From positions 1-64,000 of the forward strand of contig DATCTV010000037.1 in assembly GCA_036567785.1 (NCBI GenBank): a DNA stretch of 64,000 nucleotides, written 5' to 3'. The DNA comes from Desulfomonilia bacterium. GTDB lineage: Bacteria > Desulfobacterota > Desulfomonilia > UBA1062. The position numbers and the translations under genes were made by a program. The notes under the pieces were generated by a model that was not told where the DNA came from, ran no database searches, and saw only the letters and a list, made by a program, of their open reading frames with translations. Below, in pieces: positions 1 to 64,000 of the stretch. The first letter of the stretch is position 1, and each line of letters starts with the position of its first letter.

Positions 1-2089
1 TGCCATCGAAGTCGGCAGGTGCGCAGCCCAGGCGCGCCCACTCGCAGTTGAGAGTCTGCGGCGACCAGACGGCCAGTGCCGACTCAAGCCAGTAGTGAAG
101 CCCGCCGTAATATCTGTGATGAGGATTTTCAGCCGCACGCCAGTTGCCGTACTGGTCAATGAATTCATAGCCGTCAGCTGTCCTTTTCACAGGGGGATTA
201 TGGTTGCCATCTTCATCGAAAAACCTCTGGACATACCTTTCATAAATCCAGGGTTCTTTCTCTTTCTTGCCGTTAAGTTCGTTCATGATCCTTTCTTTTA
301 TCTTTTCATCGGTGATAAGAGCCGCCGGTGCAGTATCAGTCCAGTATAGCGGTGATGCGGCCCATTCGATCTGGCTTTCCGCAGCATTAAAACCGTCTAG
401 GTCTTTCAGTGGCGAATCGAAACCGAACATGCGCTCGTAGATTGCGCCTTTGTAGAGCATCTCTTTTGCATCATCGAGTCTGGCATAATATTTTGTCTTG
501 CCCAGCTTTTTGATGGTGCTGCTTTTAAGAGATGCGTCACGGTCAACTCCATAGACCAGCTTGGCAAGTATGACTTGAATTTTAATCAGGTTGCCGAGCG
601 ATTCGTACGCCTCGTCATACAATGCGGTATCCCCAGAGATTCTCGCATAATAGCAGAGTCCAACGGACCCCAGTATAAGCTCCTGAAAATCGTCCATTGC
701 GCTGCCGATCAGGACATAGAAAAGGTCGGGATAAAAGAATGTCAGTCTTTCCATCTTCTCATACCACGGTTCTCCTAAAATCTTGAACCGCAGCAGGTCT
801 CCGAAAGTCAGGCCGAACCATGCCTCGTCAAGGCATTTGCATTTTTTCACCCGTGTTGTGAGTGTAATACCTACCGATTTGAAGAGGGCTTCTATTGCCT
901 CATGCGCCAGGTCGCCGGGCAACGGCACCCTTGGAACAGGCGAATGAAGACCTTCTTTTGAAAGCGCCTTTGCAAGATACGCCATCTGGCACGACGATAT
1001 GCTGCCGAGGTCCTGCCACTCGGTGCGGCCGTCCGGCCTTACCTCACCCGCAGGCGCAAGTGTATAATAATCGTTTCTTTCATCAACAGTCATAAGGATG
1101 TTGCCGAAAAAAGTCGTCGTATCTCCCACCCTGCGCGCGGCATCTGCTGCATGATGTGCTGCGAGGGCCAGGTCTGCCGGAAGTCCGGGGGTCTTTTCAG
1201 CCTCGAATGCGGCCAGGTAACCCATCACATAATCCGTAAAGTTATCCCTGGAATTGTGGTTGCCCCACCAACCGAGGTCTTTCCACGGGCCTAGCTGCGT
1301 TTTCATGAATGACGAGCAGCAGTTTGAAACAGGAATCCACGGCAGGGCCTCGCCTACATGGTCGAACACATAAGTTACCGCATAATCTTCAAGTTCGTTG
1401 ATTGGCTTGAAGCTATAGAAGAACTCTTCCGGATTTTCTCGATAGTTGACAATAACCCCGTCGAAGAATGTATCGAGGACTTCTTTTTCAAGACCTGCGG
1501 GAAAAGGTTCAGGGTCAGCAACAAAGATGCCGTTATTGGTTCTTGATACGGTCTTGTTCACCCCGTCCATCGTCCTCGTCCATCCCGGAAGAGCCTCGCG
1601 GACGGTAAGCCCTTTGTGCCCGGTGACTGACTCATAAAATGCCAGGCCTTCGAACATGCGGATAAGTGTAAGTTCAAGGCTGCGGCCGCCCATGGCCTGA
1701 TAGAGCTTCCACGTGGCAAAGGTCGTATAGCCGTGGCTGTTGTTGTCCACGGGGCCGGGAATCACTTCGTACCTGTTCCCTTCTTTTGAGATGTACATCT
1801 TGTTTATGATGGCACCCGGAACGGCATCACCGGTTAATGCAAAACGGTTTATGCTTTTAAGAAGCCTTTCGGTGCGCTCCCTGTAATAGAGTTTGAACGC
1901 ATCCGCTTTTGCATTCGGATTGGGTTCGTATATCAACTCTTCCTGAGTCGTATCACTCGATGTGAGCTCATCGCTATTAACATCATTATTAAGTGATGTC
2001 TGTACCGGATTATCCGTCGATGACCCGCTGCAGGATGAAAGGAGCAAAACAAACAGACCGAATACAAAAACACACTTTAAATGTTTCAT
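1..2089 (-). CDS. Large lipoprotein of unknown function, 3' end cut by window edge
   Basis: Reading back from the ATG at 2087-2089 gives about 696 uninterrupted codons, still open at the window edge, so the C-terminus is missing. A GGAGG box lies 6 bases before the ATG. The first 20 residues form a lipoprotein signal (MKH start, hydrophobic core, lipobox LSSC with Cys20), so lipid anchoring at the envelope is predicted. A Ser/Thr/Asn/Asp-rich linker follows (about residues 21-55), then a long aromatic-rich globular region. I do not recognise a family and see no catalytic motif. It is transcribed away from the Fe-S gene's 3' end. The frame and signal peptide are seen directly; surface location is inferred. 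Confidence 0.8.
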   Translation of the reverse strand, partial: MKHLKCVFVFGLFVLLLSSCSGSSTDNPVQTSLNNDVNSDELTSSDTTQEELIYEPNPNAKADAFKLYYRERTERLLKSINRFALTGDAVPGAIINKMYISKEGNRYEVIPGPVDNNSHGYTTFATWKLYQAMGGRSLELTLIRMFEGLAFYESVTGHKGLTVREALPGWTRTMDGVNKTVSRTNNGIFVADPEPFPAGLEKEVLDTFFDGVIVNYRENPEEFFYSFKPINELEDYAVTYVFDHVGEALPWIPVSNCCSSFMKTQLGPWKDLGWWGNHNSRDNFTDYVMGYLAAFEAEKTPGLPADLALAAHHAADAARRVGDTTTFFGNILMTVDERNDYYTLAPAGEVRPDGRTEWQDLGSISSCQMAYLAKALSKEGLHSPVPRVPLPGDLAHEAIEALFKSVGITLTTRVKKCKCLDEAWFGLTFGDLLRFKILGEPWYEKMERLTFFYPDLFYVLIGSAMDDFQELILGSVGLCYYARISGDTALYDEAYESLGNLIKIQVILAKLVYGVDRDASLKSSTIKKLGKTKYYARLDDAKEMLYKGAIYERMFGFDSPLKDLDGFNAAESQIEWAASPLYWTDTAPAALITDEKIKERIMNELNGKKEKEPWIYERYVQRFFDEDGNHNPPVKRTADGYEFIDQYGNWRAAENPHHRYYGGLHYWLESALAVWSPQTLNCEWARLGCAPADFDG

Positions 2090-2181
2090 GAAAAGCCTCC
2101 GCATATATCAAAAAAAGTATTTTATAAAAAATTATACTTGACGTGAAATAATAGCAGTACGGCTGTCCTTGTCAAGGTTCC

Positions 2182-3177
2182 TCACGCCTTCTTCGGGATA
2201 AAATCCTCTGCCCTTACTTCGACAAGTCTGATTGCACCGGACGTGCAGGCCGACCCGCACAACCCGCAGCCTATGCATAATTCAATATCTACAGTTGCCG
2301 GATTATCGCCGTCCGATGAAATGGCCTTCATCGGACAGACATCCGCGCACAGGCCGCATAAGATACATTCCGGGGCATCTACTGATGCGGCGAACCTGCT
2401 CGGAGCGACAACGTTTCTGGTTTTAGGAACGATGGCGTATCGGAGCATCTCGCAGCAGCATGTGCAGCAGTTGCATATGACATTAGAGCCTCCTGCAACG
2501 TTTTCCGTCATATGCACAAGCCCCTTTTCCTCGGAGAGCTTCAGGATATCAAGCGCCTCGGCAAGCTCGATTGCCCGGCCCGTACCGCGTTTTATATTGT
2601 ATTCCGCCCCCCGGTTCACCTGCAGGCATACCTCTATGGGGTTATCGCATTTTTTTACCGATTTGCGGCAGACGCATGAGGTTACCGCAATTGAGCGTGC
2701 ATTTTTCAGTATGTCCGCAGCGTCCTCATAGCCCAGCACGCTGCTTTTTTTCTCTACGGTCTCGTTTATGGCAAGCACCCTCATGAATGAAGGTATTTTA
2801 AGCTCTGTCATCTGCTCGACCATGGCCCTGTATTCGGTTTCCATGTATTCGGCCCAGAGCGTGAACAGCTCATCCGGCGCCTCGGCCCACAGAAGGGATG
2901 CGTCATGAAACTGTATTATGTGGCGCGGCATTCTGAATATCTTTCTGCCGTCCTTGATGCCGTCAAAGGCAACCCCCTTGTGGAAAAGGTTGTCAAGTAT
3001 GTCCTCTGCCTTATCAATGCCTGTTCCCAGGGCAACGGAAATCTCTTCCGCTGATTTCGGCAGCATGTCAAGTATGGCTGCTTCTTCGGGGTTTGCAAGG
3101 ATTGACCAGATTTTTTCAAGCAATTTTGAATCCTGCCCTGAGACCTTTCTGGTGAGACTGCCGTACACTTCCATCAT
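2182..3177 (-). CDS. Winged-helix and 4Fe-4S ferredoxin domain protein
   Basis: A 331-residue cytoplasmic protein. The N-terminal third looks like a winged-helix fold; the middle carries Cys clusters (SCVCRKSVKKC, then CNCCTCCC); the C-terminus has two classic 4Fe-4S motifs (CILCGLCADVCP and CIGCGLCGSAC). This arrangement is known in electron-transfer proteins of anaerobes; the partner is unknown. The frame stays open upstream into def, but a start there would overlap the divergent gene. GGAGG lies just before two adjacent ATGs (3177 and 3174), the second giving MEVYGS with better spacing, so 3177 or 3174 is the start. On the minus strand a TATAAT at 3287-3292 with TGACTT 17 bases upstream is a plausible promoter. 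Confidence 0.85.
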   Translation of the reverse strand: MMEVYGSLTRKVSGQDSKLLEKIWSILANPEEAAILDMLPKSAEEISVALGTGIDKAEDILDNLFHKGVAFDGIKDGRKIFRMPRHIIQFHDASLLWAEAPDELFTLWAEYMETEYRAMVEQMTELKIPSFMRVLAINETVEKKSSVLGYEDAADILKNARSIAVTSCVCRKSVKKCDNPIEVCLQVNRGAEYNIKRGTGRAIELAEALDILKLSEEKGLVHMTENVAGGSNVICNCCTCCCEMLRYAIVPKTRNVVAPSRFAASVDAPECILCGLCADVCPMKAISSDGDNPATVDIELCIGCGLCGSACTSGAIRLVEVRAEDFIPKKA

Positions 3178-3313
3178 CCCCTCCCTGATATTTTCAGATG
3201 CATGGCTTCTGAAGTTTAGCTTTTCACCCTCGGCTCTACAAGAAAATTTTATAAACATCTGTAGCTTCCCATAAATCCTTGACACATTATAGTATTTAGA
3301 ACAATTAGAAGTC

Positions 3314-3814
3314 ATGGCAATCCGTGAAATCTGCAAATGGCCTGAAGATGTCTTGAAGCTCAAAGCGCTCGAAGTCAAGAACATAGACTTCGGCACGGTG
3401 ACCCTTGTCGAAGACATGGTAGAGACCATGTATCAGGAAAACGGAGTCGGTCTGGCCGCCCCCCAGGTGGCCGTATCAGAGCGGGTCATTGTTGTTGATG
3501 CTAGCCCGAAAACAGGTTACGGCGGGCTTATAACGATGATTAATCCGGTAATCGCAGAAAAAGAAGGCCGTGTCGTTGACAGCGAGGCCTGCCTTAGCGT
3601 GCCGGAAGTCACGGTTGATGTCCCGAGATTCGAGAGGATACTTGTAAAAGGCGTTGACATCAAGGGCAAAGATGTTGAAATCGAGGCGGAAGGTTTTCTG
3701 GCAAGGGTTTTCCAGCATGAGATAGACCATCTTGACGGAAGGGTTATCCTGGCATTTGCTTCAAGTCTGAAAAGGGCGATCTATTTAAAGAAGGCCAGAA
3801 AAGGCAAGATATGA
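3314..3814 (+). CDS. def: Peptide deformylase
   Basis: Removes the N-formyl group from nascent proteins in the cytoplasm. The 166 residues carry the three deformylase motifs: GVGLAAPQ (about residue 45), EACLSVP (about 97) and QHEIDHLDG (about 137). Together they provide the Cys and two His metal ligands and the catalytic Glu. Motif II has Ala where the classic form has Gly (EGCLS). It overlaps fmt by 4 bases, the usual pairing, since fmt adds the formyl group that def removes. No clear ribosome binding site precedes the ATG; a TTGACA at 3279-3284 has only a poor -10 (CAATTA) at 17-base spacing. Confidence 0.97.
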   Translation: MAIREICKWPEDVLKLKALEVKNIDFGTVTLVEDMVETMYQENGVGLAAPQVAVSERVIVVDASPKTGYGGLITMINPVIAEKEGRVVDSEACLSVPEVTVDVPRFERILVKGVDIKGKDVEIEAEGFLARVFQHEIDHLDGRVILAFASSLKRAIYLKKARKGKI

Positions 3815-4749
3815 AACTTATCTTTATGGGTACCCCTGAATTCGCACTGCCAAGCCTTAAAATACTTGCCGAATCGGAAAAACATGAAGTAGCCCTTGTG
3901 ATAACGCAGCCTGACAAGCCAAAGGGCAGGGGGCTTCATCTTGAGCACCCGCCGGTCAAGATCATGGCTATTCAATATGATATACCCGTTATGCAGCCTC
4001 AGAAAATAAAAGGGAACATGGAGGTCATTAAGGCTTTTGAACAGCTCAGGCCCGATGCCGCCATTGTTGTTGCATACGGCAGGCTGATTCCACCTGAACT
4101 TTTAAGTATACCGCCCAAAGGATTTATCAATGTCCATGCATCCCTTTTGCCTGCACTAAGGGGGGCCTCCCCGATAAACCATGCCATCCTTTCAGGCGGA
4201 GAAAAGACCGGTATAAGCATAATGAAGCTTGATGAAGGTCTCGATACCGGACCTGTATATGAAAGCCGAGAAATTGAAATAGGCAGGGACGATGCGATAG
4301 CGCTCTCCAAGAGACTTTCGGCAACAGGTGCGGAACTGCTGGAGTCTGTGCTGGACAGGATTGAAAGTGGTTCGATAAAACCTGTACCTCAGGATGAAAG
4401 CGCTGCGACATATGCCCCGCTCCTGAAAAAAGAGGACGGTCTGATAGACTGGAACAGGAATGCAACAAAGATTGAAAGCATGGTAAGAGGTCTTCTGCCC
4501 TGGCCCTGTGCATACACAGACATGCAGGGAAAGATGCTGAAGATTCTGAGCGCTCAGATTGAAGAAACCCCACACGGTTTTCCGCCAGGAACAATGATTA
4601 AAGAGGCATCCCGTTTAAGGATAGCATGCGGTAACGGTTTCGTCATTCCGCAAACCCTGCAGCTTGAAGGCAAACAGGCTATGGATGCAAAGTCATTTGC
4701 CAACGGGCTTAAAGTTAAAGAAATAATTCTTGGAGGCTTATCCAGATGA
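3811..4749 (+). CDS. fmt: Methionyl-tRNA formyltransferase
   Basis: Transfers formyl from 10-formyltetrahydrofolate to Met-tRNAfMet for translation initiation. The 312 residues match the family's normal length. The N-terminal GART-type domain starts KLIFMGTPEFALPSL and carries the catalytic block NVHASLLPALRGASPINHAI (Asn, His) near residues 108-127, followed by the Asp region DEGLDTGP. A C-terminal OB-like domain with DGLIDWN follows. It overlaps def upstream and rpe downstream by 4 bases each, so the three are almost certainly one transcript. Confidence 0.97.
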   Translation: MKLIFMGTPEFALPSLKILAESEKHEVALVITQPDKPKGRGLHLEHPPVKIMAIQYDIPVMQPQKIKGNMEVIKAFEQLRPDAAIVVAYGRLIPPELLSIPPKGFINVHASLLPALRGASPINHAILSGGEKTGISIMKLDEGLDTGPVYESREIEIGRDDAIALSKRLSATGAELLESVLDRIESGSIKPVPQDESAATYAPLLKKEDGLIDWNRNATKIESMVRGLLPWPCAYTDMQGKMLKILSAQIEETPHGFPPGTMIKEASRLRIACGNGFVIPQTLQLEGKQAMDAKSFANGLKVKEIILGGLSR

Positions 4750-5402
4750 TTATTGCACCGTCAATACTTTCCGCAAACTTTACAAGGCTGGGCCAGGATA
4801 TTGATATGGTTGTTTCAGCCGGGGCACAGTGGGTTCATGTGGATGTCATGGACGGGATGTTTGTGCCCAACATCACCATCGGGCCTGTCGTTGTAAAGGA
4901 TATAAGAAAAGCGACAAATGCCTACCTGGACTGTCACCTTATGATAAACCAGCCTGAAAGATATATAGATGCATTTGCAGCCGCCGGTGCCGACGGCATA
5001 ACCATTCACGCAGAGGCTACACACCATCTTCACAGGGCTCTGGCCACGATACGGGAGAAGGGCCTCAAAGCCGGAGTTGCCCTGAATCCCTCAAGTCCTT
5101 TACCGGTGATTGAATATTGCCTTGATGTAATCGATCTCCTTCTTATTATGACTGTGAATCCGGGATTCGGCGGACAGTCTTTCATCGAAGCGATGATCCC
5201 GAAAATAGAAAAAGCATCAGATATGATATCGGGCAGAGACATCATTCTTCAGGTTGACGGCGGAGTTGACAGAAAAAATGTAAGAATGCTCAGGGAAAAA
5301 GGTGTCGGCTCTGTTGTGGCCGGCTCAAGCGTATTTGGAAGCAGCGACCCTGCTGGGGCGGTAAAGGAGATGCTTGAAATTGCAGAATGTGAAGTTTGTT
5401 AG
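4746..5402 (+). CDS. rpe: Ribulose-phosphate 3-epimerase
   Basis: Interconverts ribulose 5-phosphate and xylulose 5-phosphate in the pentose phosphate pathway. A 218-residue TIM barrel with family landmarks: APSILSANF at the N-terminus (catalytic Ser), HVDVMDGMFVPNIT (metal ligands and catalytic Asp), HLMI, MTVNPGFGGQ, and QVDGGV with the second catalytic Asp. The C-terminal phosphate-binding region reads VVAGSSVFG. Start and stop are both shared with neighbours: ATGA overlap with fmt, and the next gene begins inside its last 29 bases. Confidence 0.97.
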   Translation: MIIAPSILSANFTRLGQDIDMVVSAGAQWVHVDVMDGMFVPNITIGPVVVKDIRKATNAYLDCHLMINQPERYIDAFAAAGADGITIHAEATHHLHRALATIREKGLKAGVALNPSSPLPVIEYCLDVIDLLLIMTVNPGFGGQSFIEAMIPKIEKASDMISGRDIILQVDGGVDRKNVRMLREKGVGSVVAGSSVFGSSDPAGAVKEMLEIAECEVC

Positions 5403-6972
5403 AATATTGATCGGACTCTTTGTTGCGGCAGCGGCCGCAGGCTGTGCCAATGCAAATACCGCCGCCTCGGTGCAGGAAGATGCAAATCAGACCAGCCCAT
5501 ATCTTACAATGATTCTTGCAAGACAGGCAGAAGACAGCGGAGACACTGACAGCGCGCTAAAGCTTTACCAGGAATTGAACAATTCTTACGCATGGCTTAA
5601 TATCGCCATGATATATATCCAGAAATCCGATGATGAAAAGGCTCTGGAATATCTTAACAAGGTCCTTGATTCCGGGGATTACATAGAGGATGCCCTTGAT
5701 CAGAAAGTCAATATATATGTCCGTTCGAACAAGGTTAACGAAGCCGTTGCAGAAGCTGAAAAATACTATAAGAAATACCCGGGTAATGTTCAGATAATCG
5801 TTCTTCTTGCCAAACTCAGGCTTTTTTCATCGGATCCTGAAGGGGCGATAAAGATACTGGAGAAGATACCCCCGGGGAACGAAGACATAGAAGCGCTATA
5901 CATACTTTCCAGGGCGTGTCTTGAAGAAAAAAACAAAGCCTGCGCAATTAAATCCCTGGAAAAAGTAATAGAACTGGCACCTGATTTTTCTCAGGCATAC
6001 ATTGATCTCGGAAGGGTTTATGAGAGCGATGGGAATCTGGATGAGGCTATCAGCATATACACCAAACTGTGTGAAATAGATCCTTCAAGCAAGGAGGCGC
6101 GGCTTGCTCTGGCCGACCTGTATATATTGACAGGAAGAAACAAGGATGCCATTGCACAACTTAAGGCACTGCTTGAAATCTATCCCAACCGTGAGGTCAT
6201 GCATAAGCTGGCAATACTTGAGATTGATGACGGCATGTATGCCGATGCGATTGAGCTCCTGAATACCCAGACACAACTGATGCCGGAAGAGAAATATTAC
6301 CTGGCCATTGCATATTCAGGCCAGAAGGACTTTGACAGAGCCATTGCCCTTCTTAAGGAGATTGAGAACGACCCTCAGCTTAAATGTGACGTGTCGATAC
6401 TGAAAAGCTCAATTCTTGAAGACATGGGAAAAAGCGGCGAAGCATTTGATGAGCTGAAAAATACCTGGGAAAAGGTATCAAAGGAAACGTCATGCAGGGA
6501 AGTGGGATACCGTCTGGCCACAGCACTTGAAGAAAAGGGAATGATCAATGAAGGCCTTGCCGTTGCCGAGAGTATTCTTTCAGCCGATCCCAATGATGCC
6601 ATGATGCTCAATTTTGTCGGTTATTTGTGGGCGGATCAGGGCAGAAATCTTGAGAAGGCGAAGAAAATGATCAGCGATGCCCTTACGGCAAGACCGGATG
6701 ATGGATTCATTATGGATTCGATGGGCTGGGTATTGTATAAATCGGGTAAGCCCGCCGAGGCTGTACCCTATATGGAAAAGGCGCTGAAAAAGTATCCGGA
6801 CGAGCCTTTGATAAACGAACATATGGGTGATATTCAGTATAAGCTCGGCAGAAATAAAACCGCCCTCGAATATTATCAGAAGGCAAAGGCAAACTCCAAA
6901 AAGGGCGTCTCGCCAGCACTTGAGAAAAAAATCACCGAACTAATTAAAGAGATTCGCAAGACCGGGAGATGA
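5374..6972 (+). CDS. TPR-repeat lipoprotein
   Basis: A 532-residue protein with a membrane-export signal ending in AAGC, a weak lipobox, so probably lipid-anchored. It is then almost entirely tandem tetratricopeptide repeats (for example ALEYLNKVLDSGDYIEDALD, YIDLGRVYESDGNLDEAI, ADQGRNLEKAKKMI, YKLGRNKTALEYYQKAK). TPR arrays are protein-binding scaffolds; the partner here is unknown. The start used is TTG at 5374, with AAAGGAG 4 bases before it; GTG at 5389 is an alternative. The frame overlaps rpe by 29 bases, and the stop is followed one base later by the MlaD gene. Coupling to mlaD and the repeat protein suggests an envelope role (inference). Confidence 0.88.
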   Translation: MKLQNVKFVRILIGLFVAAAAAGCANANTAASVQEDANQTSPYLTMILARQAEDSGDTDSALKLYQELNNSYAWLNIAMIYIQKSDDEKALEYLNKVLDSGDYIEDALDQKVNIYVRSNKVNEAVAEAEKYYKKYPGNVQIIVLLAKLRLFSSDPEGAIKILEKIPPGNEDIEALYILSRACLEEKNKACAIKSLEKVIELAPDFSQAYIDLGRVYESDGNLDEAISIYTKLCEIDPSSKEARLALADLYILTGRNKDAIAQLKALLEIYPNREVMHKLAILEIDDGMYADAIELLNTQTQLMPEEKYYLAIAYSGQKDFDRAIALLKEIENDPQLKCDVSILKSSILEDMGKSGEAFDELKNTWEKVSKETSCREVGYRLATALEEKGMINEGLAVAESILSADPNDAMMLNFVGYLWADQGRNLEKAKKMISDALTARPDDGFIMDSMGWVLYKSGKPAEAVPYMEKALKKYPDEPLINEHMGDIQYKLGRNKTALEYYQKAKANSKKGVSPALEKKITELIKEIRKTGR

Positions 6973-6973
6973 C

Positions 6974-8011
6974 ATGACTAATGAAGCAAAAGTCGGCCTT
7001 TTCGTGGTTGGTATAATTGTGGTCTTTATTGTTATGTCGATAAAAATTGGTGAACTGAGCTTTAACAAAAAGGACACTTATCCGATTACACTCAGATTCC
7101 CTACAGTGGAAGGGCTGAAAGTAGGATCAACACTGGAGCTTGCAGGCGTAATTGTCGGAAAGATCAGCTCGATATCACTTGGAGAGGACTACTCCGTTGC
7201 CGTAACCGCCAATGTCAATGATGATATCAAACTTCCTATAGACAGTGTCGCATCAATCGGTACGAAGGGTGTACTGGGAGACAAGGTCATCCTGTTGTCA
7301 CCGGGAATGTCAAAGGAATACCTGAAGCCCAACGGTATGCTGGCAAGGACTGAAGTGCCGCCGTCTCTCGATTTTCTGCTGACCAGGCTCGGAGATATAG
7401 CTTCCAACCTTTCGGATCTGACCAGATCCCTTAATGCATCTCTCGGAAGTGAAGAAACTATGGCCAATATTACCGAGATGATGGAGAACCTTAACAGCCT
7501 TTCAGCAGAACTCAATGATATGGCAATAGAAAACAGGGAAGGCATAAACAGCATGATAACCGAGCTGAACAATACGGCTGTAAATCTGACCGACTTTTCC
7601 GAAAGCCTTGCAAGCACCGGTGAGGATATTTCCTATATTGTGGCTTCTGTCAAAGCAGGTGAAGGCAATATCGGCAAACTGTTCACAGACGATACGCTTT
7701 ATGTATCCCTTGCGGATTCGGTTCAGAAGCTTCAGGTGGTGACTTCCAGAATACAGGAAGACAACAACCTGACTCTCTTGTTAAGTGATTCAACAATTTA
7801 TTATGACCTCGTGGCGCTGTCGGACAACCTTAAACAGGTGAGTGAACATATAGCCGCCGGTGACGGTACCATAGGCAAACTCCTTACTGATGAAGAGCTG
7901 TATCAGGCGCTGCTCGAAGCGATCAAGAACACCAACAGGGCGGCTCAGGGCATACATGAACAGACTCCGATCACTGTTATGGGTTCACTGCTTGCCCCGA
8001 TGATAAGGTAG
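6974..8011 (+). CDS. MlaD/MCE-family substrate-binding protein
   Basis: A 345-residue single-pass protein. An N-terminal membrane helix (about residues 8-24) is followed by one MCE domain (about 35-115: TLRFPTVEGLKVGSTLELAG through KGVLGDKVILLSPG). A long helical, Asn/Ser/Glu-rich region follows, with repeated GxGxIGKL(F/L)TD(D/E) segments near residues 223 and 296. MCE proteins shuttle lipids between membranes for Mla-type ABC transporters; in the Mla system MlaD works with the MlaE permease and MlaF ATPase. Neither partner gene lies nearby in this window. It sits one base after the TPR gene and one base before the repeat protein, so the three are one transcription unit. Confidence 0.88.
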   Translation: MTNEAKVGLFVVGIIVVFIVMSIKIGELSFNKKDTYPITLRFPTVEGLKVGSTLELAGVIVGKISSISLGEDYSVAVTANVNDDIKLPIDSVASIGTKGVLGDKVILLSPGMSKEYLKPNGMLARTEVPPSLDFLLTRLGDIASNLSDLTRSLNASLGSEETMANITEMMENLNSLSAELNDMAIENREGINSMITELNNTAVNLTDFSESLASTGEDISYIVASVKAGEGNIGKLFTDDTLYVSLADSVQKLQVVTSRIQEDNNLTLLLSDSTIYYDLVALSDNLKQVSEHIAAGDGTIGKLLTDEELYQALLEAIKNTNRAAQGIHEQTPITVMGSLLAPMIR

Positions 8012-8012
8012 G

Positions 8013-9338
8013 ATGAAAAAGACATCGGCTGCGGCATTGATATTTGCCATTACCCTTGTCCCTGCCATCGTCATGGCCCTTGAAATCAATATCGCACCTC
8101 TTTTTTATTACCGGAGCAATGATGAAGGGAAAACATTAAATGCACTGGGGCCTGTTTTTGAGAAAACCGGTGAAGTTACTGCGGTAAGGCCGCTGTTCTT
8201 CAGGGATAAAGACGAAACGGATTTTCTTTACCCGTTGGGCAGGTCCCATGACGGTGCTACCCGCTTTATCCCGATATACTATTCCGAGAATAAATGGCCC
8301 GAGAAACATACAACCATTTTCCCGGTCTTCTGGGGGAAATATTATGAAAAGTCCTATGGAGGCGTATTCCCGCTGTATGGAAAGATGATACACCGGTTTG
8401 GCAAGGATGAGGCTGAATTCTGCCTCTGGCCTGTCTATATGAGGACGTCGGTTTCCGAAAAAAACACGTACACCATGTTCTGGCCCGTATTCACGTACAG
8501 CAAAGGGACCAGCTACAAGATGTTTCCTGTCTATGGCTGGGAAAAACATCGTGGTAGTGTAACACAGTACATGTTCTGGCCTTTCCTGTTCAGGGAAAGG
8601 GGCGATAAACACATGGACGCCTTTCTGCCCTTTTTCCAGTACACCACATGGAGCGACGCCTGGTCCGCATCGGTCCTCTGGCCCTTTTTTTCATTCGGCA
8701 GGGATAATGGCAGGAACCAGACGAGCATAGACGCTCCATGGCCTTTGATAAAATATGCGAGGGGGGAATATGATCAGACAATGGTATTCCCCTTCTATTA
8801 TAATTATGAAAGGGCAAACATGTACAAAACTGATATGTATATGTGGCCGATCTGGTTTCAGGCCGTGACATCGGACCCGGCAAATGAATATTACAAAAAA
8901 AACGTCCGTTTCATGATCCTTGTCTCTGGAAGGGAAACAAGAAAACAGGGAAGCAAGAGCTATCAGATGAACCTCTGGCCTCTTTATTATATAACAAAAG
9001 ACGAGGATGAAACTTTCTGGCATTTCCCGAGTGTCTTCCCGTTTGATTATGAAGGTGTTGAAAATAACTGGGCCCCTATTTTCACTTTTGTGAGCTACGA
9101 GAAAAAACAGGACAAGGCATACTTTGATATATTGTGGAAAACCTTTTACATTGAAAAAAACGCAGAGTTCATGAGATGGGCGCTCTCATTCCTGGTGTCA
9201 TTCGAGAACAATCCCCAGTACTGGCAGATAGGCTTATTATCAGATCTAATAAAGTTCAAAGGAAAAAAGAACGAGAGGTCCGAATCTGACAATTCTTTTG
9301 ACAGCAATGCAGCCGATGAAGTAGATTTAAAGGAATGA
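8013..9338 (+). CDS. Exported protein with about 18 aromatic-Pro-aromatic repeats, unknown function
   Basis: A 441-residue protein with a signal peptide (about residues 1-22, cut near ALA-type residues). From residue 29 to 355 it repeats a short motif of the type (F/L/M/V)-(W/F/I)-P-hydrophobic-(F/Y/W): examples are IFPVFW, LWPVYM, FWPVFT, MFPVYG, FWPFLF, FLPFFQ, LWPFFS, VFPFYY, MWPIWF and LWPLYY. The conserved Pro falls every 12-20 residues, about 17 on average, with charged or polar turns between. Such spacing suggests beta hairpins of a propeller, solenoid or barrel (inference). I do not recognise the family. Two bases after mlaD; a role in envelope lipid or surface handling is a guess from context. 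Confidence 0.85.
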   Translation: MKKTSAAALIFAITLVPAIVMALEINIAPLFYYRSNDEGKTLNALGPVFEKTGEVTAVRPLFFRDKDETDFLYPLGRSHDGATRFIPIYYSENKWPEKHTTIFPVFWGKYYEKSYGGVFPLYGKMIHRFGKDEAEFCLWPVYMRTSVSEKNTYTMFWPVFTYSKGTSYKMFPVYGWEKHRGSVTQYMFWPFLFRERGDKHMDAFLPFFQYTTWSDAWSASVLWPFFSFGRDNGRNQTSIDAPWPLIKYARGEYDQTMVFPFYYNYERANMYKTDMYMWPIWFQAVTSDPANEYYKKNVRFMILVSGRETRKQGSKSYQMNLWPLYYITKDEDETFWHFPSVFPFDYEGVENNWAPIFTFVSYEKKQDKAYFDILWKTFYIEKNAEFMRWALSFLVSFENNPQYWQIGLLSDLIKFKGKKNERSESDNSFDSNAADEVDLKE

Positions 9339-9492
9339 CCCTGAACGTAAGAGGCTGTTTTGGGTCTATGGGGGAAGACTCACTTGCCCTTTATGCCCAG
9401 GGTCTGGATAATATGTTAATGCCATTGATATCAGAGTCAAGGGTGTACAAAATATTTTGAAAAAATACCTTAAAGCGAATCAGGACAGTCCT

Positions 9493-11319
9493 ATGGAGAG
9501 CTTCGATGTCATTGTTGTTGGCGGCGGTCATGCCGGTGCCGAGGCCGCATACGCATCTGCAAAAATGGGAGTGAAAACCGCGCTTCTTACCATAAATATC
9601 GATACGATAGGCCGCATGCCCTGCAGTCCCTCGATAGGGGGGCTGGCCAAAAGCCACCTTGTAAAGGAAATCGACGCCTTGGGCGGTATAATGGCGGAAG
9701 CCGCCGATGAGACTGCAATCCAGTACCGCATTCTTAATACAAAAAAAGGCCCTGCAGTCAGGGCAACCAGAACTCAGAATGACAGAAAAAAATATGAATC
9801 TGCAATCAAGACCAGGCTGGAAAACTCCCGGGTGATACTAAGGCAGGCCAAGGTCGAGGATATCATTGTCAGAAACGGAAGGGTTTCCGGAATAAAAGAC
9901 CTGACCGGCGTTGAATATGGTGCAAAAGCGCTGGTGATTGCCGCAGGGACATTCCTTTCAGGGCTTGTCCACATAGGGGACGTAAGATTCGCATCCGGCA
10001 GGGCAGGTGAAGAAAGTTCGATCACGCTTTCAGAAAGCATTAGAAGCCTTGGGCTGAAAACGGGCAGATTCAAAACTGGAACGCCTCCGAGATTGAATAT
10101 CAACACTATTGACCTCTCAAAATTCGAACGCCAGGAGCCGCAGCAGCAAATCATGCCGCTTGCGTTTGAATCCGGCGGATCAAGGCTTGACCAGCTTGCC
10201 TGCTATATCGGGCGCACATCGGAAAAAACACATAAAATAATCAAAGAGAACATCCTTAAGAGCCCTCTTTATTCAGGCGCCATCACAGGAACCCCGGCGC
10301 GATACTGCCCCTCCCTTGAAGACAAGGTGATGCGTTTCGGAGAGCGGACCGGGCATCAGGTAATAATAGAGCCGGAAGGAGTGGATACCATAGAGGTGTA
10401 TGCATCCGGACTGGGCAATTCAATGCCGCCCGAAATTCAGCAGGAGATTGTGTGTTCGATACCCGGGCTTGAAAATGCCCGAATTATAAGACCTTCATAT
10501 GCCATAGAATATGATTACATACTTCCGACACAGCTTAAAAGGACACTTGAAACGAAGCAGGTCGGGGGGCTTTTTCTTGCAGGACAATTAAACGGGACCT
10601 CGGGCTATGAAGAAGCGGCGGCGCAGGGAATGATCGCCGGAATAAATGCGGCCTTGCAGGTTAAAGGAATGGAGCCGTTCATGCCGGACAGGTCCGAATC
10701 CTATACTGCGGTCATGATTGACGACCTTGTGACAAGGGGCACAAGCGAACCGTACAGACTGTTCACTTCGCGCGCAGAATACAGGCTCATGCTGAGGGAA
10801 ACAAACGCACTGTTCAGGCTGTCGGACAAGGCCTATGAGCTGGGGCTGATAAGTGCCGAGAGAATGGAACATATCCGGTCCGTAATGGCTGAAATAGAAG
10901 GGCTTACCAGCTATTTGAAGAAGACTTCGATTGTCATTTCTTCAGGTAAGGATTCGGGTCAGGACAACCCGGGACAGGTAACGCTTGAAAAATATCTGAA
11001 AAGACCGGAGATAACGCTTGAGAAGCTGGTTGAGGACGGCCATGTAAAGGCAGCTCCCGAGCTTGTCATGCTGGAGACCGAGACCTCGATAAAATACGAG
11101 GGATATATAGAAAGGCAGAAAAAAGAGGTCGAGTGGTTTAAAAATCAGGAGAGGATTAAAATCCCGGACAAGTTCGACTATCATGCATTAAAGAGCCTTT
11201 CCAACGAACTGAAATCACGCCTTTCCGAAATAAGGCCTTCCACGCTTGCCCAGGCTGCACTTATCGAAGGCATGACGCCTGCGGGTCTGCAGGCGATAAG
11301 AGTAGGCCTGGGAAAATAA
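9493..11319 (+). CDS. mnmG: tRNA U34 carboxymethylaminomethyl modification enzyme, FAD subunit
   Basis: With MnmE it installs the carboxymethylaminomethyl group on wobble U34 of several tRNAs. It is an FAD protein: the Rossmann motif [12 protein letters not shown] lies at about residues 8-19. Family landmarks include [59 protein letters not shown] and TSRAEYRL. The C-terminal helical domain that binds MnmE ends in [17 protein letters not shown]. The frame opens at a TTG at 9457, but the ATG at 9493 ([16 protein letters not shown] 7 bases before) gives a normal 608-residue protein. mnmE is not in the window. Confidence 0.96.
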
Positions 11320-11321
11320 AT

Positions 11322-12095
11322 TTACTGCAAGCCTTCTATTTCAGCAAGTTTTGCACTTGCCCTGGCGGAAAAACCTCCTGTCTTGTCAAGACGGATAATA
11401 TCAAGAAGGTGCTTTCTGGCTTCTTCCGTATTCCCTGTTTCGATATAAACCTGAGCGATGTCCCAGTGTGCCTCGATGTAATCCGGGTACAGTTCCAGAG
11501 CGCGATTTAAAGCGGTAACAGCCGAAGCATTATCGCCTGTTCTGGAATAAACCACTCCCAGGGCATCCCAGGCCGGCGTAAGATCTGGCCTTATGCCGAC
11601 CGCCTTGGACAGACTTGCTTTAGCCTCTGTCAGTTTGCCCATGGTGATATAAACAAGGGCCATATTATAAAGTGTATTTTCAGGCGTCTTGTAAAGATCG
11701 TCATCAAGGGCCTTCTTGAAATATTTCAGGGCTTCCTCGTTTTTGTTGAGCTTTGCAAGGAGATCTCCCTTGAGATTGTATGCCTCGCTCTTCATGCCTG
11801 GATGATCGTACTCGAGATTGCCGGCATACTCTATCGCCTTATCGACATAGGGAATAGCTTCAGCAGGTTTGTCCCACTGCCTGTAAGTGAGCGCATATCC
11901 ATAATAGATTTCAGGATCAGCAGGGTTTGCCTTCTGCCCCTTTTTGAGCTCGACCAGCGCGCCCTGCATATCGTTCTGGGAAAGCTTTTCCATCGCAAGC
12001 TGGTATGACGGGCTCGAAATCTTCCTCTGTTTTGCGAATGTTCCAGCACACCCTGCAATTGCCAGTATCACAAGAATTATGATTATTTTTTTCAT
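11322..12095 (-). CDS. TPR-repeat lipoprotein, PilF/NlpI-like
   Basis: 257 residues with a lipoprotein signal (MKKIIIILVILAIAGC, Cys16) followed by about five tetratricopeptide repeats, such as AWDALGVVYSRTGDNASAV and AHWDIAQVYIETGNTEEA. Lipid-anchored TPR proteins of this size assist pilus secretin assembly (PilF) or envelope complexes (NlpI). The sequence alone does not decide between them, though a PilT-type ATPase lies further along in the window. It converges on mnmG with only 2 bases between the stop codons and follows the kinase gene by 34 bases. Confidence 0.85.
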   Translation of the reverse strand: MKKIIIILVILAIAGCAGTFAKQRKISSPSYQLAMEKLSQNDMQGALVELKKGQKANPADPEIYYGYALTYRQWDKPAEAIPYVDKAIEYAGNLEYDHPGMKSEAYNLKGDLLAKLNKNEEALKYFKKALDDDLYKTPENTLYNMALVYITMGKLTEAKASLSKAVGIRPDLTPAWDALGVVYSRTGDNASAVTALNRALELYPDYIEAHWDIAQVYIETGNTEEARKHLLDIIRLDKTGGFSARASAKLAEIEGLQ

Positions 12096-12129
12096 TCATG
12101 CCTCCGTGTCGATAGTAGTGAAAATTAAA

Positions 12130-12759
12130 TCACATATCTTTACGTTCGATTACTTTCCACTCGTCTTCCGAATCCGAGGTTGTATCTATTGTCAGATGGA
12201 TTATTTTCAGATTTGGATACAGGCCCTTCAGGTCGGCAAGGTCAACCGGTTCAAACCTGTTTTTATTGTTCAGATATGCCTGCTCGGTAATTGCATTCGA
12301 TTCGTAGTTTTCCCTGGTTCTCCTGGAAATTCTGTTCAGGGAGACTTCCTGGGGGCAGACGGTCTGCTGTATGACAAAGGTCTTATTGTTCAGAGCGGCC
12401 ACTTCGGCGGCCCTTCGCCTCAATTTCTGCGTGATGAATGTTGCGTCGAGTATGACCCCCTTATCTTTAGCAGCAAGTTCTGAAGCCCTCCTGAACATTT
12501 CGTCATAGACAAGGTTTCTTTTGTCCATGCTCGATGCGACCTTCTCATCGAATATGTCTTCCCCCTTTAGCACCTCGAGGCGGATGAGGTCTGTCCTCAG
12601 GATGACATAGCCTTTCATCCTTGCTATCACTTCGGTCGTCTCGGTCTTGTATGATGCCGGCAGACCGCATGATATCAGAATAATATCGTTTCCCAGTTCC
12701 CTGCTCATATATTCTTTAAACGGCTCTCTCATTAATACAATCTCCAGTCCTTTTCTCAA
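12130..12759 (-). CDS. P-loop kinase, AAA_33 type, with unusual Walker A
   Basis: 209 residues. A strand-loop-helix at residues 25-45 reads IILISCGLPASYKTE, the position of the Walker A loop (GLPGSGKST in relatives); here the Gly before Lys is Tyr. The following strand ends RTDLIR, equivalent to the RSD(V/I)R motif of this kinase group, and a Lid-like Arg-rich stretch (LNRISRRTRENY) follows. The substrate is unknown. The start overlaps the PHP gene by 4 bases; Met10 is an alternative. In many bacteria a domain like this is fused behind an aminoglycoside-phosphotransferase-like domain; here that partner is a separate gene two positions upstream. Confidence 0.75.
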   Translation of the reverse strand: MRKGLEIVLMREPFKEYMSRELGNDIILISCGLPASYKTETTEVIARMKGYVILRTDLIRLEVLKGEDIFDEKVASSMDKRNLVYDEMFRRASELAAKDKGVILDATFITQKLRRRAAEVAALNNKTFVIQQTVCPQEVSLNRISRRTRENYESNAITEQAYLNNKNRFEPVDLADLKGLYPNLKIIHLTIDTTSDSEDEWKVIERKDM

Positions 12760-13640
12760 AATGAGTTTATACCGAAGTTACCGGCAACGAAAGCGGGTAT
12801 TTCAAGATTGCCCATAAGCACCGGCTGCTGGTGGCAATCAGACCCGCCGCTCACAAGCAGGCCATGTCTTCTTGCAAAAGCCAGGTAAGAATCCGTTGCC
12901 TTCGGAGTCAACCTTGAGTGCCAGCATTCGATTCCGTTGATATTATCAAGCATCGATGATTCTATTGCTTTCTGCTGAATTGAAAGATCGGCAGAAACCG
13001 CCCTTAAAGAAGTGCCGTTCGGGTCATCCGGATGTGCCAGAAACAACAGCCCTCCCGCACCCCTTATAAGGTTAGAGGCTTCTTCAAGGGACAGGTGCAT
13101 TTTAGGTAAATTAAGCCTGACAAGGTATCTGTCAAAGGCCTCCTGCCTGTTTTTCACAATGCCCCTTTCAATCAGATAGTCAGCTATATGAGGCCTGCCT
13201 ATGGCACCTTCGGTCCTTTCCTGGATTTTTCTGATATCATCTTCACCCAGTATATTTTTGCCCTCTCCTGAAAGCTCACTGTTGAGATTTTCAAGAATGA
13301 TCAGTGCCCTTTTTCTACGGTACGAACTGAGTTCGGCAAGTTTGGACACCAGTGTTTTGTTGTCGGGATCGAAATTATAGCCCAGGAAATCAAGCGATAT
13401 GTCCTTGCCTTCAGTAAACTCCGGGTGGTTGAACGTAACGTTAAGCTCTACGCCGGTAATATAAGACATCCTGTATTTTTGAGCCAGACCGGCCGCCTCT
13501 CTCTGTGATGAGATCGAATCGTGGTCGGTTATCGAGATGAGATTAATGCCCCTGATGGACGCCTCCCTGAATATTTCCTCAAGATGCCATCTGCCGTCCG
13601 AACCGTCTTTAGAATGTATATGCAGGTCTATCTTTATCAT
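12756..13640 (-). CDS. PHP-domain metal-dependent phosphoesterase
   Basis: 294 residues of the PHP superfamily, which hydrolyses phosphomono- or diesters with a trinuclear metal site. Visible ligands are DLHIHSKDGS (His pair, about residue 5), ITDHDS (Asp-His, about 37), GVELNV (Glu, about 63), LAHPDD (His, about 205) and SGGSDCH (Asp, His, about 265). The layout resembles nucleoside 3',5'-bisphosphate phosphatase/RNase AM-type enzymes, but the substrate is not fixed by sequence. It overlaps both neighbours by 4 bases, so it is co-translated with the two kinase-like genes. Confidence 0.88.
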   Translation of the reverse strand: MIKIDLHIHSKDGSDGRWHLEEIFREASIRGINLISITDHDSISSQREAAGLAQKYRMSYITGVELNVTFNHPEFTEGKDISLDFLGYNFDPDNKTLVSKLAELSSYRRKRALIILENLNSELSGEGKNILGEDDIRKIQERTEGAIGRPHIADYLIERGIVKNRQEAFDRYLVRLNLPKMHLSLEEASNLIRGAGGLLFLAHPDDPNGTSLRAVSADLSIQQKAIESSMLDNINGIECWHSRLTPKATDSYLAFARRHGLLVSGGSDCHQQPVLMGNLEIPAFVAGNFGINSF

Positions 13641-14641
13641 TTAGACTGTCTGACATAGTCTGCGGCCAGCCTGTAATATTCGGATGCCCTGTCGAATGCC
13701 GCCTTTCTTCCCGCATCGTCCATCCCGGTATCACCCGACATGAAGGAATTGACCTTTGCCCTGACATAGGCGCGGTATATTTTATAGAAGGAAAGCACGT
13801 CATGCATGGTGCTGTCCCCTGACGCCTTTATGTATGTCTCGACAAATTCCTGTGCAAGGCTGTCATATCCGTTATAGTCGAGATCCATGGCCAGAAAGGC
13901 TATGTCCTGAGCCGCATCGCCGTAGCGAAAGCGCTCGTTGAAGTCTATGCAGTCGAGTATCGTGATTCTGTCGTCAAAAAGGAATATATGCTGAAGGTGG
14001 AGGTCGCCGTGACCTTCTTTTATGAATCCACCCTCAAGCCTTGCTTCAAAAATTCCTGCGTTATTTTCCATGAATTTGCGGCTCCACGATTCGATCAGCA
14101 TGTAATCCTCAGCCGAAACAGGTCCGCCGACATAACCCCTTGTCTGGTCGAAATTCTCGATTATGTTGAAGCTGATGGTATCCATTTTACCATAAGACCT
14201 GGCCTTGCCGTCTGACGGTATCGCCGCGTATATTTCTGCAAGGCGCTCTCCCAGTCTTTTTATGTCGCCAGTGCCGGCCTGCCCTTTTTTAAGAAGGTTA
14301 AGCAGCATGCCGTTTTCGTCTATGCGCTTCATTCTGAGAGCCGTCTCGACGATGTCGGAATTATCACCTATTAGAAAACTATCTCCTTTTTTCGATATAG
14401 GCACCACATCGAGATAGACATCGGGCGAGAACCGCGAATTAAGCCTTAATTCCTCGTCCACATAAAAGCGCCTTTTTTCCGGTGTTGTGAAGTCAAGAAA
14501 ACCCAGATTTACCGGCTTCTTCAGCTTGTAAACAAAGTCGTCGCAGATGAAAACCCATGAATGATGCGTCTGGACAAAATCAACTTTCAAGGTCTTTTCC
14601 GGATATACGGCCGGATCGTTCATAAAAGAAATCAGTTCCAT
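13637..14641 (-). CDS. Aminoglycoside-phosphotransferase-like kinase (COG2187 type)
   Basis: 334 residues. The N-terminal lobe has the ATP-binding pattern VQTHHSWVFICDDFVYKLKK; the catalytic loop reads HGDLHLQHI (about residue 215) and is followed by LDCIDFNERFRYGD, the metal-binding Asp segment. This subgroup is normally found in one polypeptide with a P-loop kinase domain; here it stands alone. The frame opens at TTG 14662, but the ATG at 14641 has AGGAGG about 11 bases before it and sits one base from the rlmN stop. Substrate unknown; antibiotic resistance should not be assumed. Confidence 0.82.
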   Translation of the reverse strand: MELISFMNDPAVYPEKTLKVDFVQTHHSWVFICDDFVYKLKKPVNLGFLDFTTPEKRRFYVDEELRLNSRFSPDVYLDVVPISKKGDSFLIGDNSDIVETALRMKRIDENGMLLNLLKKGQAGTGDIKRLGERLAEIYAAIPSDGKARSYGKMDTISFNIIENFDQTRGYVGGPVSAEDYMLIESWSRKFMENNAGIFEARLEGGFIKEGHGDLHLQHIFLFDDRITILDCIDFNERFRYGDAAQDIAFLAMDLDYNGYDSLAQEFVETYIKASGDSTMHDVLSFYKIYRAYVRAKVNSFMSGDTGMDDAGRKAAFDRASEYYRLAADYVRQSK

Positions 14642-14642
14642 T

Positions 14643-15689
14643 TCAGCCTTTTCCTCCTGCAAGCTGGCCGCATGCGGCCATTATGTCTTTTCCCCTTTCC
14701 TTTCTGATTACAACGGTAAAGTGCCTTGACTTCAGGTATTCCTGGAAAGTGAATACATCATTATCCGACGGCGCGACGAATTTCGCCCCCGGCCACGGGT
14801 TGAATGGTATAAGATTGATTTTTGCCCTTATCCCGTGGAGGAAACTCACGAGCGCTTTGGCGTCGGCAAGTGTGTCGTTGAAGCCGCCCAGCATTACATA
14901 TTCGATCGTAATCGTGCGCCTTGGCGGCAGCTCTATGGACATGAGAGCCTTTTTAAGTTCCGCCAGGGGATATTTTTTATTTATCGGCATTATGGCCGAG
15001 CGCTTTTCATCGGTTGCGGCATTCAGGGATACTGCGATGCCGATTCCCATATCCGGCCAGATATCCGGTATCTTGGGGATAATGCCGCAGGTTGATATGG
15101 TGATGCGGCGTGTCGAGAAGCCGGGTCCGTTGGAATCCAGAAGGATCTTTACCGCTTTCAGCACGTTTTCATAATTGAGCAGAGGTTCTCCCATGCCCAT
15201 AAGCACGATATTCCTGAAAAGCTTTTCCGGATAAAGCCTTCTCGGAATAAGCACCTGGGCAAGTATTTCGGCAGGCAGTAGATTTCTTCTAAACCCCAGT
15301 GTGGCCGTACAACAGAAATCACATCCCATGGCGCATCCTGCCTGCGAAGATACACAGATGGTAAAATAGTCTTCATCTGGAATCAGCACGCTTTCGATTA
15401 CTTCACCATCGCCAAGGGTGTACGCAAGCTTTTCTGTCCCGTCGGAACTTATCTGACGGGCTCTTATTTCGGGATACCCGATATAAGCCTCTTCACTTAT
15501 CTTCTTTCTAAGCGGCAGCGATATATTGGTCATCTCCTCGATATGTCTGGCACCCTTCTGATAGAGCCACTGAAAGGCCTGCGCGCCTCTGAACGGCTTG
15601 TCGCCGATAATGTCTGCAAGCTCTTGTCTGTCGAGACCGAGAAGGTTTGTCTTTGTCTCGCTCAATATCAGTTCCCTTTCAGTTTCCAT
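14643..15689 (-). CDS. rlmN: Dual-specificity 23S rRNA/tRNA adenine-C2 methyltransferase
   Basis: Radical SAM enzyme that methylates C2 of A2503 in 23S rRNA and of A37 in some tRNAs. The 348 residues show the family features: N-terminal helical domain with KPFRGAQAFQWLYQKG, the iron-sulfur motif CAMGCDFC (near residue 118, spacing Cx3Cx2C), GMGEPLLNYENV, RRITISTCG (with one of the reactive Cys residues), SLNA, EYVMLGG and NLIPFNPWPG. The second catalytic Cys falls in the C-terminal MAACGQL. First gene of a minus-strand unit with the APH-like kinase, PHP protein and P-loop kinase. Confidence 0.95.
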   Translation of the reverse strand: METERELILSETKTNLLGLDRQELADIIGDKPFRGAQAFQWLYQKGARHIEEMTNISLPLRKKISEEAYIGYPEIRARQISSDGTEKLAYTLGDGEVIESVLIPDEDYFTICVSSQAGCAMGCDFCCTATLGFRRNLLPAEILAQVLIPRRLYPEKLFRNIVLMGMGEPLLNYENVLKAVKILLDSNGPGFSTRRITISTCGIIPKIPDIWPDMGIGIAVSLNAATDEKRSAIMPINKKYPLAELKKALMSIELPPRRTITIEYVMLGGFNDTLADAKALVSFLHGIRAKINLIPFNPWPGAKFVAPSDNDVFTFQEYLKSRHFTVVIRKERGKDIMAACGQLAGGKG

Positions 15690-15818
15690 GATTTTCGTCG
15701 TATATCATAATTCATTTAATGAATGGCAAAAGAATTTCCCCGATGATATAATACTCATCGGATTTGAAGATGTTTTTTCAGGGAGCACCACCCAATACGG
15801 TTGCAAAGGAGATCCTTC

Positions 15819-18191
15819 ATGCAGGCGCCAAAGCTTAATGTTGATATGGAAGATGCCGGCACGTCTCAGCGTTTTGAGCAGATCAGGAAAACCCTGCTTT
15901 CCACCCCTGTGTGCCTGTGCCCGGAGCGTGCCCTGCTGATTACGGAATATTTCAAGAAGCATGACAACAAAAAAGAGCCTATGGTCATACGAAGGGCCAG
16001 GGCCCTTGAATATCTGCTTGCAAATAAAAAGATCAATATCTTTCCCGGTGAGCTGATTGCAGGGAATATGGGTACCAGCCGCATCTCGGCGATCATGCAG
16101 CCGGAGCTGGCCAGCGTCTTCATGAGCGAGGAACTCCTGTGGATAGACAGGCGGAAGACCACGCCCTTTAAAATGCCGTTTAGGGAGCGGCTCAATCTTT
16201 TCCTGAAGGTAAACCCCTACTGGCTGACGCGGAATCTGGCCTTCAAGGCCTTTTTCCCCAATCTTGGCAGAATGGCGCGCTATACAAAGGAGCAGCTGAA
16301 CGCCACCTACTATCTGATAAACGAGGCAGGCGGCATCGGGCATTTCCTGCCGAACTACGAGAGGCTGTTGAAGTCGGGATTAAACGGATACCTGAAGGAA
16401 CTTGACGGAAGAGAAGATGATTTCAGCAGGGCTGCAAGAATATGCTGCCAGGCGGTTGGTGTCTATGCGGCAAGGCTTTCTGCCAAGACACGCGCTCTGG
16501 CTGCGGCCGAACCGGATGAGAACCGTGCTGCCGAACTGAGGGAAATAGGCCGCATATGCAGCAGGGTACCGATGAATCCGCCGGAGACGTTGCATGAGGC
16601 CCTCCAGGCCCTCTGGATCGCACACATGGCAGTAAACATGGAGGGACTCAACTCCGCGATATCATTCGGTCGGATAGACCAGTATCTCTACCCGTTCTAC
16701 AAAGCCGACATGGATGCAGGGAGGATAACACCTGATAAGGCAAGGGAACTGTTGCTGCTGTTTTCAGCCAAGGCTGTAGAGCATGTCTTCCTTCTTTCGG
16801 AAAGGACCAGCCAGTATCACGGAGGATATCTTGTGGTTCAGGCCGCTATCGTAGGTGGTATGGATGAAGAAGGTAATGACGCTACAAACGAACTTACCTA
16901 CATATTCCTGGATGTCATGGAGCGGCTGGGGCTGAGGGATCCGAACTATCAGGCCAGGATACACAAAGGCTCCCCTGAACACTACATCAGGCGTGTTACC
17001 GACGTTGTCAGAAAGGGTGGTGGAACCCCTGCAGTCTTCGGCGATGAAGCGGCCATAGAGGCACTGACATCGCACGGCTTTCCCCTGAGAGAAGCCAGAA
17101 ACTATGCCGTTGTCGGCTGCGTGGAGCTTGCGCTTCCGGGCAAAAGTTTCTTCTCGACCGATGCCGGTCTTCTGAACCTGCCGCTCTGCATGGAGCTTGC
17201 CCTCAATCAAGGCAGGAGGTTCGGGAAAAAAGCCAGGCTTGGTGCCGATACGCCCGACCCGTTGACAATGACGAACATGGAGCAGGTCATAGACGCCTTC
17301 CGCAGGCAGGTGGATTTCATGGCGGCAAGGATGATTGACGATCTCAGAGTCATGGAGACGGGGAACCGCGACCATCACCCTACGCCATTTTCCTCCATGC
17401 TGGTTGACGGATGCATTGAAAGCGGCAGGGACGTGACCGCGGGAGGGGCCCTCTACAATTCGAGCGGCGTGCAGGGTGTGGGTCTGGCCGATGTGGCTGA
17501 TTCACTGGCCGCCATTGACGATGTTGTATTTACACGGAAAAAATATACCATGGCTGAAGTCATAAATGCCGTTAAAAATAATTTCAACAGTGCGGGAGTA
17601 TTGCGTTCTGAACTTTTGAAGGCCCCTAAATTCGGATATGATGATCCACTGCCGGACAATTATGCCAACATGGCTGCGCATATTTTTCACGACGCACTCA
17701 ATAGACATGATAACACTCGCGGCGGGCGCTATGTGCCTGGTTTCTATTCAGTTACCTGCCATGTGGCGTTCGGCAAAAGGACGCCGGCGCTTCCGAGCGG
17801 CAGACTTGCAGGAGAGCCTTTTGCGTCCAGTCTGGGGCCATCAAACGGCAGAGATCGCCTGGGCCCGACAGCCCTTCTCAATTCAGTGGCCCATGTCGAT
17901 TCCAGACTGGCCATGAATGGCTATGCGCTTAATCTCAGATTCGATCCTTCCACGCTCTCGGGCGAAAAGGGAGTAGACATCCTGTCGTCGCTTGTAAAAG
18001 GGTTCTTCTCGCAGGGCGGCATGGAAATGCAGCTCAATGTGCTTGATGCGGAAAAGCTCGAAGACGCAAGATTACATCCCGGAAAGTATCCCGGGCTTGT
18101 GGTGAGGGTGGCGGGCTACTGCGCCTATTTCGACGATCTGCCGGAAGACAGCAAGCTGGAAATCATTTCCCGCACCCGGCTGAGGGTATGA
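15819..18191 (+). CDS. Glycyl radical enzyme, PFL/dehydratase-like, substrate unknown
   Basis: 790 residues, the normal length for the pyruvate formate-lyase/glycerol dehydratase family. The active-site loop reads VVGCVELALPG: the thiyl-radical Cys (about residue 434) and catalytic Glu of GCVE-type dehydratases and lyases are present. The glycyl radical loop near the C-terminus is RVAGYCAYF (Gly about 765), with Cys after GY where Ser or Ala is common. The protein is oxygen-sensitive by family. The ATG at 15819 has GGAG 7 bases before it; the frame opens at 15801. An activating radical SAM enzyme is normally adjacent but none is seen here; the divergent rlmN is not one. The reaction cannot be named from the sequence. 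Confidence 0.9.
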   Translation: MQAPKLNVDMEDAGTSQRFEQIRKTLLSTPVCLCPERALLITEYFKKHDNKKEPMVIRRARALEYLLANKKINIFPGELIAGNMGTSRISAIMQPELASVFMSEELLWIDRRKTTPFKMPFRERLNLFLKVNPYWLTRNLAFKAFFPNLGRMARYTKEQLNATYYLINEAGGIGHFLPNYERLLKSGLNGYLKELDGREDDFSRAARICCQAVGVYAARLSAKTRALAAAEPDENRAAELREIGRICSRVPMNPPETLHEALQALWIAHMAVNMEGLNSAISFGRIDQYLYPFYKADMDAGRITPDKARELLLLFSAKAVEHVFLLSERTSQYHGGYLVVQAAIVGGMDEEGNDATNELTYIFLDVMERLGLRDPNYQARIHKGSPEHYIRRVTDVVRKGGGTPAVFGDEAAIEALTSHGFPLREARNYAVVGCVELALPGKSFFSTDAGLLNLPLCMELALNQGRRFGKKARLGADTPDPLTMTNMEQVIDAFRRQVDFMAARMIDDLRVMETGNRDHHPTPFSSMLVDGCIESGRDVTAGGALYNSSGVQGVGLADVADSLAAIDDVVFTRKKYTMAEVINAVKNNFNSAGVLRSELLKAPKFGYDDPLPDNYANMAAHIFHDALNRHDNTRGGRYVPGFYSVTCHVAFGKRTPALPSGRLAGEPFASSLGPSNGRDRLGPTALLNSVAHVDSRLAMNGYALNLRFDPSTLSGEKGVDILSSLVKGFFSQGGMEMQLNVLDAEKLEDARLHPGKYPGLVVRVAGYCAYFDDLPEDSKLEIISRTRLRV

Positions 18192-18293
18192 TTTGGATTT
18201 TGAAAATAACTTCTTTTTCTTACAGGAATCCGGATTCCATCATAACTGTATGCTAGAAAATGTTTTTCAAAGCCATATATCAAAATAATTGTT

Positions 18294-18403
18294 TACCACG
18301 AAGAGCACGAAAGTAACGAAGTAAAGCCTGTAAGGATTAATAGAAAACCGATTATACCTTTTAACATTTATTACCTTCGTGCTCTTCGTGTCCTTGGTGG
18401 TGA
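18294..18403. repeat. Long inverted repeat in intergenic region
   Basis: The 314 bases between the glycyl radical gene and the next gene hold one clear structure. An arm at 18294-18321 (TACCACGAAGAGCACGAAAG and on to GAAG) is answered by an inverted arm at 18373-18403 (CTTCGTGCTCTTCGTGTCCT, then TGGTGG), with about 50 bases between. It could form a large cruciform or RNA hairpin and looks like a dispersed palindromic element rather than a terminator, since no T-tract follows. No coding frame was found in this gap. Confidence 0.7.
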
Positions 18404-18505
18404 ATATGATTTCTTGTGAAGATGTTCATACCTGTTAATTCCAGCTGAACTGTAAGGCATGGCAAAGAGCTTCTTTTAAAGACAAATTAACTCTATATCA
18501 AGAAA

Positions 18506-18955
18506 TCAGAATCCGTAATGGATTCCGAATTTCAGATTCTTATCGACTTTCTCACCGGTTTTAGTGTCCGTGGAAGGGTTGATGTCATTTTCAAAAAATG
18601 TGTATTTCAGGTACGGTTCTGCATATAAGGAAACGCCTTTCGAGACATTCCATGAAACGCCGGCGCCAAAATTTACGCCCACGTCGTAGCGGTAAATATC
18701 TTTAATGGAAGGCTCTTTGCCATTTGCTTTCGGCAGGGTATCCCATTGGAGATTTCCTCCTGTTATCAGGTACGGTTTGAACAGATCATCGTCCTTTATA
18801 ACAAAGCGGCCTGTTAGATCGGCCTCGCTGTGGTAATCCTTCTGATAGTCGACAGTCCAGGTCTTTTCTTCAGCATTTGCTGCGCTGGTATTCATCACAA
18901 GGAACATCACTGTAATGAGGATTGTATAAATATATCGTCTCATATTTAGTTTCAT
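18506..18955 (-). CDS. Small outer-membrane-type protein, unknown
   Basis: 149 residues with a signal peptide (cut after about residue 28, in ANAEE). Alternating hydrophobic/polar strands follow (FVIKDDDLFKPYLITGGNL, VGVNFGAGVSWNVSKGVSL, YAEPYLKYTFFEND) and the protein ends HYGF; a terminal aromatic residue is typical of beta-barrel outer membrane proteins. It is short for a complete barrel (six to eight strands at most). A second in-frame ATG at 18943 is possible. The gene at 55875 encodes a protein of the same general design. Confidence 0.7.
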   Translation of the reverse strand: MKLNMRRYIYTILITVMFLVMNTSAANAEEKTWTVDYQKDYHSEADLTGRFVIKDDDLFKPYLITGGNLQWDTLPKANGKEPSIKDIYRYDVGVNFGAGVSWNVSKGVSLYAEPYLKYTFFENDINPSTDTKTGEKVDKNLKFGIHYGF

Positions 18956-19073
18956 TGTTTTACTTTTAACAACTTTTTCAGGTCTTTATTGCCCGTTAAT
19001 AGTACCATCATTTTTAAATATCAATATCAATGCATTGAGGTCAAAACTCCCTGATCAATCATCATAAATAAAC

Positions 19074-19200
19074 GACAGGGCGTCAGAATTATGCAGGCCA
19101 GGGAGCGACGAAGGCGAGGAGAGAGACGTACATAAGCGTACGTCGCAACGACGAACCGAGGAAGCGACAACGGGATGCGAAATTCTGTCGACCTGTCTAG
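19074..19200. repeat. Nested palindromic repeat, copy A
   Basis: A 124-base element. The outer arms at 19074-19090 and 19181-19197 pair at 15 of 17 positions. In the centre a hairpin has arms GACGTAC (19125-19131) and GTACGTC (19138-19144) around a 6-base loop. Between outer and inner arms lie GCGACGAA and GACGA-N-GAGGA motifs. The right arm runs into the TAG stop of asnS. The element at 58338-58460 has the same architecture with compensating base changes. It lies in the 241-base gap between the small barrel gene and asnS; nothing else was seen there. It may end asnS transcription, but no T-tract is present. Confidence 0.85.
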
Positions 19201-20489
19201 GGGTAGGCTCTATACATCATCCTCGGGAAAGGTATAGTTTCCCGCAGATGCTCAAGCCCGCATATCCACGTGACCGTCCTTTCTATGCCTAGGCCGAAGC
19301 CGGAGTGCGGGACGCTGCCATAACGCCTCAGGTCTATGTACCAGGCGTATCTCCCGGGGTCGAGACCCTGTGCCTTTATTGCAGCAAGCAGCACGTCGAT
19401 GTTCTCCTCGCGCTGGGAGCCGCCTATGATCTCGCCATAGCCTTCGGGTGCGAGCAGGTCAGCGCAGAGTACGATCTCGGGCCTCTCGGGGTGCTGCTTC
19501 ATGTAAAAGGCCTTGGCCGCCTTTGGGTAGCATTCCACGAATATCGGCTTGTCATACATCTTCGTGAGTATGGTCTCGTCCCCTCCGCCCAGGTCTGTTC
19601 CCCATGTTATTTCTGAGCCGTTTCTGGAAAGGATTTCAACCGCTTCATCATACATGAGGTGAACGAATGGAGGAGTGATCTTTTTAAGTGGTTCGAGGTC
19701 GCGTCCCAATGATTTCAGTTCGGCTTCGCAGTCGCGGATCGTGTTCTGGACTATGTATGAGACAAAATCTTCCTGAAGCGCCATGTTCATTTTGTGGTCG
19801 TTGAACGCCACTTCTGCCTCGACCATCCAGAATTCGGTCAGGTGGCGGCGTGTCTTAGATTTTTCCGCCCTGAATGTCGGGCCGAAGCAGTAGGTTTTGC
19901 CGAATGAAGCGATGCAGGCTTCCAGATATAGCTGTCCTGTCTGTGAGAGATAGGCTTTCCCCATGTCGAAATATTCCACCGAGAAAAGGTTTGTCGAATC
20001 CTCTCCGCAGGTCGTTGTGAATATCGGCGTGTCGATCAGGGTAAAGTTGTTCTTGAAGAAATATTCTCTGACATGGTGGACAAGGACGTTCCTGATTCTT
20101 AATATTGCTATCTGCCTTGGCGATCGCACCCAGAGGTGGCGGTTCGTGAGCAGGAAGTCGGGGCCATGCTCTTTTTTCGTGATCGGGAACTCCTCGGATT
20201 TTTGAACTATCTGAATGCCGCTTGCGACAAAATCATACCCGCCTGCGGCGCGTTCTTCCTTTACAGGCTTGCCCGTCACGATTACCGACGATTCGATCGG
20301 GAGTTTTTTTATTTCCTCGTAGAAATCGCCGAATGTTTCCCTTTCGGCTATCACCTGACAGATGCCCGTACCGTCTCTCATGAGAAGGAACGAAAGTTTG
20401 CCGCTCGAACGGCGGTTGTAGACCCAGCCTTTTATGGTGACTTCTTCGCCTGTGTGCGAACCGAATTCCCTGATAGTGCATTCTGCCAT
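19197..20489 (-). CDS. asnS: Asparaginyl-tRNA synthetase
   Basis: Charges tRNAAsn with asparagine. 430 residues, class II synthetase: N-terminal OB-fold anticodon-binding domain (VTIKGWVYNRRSSGKLSFL), motif 2 FRAEKSKTRRHLTEFWMVE (the RHLTEFWMVE form favours AsnRS over AspRS), and motif 3 GFGLGIERTVTWICG. AAGGAG lies 6 bases before the ATG. A minus-strand promoter of the form TTGCCA-17-ATAAAT can be read upstream. A free-standing AsnRS means asparagine-tRNA need not depend on the amidotransferase route. Confidence 0.96.
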   Translation of the reverse strand: MAECTIREFGSHTGEEVTIKGWVYNRRSSGKLSFLLMRDGTGICQVIAERETFGDFYEEIKKLPIESSVIVTGKPVKEERAAGGYDFVASGIQIVQKSEEFPITKKEHGPDFLLTNRHLWVRSPRQIAILRIRNVLVHHVREYFFKNNFTLIDTPIFTTTCGEDSTNLFSVEYFDMGKAYLSQTGQLYLEACIASFGKTYCFGPTFRAEKSKTRRHLTEFWMVEAEVAFNDHKMNMALQEDFVSYIVQNTIRDCEAELKSLGRDLEPLKKITPPFVHLMYDEAVEILSRNGSEITWGTDLGGGDETILTKMYDKPIFVECYPKAAKAFYMKQHPERPEIVLCADLLAPEGYGEIIGGSQREENIDVLLAAIKAQGLDPGRYAWYIDLRRYGSVPHSGFGLGIERTVTWICGLEHLRETIPFPRMMYRAYP

Positions 20490-20574
20490 GATCTGCTCCT
20501 TATGTTGACCGCATGGTGCGGATAATAAACAAATTTATCTTAACATGCGCGGTATTGGCAATAATAAAGAATAT

Positions 20575-20603
20575 TTGATCACGCTGTTTTAGCATGCTAT
20601 CTT
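20575..20603 (+). promoter_or_regulatory. Candidate promoter of pgpA, leaderless geometry
   Basis: TTGATC at 20575-20580, a 17-base spacer, and TATCTT at 20598-20603. The pgpA ATG begins at 20610, where transcription would be expected to start, and no Shine-Dalgarno sequence precedes it. The pattern is seen; leaderless translation is inferred. Confidence 0.45.
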
Positions 20604-20609
20604 GTTAAA

Positions 20610-21059
20610 ATGAATAAAATCCAAAAGCATATAGTCACTTTTTTTGGGGTGGGGTTTGCCCCCAAGGCATCCGGGACAATCGCCTCTCTGGCTGCAATTC
20701 CCTTATATCTTCTGCTTAGAAAACTTTCATTGCCGCTGTATCTTTTTTCTATCGGCAAGATCGTGGCGGCAGGGGTCTGGGCCTGCACTGAGGCGGAGAA
20801 GGAATACGGAGAGGACCCGCCGGAAGCGGTTATTGACGAAGTAGCAGGCATGCTTGTCGGTCTTGTTTCAAGAACCAGAGACCCCAAAGAAATCGCACTT
20901 GCTTTCCTGATATTCCGCGCTTTTGATATCATCAAGCCGGGAATAGTAGGAATACTCGACAGGAAGGTCAAAGGCGGACTCGGGATAATGGCCGACGATG
21001 TTGCTGCGGGCGTTTTAACGGCAGCCTGCATGAAGATAATCCGCAGGATAAGAAGGTAG
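20610..21059 (+). CDS. pgpA: Phosphatidylglycerophosphatase A
   Basis: Dephosphorylates phosphatidylglycerol phosphate to phosphatidylglycerol at the inner membrane. 149 residues with the PgpA signature blocks: APKASGTIASL (about residue 17), VIDEVAGMLV (about 73), FLIFRAFDIIKPG and GGLGIMADDVAAG (about 117), plus hydrophobic helices around residues 25-55. It heads a plus-strand series with cinA, thpR and recA; a 4-base gap separates it from cinA. Its ATG has no visible ribosome binding site. Confidence 0.95.
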   Translation: MNKIQKHIVTFFGVGFAPKASGTIASLAAIPLYLLLRKLSLPLYLFSIGKIVAAGVWACTEAEKEYGEDPPEAVIDEVAGMLVGLVSRTRDPKEIALAFLIFRAFDIIKPGIVGILDRKVKGGLGIMADDVAAGVLTAACMKIIRRIRR

Positions 21060-21063
21060 TCAT

Positions 21064-22143
21064 ATGAAAGCGGCGCTGATAATCACGGGCTCGGAAATAA
21101 TCACGGGCAAACGTCAGGACGCAATTGTCCAGCCGTTTGCAGTCAAGCTGCTGGCAAAAGGAATACCTGTTTCCGAGATCAGGATTCTGGGCGACAGCCC
21201 GGCGGACCTTGCCGGGACTGTTGCTGACATCAAAGCCGACCTGGTTATTGTTACGGGCGGTCTCGGCGAAACGCCCGACGACACGACCAGAAAGGCGGTT
21301 GGTGTAATCCCTGATATCATAAGCACAGGCCAGATCCATAATCCGGCGGGATCGGCAAAAGGTATCGACCTTAAATTCAAAGATAAGCGCGTGGTGTTTT
21401 TCCCCGGAGTTCCGCGCGAGGCATACGCCATGATCGATTTAATCCTTGAAGGAATGCCGGATGTGACACTGCCAACTGTAAACATACCGGTATTCGGCAT
21501 GAGGGAGCAGGAAATAGCAAAACAGATCGGCCCACTGGCTGAACGCTGCGGCTATCTGCCGAAGGACATGGAGATAACTGTTGTGGCGCCGGTAGAGCTT
21601 GAAAAGGAAATCAGGGACATACTCGGAAGACATGCCCTGGAGGAGGCTGACCTGACTACGACCGTTGGCAGGCTGCTCGAATCGAAAGGGCTCAAATTCG
21701 CTGCGGCCGAATCCTGCACAGGCGGCCTTATCGGCCACCTTGTCACATATGTACCGGGAAGTTCGAAATATTTTCTCGGCTCGGTAACGGCTTACAGCAA
21801 TGACATTAAAACAGGCATTCTCGGAGTGCCTGAAAACATGATCAACGAATACGGCGCAGTCAGCGAACAGGTTGCAGGCGAGATGCTGTCGGGCATTTTA
21901 AAGCTTACCGGAGCGGATGTAGGTGTAGCGACAACAGGCATTGCAGGTCCTGACGGCGGAACGCCGGAAAAACCGGTCGGAACAGTATGGATAGCGGCAG
22001 GCAGTATGAATGAAAGGGTTATAAGGAAATTCAATTTCTTCTTCGATCGTCCTGGAAATAAGCTCATAAGCGCCAAGGTGGCGCTCTATATGCTGAGGTC
22101 ATATATTTATGATACGGGCCTTCATAGCTCTGCCTTTGTCTGA
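21064..22143 (+). CDS. cinA: CinA-like protein: MoaB-type domain plus NMN deamidase domain
   Basis: 359 residues. The N-terminal molybdopterin-binding-like domain carries VIVTGGLGETPDDTTRKA (about residues 62-80) and FFPGVPREAYAM. The C-terminal nicotinamide-nucleotide amidase domain carries FAAAESCTGGLIG (about 217), VTAYSNDIKTGILGVP and TTGIAGPDGGTPEKPVGTV. The latter recycles NMN to nicotinate mononucleotide in the pyridine nucleotide cycle. It is shorter than the usual roughly 410 residues because the region linking the two domains is compact. The last 35 bases overlap thpR in another frame. Confidence 0.93.
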   Translation: MKAALIITGSEIITGKRQDAIVQPFAVKLLAKGIPVSEIRILGDSPADLAGTVADIKADLVIVTGGLGETPDDTTRKAVGVIPDIISTGQIHNPAGSAKGIDLKFKDKRVVFFPGVPREAYAMIDLILEGMPDVTLPTVNIPVFGMREQEIAKQIGPLAERCGYLPKDMEITVVAPVELEKEIRDILGRHALEEADLTTTVGRLLESKGLKFAAAESCTGGLIGHLVTYVPGSSKYFLGSVTAYSNDIKTGILGVPENMINEYGAVSEQVAGEMLSGILKLTGADVGVATTGIAGPDGGTPEKPVGTVWIAAGSMNERVIRKFNFFFDRPGNKLISAKVALYMLRSYIYDTGLHSSAFV

Positions 22144-22660
22144 AGCAGTTAAAAAAGAGCTTTTAAAAGTCTCCGCAACGCTAAGAAAAACCATGGATGC
22201 AAGGTGGGTGAGTCCTGAAGCCATGCATATCACAATGAAATTCCTTGGCGATATCGATGAGAAAAATATCGAGGACATGGCGAAAAAGCTCGATGAATTA
22301 TCTGAACCGTGTCAGCCGTTTGAAATGAGCCTTGGCGGACTGGGGGCCTTCCCGTCACCGAAAAAGGCCCGCGTGGTATGGGCGGGAATCGAAGCCGACA
22401 TTTCAAGATTACGAAATCTCGCTGCATCAATAGACAATATGGCGTTGGATTACGGCATTACAAAAGAGGGCAGGCCCTTCACTGCACACGTTACCCTTGC
22501 TAGACTAAGGGAACCTTCTATGATAAACCTTGACGTAAGGATAGAGAAGATTACTTTCATAATAAATGGAATGCATTTTTATAAGAGTGATCTGACGCCG
22601 CAGGGGGCAAGATATACCCTGCTTCATTCAAGCCCTTTCACGGGCAGACCGGGAGGATGA
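22109..22660 (+). CDS. thpR: RNA 2',3'-cyclic phosphodiesterase (2'-5' RNA ligase family)
   Basis: 183 residues of the 2H phosphoesterase superfamily. Both catalytic HxTx motifs are present: HITMKFLG (about residue 40) and HVTLARL (about 128). Family members hydrolyse 2',3'-cyclic phosphates and can join 2'-5' linked tRNA halves; the cellular substrate is unsettled. It starts inside cinA and ends one base before recA, the usual cinA-thpR-recA order. Confidence 0.93.
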
Positions 22661-22661
22661 C

Positions 22662-23684
22662 ATGGAAGACGGAAGAAAACGGGCGCTTGAAGATGCGATC
22701 TCACGAATAGAACGTTCATTCGGCAAAGGTACGATAATGCGCCTCGGATCAGATACCGTACAGGCGGTACCGGTAATTTCAACAGGCTCCATACTGCTCG
22801 ACCACAGGGCACTTGTCATAGGCGGGATTCCAAGGGGCCGCGTGACCGAAATATACGGCGCCGAATCATCGGGAAAGACAACACTTGCGCTTCAATGCAT
22901 CGCTTCGGCCCAGGCGGCGGGGGGCACGGCGGCATTCATAGACGCCGAGCATGCGCTTGACATAAACTATGCAAAGGCTCTGGGCGTCAATATCGACGAT
23001 ATGCTCGTGTCGCAGCCTGATTCAGGCGAACAGGCCCTTGATATTGCCGAGACGCTGGTGCGCTCAAACGCGGTAGACATAGTCGTGATCGACTCGGTTG
23101 CAGCGCTTGTTCCACGGGCTGAAATCGAGGGCGACATGGGAGACGCGCATATGGGGCTTCAGGCAAGGCTGATGTCTCAGGCTCTCAGGAAACTCTCGGG
23201 TGCGATATCCAAAACCAACACAACAGCGATATTCATAAACCAGACAAGACAGAAGATAGGCGTCCTGTACGGCAACCCGGAAACTACGACGGGCGGCAAT
23301 GCTCTCAAGTTCTATGCCTCGGTCAGGCTCCAGATAAAGAATGTAGGGCCGATAAAGGACGGCAGCCAGGTGGTTGGAAACCGGACAAGGGTAAAGGTGG
23401 TAAAGAACAAAATGGCGCCCCCCTTCAAGGAAGTCGAATTCGACATCATGTTCGGGGAAGGCATATCAGCTCACGGTGAGGCGCTGGATGTCGGGGCCGA
23501 ACTTGGCATAGTGGAAAAAAGCGGCGCATGGTTCAGCTTCAATAAACAAAGGCTGGGACAGGGCCGGGAAATGGCTAAGACTTTCCTTAAAGACAATCCC
23601 GCAGTGTACGACGATATAAGGGAAGCAATCAAGGCAAAGCTGGCGACGGCTGCACCTTCACCATCAACATTAAGCGAGGAGTGA
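22662..23684 (+). CDS. recA: Recombinase A
   Basis: DNA strand exchange and SOS co-protease. 340 residues with Walker [10 protein letters not shown] (about 66), the catalytic Glu in FIDAEHALD, Walker [27 protein letters not shown], and [20 protein letters not shown] in the DNA-binding L2 region. The C-terminal acidic tail is short. In the segment that normally reads LDIALGxGGLP this protein reads [12 protein letters not shown], one residue longer. No LexA-type box was recognised in the short gap before it, and it is probably transcribed with thpR. Confidence 0.97.
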
Positions 23685-23685
23685 T

Positions 23686-24879
23686 ATGAAAGGCGGCGAT
23701 CCGTTCCTTGGCATAAATATTGATGAGATACTGAACACGGCAGTTCAGATGAATGCATCCGATATTCACCTCAAGGTGGGCCTGCCGCCTGTCACAAGAA
23801 AATTCGGCGCGCTTATCCCGCTGAGAGACTATCCCAGGATGACAAACGAGATGCTGTCATCCATTATCGATTCGATCCTGAATCCCTACCAGAGGGCAAA
23901 ATTCGACACGACAAACGAGATCGATCTTGCATACAGCCTTGAGGAAATAGCAAGGTTCAGGGTGAACTGCTTCCGCCAGAGGGACCACCTCGGCATGGTG
24001 TTCAGGATAGTGCCAACCAACGCCCCCCTGATAGACGAACTCAACCTTCCGGAAATCATAAAGAAGATAAGCATGGAGCAGAAGGGGCTGATCCTGGTGA
24101 CAGGCACCACGGGTTCGGGTAAATCGACGACGCTCGCGGCAATGGTGAACCATATCAACACGAACCGGAACTGCCATATCCTGACGATTGAGGACCCGAT
24201 AGAGTTTCTGCACAAGGACAGGAAGTCCATAATTAACCAGAGGGAAGTGGGCACGGATACGAACTCGTTTTCGATGGCCCTGAGAGCGGCACTCAGGCAG
24301 GATCCCGATGTAATACTGGTCGGAGAAATGCGCGACAAGGAAACCATTGAAATCGCATTGACCGCGGCCGAAACGGGCCATCTTGTCATGTCCACACTGC
24401 ATACGCTCGATGCGGTTGAAAGCATCATGCGCATAATAACTGTCTATCCGCCGCATCAGCATCAGCAGATAAGGCTTCAGATAGCGGGCGTTCTGAAGGC
24501 GATCATTTCACAGAGGCTCCTTCCCAAGAAAAGCAGCCAGGGAATGGTACCCGCAGTCGAGGTTCTAGTATCGACATCGCTCATAAGGGAGTGCATAACG
24601 GAAGAGCACAGGACCAACGAGATTCCGGATGCCATTGCCCAGGGCCATATTAACTACGGGATGCAGACGTTCGATCAGTCTCTTATGACTCTCGTCAAGA
24701 ACGACCTGGTTCACTATCATGATGCGGTGAGATACTCGACAAACCCGAACGACTTTGCTCTCCGAATGAAAGGCGTCATGGGAACAAGCGACGGCAAGTG
24801 GGATGCCTTCGAAATAGGCGGTATGGCTCAGACGGAAGATGAGGCGCCCAATCAGGACGGGGGGCATGAAAAGCTTTGA
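23686..24879 (+). CDS. pilT: Type IV pilus retraction ATPase, PilT/PilU family
   Basis: 397-residue hexameric secretion-type ATPase that depolymerises type IV pili at the inner membrane. N-terminal PAS-like domain MNASDIHLKVGLPP; Walker A TGTTGSGKST (about 139-148); Asp box ILTIEDPIEFLH; Walker B DPDVILVGEMRD; His box TGHLVMSTLHT. The AIRNLIRE-like motif of PilT is replaced by LIRECITEEHRTNEIPDAI with a PilU-like long C-terminal tail, so PilU is possible. It lies one base after recA and overlaps recX by 14 bases. No other pilus gene is in the window. Confidence 0.92.
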   Translation: MKGGDPFLGINIDEILNTAVQMNASDIHLKVGLPPVTRKFGALIPLRDYPRMTNEMLSSIIDSILNPYQRAKFDTTNEIDLAYSLEEIARFRVNCFRQRDHLGMVFRIVPTNAPLIDELNLPEIIKKISMEQKGLILVTGTTGSGKSTTLAAMVNHINTNRNCHILTIEDPIEFLHKDRKSIINQREVGTDTNSFSMALRAALRQDPDVILVGEMRDKETIEIALTAAETGHLVMSTLHTLDAVESIMRIITVYPPHQHQQIRLQIAGVLKAIISQRLLPKKSSQGMVPAVEVLVSTSLIRECITEEHRTNEIPDAIAQGHINYGMQTFDQSLMTLVKNDLVHYHDAVRYSTNPNDFALRMKGVMGTSDGKWDAFEIGGMAQTEDEAPNQDGGHEKL

Positions 24880-25311
24880 TACGAAGGAAGAGGCTGTAAG
24901 CTACTGCCTGAATATTCTGTCCAGGCGGGCTGTCAGTTCGTTTGAATTAAAAAAAAACTTTCAGCCCGGGGCGCTGACGAAAGGATAATTTCTTCTGCGC
25001 TAAAACGCATAAATGAGCTTGGATACATCGACGATGCGGCATATTCAAACCGTCGCGCACAGCTCCTTGCCGAAAGGCTTTACGGAAATTACTACATAAG
25101 GTATCAGCTTGTTCGTGAAGGTATACCCGAAGATATGGCCGAGAGGGCCATTGCGGCAATTCCGGATATGCTTTCCGAGGAAAAAAGAATTAAATGTTAT
25201 AAAGAGAAGATGAAAGACCGCCGGAAAGACCTTGTCAAGGTGCTTGCCAGCCGCGGATTCTCCTTTGACAGCATTTATAAAACAACGGGATTTTACGGAG
25301 TAGAAACATGA
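24866..25311 (+). CDS. recX: RecX regulatory protein, split by a -1 frameshift at an A9 run
   Basis: RecX binds RecA filaments and restrains RecA. The ATG at 24866, overlapping pilT, opens MKSFDTKEEAVSYCLNILSR but stops after 40 codons. At the run of nine A (24949-24957) the codons are TTA AAA AAA AAC. Moving back one base there continues as LSARGADERIISSALKRINE and then GYIDDAAYS, down to a TGA at 25309-25311 that overlaps the alaS ATG. The joined product, about 147 residues, has normal RecX length and its three-helix repeats on both sides of the shift. Both frames are seen. Whether it is programmed frameshifting, transcriptional slippage, a pseudogene or a sequencing error is open. Confidence 0.85.
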
Positions 25312-27929
25312 AAGGTTCAGAAGTAAGGGATAAGTTTTTAAAATATTTCGAGGAAAAAGGTCATACGATTATCAAGAGTTCATCACTGGTGCCGCCGGGA
25401 GACGACCCGAGCCTTTTGTTCACCAATGCAGGCATGAACCAGTTCAAACCTGTTTTTCTGGGCAGTGAAACCAGGCCTTACAATAGGGCCGCTTCCGCAC
25501 AGAAATGCGTGAGGGCGGGCGGCAAGCACAATGATCTGGAAAACGTCGGCTATACGGCCAGGCATCATACATTCTTCGAAATGCTGGGCAATTTTTCCTT
25601 CGGAGATTATTTCAAGGAAGGCGCAATCGTTTACGCCTGGGATCTCCTGATAAACGTCTATGAACTCGATGCCTCAAGGCTTATCGTGAGTGTTCACAAC
25701 ACTGACGACGAGGCATATGGAATCTGGCGCGACAAGATAGGAGTACCCGAAGAAAGAATAGTCAGACTGGGTGATAAGGATAATTTCTGGTCCATGGGTG
25801 ATCTCGGGCCGTGCGGGCCATGCTCAGAGATACTGTACGATCAGGGTCCGACGGTAGGATGCGGCAGGCCGGAATGCAATGTTGAATGCGGCTGCGACAG
25901 ATTCCTCGAGATATGGAACCTGGTTTTCATGCAGTATAACAGGGATGCGGACGGCGTGATGACGCCTCTTCCAAAACCCAGCATAGATACGGGTATGGGG
26001 CTTGAGAGGATAACGGCTATACTTCAGGGAGTACCCAGCAACTATATGACTGACCTCTTCATGCCCATCATCGGTTTCGCCTCAACTCTAGCCGGAAGGG
26101 AATACGGGTCAGATCAGGAAATGGATACATCCATAAGGGTCATTGCAGATCATGCAAGGGCCTGCGCATTTCTTATATGTGACGGAATACTGCCATCCAA
26201 TGAAGGCCGCGGATATGTATTAAGGCGCATAATCAGACGCGCATCGCGCCACGGCAGATTCCTGGGCATAGAAGGCGCATTTCTGCATAAGGTTGCCATG
26301 AAAGTGGTTGAAGAATTCGGAAAAACATACCCCGACCTTGCTCAGCGAAGGGATTTTATCGACAAGGTCATTACCAATGAAGAGGAACGCTTCCTTGTTA
26401 CACTGGATAAGGGGCTCGCGCTTCTGTCTGATACGATGACCGGTCTTAAGCCGGGGGATTTTATCGACGGCTCAACGGTTTTCAAACTCTATGATACCTT
26501 CGGTTTTCCCGTCGATCTCACAGAGGACATTGCAAGGAGAAAAGGCTTCGGTATAGATAGGGACGGATTTGAAGTACAGATGGAAATGCAACGCGAAAAG
26601 GCCCGCGCAGGAAGTTCGTTTGCGGATGCGGGTGCAGGGAAAAACATATTCGGCGCAATGGAAAAGACCCTGTTTTCGGGTTATGAAGCCCTGATTGAAG
26701 ATTCGACTGTGACATTGATCCTGTCACCCGAGGACATGGAACCCCTTGAGACGTTGTCGGCCGGTCAGACGGGCTTTTTGATAACCGGGAAAACCCCGTT
26801 CTACGGAGAATCAGGCGGCCAGGTGGGCGATACGGGCATTATAGAGAACGAGGGCTTTGAGGCCGCAGTCATCGATACGCTCAAGAAGGACAACGTATTT
26901 CTTCACAAGGTTAAGGTTATTAAAGGCTCCGTTAACAGCGGTGCCGGTATAAGGCTTGTTGTCGATTCTGCAAGAAGAAAGGCTATTGCACGACATCACA
27001 GCGCGACTCACCTGCTGCAGAAGGCGATCCGGGACGTTCTCGGGACGCACGCGCATCAGAGCGGGTCATATGTAAGCGAAGAAAGGCTAAGGTTCGACTT
27101 CACGCATTTCGCCGCCCTTGAGAATGACGAGATCAAAAGGATCGAGGATATAGTGAACGGGTTTGTAATGGCCGACCTTCCGGTATGCACGAATCTCATG
27201 GCCAGGGAAGACGCCATGTCAAAAGGCGCCATGGCGCTGTTCACTGAAAAGTATGCGGATGAAGTGCGAGTGGTTTCAATGGGAGAGGATGTTTCCGTGG
27301 AACTCTGCGGCGGCACGCATGTCAAAACTACCGGTGAGATCGGCCTTGTGAAGATAGTGTCGGAATCGAGCGTGTCGGCTGGGCTCAGGAGGATAGAGGC
27401 CTTTGCCGGATTTGCAGCGCTCGGACATCTGAGGGAGCTGGACAGCCTGGTGAAAAATTCTGCGGATGCGCTCAAGTGCGCCCCTGCGGATATTCCGGAC
27501 AGGATAGCTCTCCTGCAGTCGCGTCTCAGGGAGCAGGATACGAAGATTAAAGAGCTTAACGTGAAAATCGCAACCGGCACAGGTGCGGGCGACGAAGAAG
27601 AGTTGAGCATTGGTGCCTTTAGGGCGGTTATAAAGAGGATTTCTGCCGGGGATATCTCGCAGTTGAGAGAAGTGGGAGACAGGATAAAGGAGCGTGTTAA
27701 ATCCGGTGTCGTATTCCTCGCTGCGTCCACAGGGGATAAGTCAACATTCATGATTATGCTCACGAATGACCTTTCGGGAAAGCTCGATGCAGGTGCAATA
27801 ATGAAGACAATTCTGGCCGAGGTCGGAGGCCGCGGAGGTGGAAAGGCACTCTTTGCCCAGGGCGGCGCCGATGCCGATAAGATAGATAAGGCGATCGATG
27901 TCTTTAAAACAGCCTTAAAGGGGGCATGA
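25308..27929 (+). CDS. alaS: Alanyl-tRNA synthetase
   Basis: 873 residues, full length. Class II catalytic core with FEEKGHTIIKSSSLVPP, TARHHTFFEMLGNFSFGDYF and the GMGLERI motif. The editing domain contains the zinc-binding HxxxH (HHSATHLLQ, about residue 565) and CGGTHVKTTGEIG (about 665). A C-terminal domain with GGRGGGKALFAQGG follows. It clears mischarged Ser and Gly. The ATG overlaps the recX stop and its own stop overlaps the hisB start, so recX-alaS-hisB appear translationally coupled. Confidence 0.97.
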   Translation: MKGSEVRDKFLKYFEEKGHTIIKSSSLVPPGDDPSLLFTNAGMNQFKPVFLGSETRPYNRAASAQKCVRAGGKHNDLENVGYTARHHTFFEMLGNFSFGDYFKEGAIVYAWDLLINVYELDASRLIVSVHNTDDEAYGIWRDKIGVPEERIVRLGDKDNFWSMGDLGPCGPCSEILYDQGPTVGCGRPECNVECGCDRFLEIWNLVFMQYNRDADGVMTPLPKPSIDTGMGLERITAILQGVPSNYMTDLFMPIIGFASTLAGREYGSDQEMDTSIRVIADHARACAFLICDGILPSNEGRGYVLRRIIRRASRHGRFLGIEGAFLHKVAMKVVEEFGKTYPDLAQRRDFIDKVITNEEERFLVTLDKGLALLSDTMTGLKPGDFIDGSTVFKLYDTFGFPVDLTEDIARRKGFGIDRDGFEVQMEMQREKARAGSSFADAGAGKNIFGAMEKTLFSGYEALIEDSTVTLILSPEDMEPLETLSAGQTGFLITGKTPFYGESGGQVGDTGIIENEGFEAAVIDTLKKDNVFLHKVKVIKGSVNSGAGIRLVVDSARRKAIARHHSATHLLQKAIRDVLGTHAHQSGSYVSEERLRFDFTHFAALENDEIKRIEDIVNGFVMADLPVCTNLMAREDAMSKGAMALFTEKYADEVRVVSMGEDVSVELCGGTHVKTTGEIGLVKIVSESSVSAGLRRIEAFAGFAALGHLRELDSLVKNSADALKCAPADIPDRIALLQSRLREQDTKIKELNVKIATGTGAGDEEELSIGAFRAVIKRISAGDISQLREVGDRIKERVKSGVVFLAASTGDKSTFMIMLTNDLSGKLDAGAIMKTILAEVGGRGGGKALFAQGGADADKIDKAIDVFKTALKGA

Positions 27930-28507
27930 TGAGAAAGGCGACAGTAAAAAGAAGCACAAAAGAGACGGATATTGCAGTAACCGTGAACCTTGACGGAGGG
28001 AAATGCCAGATCGACATTCCGGCCGGGTTTCTCACTCACATGCTCGATTCCTTTGCCAGACATTCGGGCATGGGGATCAATGTAAAGGCGCAGGGGGATA
28101 TCCAGGTGGATATGCACCATACGGTCGAGGACATCGGCATCGTGCTCGGGCAGGCTATAAAGGATGCGCTCGGAGACAAGAAAGGCATAAACAGGTACGG
28201 TTTTGCAAAACTCCCCATGGACGAGGCGCTGGTCGAGGTATCGCTCGACCTCTCGGGCAGGCCCTATTTCATGATACACGGCGATGAGGACTTTTTCGGG
28301 CAGGTGGGTGACATGGAGCTTGACCTTGTTCCGGAGTTTTTCAGGGCGCTCGTTTTCAATGCAGGCATCACCATGCATATGAGCGTGATCTCATCCGGCA
28401 ACGCGCATCATCTGGCCGAGTGCTGTTTCAAGGCCTTTGCAAGGGCGATAAGGGATGCGGCGGCGATCACCGGGGAGGATGTGCCATCAACCAAGGAAGT
28501 CCTTTAA
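27926..28507 (+). CDS. hisB: Imidazoleglycerol-phosphate dehydratase
   Basis: Sixth step of histidine synthesis. 193 residues, monofunctional (no phosphatase domain). Two metal-binding repeats are visible: FLTHMLDSFARHSG with MHHTVEDIGIVLG in the first half, and HMSVISSGNAHHLAECCFKAF in the second. ATG at 27926 overlaps the alaS TGA; the adjacent ATG at 27929 is an alternative start. hisA follows after a small gene, so part of the histidine pathway is here; the other his genes are elsewhere. Confidence 0.96.
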   Translation: MMRKATVKRSTKETDIAVTVNLDGGKCQIDIPAGFLTHMLDSFARHSGMGINVKAQGDIQVDMHHTVEDIGIVLGQAIKDALGDKKGINRYGFAKLPMDEALVEVSLDLSGRPYFMIHGDEDFFGQVGDMELDLVPEFFRALVFNAGITMHMSVISSGNAHHLAECCFKAFARAIRDAAAITGEDVPSTKEVL

Positions 28508-28749
28508 GATATTCGCATACGAGGGTCAGCACAAAAGATTCCGACAGGCACCCGGGCTGGCCGGTCAAGGTTGAACTGGACGGTGTTATGGCCGAGGTCG
28601 AGGACATAATTGACCGCTGGGTTTCAGCGCACAAAGACCCTGAGGATTATCCCAGCGAATACTGGAAGATAAAGGTGTTGGGAAAGAAGTATATTCTCAT
28701 GTACAATACGCTGTTTGACAGCTGGTGGCTCAAGGAGTGCAAGGAATGA
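28420..28749 (+). CDS. Small conserved-looking protein between hisB and hisA, start uncertain
   Basis: The frame 28508-28749 encodes about 80 residues that look genuine (HPGWPVKVELDGVMAEVEDI, then WKIKVLGKKYILMYNTLFD and WWLKE) and its TGA overlaps the hisA ATG. The start is unclear. The ATG at 28420 lies 88 bases inside hisB and would add about 29 residues of unlikely sequence; the only later in-frame ATG is at 28588 and would cut the conserved-looking part. The composition suggests a small beta-rich cytoplasmic protein. Function unknown. Confidence 0.5.
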   Translation: MLFQGLCKGDKGCGGDHRGGCAINQGSPLRYSHTRVSTKDSDRHPGWPVKVELDGVMAEVEDIIDRWVSAHKDPEDYPSEYWKIKVLGKKYILMYNTLFDSWWLKECKE

Positions 28750-29462
28750 TCGTCATACCTGCAATTGATCTGCACCACGGAAAGGTAGTCCGGCTAAAAA
28801 AGGGCGATTTCAATGCGGTCACCATATACAGCGAGTCGGTTGCAAAAATAGCAAGGTCTTTTGAAGAGGCCGGCGCCAGTCGCATTCATGTTGTCGACCT
28901 CGACGGCTCGCTTGAAGGAAAACGCATAAATGCCGATTCGATAAAGGCCGTATGCGATGCGGTGAATGTGGAAGTTGAGCTGGGCGGCGGGATAAGGACT
29001 CTGGCCGATGCCGATGAGGCGTTCAGGCTGGGAGTTTCATATGTCATTCTGGGGACGGTCATTATCAGGGAACCCGGGGAAGCGAAAAAAATACTGAGAG
29101 CATATCCCGGTAAAGCAGGCCTCGGAATAGACGCCAGGGACGGCAAGGTCGCCACGGCGGGCTGGACCGAGACTTCAGGAAGGGACGCCCTTGACGTAGC
29201 ACAGGAATACGAGGATCTGAACCCCGCTTTTATTGTCTATACCGACATCAGCCGCGATGGCATGCTGACAGGCCCGAATGTCGAAGCGACGGAAAATCTC
29301 GCATCATCGGTTAACACGCCGGTTATAGCATCGGGCGGCGTATCGAGCATTGAAGACCTGATAGAACTCAACAGGATAAAAGGCCTTTTCGGCGCGATAA
29401 CAGGCAAAGCCATATATGAGGGCAAACTCGATCTGAGACAGGCTATAAAGGATATAAAGTAA
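28746..29462 (+). CDS. hisA: Phosphoribosylformimino-AICAR-P isomerase
   Basis: Fourth step of histidine synthesis, an Amadori rearrangement. A 238-residue TIM barrel with duplicated half-barrel phosphate sites: VIPAIDLHHGKVVRL (catalytic Asp near residue 8), VELGGGIRT (about 78), YTDISRDGMLTGPN (second catalytic Asp, about 170) and VIASGGVSS. AAGGA precedes the ATG, which overlaps the stop of the small gene before it. The last gene of the plus-strand run; the next gene converges from the other strand. Confidence 0.96.
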   Translation: MIVIPAIDLHHGKVVRLKKGDFNAVTIYSESVAKIARSFEEAGASRIHVVDLDGSLEGKRINADSIKAVCDAVNVEVELGGGIRTLADADEAFRLGVSYVILGTVIIREPGEAKKILRAYPGKAGLGIDARDGKVATAGWTETSGRDALDVAQEYEDLNPAFIVYTDISRDGMLTGPNVEATENLASSVNTPVIASGGVSSIEDLIELNRIKGLFGAITGKAIYEGKLDLRQAIKDIK

Positions 29463-29498
29463 CACTTCTGTTTAAAGGCATGTGGCACGGAAGAGCTC

Positions 29499-30863
29499 TT
29501 ATTGAAAGACATAATACCTGAGCCAGATATAAAGCATTGATATGATCACGGACTCGATCATGAGGGGCATGCCATAGAGCATAAATCGTGCAAAAGAGAT
29601 TGGCCTGCCCATCTTTTCAGCGATGCCGACGACGATGACGTTTGCGGAAGCGCCTATTGCAGTGCCGTTGCCGCCGAGGCATGCGCCGAGCGCAAGAGAC
29701 CACCATACGGGCATGAGACCGGGATTATGAAGCAGGGCCGTGCCGGTGAGGTCTGGCCAGAGCTGTTTCGCCATGTTTATTATAAGCGGGTTCATGGTTG
29801 CCACATAAGGGATGTTGTCCACAAAAGCCGAGGCGAATGCAGAGAACCAGAGAACCGCCATGCTGGTCCCGAAAAGGTTGCCCTGTGTCAGCATAAGAAG
29901 CTTTACCGACAGCCATTTGATGAGCCCCACCTTTACGATGGCCCCGATTATTATAAAGAGACCGATAAAGAAAAATAAGGTGCTCCACTCCACCTCGGCG
30001 AATAATTTGTGGGGGTTTTCAGTCCCGGAAATAAGAAGCAGCAGTGCTGCCCCGGACAGGGCGATTGTGGCGGGCTCCATATGAAGCATACCGTGAAAGA
30101 CAAACCCGGTCATAGTAAGGATAATCACAACCAGAGACTTTATAAGAAGCCTTTTATCCCTGATGGCCTCATTTTCATCCATGGCCATGACCCTCAGCCT
30201 GAGCTCTTCTCTGACAGAGAGCCTTTTGCCGAAAACGAGCCAGAGGGTAAGAATATAGACTGCGAGTATGACGATTACTACAGGCGAGAGGTTGAAGATA
30301 AAATCTATAAATGTCAGGTCAGCTTTCGATGCGATCATTATGTTAGGCGGGTCTCCGATAAGAGTTGCCGTGCCCCCTATATTCGAGGCTACCGCCTCAG
30401 TAATTAGATAGGGCACGGCGTCAATCTCAAGCGCCTGGCATATGAGAAGGGTAACCGGTGCGATCAGCAGCACGGTGGTTACATTATCGAGAAAGGCGGA
30501 AAGAACGGCTGTCACGATTGAGAATATGGCCATTATCCTGAAAGGTCTTCCCCTTGCAAGTTTTGCGCTTTTGATTGCGATGTATTCGAAAACGCCTGTC
30601 GGCCTCATTATGTTTATAATAACCATCATGGCGAACAGCAGAAATATGACGTTCCAGTCCACACCGAACTCGATGGAATTGAAGGCCTCTTCCTGGGTTA
30701 TAATGCCGAGTCCTATCATTATGGCGGCACCAGTGAGAGCAATAATGGTCTTGTGAATCCTTTCCGAGACTATCAATACATATGCCAAAACAAAGATGAG
30801 GGTTGCAGTGATAAATGCAGGCGTGAACCTTACTGCATCAGAAACGGATAACGTATCCCCCAT
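29499..30863 (-). CDS. ArsB/NhaD-superfamily ion transporter
   Basis: 454 residues with about 11-12 membrane helices in the inner membrane. It is of the ion transporter superfamily that includes NhaD, ArsB and the P protein: SERIHKTIIALTGAAIMI, FLDNVTTVLLIAPV, and the re-entrant signature ASNIGGTATLIGDPPNIMI near the middle, with a second half SAFVDNIPYVATMNPL. Substrate (sodium/proton or an anion) is not decided by sequence. It follows the CBS gene by 3 bases, suggesting the CBS protein senses a nucleotide for transport control (inference). Confidence 0.88.
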   Translation of the reverse strand: MGDTLSVSDAVRFTPAFITATLIFVLAYVLIVSERIHKTIIALTGAAIMIGLGIITQEEAFNSIEFGVDWNVIFLLFAMMVIINIMRPTGVFEYIAIKSAKLARGRPFRIMAIFSIVTAVLSAFLDNVTTVLLIAPVTLLICQALEIDAVPYLITEAVASNIGGTATLIGDPPNIMIASKADLTFIDFIFNLSPVVIVILAVYILTLWLVFGKRLSVREELRLRVMAMDENEAIRDKRLLIKSLVVIILTMTGFVFHGMLHMEPATIALSGAALLLLISGTENPHKLFAEVEWSTLFFFIGLFIIIGAIVKVGLIKWLSVKLLMLTQGNLFGTSMAVLWFSAFASAFVDNIPYVATMNPLIINMAKQLWPDLTGTALLHNPGLMPVWWSLALGACLGGNGTAIGASANVIVVGIAEKMGRPISFARFMLYGMPLMIESVIISMLYIWLRYYVFQ

Positions 30864-30866
30864 ATC

Positions 30867-31346
30867 CTATTCCCCGGTATTTCCCGCAATCGCATCGGCG
30901 ATAGTAAAAAAAATGTCTGATTCATATATCATGCCCTTTAGTCTGCCGTCCTCATCGACAACCGGCAGGGTCGAAATAGAATACCTGAGGATGTGGTCAA
31001 CGCATTCCATGAGAGGGTCATCTTCTTTTACAGCGGTAGCAGGGGGATTCATTATCTCTGATATCTTTTTCCCCGAGGCCTCTTTCGCAAGTGTCTCAAG
31101 CATGCCGTCCCAGGTGAACGAACCCAGGTCGGACAGAGAAAAATATGACGGGTAAACAGCCCTCAATACATCTTTTATCGAAACTATGCCTGCGAATTCT
31201 CCTTTTTCATTGAGCACGGGAAGGCTCTTCGATGAAGATGTCCTGTCCTGTCCGCGGTGGGTTCTCAGCATTATTACAAAATCCCGTATCTCCTGACCTG
31301 GCTTCAGGTAAAGCGTAACGGGAACCATAATATCACGTGCTTTCAT
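30867..31346 (-). CDS. CBS-domain pair protein
   Basis: 159 residues made of two CBS motifs: KARDIMVPVTLYLKPGQEIRD through LPVLNEKGEFAGIVSIKDVL, and KISEIMNPPATAVKEDDPL through LPVVDEDGRLKGMIYESDIF. Such pairs bind adenine nucleotides and gate partner proteins. GGAGG is 5 bases before the ATG. The gene starts inside the last 14 bases of pabB-pabC and is followed after 3 bases by the transporter, its likely partner. Confidence 0.9.
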   Translation of the reverse strand: MKARDIMVPVTLYLKPGQEIRDFVIMLRTHRGQDRTSSSKSLPVLNEKGEFAGIVSIKDVLRAVYPSYFSLSDLGSFTWDGMLETLAKEASGKKISEIMNPPATAVKEDDPLMECVDHILRYSISTLPVVDEDGRLKGMIYESDIFFTIADAIAGNTGE

Positions 31347-33117
31347 GGGCGCCTCCGTCTTTATTCATGATTTTTTCCAAGCTTGCATCCCGCCATTTTC
31401 TTACCGAGTTGATGAAATATATACGCTTGCATTCGTTAAGGATGTCGATACTGATAATCCTTTCGGAAATTACACCTGCTTTTATTAGTGAACTTCTGAA
31501 TGTGCCGCCCAGAAGCCCGCAGGAAACAGGTGGTGTGAAAAGCTTTCCATCCAGTTCGATGACTATGTTGGAAGAGCTTCCCTCGGTAACCTCTCCGCGC
31601 TCGTTATATAAGATGACGTCGTCAAAACCGGGCCGGGAGGATTTTGCATCTTCATAAAACATGCGGTTTGTTGTCTTATGATAAAGGAACACATTGCCGG
31701 AATCGACAGGTGATTCCGCCAGGGCGACCCTGATGGGGGCGACGGGCTTGATTGGTTCGGAATATATTTCGATCCCCCCGTCATGAGCCAGAAGCATCTT
31801 TACCTTGCAGGGCTTTTTCTCAAGACTTCGGGAATATTCTTCAAGCATTGCAAGGGCATTTTCCCCTGAAAAAGGAAAAGAAAAATATCCGGCCGATGCG
31901 CATATCCTTGACATATGTTCATCAAGTAGAAAATACCCGTCCTCTGGCGTGAACAGTATCGATTCCAACAGCCTGAAATCCGGTTGTTTATGGGTCAGCA
32001 CTTTCGCTTTCACAGCACATTCCTCATATTCGTTTTCAATTTCCGAGTCCCATATGATTCCACCGCCTACTCCATATTCGGCGGAGTTTTCTTCTTTATC
32101 AATTATTACCGTCCTGATTGCCACATTAAACTGCATCCTTCTTTCAGGTGTAATGAAGCCTATCGTTCCCGTATAAAGTTTTCGGGGACTGTCCTCCAGT
32201 TCTTCGATTATCTCCATGGTCCGGGCCTTCGGAGCTCCGGTTATAGAGGCTGGCGGGAAAAGGGCTGAGAAAATTCCTGTTAATCCGGCGTCTGTCAGGC
32301 AACTGAGGGTTGAAGTCATCTGCCAGAGGGTAGGGTATTTTTCGATCTCGAACAGTGATTCCGCTTTTACTGTCCCGGTGGCCGCTATTCTGCCAAGATC
32401 GTTTCTGACCATATCCACAATCATCAGGTTTTCCGCCCTGTTCTTCTCTGATGATTTGAGCCATAAAGCCTTTCCCCTGTCATCTTTATCCGTAAGCCCG
32501 CGTTTGACAGTGCCTTTCATGGGCCTGCTTGACAGTACCCCTTTATCATATTCGAAGAACATCTCGGGTGAAGCCGAACAGACGGTCCATTCTGGTGTGT
32601 CGATATATGCCCCGTAACTGCACTTCTGGGCGTTGTTGATTTCAAGGAAGAATTGCCATGGATCGTCTTTATAAATACTTTTGAGCCTCATTGTGTAATT
32701 GACCTGGTATGTTTCTCCTTCGCGTATATAATCCTTTATCCTTTCGAGCGCATTTGAATATTTTTCTTTAGAAACCGAAGGCAGCCATCCTGAATGGTTA
32801 TTGTCATGTCTCTTGCATCCGGTGCCGGTTATTAATGGAAATTCAATTTTCTCAACTTCTTCGTAAATGCAGAACCAAGCAAGGGGAAAACCGCTTCCCT
32901 CTTTAACCTTGAGTACACTGTCAAAGGCAGGAGATGCTTCATAACTGACAAAGCCCGCTGCGTATCGCCCGCCCTCGGTTTCGGTCTGGATTTCATTAAG
33001 GACAGGGAGCACATCGTTTTCAGTTTCCGCTTTTAAAATCATTAAGGGGTTCAAGAACCTGAGCCATTTCCCGCATGATGCATCATGGATTACAACAGTT
33101 GCAGGGCTTTGATTCAT
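31333..33117 (-). CDS. pabB-pabC: Fused aminodeoxychorismate synthase I / aminodeoxychorismate lyase
   Basis: About 594 residues in two parts. Residues 1-370 are the chorismate-binding domain (EGETYQVNYTMRL, PEMFFEY, SRPMKGTVKRG, ENLMIVDMVRNDLGRIA, PPASITGAPKARTMEII, GVGGGIIWDS), making aminodeoxychorismate. The remainder is a PLP-dependent class IV lyase (HMSRICASAGYF, FLYHKTTNRMFYE with the PLP lysine, YNERGEVTEGSSSNI), releasing p-aminobenzoate for folate. ATG 33117 is preferred (AGGG 6 bases before) over the GTG at 33135. The glutaminase PabA is not adjacent and must come from elsewhere or the enzyme uses ammonia. Confidence 0.93.
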   Translation of the reverse strand: MNQSPATVVIHDASCGKWLRFLNPLMILKAETENDVLPVLNEIQTETEGGRYAAGFVSYEASPAFDSVLKVKEGSGFPLAWFCIYEEVEKIEFPLITGTGCKRHDNNHSGWLPSVSKEKYSNALERIKDYIREGETYQVNYTMRLKSIYKDDPWQFFLEINNAQKCSYGAYIDTPEWTVCSASPEMFFEYDKGVLSSRPMKGTVKRGLTDKDDRGKALWLKSSEKNRAENLMIVDMVRNDLGRIAATGTVKAESLFEIEKYPTLWQMTSTLSCLTDAGLTGIFSALFPPASITGAPKARTMEIIEELEDSPRKLYTGTIGFITPERRMQFNVAIRTVIIDKEENSAEYGVGGGIIWDSEIENEYEECAVKAKVLTHKQPDFRLLESILFTPEDGYFLLDEHMSRICASAGYFSFPFSGENALAMLEEYSRSLEKKPCKVKMLLAHDGGIEIYSEPIKPVAPIRVALAESPVDSGNVFLYHKTTNRMFYEDAKSSRPGFDDVILYNERGEVTEGSSSNIVIELDGKLFTPPVSCGLLGGTFRSSLIKAGVISERIISIDILNECKRIYFINSVRKWRDASLEKIMNKDGGAHEST

Positions 33118-33174
33118 GAATGCCCTGATTGCCACACGCGGTTAACATGTGCAAGAATTAAGCGAAATGTATTC

Positions 33175-33969
33175 TTAATTATGCGCTTTTCCGGCAATAA
33201 TGAACCGATAACCCCAGTCTATTTCTTCAAAATTAAGTACATATCCATATTTTTGTGTCCAAGTGCCATCAATAAGGTCATTTTTGAGTTTCTCAATGCC
33301 ATGTCCAACCTGAACCGGATCGGCAACTGCAAAGCCCGACATTGCTTGTCTTGCATCTTCGTTCAGATAAGCTGACGGTTTTCTCCAGCAGGCAGCCAGG
33401 AACTTGTCATCCAGATCCGGCGGCAGTTTGAATGAATGTATCCTGACTGTTTTATGAGTTGCTTTTGAAAATAAGTCTTTAAGTTCATTGAGAGACGGGA
33501 ATATCCTCATGGCGTCCGCCCATATCTTAGGGAAGTAATCGGCTATCCAGGGATTATCGGCTTCACGCGGATCAAAGGTAAACCATAATATGGGCCCGTC
33601 CGGGCATATGCGGTTCATCTCTGCCAGCGCCTCCGAAAGAGAAGTGAAATGATGGCTGGCCATTATGCTGACAACTGCATCGACTGATGCATCCTCTAAA
33701 GGTATGTTTTCAGCTGCACCCTTTATCCATTCAACGTTATCTTTCTTTACGGACTGGTTTTTCATTATATCCGAGGGCTCGATTGCCTTCACAAAAAATC
33801 CGCGTTCCGCCAGTGCATTCGAGTAATTTCCTGAACCTGCGCCGATATCGGCGATTATGGAGTTTTCAGGGATGTTCAGATAATTAATGAGGCAATCCGC
33901 AATCCTGTAATCCGCCCTGCGGTGGACGGAATAATTCCTGCCGATTGTATCGTATAAAACCGCGGACAT
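33175..33969 (-). CDS. Class I SAM-dependent methyltransferase
   Basis: 264 residues with a Rossmann SAM-binding fold: motif I IIADIGAGSGNYSNAL (about residue 40), acidic residue in VKAIEPS, and motif IV region DAVVSIMASHHF. The N-terminus (LYDTIGRNYSVHRRADYRI) resembles ubiquinone/menaquinone-type methyltransferases of the UbiE/BioC kind. The acceptor is unknown. It is flanked by unrelated genes on the same strand with gaps of 57 and 45 bases. Confidence 0.85.
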   Translation of the reverse strand: MSAVLYDTIGRNYSVHRRADYRIADCLINYLNIPENSIIADIGAGSGNYSNALAERGFFVKAIEPSDIMKNQSVKKDNVEWIKGAAENIPLEDASVDAVVSIMASHHFTSLSEALAEMNRICPDGPILWFTFDPREADNPWIADYFPKIWADAMRIFPSLNELKDLFSKATHKTVRIHSFKLPPDLDDKFLAACWRKPSAYLNEDARQAMSGFAVADPVQVGHGIEKLKNDLIDGTWTQKYGYVLNFEEIDWGYRFIIAGKAHN

Positions 33970-34015
33970 ATTAATTAATGGTTTCAGCCTGCAAGGGACA
34001 AGCTTAGCGGTCTGG

Positions 34016-34672
34016 TTACGCCAGTCTTGGTATCACCGCGAACAGCACCGCAAAAAAATGGGACACACTTCCGCCTAATACGAACATATGCCATATCGCA
34101 TGGTTGAAAGGCAATCTCTCCCAGGCATAAAAGATTACGCCGAAGGTATATGAAAGGCCGCCTGCGACAAGGAATATGATGCCGGAAGTCGGAAGGATTG
34201 CGAACATGGGCTTGAATGCAACCACCCCTATCCATCCCATCGCAACATAGAGTATGAGGCTCAGTATCTCGAATTTCATCTTTGTCAGGGTCTGAAGCAG
34301 GACACCGAGTACGGCCAGTCCCCATATGATGCCAAAGAGCGCCCAGCCCTGGCCGCCCTTAAGCGTTACGAGCGTGAAAGGGGTATATGTACCTGCAATG
34401 AGAAGGAAAATCGCCGAATGGTCGAATACCCTGAAAACCTTTTTCGCCTTCTTGTTCTGAACGGCGTGATAAAGGGTGGATGCTGTATAAAGTATAATCA
34501 AAGTGGCACCGAATATGCTGCATCCCACAATATGCCGGGCAGTGCCGAAGACGGCAGCAAATCCAGTCAGTATGGCGAGCGCAGCTATTGCCAGCACAAT
34601 GCCGATGCCGTGAGTTATGCTGTGAGCTATCTCCTCTGAGAATTTATATTTTGGAAGTGAGATTCCAGGCAT
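34016..34672 (-). CDS. Hemolysin III / YqfA family membrane protein
   Basis: 218 residues, seven predicted membrane helices. Family residues are present: EEIAHSITHGIGI near the start, YTASTLYHA (Ser and His), FDHSAIFLLIAGTYTPF, and NHAIWHMFVLGGSVSHF, giving the zinc-site His residues of the PAQR/hemolysin III superfamily. Relatives have been linked to membrane lipid homeostasis; the haemolysin name is historical. The frame is open upstream, but the ATG at 34672 has AAGGAG 6 bases before it and gives the normal length. Confidence 0.9.
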   Translation of the reverse strand: MPGISLPKYKFSEEIAHSITHGIGIVLAIAALAILTGFAAVFGTARHIVGCSIFGATLIILYTASTLYHAVQNKKAKKVFRVFDHSAIFLLIAGTYTPFTLVTLKGGQGWALFGIIWGLAVLGVLLQTLTKMKFEILSLILYVAMGWIGVVAFKPMFAILPTSGIIFLVAGGLSYTFGVIFYAWERLPFNHAIWHMFVLGGSVSHFFAVLFAVIPRLA

Positions 34673-34755
34673 TATCCGCTCCTTGTCGATTATTCGGATT
34701 GCAGGATTAGCATATAATTCCTTAAACATCAAATGAGGCTTTTGCCGAAACCGAA

Positions 34756-34783
34756 TTGAAAAGAGATGCCGTAACTGTATAAT
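34756..34783 (+). promoter_or_regulatory. Promoter of creatininase-like gene
   Basis: TTGAAA at 34756-34761, 16-base spacer, TATAAT at 34778-34783. The -10 lies inside a perfect palindrome CTGTATAATACAG (34775-34787) that could be an operator. The gene's ATG is at 34824 with AAAGGAGG just before it. Confidence 0.6.
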
Positions 34784-34823
34784 ACAGTCCGAAGCATTCA
34801 AGTTTTATTCAAAGGAGGCGGTC

Positions 34824-35708
34824 ATGCCAGAGGCTTTTATCCGTTATATGAGGGCGACACCTCAGGATATGAAGGAAGCCATCGAAAGGGCGCCTTTTGC
34901 CTATGTTCCGCTCGGCGCACTTGAATGGCACGGCGAGCAGAATGTGCTCGGGCTCGACAGCATCAAGGCTGAATTCATCTGTGAGCGCGCGGCTGAAAAG
35001 ACGGGCGGTGTGGTCTTCCCGGTTATCCAGTGGGGGGCTTATGACCCGCTCAATTTTCCCTATACATTCAGATTTCCGAGATGCCTCATGCGCAGGATGC
35101 TTGAAGACCTGGCCGTGCAGCTCAAGGACATGGGATTTGAATTGGCTGTTTTTCTTTCCGGCCACTACCCGCCAACCCAGATCAGGCACCTAAAGGGAAT
35201 GTCGAGGCGGCTGTCGAAAAAGCATAGCGGCTTTTATGTACTGGGACTGCCTGAGTTTGTCTTTGCAGGCGACATCGACTATCTGGGTGATCACGCCGCC
35301 ATGTGGGAGACGTCGATGATGATGGCGATCGATCCTTCCCTGGTGCATCTTGAAAACCTGCCGGAAGGGCTTAATTTTGCCGAACGGGCAATAGCCCACG
35401 GGGTATTCGGAAGGCACCCGCGATCAGGCGCCTCAACGGGGCTCGGAAATCTTGCCCTTGATACGATTGTCACCAGACTTGCCGGGCTTGTAACGGAAAC
35501 TCACGTATGCCGATCTCTTGAGCCATATGAAAAGGCCCTGAAGGAATTCGACAAGATTTACTACGGGACGTTCAATCCTTTCGGGCTTAAGAGGATTTTT
35601 ATTAACCAGGGCATAGGTTCAGTCAGAGAAGGGATCGAGTTCTTTTTATGGTCACTTTTTAAAAAAGGAAAATACAATCCAGGTTATCGATATCCTGGCA
35701 AGAAATAA
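34824..35708 (+). CDS. Creatininase-family amidohydrolase
   Basis: 294 residues of the creatininase/MftE/FAPy-deformylase superfamily of metal-dependent amide hydrolases. Motifs: PLGALEWHGEQNVLGLD (about residue 30-47; Glu, His and Asp metal ligands), FLSGHYPPTQ (His, about 115) and GDHAAMWETSMM (His and Glu, about 155). The AEWHG-type motif differs from creatininase itself (SxEQHG), so the substrate is probably not creatinine. Strong ribosome binding site and own promoter. It stands back-to-back with a minus-strand catabolic block that also holds a creatinase-like M24 enzyme. Confidence 0.85.
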   Translation: MPEAFIRYMRATPQDMKEAIERAPFAYVPLGALEWHGEQNVLGLDSIKAEFICERAAEKTGGVVFPVIQWGAYDPLNFPYTFRFPRCLMRRMLEDLAVQLKDMGFELAVFLSGHYPPTQIRHLKGMSRRLSKKHSGFYVLGLPEFVFAGDIDYLGDHAAMWETSMMMAIDPSLVHLENLPEGLNFAERAIAHGVFGRHPRSGASTGLGNLALDTIVTRLAGLVTETHVCRSLEPYEKALKEFDKIYYGTFNPFGLKRIFINQGIGSVREGIEFFLWSLFKKGKYNPGYRYPGKK

Positions 35709-35714
35709 GCTTTC

Positions 35715-36083
35715 CTATTTTCCGTTTTTCAGCAGTTTGTCGAGTCCGGCAAAGGCCTTGAATGTTGTGGAACTACCGGCAGACCTGTCCTTGGTCTGGC
35801 TTCCGTATTCGCCTTCGCCGGAAAGTATCGAATGCTCGTTGTCATGACAGTAGATGCAAAGGAGTTCCCAGTTGCTCCCATCCGGCGGATTGTTGTCATG
35901 GTTATGGTCCTTGTGGTGGACCGTGAGCTCCTTGAGCTTTTTGCCCTCGAACTCGCGGCCGCATCGGCCGCAGACATGAGGGAAAAGCTTCAGAGCGCGT
36001 TCGCGGTAGGTCTTCTCGCGCTCCTGCTGATGTTTTCTTGCCTCGGCAATTATTGAGCTGATGGTGTCTTTATCCTGCGGCAT
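35715..36083 (-). CDS. yajD: HNH nuclease, YajD-like
   Basis: 122 residues, closely matching the E. coli YajD pattern: FPHVCGRCGREFEGKKLKEL (first zinc Cys pair), LTVHHKDHNHDNNPPDG (HNH His-His and Asn), SNWELLCIYCHDNEHS (second Cys pair and final His). YajD-type proteins are small HNH endonuclease-fold proteins of unsettled role. Last gene of the minus block, 9 bases after the SDR gene. Confidence 0.9.
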   Translation of the reverse strand: MPQDKDTISSIIAEARKHQQEREKTYRERALKLFPHVCGRCGREFEGKKLKELTVHHKDHNHDNNPPDGSNWELLCIYCHDNEHSILSGEGEYGSQTKDRSAGSSTTFKAFAGLDKLLKNGK

Positions 36084-36092
36084 GGGAATTAA

Positions 36093-36869
36093 CTATCTTG
36101 TAGTCCAGCCTCCGTCAATGCGAAGGTCGGAGCCGGTCATGTAAGATGCGTCATCCGTTGCAAGAAACAAGATCCCCGTGGCGATTTCCATGGGGTCTGC
36201 CCAACGGGTGAGCACACCCTGCTCTTCGAATTCCTTTTTTACTTGCTCGAAGCTTATACCCCTCTGCGATGCCTCTTTCGCCACATCGCTCCTCAGCATC
36301 GGGGTGTCGGTGGCACCCGGGCTCACGCTGTTTACCCTCACGCCGTATGGCGCCATGTCAAGGGCGAGGGCCTTTGTGAATCCCAGCACGCCGTGCTTTG
36401 TAGAGCAGTAGTTCGCATGATTGTTCTGGCCTATGTGTGATGCAACAGATGCAAGTGTTATGATGGTGCCTGACTTTTGATTCTTGAAATAGGGAATGGC
36501 CGCCTTGCATGAAAAGAACGTCCCCTTCATATTGACGTTGAGAAGGAGGTCATAGTCTTCTTCGGAAAAGTCCTCAACCTGTCCTACCCTTACGACTCCG
36601 GCATTTGCGATGAGCACATCTATGCGGCCGTGCTTTGCTGCCACGTCATCGATATGCTTTTTTATTCCCGCATATTTCGTGACATCGACCCTGGATATGT
36701 GGACGTTTTCCTTGCCTTCACCGATCATGTCAAACGTTTCGTTCAGACCAGCCTCGTCTATATCGGATGCATATACGATTGCCCCTTCTCTGGCGAACAG
36801 TATGGCGGTCGCTCTTCCGATGCCCGACCCGGCGCCTGTAAGGATTGTGACCTTATCTTTTACCCTCAT
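36093..36869 (-). CDS. Short-chain dehydrogenase/reductase (1)
   Basis: 258 residues, classical SDR. Cofactor loop LTGAGSGIGRATA (about residue 10), DVTK, NAGVV, catalytic Ser in ITLASVASH, and YCSTKHG (Tyr and Lys, about 155), then SPGATDTPM. Asp in ASDIDEAG after strand 2 favours NAD over NADP. The oxidised substrate is unknown. The gene follows the M24 enzyme by 15 bases and is part of the minus-strand catabolic block with BKACE and a Gfo/Idh/MocA enzyme. Confidence 0.9.
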   Translation of the reverse strand: MRVKDKVTILTGAGSGIGRATAILFAREGAIVYASDIDEAGLNETFDMIGEGKENVHISRVDVTKYAGIKKHIDDVAAKHGRIDVLIANAGVVRVGQVEDFSEEDYDLLLNVNMKGTFFSCKAAIPYFKNQKSGTIITLASVASHIGQNNHANYCSTKHGVLGFTKALALDMAPYGVRVNSVSPGATDTPMLRSDVAKEASQRGISFEQVKKEFEEQGVLTRWADPMEIATGILFLATDDASYMTGSDLRIDGGWTTR

Positions 36870-36884
36870 AAGTTCTATTCTCCT

Positions 36885-38033
36885 TTATTTTACAAATATC
36901 CCTTTATCCAGAGTGGAAATCCTTTCCACGCCGCTTGCCGTTACGCGATAGCAGTCTTCCGCGCCGACCAGATTGGATGCAGGAAATGACTGCCAGACCT
37001 CAAGATCGAGCACCATGTTTTCTTCAAACTCTATGTCTAGCTGACGCATGGGGCTGAAGATGTGCGCCTCTTCGCATTCAAGGCCGATGCTGTGTGCAGT
37101 GATGAAAGTCATTCCTAGTTTCTTGAGCGACTTTGCATAGGCCTTGGCCTCCTTGTACAGCTCAAGGGCCTTGACGCCTGGCTTGAGATTCGCCTCCAGA
37201 AACTCCTGCACCTTTATCATGCGCTCCATGTGTTCCGTGCCGTTTTCAGGGATGCTTCCAACAACGAACTGTCTGCTTATATCAGAAACATAACCTTTGT
37301 AGACCGCACCTATATCGATACGGTTGAACTGTCCCGGGCTGACCGTATAGCCAACGCCTGGCGCCTCCGGGTCGGATGCACCCAATCCCATTGTCATGTG
37401 ATCCCATCCTTCGGCACCCTCTTCAACCACGGTCCTCTTCGCAATCTTCAGCAGTTCGACATCCGTGATGCCGTCTCTGGCCGTGTCAATCACCGCCATT
37501 ATCGCCTTTTCCGCAATGCGGGTTGATTCCTTTATTCTGGCTATTTCTTCACCGGTCTTGAGAAATCTCATATCGAGAAAGGCCCTGTCGGCATCAATGA
37601 AAGCTGCCTGAGGGAAACGCTGGCGCAGAAAATCTGCCTGGTATCGAGGCATCTGGCTTTCTATGCCTATCGCGCCTGCGCCTAACCCCCATTCCTCGAT
37701 CTTTTTGCCGATCTCTTCAAGAGTCTGCTGGGGGCTTACGGTTCCTGCAACTTCGTCGAGCCATGTCCACCTCTTTGTGCTCTGATAGACCATCCAGGTG
37801 GCGGCGAATTCGATGCCGTCCTTCCTTATGATGGCCATCGTTGGGAACTGGTTCGACAGCACATAAAGTATCGGATTCGGCGCTACATGAAGCGTCGGCA
37901 TACCGGTAGTATAAAAGATATTTACCGGCGTCGCAGCCACAAGCACGTCTATTCCGTAGTTCGAAAGAACTTTTGAAGCTTTGTCGGCGGAAAAACCTAT
38001 TGGAACCGGTTTTGTGGTATCATCTGTTTCCAT
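36885..38033 (-). CDS. M24-family hydrolase (Xaa-Pro dipeptidase/creatinase-like)
   Basis: 382 residues with a creatinase N-terminal domain and a pita-bread catalytic domain (from about residue 170). The five metal ligands of M24 peptidases are visible: Asp in RIDIGAVY, Asp in YVSDISRQF, His in TAHSIGLECEEAH, Glu in VLDLEVW and Glu in GAEDCYRVT. It may cleave a Xaa-Pro peptide or a related amide; context in a catabolic block suggests a non-peptide substrate (inference). A 172-base gap with a hairpin separates it from the SCP2 gene upstream. Confidence 0.87.
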   Translation of the reverse strand: METDDTTKPVPIGFSADKASKVLSNYGIDVLVAATPVNIFYTTGMPTLHVAPNPILYVLSNQFPTMAIIRKDGIEFAATWMVYQSTKRWTWLDEVAGTVSPQQTLEEIGKKIEEWGLGAGAIGIESQMPRYQADFLRQRFPQAAFIDADRAFLDMRFLKTGEEIARIKESTRIAEKAIMAVIDTARDGITDVELLKIAKRTVVEEGAEGWDHMTMGLGASDPEAPGVGYTVSPGQFNRIDIGAVYKGYVSDISRQFVVGSIPENGTEHMERMIKVQEFLEANLKPGVKALELYKEAKAYAKSLKKLGMTFITAHSIGLECEEAHIFSPMRQLDIEFEENMVLDLEVWQSFPASNLVGAEDCYRVTASGVERISTLDKGIFVK

Positions 38034-38040
38034 CTTAACC

Positions 38041-38190
38041 TCCGTTATAACCTCGGCCTCTCTCTTACCCCTCCTTATCGCAGGAGGAGGTTATGCATTT
38101 ATTTTAATCCGTATTTCATGCGGATTAAAATAAATCTGCGGCCCTCTTTCCCTTGAGGGAAAAAGGGGTGGGAGATAGGGAGATAAAAAG
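38041..38190. repeat. Palindromic intergenic element between SCP2 and M24 genes
   Basis: Holds a perfect 15-base stem (38097-38111 with 38121-38135, ATTTATTTTAATCCG and its inverse) around a 9-base loop. A second hairpin follows, CCCTCTTTCCC / GGGAAAAAGGGG (about 38142-38167), and pyrimidine- and purine-rich flanks (CCTCTCTCTTACCCCTCC; GGGGTGGGAGATAGGGAG) roughly mirror each other. It lies inside a same-strand gene series, so it may act as an RNA-processing or attenuation element, or be a dispersed repeat. Confidence 0.65.
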
Positions 38191-38205
38191 GTTTCTGATG
38201 CATCG

Positions 38206-38550
38206 CTATAGCTCAATATCCATCAGCACCTGCAGTTTTTCCAGATCTTCCATCGAACCTGTGGGTTTCAACTTTCCTTCCATGAATGCATCGATAGGAT
38301 CGATTTCACCGTTTATAATGCCCATGAACATTTCCGAATCAAGGGAAAGGCTCATATCGGCATCTTCCCTGATGCCTTCCACTATATCGACATCGGAACC
38401 CCTGAATACCATCTGAAGTCCTACGTTCACATCAGGAAAGATTAGCTGCATGGTCTTGTTGTAGCCTTTGAAATGCTCAGCCATCTCAGGGTCTTCGGCT
38501 ATCGCCTTCCATTTTGACAATCCCTTTTTGAGTTCATCTAATCCTGCCAT
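38206..38550 (-). CDS. SCP2 sterol-binding-domain protein
   Basis: 114 residues forming one SCP2 fold: hydrophobic pocket strands (MQLIFPDVNVGLQMVF, DADMSLSLDSEMF) and the conserved end GKLKPTGSMEDLEKLQVLM. SCP2 domains bind lipids, acyl chains or CoA esters. GGAGG lies 5 bases before the ATG at 38550; the longer open frame upstream runs into the dehydrogenase gene. Ten bases from the Gfo/Idh/MocA gene, so it may carry a hydrophobic intermediate of the same pathway (inference). Confidence 0.85.
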   Translation of the reverse strand: MAGLDELKKGLSKWKAIAEDPEMAEHFKGYNKTMQLIFPDVNVGLQMVFRGSDVDIVEGIREDADMSLSLDSEMFMGIINGEIDPIDAFMEGKLKPTGSMEDLEKLQVLMDIEL

Positions 38551-38560
38551 ATAAACCTCC

Positions 38561-39604
38561 TCAGTTTTTATTTCTGTATATGGTCCTGCCGGTCTCAGAT
38601 GCTTCATAGCCAAGCAGGATCACCTCAAGCGCCTTCTTGCCGAATTCGCCTGTCACGAACGGTTCCCTGCCCTCTGAAACGCATTCATAGAAATGCTTCA
38701 CCTCGAGTTCGAATGTGAGCGGGTAATATCCCGGATATGGCCTGTGCTCCACTTCCGGGCAGACCCATTTGCCCTGGTCAGGTCCGGGAAGTGTTGAAAA
38801 CAGCTTAAGAGGCTGTTCCCGGTTGTGGTCTTCCAGGATGGTGCCTTTTGTGCCGTAAATCTCGATAGTGTTGTTCCATTCGCTGGCGACGGTGAAGCTG
38901 CAGTCTATGCTTCCAATAGCGCCCTTTTCGAAACCGACCGAGAAAGAGCAGTTGTCGTCGGCTGTGCAGTTCATCTCGGGCATGCACCGTGCGGCCCTTC
39001 CGCTGATGCTGTCAATGTCCCCTATGAGATAAAGAACGACACCGACCCTGTGTATACCGCTGTCTATCCAGGCCCCTCCGCCTGACTCCTCCACTTTGCC
39101 CTTCCAGCATGTTGGGTCGCTCATATTGTTTACTTCCGAGCCGCCCTCATAGGTCCTTACGAGTTTCGGCAGGCCTATGACGCCGGCATCGATCAGTTCC
39201 TTCATCTTCCGGTGTGCCGGAAGGAACAGCTGGTTCTCGGCGATCATGAGGATCTTCCCAGCCTTCCTGCCTGCGGCTATCATTGCATCGGCCTCTTCAA
39301 GGGTGTTTGCTATCGGCTTCTCGCACAGTACATGCTTGCCGGCTTCAAAGGCTTCGACGCATATCTTTGCATGCAGGTGATGCGGCAGACATATGTGGAT
39401 ACAGTCTATGTCAGGTCTCTTGAGGATATCATGGTAGTCCGTGCACAAGTCGGCACCGGGGTTCTTCCTGCCCACTCTTTTGAGGCATTTATCGTCAAGG
39501 TCGGCAATTGCTGCAACCTCAGCAAGCTCAGGTATCTTCTTCACTGAATTCGCATGCCAGTTGCCGGCATTGCCCGCTCCTATAATTCCCGCCTTGAAAG
39601 CCAT
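38561..39604 (-). CDS. Gfo/Idh/MocA-family oxidoreductase
   Basis: 347 residues. N-terminal NAD(P)-binding fold GIIGAGNAGNWHA (about residue 6); HICLPHHLHAKI; the signature CEKPIANTLEEAD (about 94, Lys-Pro near the nicotinamide); and WIDSGIHRVG with the catalytic Asp-His region (about 180). Family members oxidise sugars, inositols or related polyols. Its presence between SDR and SCP2 genes fits oxidation of a carbohydrate-like or polyol substrate, but no specificity can be read. Confidence 0.9.
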   Translation of the reverse strand: MAFKAGIIGAGNAGNWHANSVKKIPELAEVAAIADLDDKCLKRVGRKNPGADLCTDYHDILKRPDIDCIHICLPHHLHAKICVEAFEAGKHVLCEKPIANTLEEADAMIAAGRKAGKILMIAENQLFLPAHRKMKELIDAGVIGLPKLVRTYEGGSEVNNMSDPTCWKGKVEESGGGAWIDSGIHRVGVVLYLIGDIDSISGRAARCMPEMNCTADDNCSFSVGFEKGAIGSIDCSFTVASEWNNTIEIYGTKGTILEDHNREQPLKLFSTLPGPDQGKWVCPEVEHRPYPGYYPLTFELEVKHFYECVSEGREPFVTGEFGKKALEVILLGYEASETGRTIYRNKN

Positions 39605-39674
39605 GAAGAATTCCTCCTTTTTCTTTATCTCTTCCTGCCAGGCGGAATGGATGATTGATAATCCTGCATTATTC

Positions 39675-40415
39675 TCAAATCGTCATCCCGCCGTCTATTG
39701 AAAGGCATGTGCCTGTACAGAACTCGTTTGTGGCGAGCAGTAGTATGCCCTCGGCTATCTCTTCGGATTTGCCGAGTCTGCCCATCGGCTGGCGGGCAGT
39801 AATCTGTTTTCTTGCCTCGTCGGCATTGCCTGTCTGAGCCAGGCGTACTGCAAGAGAAGGGGTATCCGTAGTCCCTGGCAGGATTGCATTAACCCGGATG
39901 CCTTCCGATACGTGGTCCATCGCCATCGCTTTTGTTAGCGAAAGCACTGCGCCTTTGGATGCCGAATATGCGGCACGGCTGGTAACGCCTCTTATGGCAA
40001 CCGATGAGGAGCAGTTGATGATGACGCCTTTTGTTTTTTTCAGATGCGGTATTGCATAAAGAGAACAGAGCCATGTGCCTCGTACATTGATTGCCATTGT
40101 CCTGTCAAAGTCATCGATTGAGGAAGTATCTACACTGCCCGCAACTACAATGCCCGCGTTGTTATGCAGGATATCCAAACGGCCGAATCCGGCTATGGTT
40201 TCATCAATAAGGCGTTTGACGTCTTCCTCTCTGGACACGTCGCATTTGACATACACGGCCTCGCCGCCGGAGGCGTTTATTGTTTCAACCCCATTGCAGG
40301 GCACGATGTCGCTTAAGACGACCTTTGCGCCTTCCCTGGCAAACAGTAAGGCTGTCGCCTCGCCTATGCCTGCCGCTGCACCGGTGATTATTGCAACCTT
40401 GCCTTCCAGTTTCAT
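39675..40415 (-). CDS. Short-chain dehydrogenase/reductase (2)
   Basis: 246 residues, classical SDR: ITGAAAGIGEATA (about residue 10), NNAGIV, Ser in INCSSSVAI, YSASKGA (Tyr-Lys, about 152) and LPGTTDTPS. Asp in LSDIVP favours NAD. Its ATG overlaps the BKACE stop by 4 bases, so the two are translationally coupled. Together they could oxidise a hydroxy acid to the beta-keto acid that BKACE then cleaves (inference). Confidence 0.9.
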   Translation of the reverse strand: MKLEGKVAIITGAAAGIGEATALLFAREGAKVVLSDIVPCNGVETINASGGEAVYVKCDVSREEDVKRLIDETIAGFGRLDILHNNAGIVVAGSVDTSSIDDFDRTMAINVRGTWLCSLYAIPHLKKTKGVIINCSSSVAIRGVTSRAAYSASKGAVLSLTKAMAMDHVSEGIRVNAILPGTTDTPSLAVRLAQTGNADEARKQITARQPMGRLGKSEEIAEGILLLATNEFCTGTCLSIDGGMTI

Positions 40416-41209
40416 TTCGATATACCCGTTATCTTTCTTGCTTCTGCTGCATTTGCTACAGGTCTTCCCATCTTTTTAGACAGCCAGACCGCCCTTTCGA
40501 TGAGCTCGGCGTTGTTTTTCGCAGGACGGCCATCTTCCATGAAGGGGTTGTCTTCGGTGCCGATCCGGATATTGCCCCCCGTGCTTATTGCTAGCGCAGC
40601 CATCTTGGTCTGTTCTTCGCCCATTGTACTGACGGTATGCAGGCAGCCATCGGGCTTGAATCGCATAAGGTACTGATAGCTTTCGACCTCGGGCGGACAC
40701 CATGTACCTCCGGGCCAGCCGAAGAACATTGTTATGATGTGCGGGGGGTTGAGAAGGCCTTTTTTAAAAAGCCAGTTCAAGTTCCAGTAGGACCCTGTAT
40801 GCCATACTTCCCATTCAGGTTTGATGCTATATTCCTTGCATTTGAGAGCATATGCCTCGAGTTCGGTCAAAGGGTGAAGCTTGTCGACCGTGACCGCCGT
40901 AAATTCCTCGGCATGATGATTGAGTATGATGGACATCATATCCGGTTTGCAGTCAAAATCGGTCTGGCGCTCTTCTATGGGAAAGCTGGACATGCCGGCC
41001 TGAATGATGGCGTCGGTCTTGGCGCGTATCTTATCGACGATGTATGTAGCCTGAGGACTTCTTGGCAGATGGACATGCAGAATGGAAGCGCCTGCCTCTG
41101 CGCATTCTATGGCGTCTTTTATAAGGTCCTCATCGTTGTCGGACCAGTTCCTGACATCAGGGTGAATCCATGAATTTGCCGTTGTAGCCGTAATGATGAG
41201 CTTTTCCAT
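40412..41209 (-). CDS. Beta-keto acid cleavage enzyme (BKACE, DUF849)
   Basis: 265-residue TIM barrel. BKACE enzymes condense a beta-keto acid with acetyl-CoA and split it into acetoacetate plus a new acyl-CoA; the founder cleaves 3-keto-5-aminohexanoate in lysine fermentation. The metal motif LHVHLPRSP (His-x-His, about residues 45-47) and the C-terminal RIGTEDNPF (Glu ligand, about 225) are present. The N-terminus reads IITATTANSW rather than the usual xTGA, so the substrate pocket is probably different. No acyl-CoA transferase or ligase is adjacent. Confidence 0.87.
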   Translation of the reverse strand: MEKLIITATTANSWIHPDVRNWSDNDEDLIKDAIECAEAGASILHVHLPRSPQATYIVDKIRAKTDAIIQAGMSSFPIEERQTDFDCKPDMMSIILNHHAEEFTAVTVDKLHPLTELEAYALKCKEYSIKPEWEVWHTGSYWNLNWLFKKGLLNPPHIITMFFGWPGGTWCPPEVESYQYLMRFKPDGCLHTVSTMGEEQTKMAALAISTGGNIRIGTEDNPFMEDGRPAKNNAELIERAVWLSKKMGRPVANAAEARKITGISK

Positions 41210-41212
41210 TTT

Positions 41213-42139
41213 TTATTCTCCTGTTTCCTGGATAATATCTGTTTCTGCAGCCGCCTCTTCCTGCCTCCGCCCGAGCAGGAACCCGCTGATTATAATAAGC
41301 AAAACGCCTGAGAGCATATATGCGACAGATGCGGAATCGGGCGCTCTGAGCGCAAATACATAGAAATATACAAGCACGGGTGCGATCTGAACAGGGACCT
41401 GCTGGACAGGTATGATATTGCTGGCCTGTCCGTAGCGGAAACATTCCTGGGTCTGCCACATGCCTATTACATTTGTTCCTACAAGGATGATGCTTGCCGT
41501 TATAAAGATTACTATCTGAGAAGTCGAACCCTTGCCTTCGAGCACCAGGAATATAACGGCTACAAGCGGGGCTATCCAGAGGTTTGAAATGGCGAACGGA
41601 AAGCCGTTTGAAAAACCCATTACAATGCCCTTCCTTCCTCCTGACTTAAGCGATATGAAATGAAATATGACCCAGAGCGTGGTAAGGCTCAGGCTGAAAA
41701 CTGCAATACGCATGAGCGCCGAATTTGTTTCAAGGCTCGCAATGACCGTTTCACCATTTATCTCAAGCCTGCTGAAACCGAGAAGGGTGATGCCGATAAT
41801 CATGAGAAAAATCCCGGTGATCTCGAATGTATCAAGACTTTCACCGTTCATCCAGACCGAACCCAGCGCCAGCACGATAAGCCCTGACGCCATAAGACCC
41901 GGCACCAGAGCAGGCCCGATGTAATCCTGCGCGATCATGAAACAGGCGGTTCCCGCTCCGATAGACATCACCAGTCCGGTGATCCACATGGGATTCCTGA
42001 GCAGAGTCCTCATGAATTTTGATTTCCTGATCTCCTCAGGCAGGTTGTTCACGGCCTTTTTCTGCAAAAGCTGTCCGAATTGGTTGAGGACACCGCTCAA
42101 TATTGCAAGGACTACTCCTAATATGTAACCCTTATGCAT
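41213..42139 (-). CDS. DMT-superfamily permease
   Basis: 308 residues with nine or ten membrane helices in two EamA-like halves (for example GYILGVVLAILSGVLNQFGQ; ITGIFLMIIGITLLGF; YMLSGVLLIIISGFLLG). The drug/metabolite transporter superfamily moves small metabolites; the substrate here is probably what the downstream enzymes degrade (inference). First gene of the block: its ATG is 21 bases downstream (minus strand) of a perfect GntR-type operator palindrome, so this transporter and the following genes are likely repressor-controlled. Confidence 0.82.
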   Translation of the reverse strand: MHKGYILGVVLAILSGVLNQFGQLLQKKAVNNLPEEIRKSKFMRTLLRNPMWITGLVMSIGAGTACFMIAQDYIGPALVPGLMASGLIVLALGSVWMNGESLDTFEITGIFLMIIGITLLGFSRLEINGETVIASLETNSALMRIAVFSLSLTTLWVIFHFISLKSGGRKGIVMGFSNGFPFAISNLWIAPLVAVIFLVLEGKGSTSQIVIFITASIILVGTNVIGMWQTQECFRYGQASNIIPVQQVPVQIAPVLVYFYVFALRAPDSASVAYMLSGVLLIIISGFLLGRRQEEAAAETDIIQETGE

Positions 42140-42159
42140 GATTTCACCTTATCCCGGTT

Positions 42160-42178
42160 AAATTGGTCTTACCAATTT
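42160..42178. promoter_or_regulatory. PdhR/LldR-type operator palindrome
   Basis: A 19-base perfect inverted repeat AAATTGGTCTTACCAATTT. Its core AATTGGT-NNN-ACCAATT is the recognition sequence of FadR-subfamily GntR repressors such as PdhR and LldR (established knowledge). It sits just before the permease gene on the minus strand. No GntR regulator gene is in the window, so the repressor is elsewhere. Confidence 0.75.
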
Positions 42179-42268
42179 GCAGAAAAAAATATTACATGTC
42201 AATTCTATTATAAGATTTACTCGATTTCATCTGATGATTATAGAATCAATTCAACATATAGCTGATGA

Positions 42269-42338
42269 GCTATTAAGCTGGTAAGCGGAATCAAAGAAAT
42301 AAAAAGGTTTCGCTCAACAGCTTATTCGTTAAGCGACA
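42269..42338. repeat. Imperfect inverted repeat before the operator region
   Basis: In the 230-base gap between the permease start and the KDG kinase stop, the segment ATTAAGCTGGTAAGCG (about 42271-42290) is matched in reverse by CGCTCAACAGCTTATT (about 42312-42328) at roughly three quarters of positions. It could form a stem-loop that ends transcription of the sugar kinase gene, but has no T-tract on the minus strand. Confidence 0.4.
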
Positions 42339-42369
42339 AAAGTATGGGAAGTTCTGGCGTCCTGTATCA

Positions 42370-43464
42370 TTACCTTTCGACCCTTGCCCCTCCCCCCTTC
42401 ATTATCTTCTCTACCTCTGCCAGCGTTGCCATAGAGGTGTCGCCGGGAGTGGTCATTGCCAGCGCCCCGTGGGCAGCACCGCATTCGACGGCATAGGCCG
42501 GGTCTCCCTTGGTCATGAGGCCGTAGATGAGCCCGGAGGCAAAGCTGTCGCCGCCTCCGACCCGGTCCATGATTTCAAGGTTTTCTCTATGCTGTGCCTC
42601 ATAGAACTTACCTTCTGCCCAGCATATAGCACCCCAGTCATTGACACTCGCCGACTTCACTGTGCGCAGTGTGGTCGCCACAACCTTGATATCAGGGAAT
42701 TCCTTTACGACATCATCGATCATTTTTTTGTATCCTGCAGTATCAAGTGCAGAAAGACCCTCATCCACGCCTTCTACCTTGAAGCCGAGGCAGGCCGTGA
42801 AATCCTCTTCATTGCCTATCATCACGTCCACATATTTTGCCAGCTGCCGATTCACCTTCTGTGCAGCATCTTTTCCGCCGATGGATTTCCATAAAGACGG
42901 CCGGTAGTTTAGGTCATATGAAATTATAGTGCCGTGCTTTTTAGCGGCATTGAAGGCCTCCTCGATAACACCTGCCGTCGTGTCCGAAAGTGCGGCAAAG
43001 ATGCCGCCCGTATGCAGCCAGCGAACACCCATCGTGCCGAAGATGTTTTCAAAATCAATGTCGCCTTTTTTCATCTGGGCTGTAGCGGAATTTCCCCTGT
43101 CGGAAACACCCAAAGCACCTCTTATCCCGAAGCCCCGCTCGGTGAAGTTAAGCCCGTTCCTGACATTGCGGCCGACTCCATCAAAGGGTATCCATTTGAT
43201 GAAGCGGGTATCCACACCGCCCTGGAGGATGAAGTCTTCAATGAGACGTCCAACGGCATTTTCAGCAAACGCGGTGACAACGGCAGTGCGCATTCCGAAA
43301 CAGCGTCTGAGGCCGCGTGCCACATTATATTCGCCGCCTCCTTCCCAGACCCTGAAACTGCGGGTCGTATGAATCCGGCCTTCGCCAGGGTCAAGCCTGA
43401 GCATGACCTCACCCAGCGATACCTCATCAAATGTACACGTCTCTGCGGATTTTATTTTCAACAT
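42370..43464 (-). CDS. kdgK: 2-keto-3-deoxygluconate kinase-like PfkB sugar kinase
   Basis: 364 residues, PfkB/ribokinase fold: GEVMLRLDPGEGRI at the start, the Gly-rich substrate loop WEGGGEYNVARGL (about residue 42), and the ATP/anion-hole signature DRVGGGDSFASGLIYGL (catalytic Asp, about 308). The opening motif and the KDPG aldolase gene directly upstream point to phosphorylation of 2-keto-3-deoxygluconate to KDPG. AGGAGA precedes the ATG; 9 bases separate it from the aldolase gene. Confidence 0.85.
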   Translation of the reverse strand: MLKIKSAETCTFDEVSLGEVMLRLDPGEGRIHTTRSFRVWEGGGEYNVARGLRRCFGMRTAVVTAFAENAVGRLIEDFILQGGVDTRFIKWIPFDGVGRNVRNGLNFTERGFGIRGALGVSDRGNSATAQMKKGDIDFENIFGTMGVRWLHTGGIFAALSDTTAGVIEEAFNAAKKHGTIISYDLNYRPSLWKSIGGKDAAQKVNRQLAKYVDVMIGNEEDFTACLGFKVEGVDEGLSALDTAGYKKMIDDVVKEFPDIKVVATTLRTVKSASVNDWGAICWAEGKFYEAQHRENLEIMDRVGGGDSFASGLIYGLMTKGDPAYAVECGAAHGALAMTTPGDTSMATLAEVEKIMKGGGARVER

Positions 43465-43473
43465 ACTGTCTCC

Positions 43474-44103
43474 TTAAACAGTTGCCGCAATAAGGACGGC
43501 CTCTTCGCAAAAACCGGTTATTTCTTCAAACCTTTCCTGTTCTATCATCTCGGAAGTCGCAAGCCATGTGCCGCCGCAGGCAAGCACCTTGGGGAAGGCA
43601 AGATATTCGGCAAGGTTCTTTGTGTTCACACCGCCTGTCGGGATGAATTTGACCGAAGCGAGCGGGGCGCTGATGGCCTTTAAGGTCTTGAGTCCTCCAT
43701 AGGCTTCGGCCGGGAAGAACTTAAGCGTGGTCAGCCCAAGTTTCATTGCGGCCATCACTTCGCTGGGCGTGCATATTCCGGGAGTAATGGGGATTCCCTT
43801 CTCAAGTGAGAACCTGACGATTTCAGCGTCAAACCCGGGGGAGACCAGGAATTGTGCCCCTGCTGCGATCGCTTTTTCGGCCTGATTCACGGTGATGACT
43901 GTTCCCGCACCAACAAGCATGTCGCCTCTTGCGGCAATTGCTCTGATCGCCTCTTCTGCAGCATCGGTCCTGAACGTGACCTCGACCAGAGGCAGCCCGC
44001 CGGCAATAAGCGCATCCGCAAGAGGGATGGCATCTTTTGCATTTTTTATTGCCACAATCGGAAGGATTCTGAATTTTCCAATAACTGCAAGAACATCATT
44101 CAT
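43474..44103 (-). CDS. eda: KDPG/KHG aldolase
   Basis: 209-residue class I aldolase splitting 2-keto-3-deoxy-6-phosphogluconate into pyruvate and glyceraldehyde 3-phosphate. Motifs: LVEVTFRTDAAEEAI (catalytic Glu, about 41), GAGTVI, FLVSPGFD, TPGICTPSEVMAA and LKFFPAEAYGG (Schiff-base Lys, about 132), then PTGGVN. With the neighbouring kinase it forms the lower Entner-Doudoroff branch used for hexuronates or gluconate; no dehydratase supplying KDG is visible here. Confidence 0.93.
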   Translation of the reverse strand: MNDVLAVIGKFRILPIVAIKNAKDAIPLADALIAGGLPLVEVTFRTDAAEEAIRAIAARGDMLVGAGTVITVNQAEKAIAAGAQFLVSPGFDAEIVRFSLEKGIPITPGICTPSEVMAAMKLGLTTLKFFPAEAYGGLKTLKAISAPLASVKFIPTGGVNTKNLAEYLAFPKVLACGGTWLATSEMIEQERFEEITGFCEEAVLIAATV

Positions 44104-44152
44104 GAGAACGTCCTCACTGAAAAATTATTTGTAAGTGTTCAATAGATGATTT

Positions 44153-44161
44153 TGATATAAT
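44153..44161 (+). promoter_or_regulatory. Extended -10 promoter element
   Basis: TGATATAAT, an extended -10 box (TGn-TATAAT), 52 bases before the ATG at 44213. No good -35 at standard spacing, which extended -10 promoters do not need. It faces away from the divergent KDPG aldolase gene. Confidence 0.5.
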
Positions 44162-44212
44162 GGTCTATATCCAAGTACCGATAAGTTATAAAGACAAAAC
44201 AGGAGGCGCCGG

Positions 44213-44773
44213 ATGATTAAAAAAATTCTATTAATATCAATATGCTTTTCAGTATTGGCGGCAGCCGGATATGCTGCGGATCCGCAGCAGGGTGTCCCTG
44301 AAAGCAAGCCATCTGGTTATATGCTTCAGCTCGGTGTCAACACTGCTGTTTTTGACAAACCTGACGGGACAAAGACAACCGTTCTGGCAAAGGAACTGAT
44401 GGTATGGGTTTCAGGGGAAAAAGACAAATATCTGCAGATAAGCACAGGTGGATGGGTGCCTGTTCAGGGGATTTCTTCCCAGCAGCCGCCATATAATCTG
44501 GTAGTGGGAAAAAAGACAAATGTGTTCAATATCCCCGGAGATAAAAAGGAAATCGCAACACTCCAGAAAGATGTCATGGTAACCATACTTGAAACAAAGG
44601 ACGATTACGGACGCATAAAAATCGAAGGATGGATGCTCAAACCGGGGGTGGCGGCTGAAATGAAGGCGGCGAAACCTGACCCGTATGCGGATATCAAGGA
44701 TAAAGGGAACTCTGTGATAGATATAATTGATAACAGAATTATTTATAATCCGGATACTTCTTTATCTAAGTAA
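44213..44773 (+). CDS. Exported protein with two SH3-like repeats
   Basis: 186 residues. Signal peptide MIKKILLISICFSVLAAAGYA (cut near residue 21). Two similar beta segments follow: LQLGVNTAVFDKPDGTKTTV through LQISTGGWVPVQGI, and LVVGKKTNVFNIPGDKKEIA through GRIKIEGWMLKPGV, each with the start and closing Trp pattern of bacterial SH3-like domains. Such domains bind wall or protein ligands in the periplasm. AGGAGG lies 6 bases before the ATG. Function unknown. Confidence 0.75.
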   Translation: MIKKILLISICFSVLAAAGYAADPQQGVPESKPSGYMLQLGVNTAVFDKPDGTKTTVLAKELMVWVSGEKDKYLQISTGGWVPVQGISSQQPPYNLVVGKKTNVFNIPGDKKEIATLQKDVMVTILETKDDYGRIKIEGWMLKPGVAAEMKAAKPDPYADIKDKGNSVIDIIDNRIIYNPDTSLSK

Positions 44774-44830
44774 TAAAAGCGTTTATTTTCAGGCCGGAAC
44801 ATTATCCTTTAAAATAGTGCGTATCTGCTC

Positions 44831-44859
44831 TTGACACGGGAATTTGCTTCGGTTATATC
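44831..44859 (+). promoter_or_regulatory. Promoter of rplM-rpsI
   Basis: TTGACA at 44831-44836, a 17-base spacer, and TATATC at 44854-44859: a near-consensus housekeeping promoter. Transcription would start near 44866, leaving a leader of about 25 bases before the rplM ATG at 44891. A short GC stem overlaps the -10. Confidence 0.7.
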
Positions 44860-44890
44860 CGAGCCTCTATTCAGGCCAAGGAGTGTATAC

Positions 44891-45319
44891 ATGAAGACGT
44901 TTATAGCAAAAAAGGAAGAGGCCGAAAGAAACTGGGTCCTAATTGATGCCGCCGATAAGGTGGTAGGCAAGGTTGCGGTTGAGATAGCCTCCATTCTCCG
45001 CGGAAAAAACAAACCGGTTTTTACCCCGCATGTAGATACCGGTGATTTTGTAGTTGTCATCAATGCGGAGAAGGTAAAGCTGACCGGAAACAAGCTCGAG
45101 CAGAAGACATATTACCGCCATAGCGGTTATATGGGCGGAATCAAAGCGGCTTCGGCTAAAAGCATTATGGCGAAAAATCCCGAAGAAATACTGAAGCATG
45201 CGGTAAGAGGCATGCTGCCAAAAAACAGCCTCGGCAAATCCATGTTCAAGAAACTGAAGGTTTATACAGGCTCCAACCATCCGCACGAGGCCCAGATGCC
45301 AAAAGCGATTAATCTGTAA
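44891..45319 (+). CDS. rplM: 50S ribosomal protein L13
   Basis: 142 residues, full length. Family blocks: [26 protein letters not shown] is cut here to its key parts (WVLIDA, VGKVA), then [42 protein letters not shown] and [18 protein letters not shown] sits 7 bases before the ATG at 44891; the open frame upstream from 44831 is the promoter region. Twelve bases before rpsI, the conserved L13-S9 pair. Confidence 0.97.
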
Positions 45320-45331
45320 AGAGGGGAACAT

Positions 45332-45730
45332 ATGGCACAGATACAGAAAATATACGCAACGGGAAGAAGGAAGAATGCAGCAGCCCGCGTGTGGATCAAG
45401 CCGGGAAAAGGCTTGTTTACAGTCAATGGCAGGGCGATTGACGAGTATTTCGACAGGGAATCGTTAAAGCTGATCGCACTGCAGGCTTATGATGTTACGC
45501 AGACCTCCGGACAGTTCGATACATATGCGACAGTTGCCGGCGGCGGAATATCAGGCCAGGCAGGCGCTGTCCGCCACGGAATTTCAAGGGCACTTTCCGA
45601 ATTCGACCCTGAAAAGCTCAAGCCTGCACTCAAGGCGGCGGGTTTCCTTACACGCGACCCCAGAATGGTCGAAAGAAAGAAATACGGTCTGCACAAGGCG
45701 AGAAAGAGACCTCAGTACTCCAAGAGGTAG
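45332..45730 (+). CDS. rpsI: 30S ribosomal protein S9
   Basis: 132 residues. Starts with the family pattern [18 protein letters not shown], has [19 protein letters not shown] in the middle and ends in the basic tail RKRPQYSKR that reaches the P-site tRNA. GAGGGG precedes the ATG. Followed 30 bases later by an intrinsic terminator. Confidence 0.98.
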
Positions 45731-45759
45731 TTTTTTTCAGAACTCTTATAATATCCATG

Positions 45760-45793
45760 ATGCAGCAGGCAGAAAAAGCCTGCTGCATTTTCG
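45760..45793 (+). terminator. Intrinsic terminator after rpsI
   Basis: Stem ATGCAGCAGGC / GCCTGCTGCAT (45759-45769 region with 45778-45788) with a short A-rich loop, followed by TTTTCGTTT. Fits termination of rplM-rpsI. Confidence 0.8.
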
Positions 45794-45928
45794 TTTCAGA
45801 AATCCGCACCGTTCGGCACTTATAATGATATTTCCATACATGCCGGAACCCTTTTAAAAACCTCAACCTTGACTCGATGTTGTTTTTGCGCATAACGTTG
45901 CGCGCATATTCGAAAAAGGAGGACGGCC

Positions 45929-46753
45929 ATGGAAGATAATATAAGAAAAACTGCCATTGCAGGGTCATGGTACCCGGGGACTCCGGAAGTGCTTACAAGG
46001 GATATAAGGAAATATTTGGATAATGCCAGTATAAGTCCGTCAGTAAAAAAACCTGCAGTAATCATATGTCCCCATGCAGGGTACATGTACTCAGGGCCTG
46101 TCGCCGGGTATGCCTACAAGGCCGTATCAGGCCATAGGTATAAAAATGTTGTGGTAATAAGCCCGTCGCACAAGGCATTTTTCCCGTTTGTCTCTGTCTG
46201 GGCGATGGGCGGCTTCGAGACGCCTCTGGGAAGGATTGACATAGATACAGAACTTTGCAGTTCGCTCATGAATTCTTCACGGTATATCCGTGATGAAAGA
46301 TCTCCTCATGTTACAGAGCACGCACTGGAAATCCAGCTGCCTTTCCTCAAGCATGTTCTAGGAGAGTTCAGCTTGTGTCCCCTGATTATGGGAGAGCAGT
46401 CTCTACCAATGTGCAGGGAACTTTCAGAAGCTCTCGAAAAGGCTATTCCGGACCCTGAAGAAACGCTTGTTGTAGCAAGCTCCGACCTTTCGCACTTCCA
46501 TCATGCCGAACGCGCTCACGTAATGGACAAAAATTTGGCAAAACTTATCAGCGGGTATGATATCGAAGGCTTAAGCGATGCAATTGATTCGGGCAGGAGT
46601 GAAGCATGCGGCGGGGGCCCGATCATGGCCGCCATGCTTTATGCAAAGGCAAAAGGAAGGACGGACGTTAACGTCCTGAAATATGCAACATCCGCCGATA
46701 TAACCGGCGACAGGTCTTCTGTAGTGGGTTATCTTTCAGCGGTCATTTCATAG
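45929..46753 (+). CDS. amrB: MEMO1-family protein (AmmeMemoRadiSam system protein B)
   Basis: 274 residues of the MEMO family, related to class III extradiol dioxygenases. Visible residues: GSWYPG at the start, CPHAGYMYSGPVAGYAY (His, about 50), ISPSHKAFF (His, about 85), HALEIQLPFL (about 130), SSDLSHFHH (about 195) and ACGGGPI. In many anaerobes amrB is grouped with amrA and a radical SAM gene; neither is next to it here. A zinc or copper role is discussed for relatives, but the activity is not settled. GGAGG precedes the ATG. Confidence 0.88.
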   Translation: MEDNIRKTAIAGSWYPGTPEVLTRDIRKYLDNASISPSVKKPAVIICPHAGYMYSGPVAGYAYKAVSGHRYKNVVVISPSHKAFFPFVSVWAMGGFETPLGRIDIDTELCSSLMNSSRYIRDERSPHVTEHALEIQLPFLKHVLGEFSLCPLIMGEQSLPMCRELSEALEKAIPDPEETLVVASSDLSHFHHAERAHVMDKNLAKLISGYDIEGLSDAIDSGRSEACGGGPIMAAMLYAKAKGRTDVNVLKYATSADITGDRSSVVGYLSAVIS

Positions 46754-46767
46754 GACCGGAGAGTTTG

Positions 46768-49173
46768 ATGGACAAAAAGAATGCAATTAATGAACTGATC
46801 AAAAAGAAAGTCGTCATACTTGACGGTTCAAACGGTGTCCTTCTTCAATCAAGAGGTATGCCGGCAGGGGTCTGTCCCGAGGCATGGGGGCTTGAAAATC
46901 CCGGAGAATTGAAAAGGGTTCACTCAGAATATGTCAAAGCAGGCGCCGATGTCATTTATACATTTACCTTCGGGGGAAGCAGACCTAAACTGAAGCAATA
47001 CGGCATAACCGATGTATATAATACAAATAAGAAACTGGCGGAGATTGCCAGGAGCGCCATCGGCAACGATATTTTCGTAGCCGGCGACATCGCCCCGACC
47101 GGCCTGTTTGTGGAACCATTCGGCAGCCTTCTTTTCGAAGATGCAGTGGATATATTCAAGGAGCAGGCTCAAGGTCTTATTGACGGCGGCGTTGACCTTT
47201 TTGTTATCGAAACCATGTTGGACATACAGGAGGCAAGGGCAGCGCTTATTGCTGTAAAAGAGCTCACCGACGCCTTTACGATAGTGACCATGACCTATGA
47301 ACCGGGCGGAAAGACCCTGGGCGGAACAGATCCTGTTACTGCACTGATAACCCTTCAGGCCCTTGGCGCCGATGCAGTCGGATGCAATTGCTCATCCGGT
47401 CCGGAGCAGATGCTTCCGATAATCGCCATGATGAAGCCTTTCGCCAAGGTGCCCCTTGTGGCTAAACCCAATGCGGGTTTGCCGAAATTGGTTAACGGCA
47501 AGACCGTTTTCGACATGGATGCGTCCGAGTTCGGGTCATTCGGAAGGGCCTTTACCGAGGCAGGCATCAATATGCTGGGAGGCTGCTGCGGCACGACCCC
47601 TGAACATATAAAGGCTGTTGCGGAGGCTGAAAAGGATACGGTTCCCAGACCTCCTCTCATTAATGCTATTTCTGCGCTCAGTTCGGCCAGGTCCCATATA
47701 ATACTTGATAATGAAAGACCGGTTGCCATCATCGGTGAGCGCATCAACCCTACAGGGAAAAAGATGCTGCAGGCCGAATTGAAGCAGGGCAGTCTCAGCA
47801 TGGTTCGGCAGTTTGCCCGTGAACAGAATGATGCCGGAGCAGACCTTCTCGATGTCAATGTAGGCGTCCCGGGGATTGATGAACCTGCCGTCATGAAATC
47901 GGTGGTAGGGCTGCTTTCATCCATCACTGACCTGCCGCTTGTAATTGACAGCTCGAAACCCGAGGCAATCGAAGCTGCATTAAGGCTTTATCCGGGCAGG
48001 GCCCTGATAAATTCGATTTCAGGTGAAGAGGCCAAGATCAGGGCGTTACTACCCGTGGCGGCGAAATACGGGGCCATGTTCATACTGCTGCCGCTCACCG
48101 ACAGCGGTATCCCGAGGACGCTTGATGATAGAAAAGCGGTTGTGGAAGCTATCTTCGGCGAGGCACAGTCTTATGGGTTCACAAAAGATGATATCGTTGT
48201 TGATGCCCTCACCATGACCGTCTCGGCAGAGCAGGATGCTCCCAGGGTGACTCTCGATACAATAGAATGGTGTACTGATGTTTATCATGTCCGTACCTTG
48301 CTGGGGCTGTCAAATGTCTCGTTCGGCCTGCCCGAGCGCAGGTGGATAAATGCATCATTTCTTGCAATGGCCGTTTCCAGGGGCTTGAGCATGGCGATTG
48401 CAAATCCGTCAAGTGAAGAGCTGATGGCGATTAAGCTTTCTTCTGATGTCCTGACCGGGCGCGACAAAGGGGCCAGGTTCTACATATCCAGATATGCCTC
48501 TTCCCGGAACAATGTACCTGAGAAGGCCGACGTTCTGTCCCCTTCCCGTCAGGTGGCCAGGGCTATTCTGGACGGCGACAGGGATGATGTGGCAATGTTT
48601 ATTGAAAAGGCGCTTTCAGCAGGGTCTGATGCAGGCAGTCTTGTAAACGATGTCATGATCCCTGCAATCAGACAGGTTGGCGACCTGTACGAAAAGGGCA
48701 CATATTTTCTGCCTCAGCTTATCGCCAGCGCCGAAACCATGCAGAAGGGATTTGCCTTTCTTGAACCCATGCTTGATCAGGCATCAAACGCCAGTAAAGG
48801 CCGTATTCTCATGGCGACCGTAAAGGGAGACATACACGACATCGGAAAGAATATTGTCGTTCTTCTGCTCAGAAACAACGGGTTTGAGGTGATTGACCTG
48901 GGCAAGGATATTCCGAGTGAGGCTATCATCAAGGCGATAAATGAATACAGGCCTGATATTGTAGGCTTATCTGCATTGATGACCACCACCATGACAGTAA
49001 TGAAAGAAGTCATTGAGCTTGCTCGTGACCGGGGTATTATCTGTCCGTTCATGGTTGGTGGTGCGGTTGTGACAGCCGAATATGCCGCATCAATCAATGC
49101 GGCATATGCAAAAGACGGGGTGGAAGCCGTGAAGGTTGCTGAAGGACTGATCCGTCAGGTCACTTCTTCCTGA
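46768..49173 (+). CDS. metH: Cobalamin-dependent methionine synthase core, no reactivation domain
   Basis: 801 residues in four parts: homocysteine methyltransferase domain (about 1-290; zinc Cys in GCNCSSG and GGCCGTTPEH), pterin/methyl-THF domain (about 315-570; IIGERINPTGKKML, LDVNVGVPG, INSISGE), B12 cap helices (about 590-670; QVGDLYEKGTYFLPQL) and B12-binding domain with GDIHDIGKN (ligand His about 690). It lacks the C-terminal AdoMet reactivation domain of classical 1,200-residue MetH. A separate reactivase (RamA-like or MetH-activation protein) is implied but not in the window. Start ATG 46768, with GGAG before it. Its end overlaps the tlpA end by 14 bases. Confidence 0.93.
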   Translation: MDKKNAINELIKKKVVILDGSNGVLLQSRGMPAGVCPEAWGLENPGELKRVHSEYVKAGADVIYTFTFGGSRPKLKQYGITDVYNTNKKLAEIARSAIGNDIFVAGDIAPTGLFVEPFGSLLFEDAVDIFKEQAQGLIDGGVDLFVIETMLDIQEARAALIAVKELTDAFTIVTMTYEPGGKTLGGTDPVTALITLQALGADAVGCNCSSGPEQMLPIIAMMKPFAKVPLVAKPNAGLPKLVNGKTVFDMDASEFGSFGRAFTEAGINMLGGCCGTTPEHIKAVAEAEKDTVPRPPLINAISALSSARSHIILDNERPVAIIGERINPTGKKMLQAELKQGSLSMVRQFAREQNDAGADLLDVNVGVPGIDEPAVMKSVVGLLSSITDLPLVIDSSKPEAIEAALRLYPGRALINSISGEEAKIRALLPVAAKYGAMFILLPLTDSGIPRTLDDRKAVVEAIFGEAQSYGFTKDDIVVDALTMTVSAEQDAPRVTLDTIEWCTDVYHVRTLLGLSNVSFGLPERRWINASFLAMAVSRGLSMAIANPSSEELMAIKLSSDVLTGRDKGARFYISRYASSRNNVPEKADVLSPSRQVARAILDGDRDDVAMFIEKALSAGSDAGSLVNDVMIPAIRQVGDLYEKGTYFLPQLIASAETMQKGFAFLEPMLDQASNASKGRILMATVKGDIHDIGKNIVVLLLRNNGFEVIDLGKDIPSEAIIKAINEYRPDIVGLSALMTTTMTVMKEVIELARDRGIICPFMVGGAVVTAEYAASINAAYAKDGVEAVKVAEGLIRQVTSS

Positions 49174-49636
49174 GCAGCTCTTCGATCTGATTGGGCAGGT
49201 CTCTGCACATGTAGCAGAATACCCGGCCATCCTTTCCAATGAGTATTTTTGTGGGTACTCCCCTTACGCTGTAGTCAATACCGACGCTGCCATCGGAATC
49301 AAGCAGGGTCGTATAAGGTATCTGGTATTTCTCTATGTAGGATGAGACCTTTGCCTTGCTCTCATTCATGTCAATCGCCATTATTTCCAGCTTGCCCTTA
49401 TATTTCTTGTGCATTTCCTTCAGCTCGGGTACTTCCTTCTTGCAGTAGGGGCACCATGTGGTCGTGAAATAAAGAAGCACGTTTTTACCCTTGAAGCTGT
49501 TCAGTGAAACACTCTTTCCGTTCATATCCTGAAGCGTGAAATCAGGCGCTTTCGGATTATTGGCTGCAAAAACGGATGCTGCCATGAAGGACATCAGGAA
49601 TAAGGTTGCCAGAGTTACAATAAGCCTTTTTTTCAT
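49160..49636 (-). CDS. TlpA/ResA-like periplasmic thiol-disulfide protein
   Basis: 158 residues from the ATG at 49636 (AAGGAG 10 bases before). Signal peptide to about residue 24 (SVFAAN), then an AhpC/TSA-thioredoxin fold: APDFTLQDMNGKSVSLNSFK, active site TTWCPYCKKE (Cx2C, about 64), and cis-Pro in VRGVPTKILI. A second Cx2C, FCYMC, lies near the C-terminus, which is uncommon. It probably reduces or oxidises envelope thiols using electrons from the DsbD-type membrane protein encoded just upstream. Tail overlaps metH on the other strand. Confidence 0.88.
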   Translation of the reverse strand: MKKRLIVTLATLFLMSFMAASVFAANNPKAPDFTLQDMNGKSVSLNSFKGKNVLLYFTTTWCPYCKKEVPELKEMHKKYKGKLEIMAIDMNESKAKVSSYIEKYQIPYTTLLDSDGSVGIDYSVRGVPTKILIGKDGRVFCYMCRDLPNQIEELLRKK

Positions 49637-49652
49637 TTCATTAGGTCTCCTT

Positions 49653-50357
49653 TTATATTGAAAGCCTGCCTGCCATGAACAGAAAATATTCACCTATCCC
49701 GAGCATTACCAGACCGAAAATCTTCTGTACCCATACCATCCAATTACCGGGTTTTGGAAGACTTTTCATAAGCCCGGTAAAAATGCCTACAAAAAACAGT
49801 ATTGTCCCCATGCCGATTGCAAATACGAACAGGAGGCTCATGCCATAGACGACATTCTGCCTGGCCGCCACATAACCCAGAACGACTCCGAGAACAGGCG
49901 CTGTGCACGGGCCTATCACGAGCCCCGAGACTATTCCCATGAACAGCCCGCCGATGATGCCCACCTTTTTGCCGTGGGTGCCTGTCATCTTTATTCCGGG
50001 TATGTAAAAAGTATAAACGCCCAGCATGGAAAGCCCGAATAGTATGAAAACATTCGCCAGTATAAAATATGTCCATGGGTTTGACTGTATCTTGCCGAAG
50101 AAGGTTCCCGTGAATGCCGCTATTGCGCCGAGCACGGTGTATGTGATCGCCATGCCGAGTATATATACTGATGTCTTGATTACTGCTTCGCCGCGTCCTG
50201 TGCCGCTGCCTCCTACATATGCAACGGTTATGGGTATTACAGGGTAAACGCATGGCGTAAGGCTTACAAGAAACCCTCCCAGGTAGACAGCCAGATATGA
50301 CATCAGCATTGAAGAGCGAAGATGAATATCTATATTATTTATAAACCCATCAATCAT
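49653..50357 (-). CDS. DsbD/CcdA-type transmembrane electron carrier
   Basis: 234 residues, six to eight membrane helices. The two conserved redox Cys motifs of the DsbD membrane domain are present: FLVSLTPCVYPVIPIT (about residue 38) and VIGPCTAPVLG (about 150). It moves reducing power from cytoplasmic thioredoxin to periplasmic thiols. It overlaps the thioredoxin gene by 4 bases and is followed by the TlpA-like gene: cytoplasmic donor, membrane carrier and periplasmic acceptor in a row. Confidence 0.9.
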   Translation of the reverse strand: MIDGFINNIDIHLRSSMLMSYLAVYLGGFLVSLTPCVYPVIPITVAYVGGSGTGRGEAVIKTSVYILGMAITYTVLGAIAAFTGTFFGKIQSNPWTYFILANVFILFGLSMLGVYTFYIPGIKMTGTHGKKVGIIGGLFMGIVSGLVIGPCTAPVLGVVLGYVAARQNVVYGMSLLFVFAIGMGTILFFVGIFTGLMKSLPKPGNWMVWVQKIFGLVMLGIGEYFLFMAGRLSI

Positions 50358-50659
50358 GCCAGGTCCTTCAGGAGCCTTTCCATTTCATGTTTTGTGGGCT
50401 CTCCTGCAATGCGTTCAAACTCGGTCCCATCTTTGAATGCGATAACCGTAGGCAGGCTCAACACACCCATTTTTGACGGGGTTTTTGTGTTTTTGCTTAT
50501 GTCCATTCCTCCGAAAACAATTTCGGGATATGTCAAAGAAAGGTGTTCCATGAAAGGTTCCACCTTCTTGCAGCCCGAACACCACGGGGAAGTAAAAAGG
50601 ACCACCAGCCTGTTCCTTGAGAGTTCATCGATATTATTGTCCGTTATTTCATTGAGCAT
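50354..50659 (-). CDS. Thioredoxin-like protein
   Basis: 101 residues, no signal peptide. Active site TSPWCSGCKKVEPF: Cys-Ser-Gly-Cys instead of thioredoxin's CGPC, so its redox potential probably differs. Cis-Pro in SLPTVIAFKDG and the terminal helix are present. ATG 50659 chosen; the frame runs further up but without a start signal. It is the likely cytoplasmic electron donor for the DsbD-type protein it overlaps. Confidence 0.88.
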   Translation of the reverse strand: MLNEITDNNIDELSRNRLVVLFTSPWCSGCKKVEPFMEHLSLTYPEIVFGGMDISKNTKTPSKMGVLSLPTVIAFKDGTEFERIAGEPTKHEMERLLKDLA

Positions 50660-50740
50660 AACAATTATACTAACATAAGCCTTCTTTATAGACAATTGGT
50701 ACACTCCATTCCTTGTTGATTAGGATCAACAGGTAAGCAA

Positions 50741-50769
50741 TTGACCTGATTCTTAAATTATTCGATAAT
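50741..50769 (+). promoter_or_regulatory. Promoter of M20 peptidase gene
   Basis: TTGACC at 50741-50746, 17-base spacer, GATAAT at 50764-50769; ATG at 50796 with AAGGAGG before it. An inverted repeat TGTTGAT-N4-ATCAACA at 50714-50731 lies just upstream and could bind a regulator. Confidence 0.6.
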
Positions 50770-50795
50770 CAACACTTACTTAAAAAGGAGGTTTT

Positions 50796-52244
50796 ATGAA
50801 GACAGAACTCAGGATAGCACTCATTATAATTATACTGCTTGTTTGCGGGTGTTCACATGCACCGAAAAGCATCCCGGTTCAAAAGGCCGAACCTGTATCC
50901 ATAAATGAGGATGCAGCAATAGGAAGACTCTGCAGCGCAATAAAATTCAAGACAATTTCTTATGATGATCCGTCGATGATCGATTATGCACCCTTTGACG
51001 GATATCTGGCTTTTATCAAAAGCGCATTTCCGTTGATAAATAAAAATCTTAAACTCGATATGATCAACGGCTACAGCCTGCTTTATACATGGCAGGGGAG
51101 TGATCCTTCACTCAGGCCCGTAGTGCTCATGGCGCATTATGATGTCGTGCCCGTCGATGAAAACACGCTTAAAGACTGGAAGCAGCCACCGTTCAGCGGC
51201 AATTTTGTCGACGGCATTATATGGGGCCGCGGTACTCTCGATAACAAACACAGTATGGTTGCTATAATGGAATCCGTGGAAACGCTTCTTCGGGCCGGGT
51301 TGATTCCCAAAAGGACGATATACCTTGCTTTCGGCCATGACGAAGAAATCGGCGGCATGAACGGTGCGGCAAAGACTGTTGAATTCTTGAAGGCAAAGGG
51401 CGTCACACCGGAATTCGTGATAGATGAAGGGGGCTGCGTAAAGACCGACGGTATTGCAGGAGTAAAGACCCCGATTGCATTGATCGGCATCTCTGAAAAA
51501 GGCAGCCTTAATATGCTTCTTGAGGTAGATGACAAAGGCGGCCATTCCTCCATGCCTCCAAGGCATACAGCACTTGGCAAGATCGCCCGGGCCATCACCA
51601 GGCTTGAAAATTATTCATTTCCTGAAAGCCTCTCCATGCTTGAAAAGACAATAAAACCCGTTGCGCCGAAAATGCCCGGTCTGAACAGGTTCGTGGTTAC
51701 AAACACATGGCTTACCGGACCTCTGGTAAAATCCATGATGTCAAAATCACCTGACACCGCCGCTTCGATCCATACGACCATAGCCGCGACACAGGCTTCG
51801 GGCAGCTCAAAATCTAACGTGCTTCCGACAAAAGCTACCGCAGTCGTAAACTTCAGACTTTTCCCCGGGGACACAGTGGCCGGAGTTGTAGAAAAAGTTA
51901 AGAAAGTGATTGACGACCCTGAAGTTAAGGTAACTGCAATGACGCCCAATTTCGAGGCATCTCCTGTTTCAAGCACATCTTCGGCAGGGTTCTTTGCGAT
52001 TGTCAAGACCGTAAGGCAGACGCTTGATGACAAGGAAGAAACAGCCATCACGCCATATCTGATGCTGGGGGGCTCTGACGCCAAGCATTTCAGCAGAATT
52101 TCACCCGACACCTATCGGTTCCTTCCTGTTTATATGGATAAAAAACAGCTTGATATGATTCATGGTACAAACGAAAGCATTGAGGCAAAAAATTATCTGA
52201 GGATGATACAGTTCTATTCGCAGCTTATAAAGAATGTTCAGTGA
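50796..52244 (+). CDS. M20-family carboxypeptidase-like lipoprotein
   Basis: 482 residues. Lipoprotein signal with lipobox LLVCGC (Cys 18-19 region), then an M20 zinc peptidase: AHYDVVPVDE (His-x-Asp, about 110), WGRGTLDNKHSM (Asp, about 149), FGHDEEIGGMNGA (catalytic and ligand Glu, about 182) and the dimerisation domain GGHSSMPPRH. Closest in pattern to the PM20D1/CPS1 branch that handles N-acyl amino acids and peptides. Predicted to work on the outer face of the envelope. Own promoter; no operon partner. Confidence 0.9.
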   Translation: MKTELRIALIIIILLVCGCSHAPKSIPVQKAEPVSINEDAAIGRLCSAIKFKTISYDDPSMIDYAPFDGYLAFIKSAFPLINKNLKLDMINGYSLLYTWQGSDPSLRPVVLMAHYDVVPVDENTLKDWKQPPFSGNFVDGIIWGRGTLDNKHSMVAIMESVETLLRAGLIPKRTIYLAFGHDEEIGGMNGAAKTVEFLKAKGVTPEFVIDEGGCVKTDGIAGVKTPIALIGISEKGSLNMLLEVDDKGGHSSMPPRHTALGKIARAITRLENYSFPESLSMLEKTIKPVAPKMPGLNRFVVTNTWLTGPLVKSMMSKSPDTAASIHTTIAATQASGSSKSNVLPTKATAVVNFRLFPGDTVAGVVEKVKKVIDDPEVKVTAMTPNFEASPVSSTSSAGFFAIVKTVRQTLDDKEETAITPYLMLGGSDAKHFSRISPDTYRFLPVYMDKKQLDMIHGTNESIEAKNYLRMIQFYSQLIKNVQ

Positions 52245-52252
52245 TAGCCTGA

Positions 52253-52332
52253 AAGTGGCGGGTTCAAAGCAGAGCTGAAGGCATCGGAGAAATATCAATA
52301 CCGACCTGATTCTGCAATTTTACCCGCCACTT
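52253..52332. repeat. Inverted repeat after the M20 gene
   Basis: Arms AAGTGGCGGGT (52253-52263) and ACCCGCCACTT (52322-52332) are perfect inverses with about 58 bases between. The left arm follows the M20 stop by 8 bases. No T-tract follows, so it is an element of unknown role, possibly a palindromic repeat. Confidence 0.55.
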
Positions 52333-52371
52333 GATGCTTGATAAATGACCGGTTATCCCTCCTGAATTTAG

Positions 52372-52401
52372 TTGATAACATCCATGATTTCTGGGTATAG
52401 T
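52372..52401 (+). promoter_or_regulatory. Candidate promoter of pckG
   Basis: TTGATA at 52372-52377, 18-base spacer, TATAGT at 52396-52401, ahead of the ATG at 52436, which has an AAGGGGG ribosome binding site. Confidence 0.5.
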
Positions 52402-52435
52402 GTCCGGCTGAGTACACAAGAAAGGGGGAATAAAA

Positions 52436-54223
52436 ATGAGTTATTCGGTGGGTCATGAAAAACTGAACGCATGGGTTAAGGAAATGGCGGAGATGTGCAG
52501 GCCGGATGGCATCCACTGGTGTGACGGCACTAAAGAGGAATATGACCGTCTCATGAAGGAAATGGTAGATGCCGGCCAGGCTACGCCTCTTAAGAAAAGG
52601 CCGAACAGCTTTCTGTTCCGTTCGCATCCGAGCGACGTGGCAAGGCTTGAATCGAGGACCTATATAAGCACGACAAAACAGGAAGACGCAGGCCCGAGCA
52701 ATATCTGGATGGCCCCTGACGAACTTAAAAAAATAATGACAGGCTTGTATACAGGATGCATGAAGGGCAGGACGATGTACATTATCCCGTTTTCCATGGG
52801 GCCTGTCGATTCCCAGATTGCAAAAATAGGCATTGAAATTACAGACAGCCCCTATGTTGTATGCAACATGCATATAATGACAAGGGTCGGTACAAAGGTC
52901 ATAGAGAAGCTAGGATCTAACGGGGAATTCATACCCTGCATGCACTCTGTTGGCGCCCCTCTTGAACCTGGCCAGAAGGACGCGTCATGGCCGTGCGCGC
53001 CTCTCGATAAAAAATACATAAGCCATTTCCCGGAGGAGAACCTGATATGGTCCTACGGCAGCGGTTACGGCGGGAATGCGCTTCTCGGCAAAAAATGCCT
53101 CGCGCTCCGCATAGCTTCGGCAATGGCCAGACGCGAAGGCTGGATGGCCGAGCACATGCTTATATTGAGGCTTACTAACCCTGAAGGGAAGCGCTATCAC
53201 ATATCCGCGGCGTTTCCGTCGGCCTGCGGCAAGACGAACCTTGCAATGCTGACGCCTACGATCCCGGGCTGGAAATGCGAGTGCGTAGGCGACGACATCG
53301 CATGGATAAAGATGGGACCTGACGGCAGGCCATATGCCATTAATCCGGAATCAGGATTTTTCGGTGTTGCTCCCGGCACTTCATACAGTTCCAATCCGGC
53401 TGCGATGGATTCAATCAAGGAAAACACCATATTCACCAACTGTGCCCTTACCGATGACGGGGATATCTGGTGGGAAGGTATCGATGCACCGGCACCTGTT
53501 CATGCTATAGACTGGAAGGGAAATGACTGGCCTAATGATGAAAAGGCCGTGGCAGCCCACCCTAACGCCAGGTTCACCGCACCCGCAGGGCAGTGTCCTG
53601 TAATCTGTCCCGACTGGGAAAAGCCGGAAGGTGTTGCAATCGATATCATGATATTCGGCGGAAGGCGCGGCAGCGTGGTGCCGCTTGTCAATGAGGCTTA
53701 CAACTGGGACCACGGCGTATTCCTCGGCTCGACTGCATCATCCGAGACAACAGCGGCAAATATCGGCGCTGTCGGAAATTTAAGGCGCGACCCGTTCGCC
53801 ATGCAGCCGTTCTGCGGATATAATATGGGCGACTATTTCCAGCACTGGCTTGACATGGGTGATAAGCTTGGTGCAAAGGCGCCCCGCATATTCTATGTGA
53901 ACTGGTTCAGAAAGACAGCGGAAGGAAAATGGCTGTGGCCGGGCTTCGGCGAGAACAGCAGGGTACTCAAATGGATGTGCGAACGGGTAGACGGCAAGGT
54001 CGGAGCTGTTGAGACCCCGATAGGTCTCATGCCGAAACCGGAAGACCTCGACCTGAGCGGTCTTGCTATCTCTGGCGAAGACCTCAGGGAACTCCTGAGA
54101 GTGGATGTTGATGCATGGAAGGCTGAAATTCCTGATATTGAACAACACTATGCTAAATTCGGCGACCGTCTGCCTGAAAGGCTGGCAAAGCAGCTCAAGG
54201 AACTGGCAAAAAGGCTTGGTTGA
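52436..54223 (+). CDS. pckG: Phosphoenolpyruvate carboxykinase (GTP)
   Basis: 595 residues. Converts oxaloacetate and GTP to phosphoenolpyruvate, CO2 and GDP, the entry step of gluconeogenesis. GTP-type signatures: [31 protein letters not shown], the P-loop [13 protein letters not shown] (reactive Cys included, about residue 260), DDIAWIKMG, and [13 protein letters not shown]-terminal [23 protein letters not shown] is shown here only in part ([18 protein letters not shown]). It differs from the ATP-dependent enzyme (about 540 residues). Single-gene unit. Confidence 0.97.
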
Positions 54224-54236
54224 GCCTTCCAGAATC

Positions 54237-54262
54237 AGCGCCCGGTTTTAAAGCCGGGCGCT
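54237..54262. other. GC-rich stem-loop after pckG
   Basis: Perfect stem AGCGCCCGG / CCGGGCGCT with an 8-base loop, 13 bases after the pckG stop. The following bases are CAAAAAAC rather than a T-tract, so it is not a standard intrinsic terminator on the plus strand, though it may protect or end the mRNA. Confidence 0.7.
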
Positions 54263-54460
54263 CAAAAAACATTAACCGGGAATTCCTGTTCCCGTAATCG
54301 TACAGGTTGTCACACAATTGCTGTTCTGGCTTTCATAAGCTATCTATGTCACGGACGAACTGATTATTATCTCAAGAGCCTTATTGCATCCTGTTCAATC
54401 CTGTGCAAACTTCAAATATAAGAAAACGTGTTTTTTGAAAAAAATTTCTGGGGGAACACA

Positions 54461-55702
54461 GTGGCCAATGTCATGTGGAAACTTACCAAGGGAATCCTGT
54501 ACGGGAAAGGTATAAAACTTGGAAGTCTGGACGGTTATGAACGTCTTATTGCCGCGATCTACGGTACGCCTGACAGGGTGCCTGTGTTGCTACAGCCTTA
54601 TCTGTATGCCATGAGGCTGAACGGGCTGTCCGGCAGGAAATTTTTCAGCGAGCCGGTCCCCTTCATCAATGCCTCATACAATACGGTAAGGTATTTCGGG
54701 GTTGATTCATGGTCCCCGGTGTTTGACTTTTACAACATCGAGGCCGAGGCGCTAGGACAGAGGCTGGTCTGGGATGAGCAGAGGGAGCCTTTCGTCGATA
54801 CCCATGACCCCCTGATAAAAGAGAAAAAGGACCTTGGTTCCCTCAAACCGCCCATTCCTGGAAAGAGCGGCCGCATGCCCTTTGTACTTGAGGCCTACGG
54901 ACGCTTCAAGGAAATCATGGGTATGCCGCCCATATGTTACAGCTGTGCACCGTTTACACTGGCGGTGCTGATCCGCGGGCTTAGAAAGCTCATTGTCGAT
55001 ATGTACAGGGACCCGCGCTTCGTGCATGATCTCATGGAGTTTCTCGGCATGGAAGTCGTTGTCCCCTGGATAGAGACCATGGTCAGCCTGACGGGTGCCT
55101 CCATGGTAGCGATGTCCGATGCACAGGCGAGCCCTCCAATTGTATCCCCGGCAATGATCCGTGAGTTCTGCCTTCCCTATGTCGAGAAGGTCATAAGGGC
55201 GACATCGACGCCTCAATGCACCGTTATAGACACGGGTACATGGGGCGAGAGTCATGTGAAAGATCCCCGTGAGGTGCTCGATATCAAGATGGATATGATG
55301 CTTTCGGGAAATAACCTCAATTTTATGCGGCCATATTACCTGCTGGTCTGGCATGAGGACTATGAGAAGATCGGGATCCCGCTTGTCCGCTCGTTTGCTG
55401 ATGAGAAAAAGGTCTGCCTTATGCTGAATGTACAGTACGATATCTTAAGGGAAGGTTCTCCGGAAGAGATCGCCGGGAGGGTGCGCAGGATTATCAGGGA
55501 AGGCGCGGGAAAAGGCAGATTCGGCATTCTCATCAACATGGTTTCCGTGGATACGCCGGTTGAAAATGTCCATGCCGCGGTCGAGGCGGTTAAGCAGTTC
55601 GGCGCATACCCGATAACCGGTGATATCGACAGGCGAACGTTCATCAGGCCCACTTTCCCGCCTTTCGAGAAGTGGGTGAAAAAGCACGGCCTGCCTGTAT
55701 AA
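54461..55702 (+). CDS. Uroporphyrinogen decarboxylase-family protein (UroD/MtaA-like)
   Basis: 413 residues. The fold family (COG0407) includes haem enzymes and corrinoid methyltransferases such as MtaA and CmuA. Visible: RVPVLLQPYLYA, FGVDSWSPVFD, CAPFTLAVLI, MSDAQASPPIVSP, and GTWGESHVKDPREVLD. The HxCxnC zinc site of MtaA-type methyltransferases is not obvious, and the N-terminal RxxR motif of true HemE is absent, so neither role is assured. GTG at 54461 (GGGGGA 5 bases before) is preferred to the upstream GTG at 54428. No corrinoid protein gene is adjacent. Confidence 0.78.
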   Translation: MANVMWKLTKGILYGKGIKLGSLDGYERLIAAIYGTPDRVPVLLQPYLYAMRLNGLSGRKFFSEPVPFINASYNTVRYFGVDSWSPVFDFYNIEAEALGQRLVWDEQREPFVDTHDPLIKEKKDLGSLKPPIPGKSGRMPFVLEAYGRFKEIMGMPPICYSCAPFTLAVLIRGLRKLIVDMYRDPRFVHDLMEFLGMEVVVPWIETMVSLTGASMVAMSDAQASPPIVSPAMIREFCLPYVEKVIRATSTPQCTVIDTGTWGESHVKDPREVLDIKMDMMLSGNNLNFMRPYYLLVWHEDYEKIGIPLVRSFADEKKVCLMLNVQYDILREGSPEEIAGRVRRIIREGAGKGRFGILINMVSVDTPVENVHAAVEAVKQFGAYPITGDIDRRTFIRPTFPPFEKWVKKHGLPV

Positions 55703-55874
55703 TCCATTAAAATAAACTAATCTATAAAAGTGCTAAATGCCCTGCACGTAACCACTGAATAATATTACTGTAATTGTATCTGAAAGAATATCAACATTTT
55801 ATGAAATTTTTTAAAGTTTTAATTTTGAAATTCCGAATACGGTAAATAGTAATAAACAAACCAAAGGAGGAGTT

Positions 55875-56453
55875 ATGAAGAAACTACAGGTAACAGGTAT
55901 AGTTGTGGCGCTGATGATCTTAGGTTTTGCCAGCTGCGCGCAGGCTGCTGAGATCGGAAAGGATTGGAAGGTTGGTCTTGGATTCGAGAGCATGTACGCA
56001 GGTCCGCTTCTGAACGGACTCAGCGCACGGGTTTGGACAGGTCCTCTGGGGATGGAGGCAGATCTCTTACAGGGTAATGCAAAGCTTAAAGTTAATAATT
56101 ATCCTGATGATGGCCAAAGCACGGAAACAAAGGCGAATATATGGGCAGGAGAACTGAAAGCCATGTATGCATTTGTTCAGAACAAGAACAGTAATTTCTA
56201 TGCCGGTGCAAACGTCAACTATGCGAGTTTCAAGGTAGATGCCGATGCAGGCAGCGGAAAAGGTTCTTTATGGACATACGGGCCATTCATAGGCTCAGAG
56301 TTCAATTTTGATGCAGTACCAGAGGTTGGCTTCAATTTTGAAGTCGGCTACATGCTGAACAATGGCAAGGCCAGTGTTGATGATTCTGATGTCGATGCCA
56401 AAATTGACATGTACGGGATTAACGTAGGCATAGGTGCTCACTATTATTTCTAA
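55875..56453 (+). CDS. Small beta-barrel outer membrane protein
   Basis: 192 residues. Signal peptide to about residue 24 (CAQAAE), then eight or so amphipathic strands (WKVGLGFESMYAG, GLSARVWTGPLGMEADLL, NSNFYAGANVNYASFKV, FGGPFIGSEFNF-like) ending GIGAHYYF with a terminal Phe. Fits an OmpA/OprF-type eight-strand barrel of unknown function. AAAGGAGG lies 5 bases before the ATG; followed by a two-way terminator. Confidence 0.82.
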   Translation: MKKLQVTGIVVALMILGFASCAQAAEIGKDWKVGLGFESMYAGPLLNGLSARVWTGPLGMEADLLQGNAKLKVNNYPDDGQSTETKANIWAGELKAMYAFVQNKNSNFYAGANVNYASFKVDADAGSGKGSLWTYGPFIGSEFNFDAVPEVGFNFEVGYMLNNGKASVDDSDVDAKIDMYGINVGIGAHYYF

Positions 56454-56482
56454 GGATTGAACCAGGGATAACTATTAAAATT

Positions 56483-56516
56483 AAAAGGACGTTGATTGTT
56501 CCAATCAGCGTCCTTT
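56483..56516. terminator. Bidirectional terminator
   Basis: Stem AAAGGACGTTGATTG / CAATCAGCGTCCTTT with a 3-base loop, between the convergent barrel gene and DUF1573 gene. A-rich on one side and T-rich on the other in both directions. Confidence 0.75.
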
Positions 56517-56534
56517 GATAACTTCACGTGACAG

Positions 56535-57233
56535 TCAATTTGCATCAATTTCGACCCCGAAGAATATCCGCTTTTCTTTAAGATTCTTGATATCGGTATT
56601 AACAATAACCTGACCCTGGAAATATCCGGATTTGTTAGGTGGCGTCAGGTTGAGTTCAAATCTCTTTTTTTCATTGGGTTTTAAGACCGTTTTTTTAAAG
56701 GCGGGATTTATTGACCCGGCGCCTACAGGATTCACACTTATACCCAGTAGTGTGATATTATCCTTGCCGCTGTTCGCGATTATAAACTCCCTTGTTAACT
56801 TCGAACCGGTAATGGGCCTGCCGAAATCTATATATGGCGGCGTTATAGAAAGTATTTCGTTTATGATGGCAGTTATCGTGATTACAACTTCCTTGTTATT
56901 CGGGTCGTTTGTCTCGATTTTTATTTCCCTTTTATAATTCCCCCTAATGTTTGCTGTCGGGATGCTCACCTTTATAACATCCGATTTGCCCGGTTCAATG
57001 GAATAGGGAGTTTTTGCCTTGACGCCTCCGCAGCCGCAGTCCTTTGCAGCAAGTGTAAGCGGCTGATCGCCTTTGTTCATGACAACAAAATCATGCATAA
57101 TCATTGTACCCTGAGAAATGCTGCCTGCATTATACATTGGCATCTCGAAGTAAGCCCTGGGTGAACCGAACGCTGCCCCTTCACAAACAACCATCATCGC
57201 CAATAGAACCGCATAAAACCTGATGTTCTTCAT
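56535..57233 (-). CDS. DUF1573 periplasmic protein
   Basis: 232 residues. Signal peptide to about residue 23 (AAFGSP), then two Ig-like/ASPM-type beta domains. The first holds the DUF1573 signature DFVVMNKGDQPLTLAAKDCG with the Cys-Gly-Cys pair (DCGCGG); the second starts ITPPYIDFGRPITG. Members are common in Bacteroidota and deltaproteobacterial genomes; function unknown. ATG 57233 has AAGGAG 8 bases before it. A 396-base intergenic region lies upstream. Confidence 0.88.
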   Translation of the reverse strand: MKNIRFYAVLLAMMVVCEGAAFGSPRAYFEMPMYNAGSISQGTMIMHDFVVMNKGDQPLTLAAKDCGCGGVKAKTPYSIEPGKSDVIKVSIPTANIRGNYKREIKIETNDPNNKEVVITITAIINEILSITPPYIDFGRPITGSKLTREFIIANSGKDNITLLGISVNPVGAGSINPAFKKTVLKPNEKKRFELNLTPPNKSGYFQGQVIVNTDIKNLKEKRIFFGVEIDAN

Positions 57234-57395
57234 AATGCAATCTCCTTTAATAATTTTATACCGGAAAAAATAAGAGTTCATTTTTTATCCGGTCTGATTC
57301 ATCATTTGTGAAGCCGGATTATCTTGGGACATGAATATTGCAGGGAACTTTGAAGCGCCCCATATAAGAGAATCCTTTTGTCTGATAACCGGTCT

Positions 57396-57540
57396 TGAAT
57401 TTGACGACCAATCCTGGCCCCCTTTCTGTTTTCCGCTGCCTTATCTGCAGCGGTACAGGCAGGAAGCTAGCCGGTCAGCTGCGGTAAAGCATTGGCGAGG
57501 TCATTAAACAGGAACCATCCTGGTTCCCTGTTTAAGCCTC
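57396..57540. other. Structured intergenic segment, possible leader or small RNA
   Basis: The gap 57234-57629 has no convincing gene. It holds two clear hairpins: CCGCTGC / GCAGCGG at 57433-57453 (7-base loop) and TAAACAGGAACCA / TGGTTCCCTGTTTA at 57505-57534 (3-base loop, one bulged base). Between them lies GC-rich sequence with AGCT-N8-AGCT. On the minus strand this is the leader of the DUF1573 gene; on the plus strand the second hairpin could end a small RNA. I matched it to no known riboswitch. Confidence 0.4.
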
Positions 57541-57629
57541 ATATTTGATATATTCGTTTGTCTTTCACAATGTTCCCTTTTCTGCCGATAATTATACTCA
57601 AGTCCTAAATAGCGTTTTTATACCATAAG

Positions 57630-57893
57630 TCATTCGTAATGTGTCCACATTCTGATAATTTTAACCGTATGGATTTCTTTTAAAATTTGGTAAATTAAAC
57701 GATGCTGTATGTTGATTCTTCGAGAGTATGCCCCGGTCAGGTCGCCCACAATTTTCTCATATGGCGGTGTATTTTGAAAAGGGTCTTCTCTGAGCAAATC
57801 CAGCAATCTTATTACCTGTGGTTTCAGACCGGACTGTTCAATTCTTTTTGCATCTTTTTGCGCCTGATTAGTGAAAACCAGTCTCCAGCTCAC
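57630..57893 (-). CDS. YoeB/Txe-type toxin
   Basis: 87 residues, RelE-fold mRNA interferase. Family pattern: WRLVFTNQAQKDAKRIEQSG, LLREDPFQNTPPYEKIVGDL, YSRRINIQHRLIYQI and a C-terminal RMWTHYE (His-Tyr), matching YoeB's key end residues. Toxins of this group cut mRNA in the ribosome. GTG at 57893 overlaps the antitoxin TGA (GTGA), so it is translated with the antitoxin. It lacks a separate ribosome binding site. Confidence 0.9.
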   Translation of the reverse strand: MSWRLVFTNQAQKDAKRIEQSGLKPQVIRLLDLLREDPFQNTPPYEKIVGDLTGAYSRRINIQHRLIYQILKEIHTVKIIRMWTHYE

Positions 57894-58132
57894 CAGCCGG
57901 GTTCCTCCTTGCACTTTCCAACAGGCGTCTTTAAACCCTTCTTAATTGATTCACGCATGCCGGCAATGGACGTCAGATATAGCGTTTCCTCAATTGAGCG
58001 CCAGTCTTCCTCTGAAATGAGAATCGCCGAATTTCTCTTACCGATAATCTGAACCGGCATATGTGTATCTTTAACTTCGTCCACAAGATTGTAAAGGCGC
58101 TTTCGAGCGTCTGATGCTGTTAGCGTTGTCAT
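57890..58132 (-). CDS. YefM/Phd-type antitoxin
   Basis: 80 residues. The N-terminus TTLTASDARKRLYNLVDEVK is the Phd/YefM DNA-binding fold; NSAILISEEDWRSIEETLYL follows, then a toxin-binding tail. It represses its own operon and neutralises the YoeB-like toxin. ATG 58132 has GGGGG upstream; the TTG at 58141 is less likely. A 12-base palindrome TAACGTACGTTA (58148-58159) upstream is a plausible operator. Confidence 0.9.
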   Translation of the reverse strand: MTTLTASDARKRLYNLVDEVKDTHMPVQIIGKRNSAILISEEDWRSIEETLYLTSIAGMRESIKKGLKTPVGKCKEEPGW

Positions 58133-58147
58133 AATTCTCAACCCCCT

Positions 58148-58159
58148 TAACGTACGTTA
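58148..58159. promoter_or_regulatory. Candidate operator of toxin-antitoxin operon
   Basis: Perfect palindrome TAACGTACGTTA, 15 bases before the antitoxin ATG, with a second GTAC 5 bases further (58164-58167). A TTGACA lies on the minus strand at 58184-58189. YefM-type operators are GTAC-centred palindromes, so autoregulation here is likely. Confidence 0.55.
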
Positions 58160-58222
58160 TGCAGTACGCCATATTCATGCCATTGTCAAAATATTTTAGG
58201 TTGGCGATAGAATAAAAGCTGC

Positions 58223-58339
58223 ATGGCTATTATTCTTGAAAATGTGGTTAAACAAACATCAGAAAAGAAGGATTCCACACATTTGTTCGGAAAGACAAAG
58301 AATCCGGCTGCTGTTTGCTACATCAAGAAGAAGGGGTGA
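58223..58339 (+). CDS. Possible 38-residue small protein
   Basis: ATG at 58223 opens MAIILENVVKQTSEKKDSTH and ends IKKKG at a TGA (58337-58339). It is basic and has no ribosome binding site I can see. Its stop overlaps the left end of nested palindrome copy B. It could be chance; listed because it is the only frame in the gap 58142-58461. Confidence 0.2.
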   Translation: MAIILENVVKQTSEKKDSTHLFGKTKNPAAVCYIKKKG

Positions 58340-58464
58340 CAGGGCGTTATAACAATACAGACCGCGAAGCGACGAAATCGAGGAATGAGGCGTACACTGA
58401 CGTACGCCGGAATGACGAGATGAGGAGTGACAATGGTATGTAAAGTTATAACGCCCTGTCCCTA
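58338..58464. repeat. Nested palindromic repeat, copy B
   Basis: Outer arms GACAGGGCGTTATAAC (58338-58353) and its exact inverse (58445-58460); central hairpin GGCGTAC / GTACGCC (58389-58395, 58402-58408), loop 6. The same spacing as copy A at 19074: 51 bases from left end to the inner stem in both. Inner and outer stems differ from copy A by paired changes. The right arm ends two bases from the TAG stop of the DAHP synthase gene. Confidence 0.88.
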
Positions 58465-59490
58465 GACTATTTCGGCGAGCCTGTTGACGAAGGACCAGGT
58501 ATCTTTCCAGCCTAAGCACGGGTCCGTAATCGACTTTCCATAAGTATTTTCACCCGGCTTCTGCGCCCCTTCAACAATATAGCTCTCAACCATGAGCCCT
58601 TTGACCATTTTGAGGAGCCTGTTCGAATGTCTTCTGCTCTGCATTACCTCCATGCCAATCCTGGGCTGCTCCTTGTATTTCTTGTTTGAATTGGCATGGT
58701 TGGTGTCGACGATTATTGCCGGGTTAAGAAGCTGCCTGTCATTGAAGCTCTCCGCGACCATCATCAGGTTTTCATAGTGGTAATTGGGGATGCTTCTGCC
58801 GTAATGGTCCACCGCGCCCCTTAAGATTGCATGGGCCTGCGGGTTTCCAGATGTCCGCACCTCCCAGCCGTTATGAAGGAACACATGGCTCTGCTGTGCG
58901 GCATAGATTGAATTGAGCATGACCGAGATGTCTCCGCTGGTGGGATTTTTCATGCCGCACGGCATATCGCAACCGCTTATCGTAAGCCTGTGCTGCTGGT
59001 TTTCAACCGAACGTGCGCCTACGGCGATATAGCTCAGGAGGTCGTCAAGGTATGACAGGTTTCCCGGATACAGCATCTCATCTGCGGCAGGAAGTCCCGA
59101 TTCGGACAGCGCCCTGATATGAAGTTTCCTTAAAGCCTTTATGCCTTCGGTTATATTGGGCTTCTTGTTCGGGTCGGGCTGGTGCATCATGCCCTTGTAG
59201 CCCTCGCCGGTCGACCTGGGTTTGTTGGTATAGATGCGCGGAACAAGGACAAGCCTGTCTTTTACCTCTTCCTGCAATTTTGCAAGACGTGAGACGTAAT
59301 CGCATACGCTGTCCTCGTTGTCCGCCGAGCAGGGCCCTATAATAAGGAGGAACTTATCACTTGAGCCTGTGAATATGTTTCTTATTTCTTTATCTTTTTG
59401 ATTTTTCAAAAGGCTTAATTCGGATCTCATGGGGATTTCATCTTTGATTTCTTCCGGGCCCGGTATTTTGTGCATATATTCAAAGCTCAT
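58462..59490 (-). CDS. aroF: DAHP synthase, class I
   Basis: 342 residues. Condenses PEP and erythrose 4-phosphate into DAHP, first step of the shikimate pathway. Class I (AroF/G/H) blocks: LLIIGPCSADN (about residue 48), VPRIYTNKPRSTGEGYKG, PAADEMLYPG, GARSVENQQHR, GMKNPTSGDI, VDTNHANSNKKY and VEGAQKPGENTYGKSITDPCLGW (shown in part: ENTYGKSITDPC). Which E. coli isozyme it resembles in feedback control cannot be told. GGGAG lies 5 bases before the ATG. Confidence 0.95.
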   Translation of the reverse strand: MSFEYMHKIPGPEEIKDEIPMRSELSLLKNQKDKEIRNIFTGSSDKFLLIIGPCSADNEDSVCDYVSRLAKLQEEVKDRLVLVPRIYTNKPRSTGEGYKGMMHQPDPNKKPNITEGIKALRKLHIRALSESGLPAADEMLYPGNLSYLDDLLSYIAVGARSVENQQHRLTISGCDMPCGMKNPTSGDISVMLNSIYAAQQSHVFLHNGWEVRTSGNPQAHAILRGAVDHYGRSIPNYHYENLMMVAESFNDRQLLNPAIIVDTNHANSNKKYKEQPRIGMEVMQSRRHSNRLLKMVKGLMVESYIVEGAQKPGENTYGKSITDPCLGWKDTWSFVNRLAEIV

Positions 59491-59553
59491 CTATACTCCC
59501 TCAAATATAATTTTTCATTCCTATATCAAATCGGGCGTCTGCTATCAATTAGC

Positions 59554-59582
59554 TTGACCGTAAATCTAACAGACGATATAAG
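59554..59582 (+). promoter_or_regulatory. Candidate promoter of traB-family gene, leaderless geometry
   Basis: TTGACC at 59554-59559, 17-base spacer, TATAAG at 59577-59582. The ATG starts at 59591, only 8 bases after the -10, and no Shine-Dalgarno sequence is present, so the message would be nearly leaderless. Confidence 0.55.
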
Positions 59583-59590
59583 CCCGTTCC

Positions 59591-60742
59591 ATGCCAAGCG
59601 AGATAATAAACTATCAGGACAGGGAAATCATGCTTGTCGGCACGGCCCATGTGTCAAAGGACAGTGTCGATGAGGTTAAAGAGACTATAAGTACTTTCAA
59701 ACCCGATATCGTTGCCGTCGAACTATGCAAGGGCAGATATGATGTAATGAAAAATCCTACCGCCTGGCAGGAGACCGATATCGTCAAGGTCATCAAGGAG
59801 AAAAAGGCATTGCTTCTCTTTATCAATCTCCTGATGGCGTCTTTTCAGAGAAGGGTCGGCGCCAAACTGGGCATCAAACCGGGTGAAGAAATGCGTGCGG
59901 CCATAGAGGAAGCGGAGGCTGCCGGAATCCAGATATCGCTTATTGACAGAGGCGTGCAGACGACGCTCCAGCGGACATGGTACAAGCTCTCGTTCAGGGA
60001 AAAATTCAATCTGATGTTCCAGTCGCTTGTTTCAATTCTGGGCGCAGAGGAGCTTACCGAAAACGATATCGAACAGCTGAAGGAAAAGGACATGCTAACC
60101 GCTGCGCTCGAGGAAGTGGCGAAGAAGGCGCCTGTGGTAAAAGAGGTCATTCTTGACGAACGCGATTCATATATGGCTGCAAAACTTTCACAGATAGAGG
60201 CGAAAAAGATACTCGCTGTAGTCGGCGCCGGACACATGGAAGGCATAAAATCAAAAATCGGCATGCCGATAGACATTGCGGCCCTTGATGAGATCCCGCC
60301 TAAAAAAAAGAGCTATTGGGGCTGGATATTCGCCGTCCTTATTCTTTTCCTTGTAATGCTGGGAGTGCACAAGGGAGGCATCGGGCAGGGCATGCACATG
60401 ATATGGATATGGGCTGCAAGCACCATGTTTTTCAGCGCAGTAGGGGCGCTCGTTGCATTCGGTCATCCCTTGACCATACTTGTAGCAGCTGTCGTATCGC
60501 CTTTGACGGCCATACATCCGGCGCTTGCATCCGGCTGGTTCGCAGGTCTTACCGAGGCATGGCTTAAAAAGCCCAAGGTGTCGGACTTTGAAACCATACA
60601 TACAGATATCGAAACTGTACGTGGTTTCTGGCGCAACCCTATAACCAGGATACTTCTGGTTGTAATACTGACGAACTTGGGGACGATATTCGGTTCTCTT
60701 ATCGCCATGCCCATGCTTACAAAGGTTCTTCTGAAAAGTTAA
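59591..60742 (+). CDS. TraB/PrgY-family membrane protein
   Basis: 383 residues. The TraB domain (about 1-230) carries EIMLVGTAHVSKDS (about residue 12), VAVELCKGRYD (Glu, about 40), and AVVGAGHMEGI (about 215), the Gly-His motifs of this proposed metalloprotease-like family. Four membrane helices follow (SYWGWIFAVLILFLVML; WIWAASTMFFSAVGALVAF; LTILVAAVVSPL; ILLVVILTNLGTIFGS). PrgY relatives inhibit a pheromone in enterococci; the role here is unknown. Its end overlaps the lpxH end by 4 bases, convergently. Confidence 0.88.
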   Translation: MPSEIINYQDREIMLVGTAHVSKDSVDEVKETISTFKPDIVAVELCKGRYDVMKNPTAWQETDIVKVIKEKKALLLFINLLMASFQRRVGAKLGIKPGEEMRAAIEEAEAAGIQISLIDRGVQTTLQRTWYKLSFREKFNLMFQSLVSILGAEELTENDIEQLKEKDMLTAALEEVAKKAPVVKEVILDERDSYMAAKLSQIEAKKILAVVGAGHMEGIKSKIGMPIDIAALDEIPPKKKSYWGWIFAVLILFLVMLGVHKGGIGQGMHMIWIWAASTMFFSAVGALVAFGHPLTILVAAVVSPLTAIHPALASGWFAGLTEAWLKKPKVSDFETIHTDIETVRGFWRNPITRILLVVILTNLGTIFGSLIAMPMLTKVLLKS

Positions 60743-61374
60743 GGAAGCTTCAAAAAACGCCTGCCTTTTTCATCGACTTCAAGCCAGGCCCTCTGATCGG
60801 CGAACGCCGGCAGAACAATCAGGTCTTCCCTCATTATTCCCCTGTGGAGGTGCCCGCATATGACAGTATCAACACCTTTTAAATCGCATATGCCGGGTTT
60901 GATTTCTGAACTGAGAGGTCTTATTTTGGACGAAGCCTTTATCATGGAATCGGCGATTTTTTCCTTTGTTTCCACTTTCATGTGTTTGTCGAGGAATCTC
61001 AGAAGCGGCCATCCGATGGAATGAAGTATGCCGAACCCCATGTCATGCGTCGTCAGGCTGTGGCCGTGTGCGATGAGGTAATCTTTTCCGTAAAGGCTCA
61101 ACCGCATGTCTTCACCGTCAACCAGTCCCGGGACTGCGGCAGAATGCATGAGGAAATCCCTGTTTCCGGCCAGAACGGTTATATCCCTGTGTCTTAGCGC
61201 ATCAAGAACATTTGCCACTCTGGGTTCTATTCCCGAATACCAGTATTCAAAAAGATCACCCAGTATGTAAACCTTTGTAGCCGCCGCTCCGAATCTGTCC
61301 AGCCAGTCAATGAAAAGCGCTTCATCGCCTTTATTACCAGGCCTGAGGTGTAGATCTGCAATGAAAATATGCAT
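60739..61374 (-). CDS. lpxH: UDP-2,3-diacylglucosamine diphosphatase-like (LpxH)
   Basis: 211 residues, calcineurin-like metallophosphatase. Motifs: FIADLHL (Asp-x-His, about residue 5), LGDLFEYW (Asp, about 39), AGNRDFLM (Asn-Arg-Asp, about 68), IAHGHSLTTHD (about 103) and CGHLHRG (about 172). The GDLFEYW and GNRDF forms are typical of LpxH, which removes UMP to make lipid X in lipid A synthesis. The frame opens at 61446, but ATG 61374 gives the conserved length; ribosome binding site weak. Confidence 0.88.
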   Translation of the reverse strand: MHIFIADLHLRPGNKGDEALFIDWLDRFGAAATKVYILGDLFEYWYSGIEPRVANVLDALRHRDITVLAGNRDFLMHSAAVPGLVDGEDMRLSLYGKDYLIAHGHSLTTHDMGFGILHSIGWPLLRFLDKHMKVETKEKIADSMIKASSKIRPLSSEIKPGICDLKGVDTVICGHLHRGIMREDLIVLPAFADQRAWLEVDEKGRRFLKLP

Positions 61375-61508
61375 GAAGGCATCAAACCAGAAATGCCTTG
61401 ATATATCAACCCAATCCTTGTATTCACTATTAATCGTCGATTTCACACACTAATGATTTTCGCTACAATGAATGACAATAAAAAACTAACCACTACAGGG
61501 GGTAAATC

Positions 61509-62264
61509 ATGGAGATGTATACAACCTATGCAACCATAACAATTGTCGTTATCGTCCTTCTGTTCCTCTTCTCGGCAATCAAGATCTTAAACGAATATGA
61601 AAGGGCGGTGGTATTCAGGCTCGGACGTGTCCTGCCGGAACCGAAGGGCCCGGGTATAATAATCATAATCCCCGTCATAGACAGGTATGTCAGGATATCA
61701 TTGAGGACTATCGTCCATGACGTTCCGACACAGGATGTCATCACCAGGGATAATGTCACGGTAAAGGTGAATGCGGTCATTTATTTCCGTGTGGTCAATC
61801 CGCTTAAAAGCATTATCGAAGTGGAAAACTACCTTTACGCCACAGGCCAGTTGAGCCAGACGACACTGCGGTCCGTATGCGGACAGGCCGAACTCGATGA
61901 CCTCTTGTCCAAGCGCGAGCAGATAAGCGCCCATGTACAGGATATCCTTGACAAGCAGACCGATCCTTGGGGCATCAAGGTTTCCGCCGTAGAATTGAAA
62001 CACATCGACCTGCCTGAAGAGATGCAGCGTGCCATGGCGAAGCAGGCCGAGGCGGAGCGTGAGAGAAGGGCGAAGATTATAAACTCCGAAGGCGAGTTCC
62101 AGGCGGCCCAGAAGCTGTTTGAAGCGGCGCAGATAATAGCAGCCGAACCTATCGCTCTTCAGTTGAGGTTCCTTCAGACAATCAGGGAAATATCGACAGA
62201 AGGCACCACAAACACGCTTATCCCGGTGCCGATAGACATCCTGTCGGTATTCATGAAAAAGTGA
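61509..62264 (+). CDS. Slipin (stomatin-like SPFH protein)
   Basis: 251 residues. N-terminal membrane helix (about 8-25), then an SPFH/Band 7 domain: [40 protein letters not shown] (in part [12 protein letters not shown]), [25 protein letters not shown] ([19 protein letters not shown]), and an Ala/Glu-rich coiled helix [20 protein letters not shown]. Prokaryotic slipins sit in membrane microdomains and often pair with an NfeD protease; none is adjacent. GGGGG precedes the ATG. Confidence 0.92.
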
Positions 62265-62276
62265 CGTCCTTGATGA

Positions 62277-63011
62277 ATGGAGCCGATCCGGAGCAGAAAC
62301 AACGAGCGCTTCAAGGCGCTCATGGATGCAAAGAACGATAGAAGCCTGCTTATGCTGGAAGGCAGGCGGCTTGCTGAAGACGCCCTTTCGCGCGGCTATG
62401 AACACGTTTTTTCTGCTGTCACACCTTCCTATATCGAATTGCACGGAATTCCCCGGTTCGACTTTGTCCTGCTTTCGGAAGAGCTTTTTTCAAAACTTGC
62501 AGACACTCGAACGCCGCAGGGTATAATCATTTTCATTAAGCGTCCTTATAAAACAATAGGTGATCTGAAAAAGCATGACAGGCTTATCATACTCGACGGG
62601 CTGCAGGATCCGGGGAATGTCGGGACCATAGTGAGGACTGCTGAGGCATTCGGTTTTGAAGGCATCATAGTGACGCCGGGCACGGCATCGCCTTTTTCAG
62701 AAAAAGCGGCAAGGGCGTCTATGGGTTCCCTGCTTGGAGTTGATATCGTTCAGGCGGCAGAGGATGAAATCGCTTCCCTTGATCATGAGATAATAAGCCT
62801 GATACTTGACGAGGGAGAGCCTGTCAGGCAAGAAATATTTACTGGCCGTTTTGCCGTGTGTCTTGGACAGGAGGGCTCGGGCCTGAGTTCCGGTATCCTT
62901 TCGCTGTCGGGCAGAAAAGTATTCATCCCCATGAAGGGCCGGACTGAATCGCTCAATGTAGCTGTTGCTGCAGGGATAGTAATGGCTATTGCGGCAGGCG
63001 CTGCGAAATGA
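62277..63011 (+). CDS. SpoU-family RNA 2'-O-methyltransferase
   Basis: 244 residues. N-terminal substrate-binding domain (LMLEGRRLAEDAL; TPQGIIIFI) followed by the SPOUT knot: LDGLQDPGNVGTIVRTAEAF (motif 1, about residue 103), CLGQEGSGLSSGI (motif 2) and IPMKGRTESLNVAVAAGI (motif 3, knot with SAM). Probably methylates 23S rRNA or tRNA ribose (TrmH/RlmB-like); the exact nucleotide is not readable. Twelve bases after the slipin gene, so likely co-transcribed. Confidence 0.9.
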   Translation: MEPIRSRNNERFKALMDAKNDRSLLMLEGRRLAEDALSRGYEHVFSAVTPSYIELHGIPRFDFVLLSEELFSKLADTRTPQGIIIFIKRPYKTIGDLKKHDRLIILDGLQDPGNVGTIVRTAEAFGFEGIIVTPGTASPFSEKAARASMGSLLGVDIVQAAEDEIASLDHEIISLILDEGEPVRQEIFTGRFAVCLGQEGSGLSSGILSLSGRKVFIPMKGRTESLNVAVAAGIVMAIAAGAAK

Positions 63012-63044
63012 CATCTCGGATGTCAAGGAATGAAGGAGATTCAC

Positions 63045-63833
63045 ATGGATTTTTTTAATAAAAAAGTTGTCCTTATAACAGGGGCTGCAAGGGGTATTGG
63101 TTTCGCTACGGCTGAACTCCTGGCAGGCCGCGGGGCCTCGGTGGTAATAACCGACATACTGGAGGAGAGGCTGAAAGAATCCGCTTCCCTGTTAAAGTCC
63201 AAGGGCCTGGATGTAATGGCCGTTTTTTCCAGTGTCATTGATTATGAAAGCTGTGCCCTTGCAGTAAAAAAGACCCTCGAGAATTACGGCAGGCTGGACA
63301 TTCTCATAAACAATGCAGGCATAAGCATAGTGGCCAATTTTGAAGAATGCACTTCAGGCACATGCGCCAAGCTCATGGATGTAAATTTCATGGGTTCCGT
63401 GAATATGACCCTTGCCGCACTCGATGCGCTCAAGGCCTCCAAGGGGCATGTCATTTTCGTTTCAAGCGTCAGCGGCATCAGGGCGATACCTACAGGCAGC
63501 ATTTACGGCGCTAGCAAGGCCGCACTGAGAAGCCTCGCCGAATCCTTGAGGCTTGAATTCAAACCCTATGGGATCCATGTCGGTGTCATAACCCCGGGCT
63601 TCACGACATCGGATCCGACGAAGACCGTTATGAAGGGCGACGGGACACCGCGTCCAATAGACAGGGCGCCGCACGACACGCCTGCAGGTGTTGCAGCAGG
63701 GATTGCGATTCTCATTGAAAAAAGACAGCGTGAGCGCATTCTCACCCCTGTCGGCAAGATAACCAATATACTCCAGAGAGTGAGTCCGTTCATCCTCGAC
63801 TTTGTACTTGCCCGCAAGGAACTGAGAAATTAG
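63045..63833 (+). CDS. Short-chain dehydrogenase/reductase (3)
   Basis: 262 residues. Cofactor loop ITGAARGIGFATA (about residue 12), NNAGIS, catalytic Ser in FVSSVSGIR, YGASKAA (Tyr-Lys, about 155) and TPGFTTSD. C-terminal extension with ILQRVSPFILDFVLARKEL is hydrophobic and could touch the membrane, as in SDRs acting on lipid-like substrates. GAAGGAG lies 6 bases before the ATG at 63045. Next to a possible lysoplasmalogenase-like gene. Confidence 0.88.
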   Translation: MDFFNKKVVLITGAARGIGFATAELLAGRGASVVITDILEERLKESASLLKSKGLDVMAVFSSVIDYESCALAVKKTLENYGRLDILINNAGISIVANFEECTSGTCAKLMDVNFMGSVNMTLAALDALKASKGHVIFVSSVSGIRAIPTGSIYGASKAALRSLAESLRLEFKPYGIHVGVITPGFTTSDPTKTVMKGDGTPRPIDRAPHDTPAGVAAGIAILIEKRQRERILTPVGKITNILQRVSPFILDFVLARKELRN

Positions 63834-63874
63834 CCGAAGGGTCAGGATAAGACATCTTTTCCAGGGAGGAGAAT

Positions 63875-64000
63875 ATGGTGCAGCATTATCCGGTAATACT
63901 GGTGATAGCAGCTTTTCTGCTTGCAGGACTTCTGTTTTTTGAAAAAAAGGAATCGACCAGGGGACTTTTGAGTGTCAAACCCGTTCTGTCCCTGCTTTTT
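63875..64000 (+). CDS. Membrane protein start, possibly YhhN/lysoplasmalogenase family (truncated)
   Basis: ATG at 63875 with AGGGAGG before it; 42 codons are visible before the window ends: a helix VILVIAAFLLAGLLFFEKKE, then LLSVKPVLSLLF. The KP(V/L)(S/T)xLL pattern after the first helix is typical of YhhN proteins. Too short to be sure. Confidence 0.5.
   Translation, partial: MVQHYPVILVIAAFLLAGLLFFEKKESTRGLLSVKPVLSLLF

What the first reader, a model, noticed from the sequence alone, without database searches (positions are those of the whole stretch)
8013..9338. Exported protein built of about 18 aromatic-Pro-aromatic repeats
Motifs such as IFPVFW, LWPVYM, FWPVFT and MFPVYG recur with a Pro every 12-20 residues from residue 29 to 355, with charged turns between. 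I know no described family with this exact pattern. It is translated in a row with a TPR lipoprotein and an MlaD protein, so it may be a periplasmic or outer membrane partner in lipid transport, with the aromatic rungs forming a lipid-contacting surface.
Basis: partly seen in the sequence, partly recalled or inferred. Interest (0 to 1): 0.6.

Follow-up and report, generated by a model that had tools for sequence, protein, structure and literature searches.

The report
New partner of bacterial lipid pump
A previously unnamed envelope protein, built of about twenty short beta-hairpins joined by tryptophan/phenylalanine-proline corners, is found almost without exception together with one particular form of the Mla lipid pump, and it probably does the job that other proteins (MlaA and MlaC) do in E. 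coli: linking the pump to the outer membrane.

Summary
The repeat is real: 12 hydrophobic-Pro-hydrophobic motifs at residues 29-355 against 0.8 in shuffles, and invariant columns in 35 homologues are mostly these prolines. No homologue matches Pfam; NCBIfam gives only sub-cut-off hits; PDB none. AlphaFold models (pLDDT 90.8 and 90.3) show ~42-45 strands of mostly 4-6 residues, with only local likeness to single-layer hairpin ladders (MORN, OspA, TCP10). The family ("FPV") is usually single-copy, in 109 of 394 Desulfobacterota genomes, and reaches Verrucomicrobiota and Nitrospinota. In 81 of 94 loci with enough flank it abuts mlaD or mlaE, as mlaEFD-FPV or FPV-mlaEFD. FPV genomes mostly lack MlaA (present in 18% versus 73%) and MlaC (21% versus 77%). 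A conserved hydrophobic C-terminal tail of MlaD (EQTPISVLGTxxG) occurs in 108 of 109 FPV genomes and 0 of 285 others, even where the genes are unlinked. I conclude that FPV is the dedicated partner of a long, barrel-less MlaD, most likely its outer-membrane-side lipid relay, replacing MlaA/MlaC. The partnership is strongly supported; lipid route, outer-membrane location and length are inferred. New variant of a known kind.

The parts
8013..9338 (+). FPV protein, 441 aa: exported ladder of ~20 beta-hairpins joined by aromatic-Pro corners
8013..8078 (+). Sec-type signal segment of FPV (residues 1-22; cleavage inferred). At least two homologues carry a full lipobox at this place
   Evidence: helix 2-15 in model; lipobox LVGC in L023, LSGC in L024
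6974..8011 (+). Long MlaD (345 aa), translated just before FPV
   Evidence: PF02470 8.4e-18; TIGR04430 1.1e-30 but below its cut-off
7076..7306 (+). MCE domain of MlaD
7871..8008 (+). MlaD C-terminal tail (AAQGIHEQTPITVMGSLLAPMIR-COOH), the FPV-specific signature
   Evidence: profile A4, 73 bits at G000:C37:7871-8005; present in all 80 FPV-adjacent MlaD
5374..6972 (+). TPR lipoprotein (532 aa); accessory neighbour conserved only in the window's own family

Best explanation
FPV is the dedicated partner of a distinct MCE lipid transporter (MlaE permease, MlaF ATPase, long barrel-less MlaD). MlaD would form a ring at the inner membrane and a helical tube into the periplasm, as known MCE proteins do; its conserved hydrophobic C-terminal tail would dock on FPV; and FPV, an elongated exported hairpin ladder with a continuous aromatic-Pro edge, would pass phospholipid between the MlaD tube and the outer membrane, doing what MlaA (outer-membrane lipoprotein) and MlaC (shuttle) do in E. 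coli. Shown here: the family, its predicted hairpin-ladder build, gene adjacency in two gene orders, presence of MlaD in every FPV genome tested, anti-association with MlaA/MlaC, and the near one-to-one link with the MlaD tail. Inferred: export and outer-membrane side, docking of the tail, lipid contact, direction of transport.
For: Adjacent to mlaD or mlaE in 81 of 94 distinct loci with enough flank, as mlaE-mlaF-mlaD-FPV type (72) or FPV-mlaE-mlaF-mlaD (9). Usually single copy in the 109/394 genomes. MlaA in 20/109 FPV+ versus 207/285 FPV- genomes, MlaC in 23/109 versus 219/285. PF02470 in 36/36 tested FPV+ phylum genomes and 15/15 named ones. MlaD tail: strong (E<1e-13) in 108/109 FPV+ and 0/285 FPV-; only 11 weak hits (1e-3 to 1e-5) outside; the one miss, G061, has FPV cut at a contig end. 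The link holds within families that contain both kinds of genome (f9, f27, f54, f55) and where genes are unlinked: Thermodesulfobacterium-group genomes (L137, L147) and Kiritimatiellae, whose remote MlaD ends TPISTFGSLIMGGL (L152-L155). FPV-linked MlaD are 277-429 aa (median 342); MlaA/C-type MlaD in the same phylum are 146-168 aa without the tail.
Against: No experiment, and no complex could be modelled. Outer-membrane location is not shown: the window protein has no lipobox and only a few homologues do. MORN-type ladders, the nearest fold, did not bind lipid membranes when tested, though TbMORN1 bound lipid chains (PMC7725318). 27 of 109 FPV genomes also hold MlaA or MlaC, so replacement is a tendency. 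Genomes are related, so the Fisher p values (about 1e-22) overstate independence. The tail profile A4 was built almost wholly from FPV-adjacent MlaD, though over 80 of the genomes it hit were not used to build it.
Confidence: 0.66

Rival explanations
1. FPV is an assembly or anchoring factor for the MlaD tube: it caps or holds the C-terminal tails at the outer membrane or peptidoglycan but does not itself carry lipid.
For: The specific link to the MlaD tail fits docking alone; the ladder fold resembles scaffold proteins (MORN, TCP10/G-box), and MORN proteins failed liposome binding.
Against: The aromatic-Pro edge is far longer and better conserved than a docking site needs; loss of MlaA and MlaC in the same genomes implies that something must take over lipid exchange at the outer membrane.
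Confidence: 0.2
2. FPV is an outer-membrane beta-barrel, the separate-gene equivalent of the C-terminal barrel of Veillonella MlaD.
For: All-beta, with a signal segment, encoded with a barrel-less MlaD; Grasekamp et al. report that barrel-bearing MlaD tends to co-occur with absence of MlaA/MlaC (PMC10665443).
Against: Both models give strands of mostly 4-6 residues, too short to cross the outer membrane, and Foldseek's confident local matches are open ladders, not barrels.
Confidence: 0.06
3. FPV is a general envelope protein whose gene merely hitch-hikes in the mla operon.
For: In Kiritimatiellae and part of the Thermodesulfobacterium group it lies elsewhere.
Against: Those unlinked genomes still carry the tailed MlaD, and co-occurrence over 394 genomes is essentially perfect.
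Confidence: 0.04

Closest known systems
Veillonella parvula MlaEFD with long barrel-tipped MlaD (Grasekamp et al. 2023, PMC10665443)
   Same: MlaE, MlaF and a long MlaD without MlaA/MlaC; proposed trans-envelope bridge; anti-correlation with MlaA/MlaC
   Different: There the outer-membrane end is a beta-barrel fused to MlaD; here MlaD has a short hydrophobic tail and a separate, unrelated hairpin-ladder protein. That paper left open what serves barrel-less long MlaD.
Brucella Mpc (MpcEFDA) and E. coli PqiABC
   Same: MCE system with a long MCE protein plus one dedicated outer-membrane-side protein in the operon (PMC12436622)
   Different: That partner is a PqiC-like octameric lipoprotein; FPV has no Pfam match and a different predicted fold.
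E. coli Mla (MlaA, MlaBCDEF)
   Same: MlaE, MlaF and an MCE-domain MlaD
   Different: E. coli MlaD is 183 aa and works with MlaC and MlaA; FPV-type MlaD is ~342 aa with a tail, and MlaA/MlaC are mostly absent.
MORN-repeat proteins, OspA, TCP10/G-box
   Same: Open ladders of short antiparallel hairpins; local Foldseek probability 0.9-1.0
   Different: No MORN match in Pfam, low query-normalised TM-score (0.24 or less), and no aromatic-Pro corner motif (the last from memory).

Membership tests
MCE/Mla transport system (as a component) | MlaE, MlaF and MCE-domain MlaD encoded with it or in the same genome | tested here: met
   in the window genome mlaE is at C30:129083 and the best mlaF match at C62:167706
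MCE/Mla transport system (as a component) | Takes part in lipid transport | not testable with these tools
   needs experiment
MlaA | PF04333 domain | tested here: not met
   No Pfam family at E<=0.1 in any of 35 members
MlaC | PF05494 domain | tested here: not met
PqiC / MpcA lipoprotein | PqiC-type (ABC_trans_aux) domain in Pfam | tested here: not met
   No Pfam match
Outer-membrane beta-barrel | Transmembrane strands of ~8 or more residues in a closed barrel | tested here: not met
   Strands mostly 4-6 residues; closure itself could not be checked without coordinates
MORN repeats | MORN sequence repeat (Pfam) | tested here: not met
   No Pfam match
MORN repeats | Extended hairpin-ladder fold | tested here: inconclusive
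   High local Foldseek probability, low TM-score
LA_1737 family (NF047486) | NCBIfam score above 60 bits | tested here: not met
   Weak matches in 5 of 35 members, best E 2.5e-5; possible distant relative

The most novel reading that the evidence does not exclude
FPV is a free-standing, roughly 200 A long (about 42 strands at 4.8 A) single-layer beta ladder whose aromatic-Pro edge is itself a lipid slide across the periplasm: a new class of bridge-like lipid transfer protein, driven by an MCE pump and unrelated to AsmA/TamB, LptA or MCE tubes.
Probability: 0.25. Interest if true: 0.92.

Novelty: new variant of a known kind. Interest (0 to 1): 0.76.

Why it matters
Most bacterial MlaD proteins are long and lack the Veillonella barrel, and how they reach the outer membrane without MlaA/MlaC is an open question stated in the literature (PMC10665443). 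A conserved, usually single-copy partner that tracks one MlaD tail almost perfectly gives a concrete, testable answer for a large group of bacteria, and adds an undescribed protein family with an unusual fold.

Tried and rejected
Apparent MlaD-FPV gene fusion of 808 aa in G243: an artefact of N runs bridging two genes. PDB sequence and profile searches: nothing. The first genome-contig scan with the window protein alone found nothing, and alignment A1 was too diverse to scan with; a smaller mixed alignment found 50 loci. No coordinates of the models were available, so strand pairing, length and barrel closure could not be measured. LA_1737 literature search gave only unrelated hits; the LA_1737 control search rang nowhere. 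The TPR lipoprotein as a core part: rejected, it is adjacent only in the window's family. No paper describing the family was found in the held library, which lacks most subscription journals and all bioRxiv preprints.

Full report
Observation. Window 8013-9338 (+) encodes a 441-residue protein with a signal-like N-terminus. Hydrophobic-Pro-hydrophobic motifs recur from residue 29 to 355: 12 strict motifs against a mean of 0.84 (maximum 6) in 20,000 shuffles. The protein has no Pfam, NCBIfam or PDB sequence match.

A real family. Homologues occur in 44 of 60 relatives and, by profile, in 109 of 394 genomes of the phylum, nearly always in one copy. A named scan gave 50 loci from Thermodesulfobacteriota assemblies (including Thermodesulfobacterium, Caldimicrobium, Desulfobacca, Syntrophorhabdus and UBA1062) and from Nitrospinota and Verrucomicrobiota/Kiritimatiellae/Lentisphaerae assemblies. 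From memory, the 6,500,104-base chromosome of G028 (length) is that of Desulfomonile tiedjei, which would place the window in Desulfomonilia; this was not tested. In 35 aligned members at 18-38% identity to the window protein the invariant columns are mostly the corner prolines, with W157 and a conserved G-x-FP-x-YG-x4-RFG-x-D segment. None of the 35 matches Pfam at E 0.1, a profile finds nothing in the PDB, and NCBIfam gives only sub-threshold matches, chiefly to the LA_1737 family.

Anatomy. The AlphaFold2 model of the window protein has mean pLDDT 90.8 and pTM 0.74; that of a homologue, L022, has 90.3 and 0.78. Both consist of about 42-45 strands, mostly 4-6 residues long, in a regular order: strand, charged 2-4-residue turn, strand, (L)WP(L) corner, strand. 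Around the corner proline, positions -2, -1, +1 and +2 are 80-92% hydrophobic, and residues 6-8 away are 37-45% charged. So one edge would be aromatic/aliphatic and the other charged, if the hairpins stack in order. Foldseek finds no whole-chain match (query-normalised TM-score at most 0.24); the confident local matches are open ladders of hairpins: MORN proteins (7sqc chains 9A/9E/9F, junctophilin-2, T. gondii MORN1), engineered OspA and the TCP10 domain of CPAP/Sas-4 (the MORN and ladder nature of these proteins is partly from memory). Hits to WD40-type proteins, some with good E-values or probability, align with rmsd above 20 A and TM-scores near 0.1 and are not meaningful as folds.

Genomic context. 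In most families the order is mlaE-mlaF-mlaD-FPV with short gaps or overlaps; in others it is FPV-mlaE-mlaF-mlaD (L037, L097, L099, L124, L131, L133, L134, L139, L143). Of 94 distinct FPV genes with enough flank, 81 are adjacent to mlaD or mlaE. Two arrangements with the same genes imply selection for the association. In the window's own family the pump genes are scattered: TPR lipoprotein, mlaD and FPV lie together, while mlaE is at G000:C30:129083 and the best mlaF match (54% identity) at C62:167706. That genome has a second MCE set at C17 whose MlaD lacks the tail described below.

Co-occurrence. All 36 FPV genomes of the phylum that I tested, chosen to include many where FPV is not beside mla genes, contain PF02470, as do 15 of 15 genomes of named loci. 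MlaA is present in 20 of 109 FPV genomes against 207 of 285 others, and MlaC in 23 of 109 against 219 of 285. In the genomes with both that I examined (G067, G243, G322) they belong to separate operons: a MlaD of 146-168 aa near MlaA/MlaC, and a long MlaD with FPV.

The MlaD tail. All 80 distinct FPV-adjacent MlaD proteins are 277-429 aa (median 342) and end in a conserved hydrophobic tail of the form EQTPISVLGTxxG. A 46-column profile of the last residues finds strong matches in 108 of the 109 FPV genomes and in none of the 285 others (11 weak hits only, E 1e-3 to 1e-5). The exception, G061, is an incomplete assembly with FPV cut at a contig end. The correspondence holds inside families with both kinds of genome (f9, f27, f54, f55). 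It also holds where the genes are unlinked: in Thermodesulfobacterium-group genomes (L137, L147) and in Kiritimatiellae, where FPV follows a TPR membrane protein but the remote MlaD ends in TPISTFGSLIMGGL in four of five genomes (in the fifth only another MlaD was retrieved). A Nitrospinota genome with three long MlaD has exactly one with the tail. Physical linkage therefore cannot explain the correlation.

Interpretation. A dedicated interaction between FPV and the tail of a long MlaD is the simplest reading. Known MCE proteins form hexameric rings or tubes from the inner membrane (PMC10665443, PMC12436622). Veillonella solves the outer-membrane end with a barrel fused to MlaD, Brucella Mpc with a PqiC-like lipoprotein; Grasekamp et al. 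say that most long MlaD have no barrel and mention as yet unidentified proteins. FPV fits that gap, and its genomes have mostly no MlaA or MlaC. I put the partnership at about 0.93 and the specific role as outer-membrane-side lipid relay at about 0.66. A few members have a lipobox (L023, L024), in keeping with an envelope lipoprotein, but the window protein does not. MORN proteins, the nearest fold, did not bind membranes, but TbMORN1 bound lipid chains (PMC7725318); this neither proves nor excludes lipid carriage.

Limits. Genomes are not independent samples; profiles A1 and A4 include sequences from some of the genomes scored; absence calls depend on sensitivity; the library of papers is incomplete, so absence of a description there is weak evidence of novelty.

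Noticed in passing
L110-L114: Kiritimatiellae/Lentisphaerae FPV homologues (~370 aa) lie away from mlaEFD, next to a ~1,060-1,120-aa TPR membrane protein and, in L111, before a UbiA-type prenyltransferase.
   Followed up: partly
NCBIfam NF047486 (LA_1737_Cterm): Weak similarity of five FPV members to this family suggests a wider superfamily of Trp/Phe-Pro ladder proteins.
   Followed up: partly
window 6974-8011 and relatives: The region between MCE domain and tail of MlaD holds repeats of the form GxGTLGKLxxDxxLY, several copies per protein in many homologues.
   Followed up: no
L148:4774-5565: A shorter 264-aa FPV-like open frame away from mla genes in G006, a genome that also has full-length FPV, MlaA and MlaC.
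   Followed up: no
L135 (G243:C14): Runs of N in the stored genome make separate mlaD and FPV genes look like one 808-aa reading frame.
   Followed up: yes
L115:5956-6528: A small exported protein with a PEP-CTERM-like end lies beside the solitary mlaE in the window's genome.
   Followed up: no
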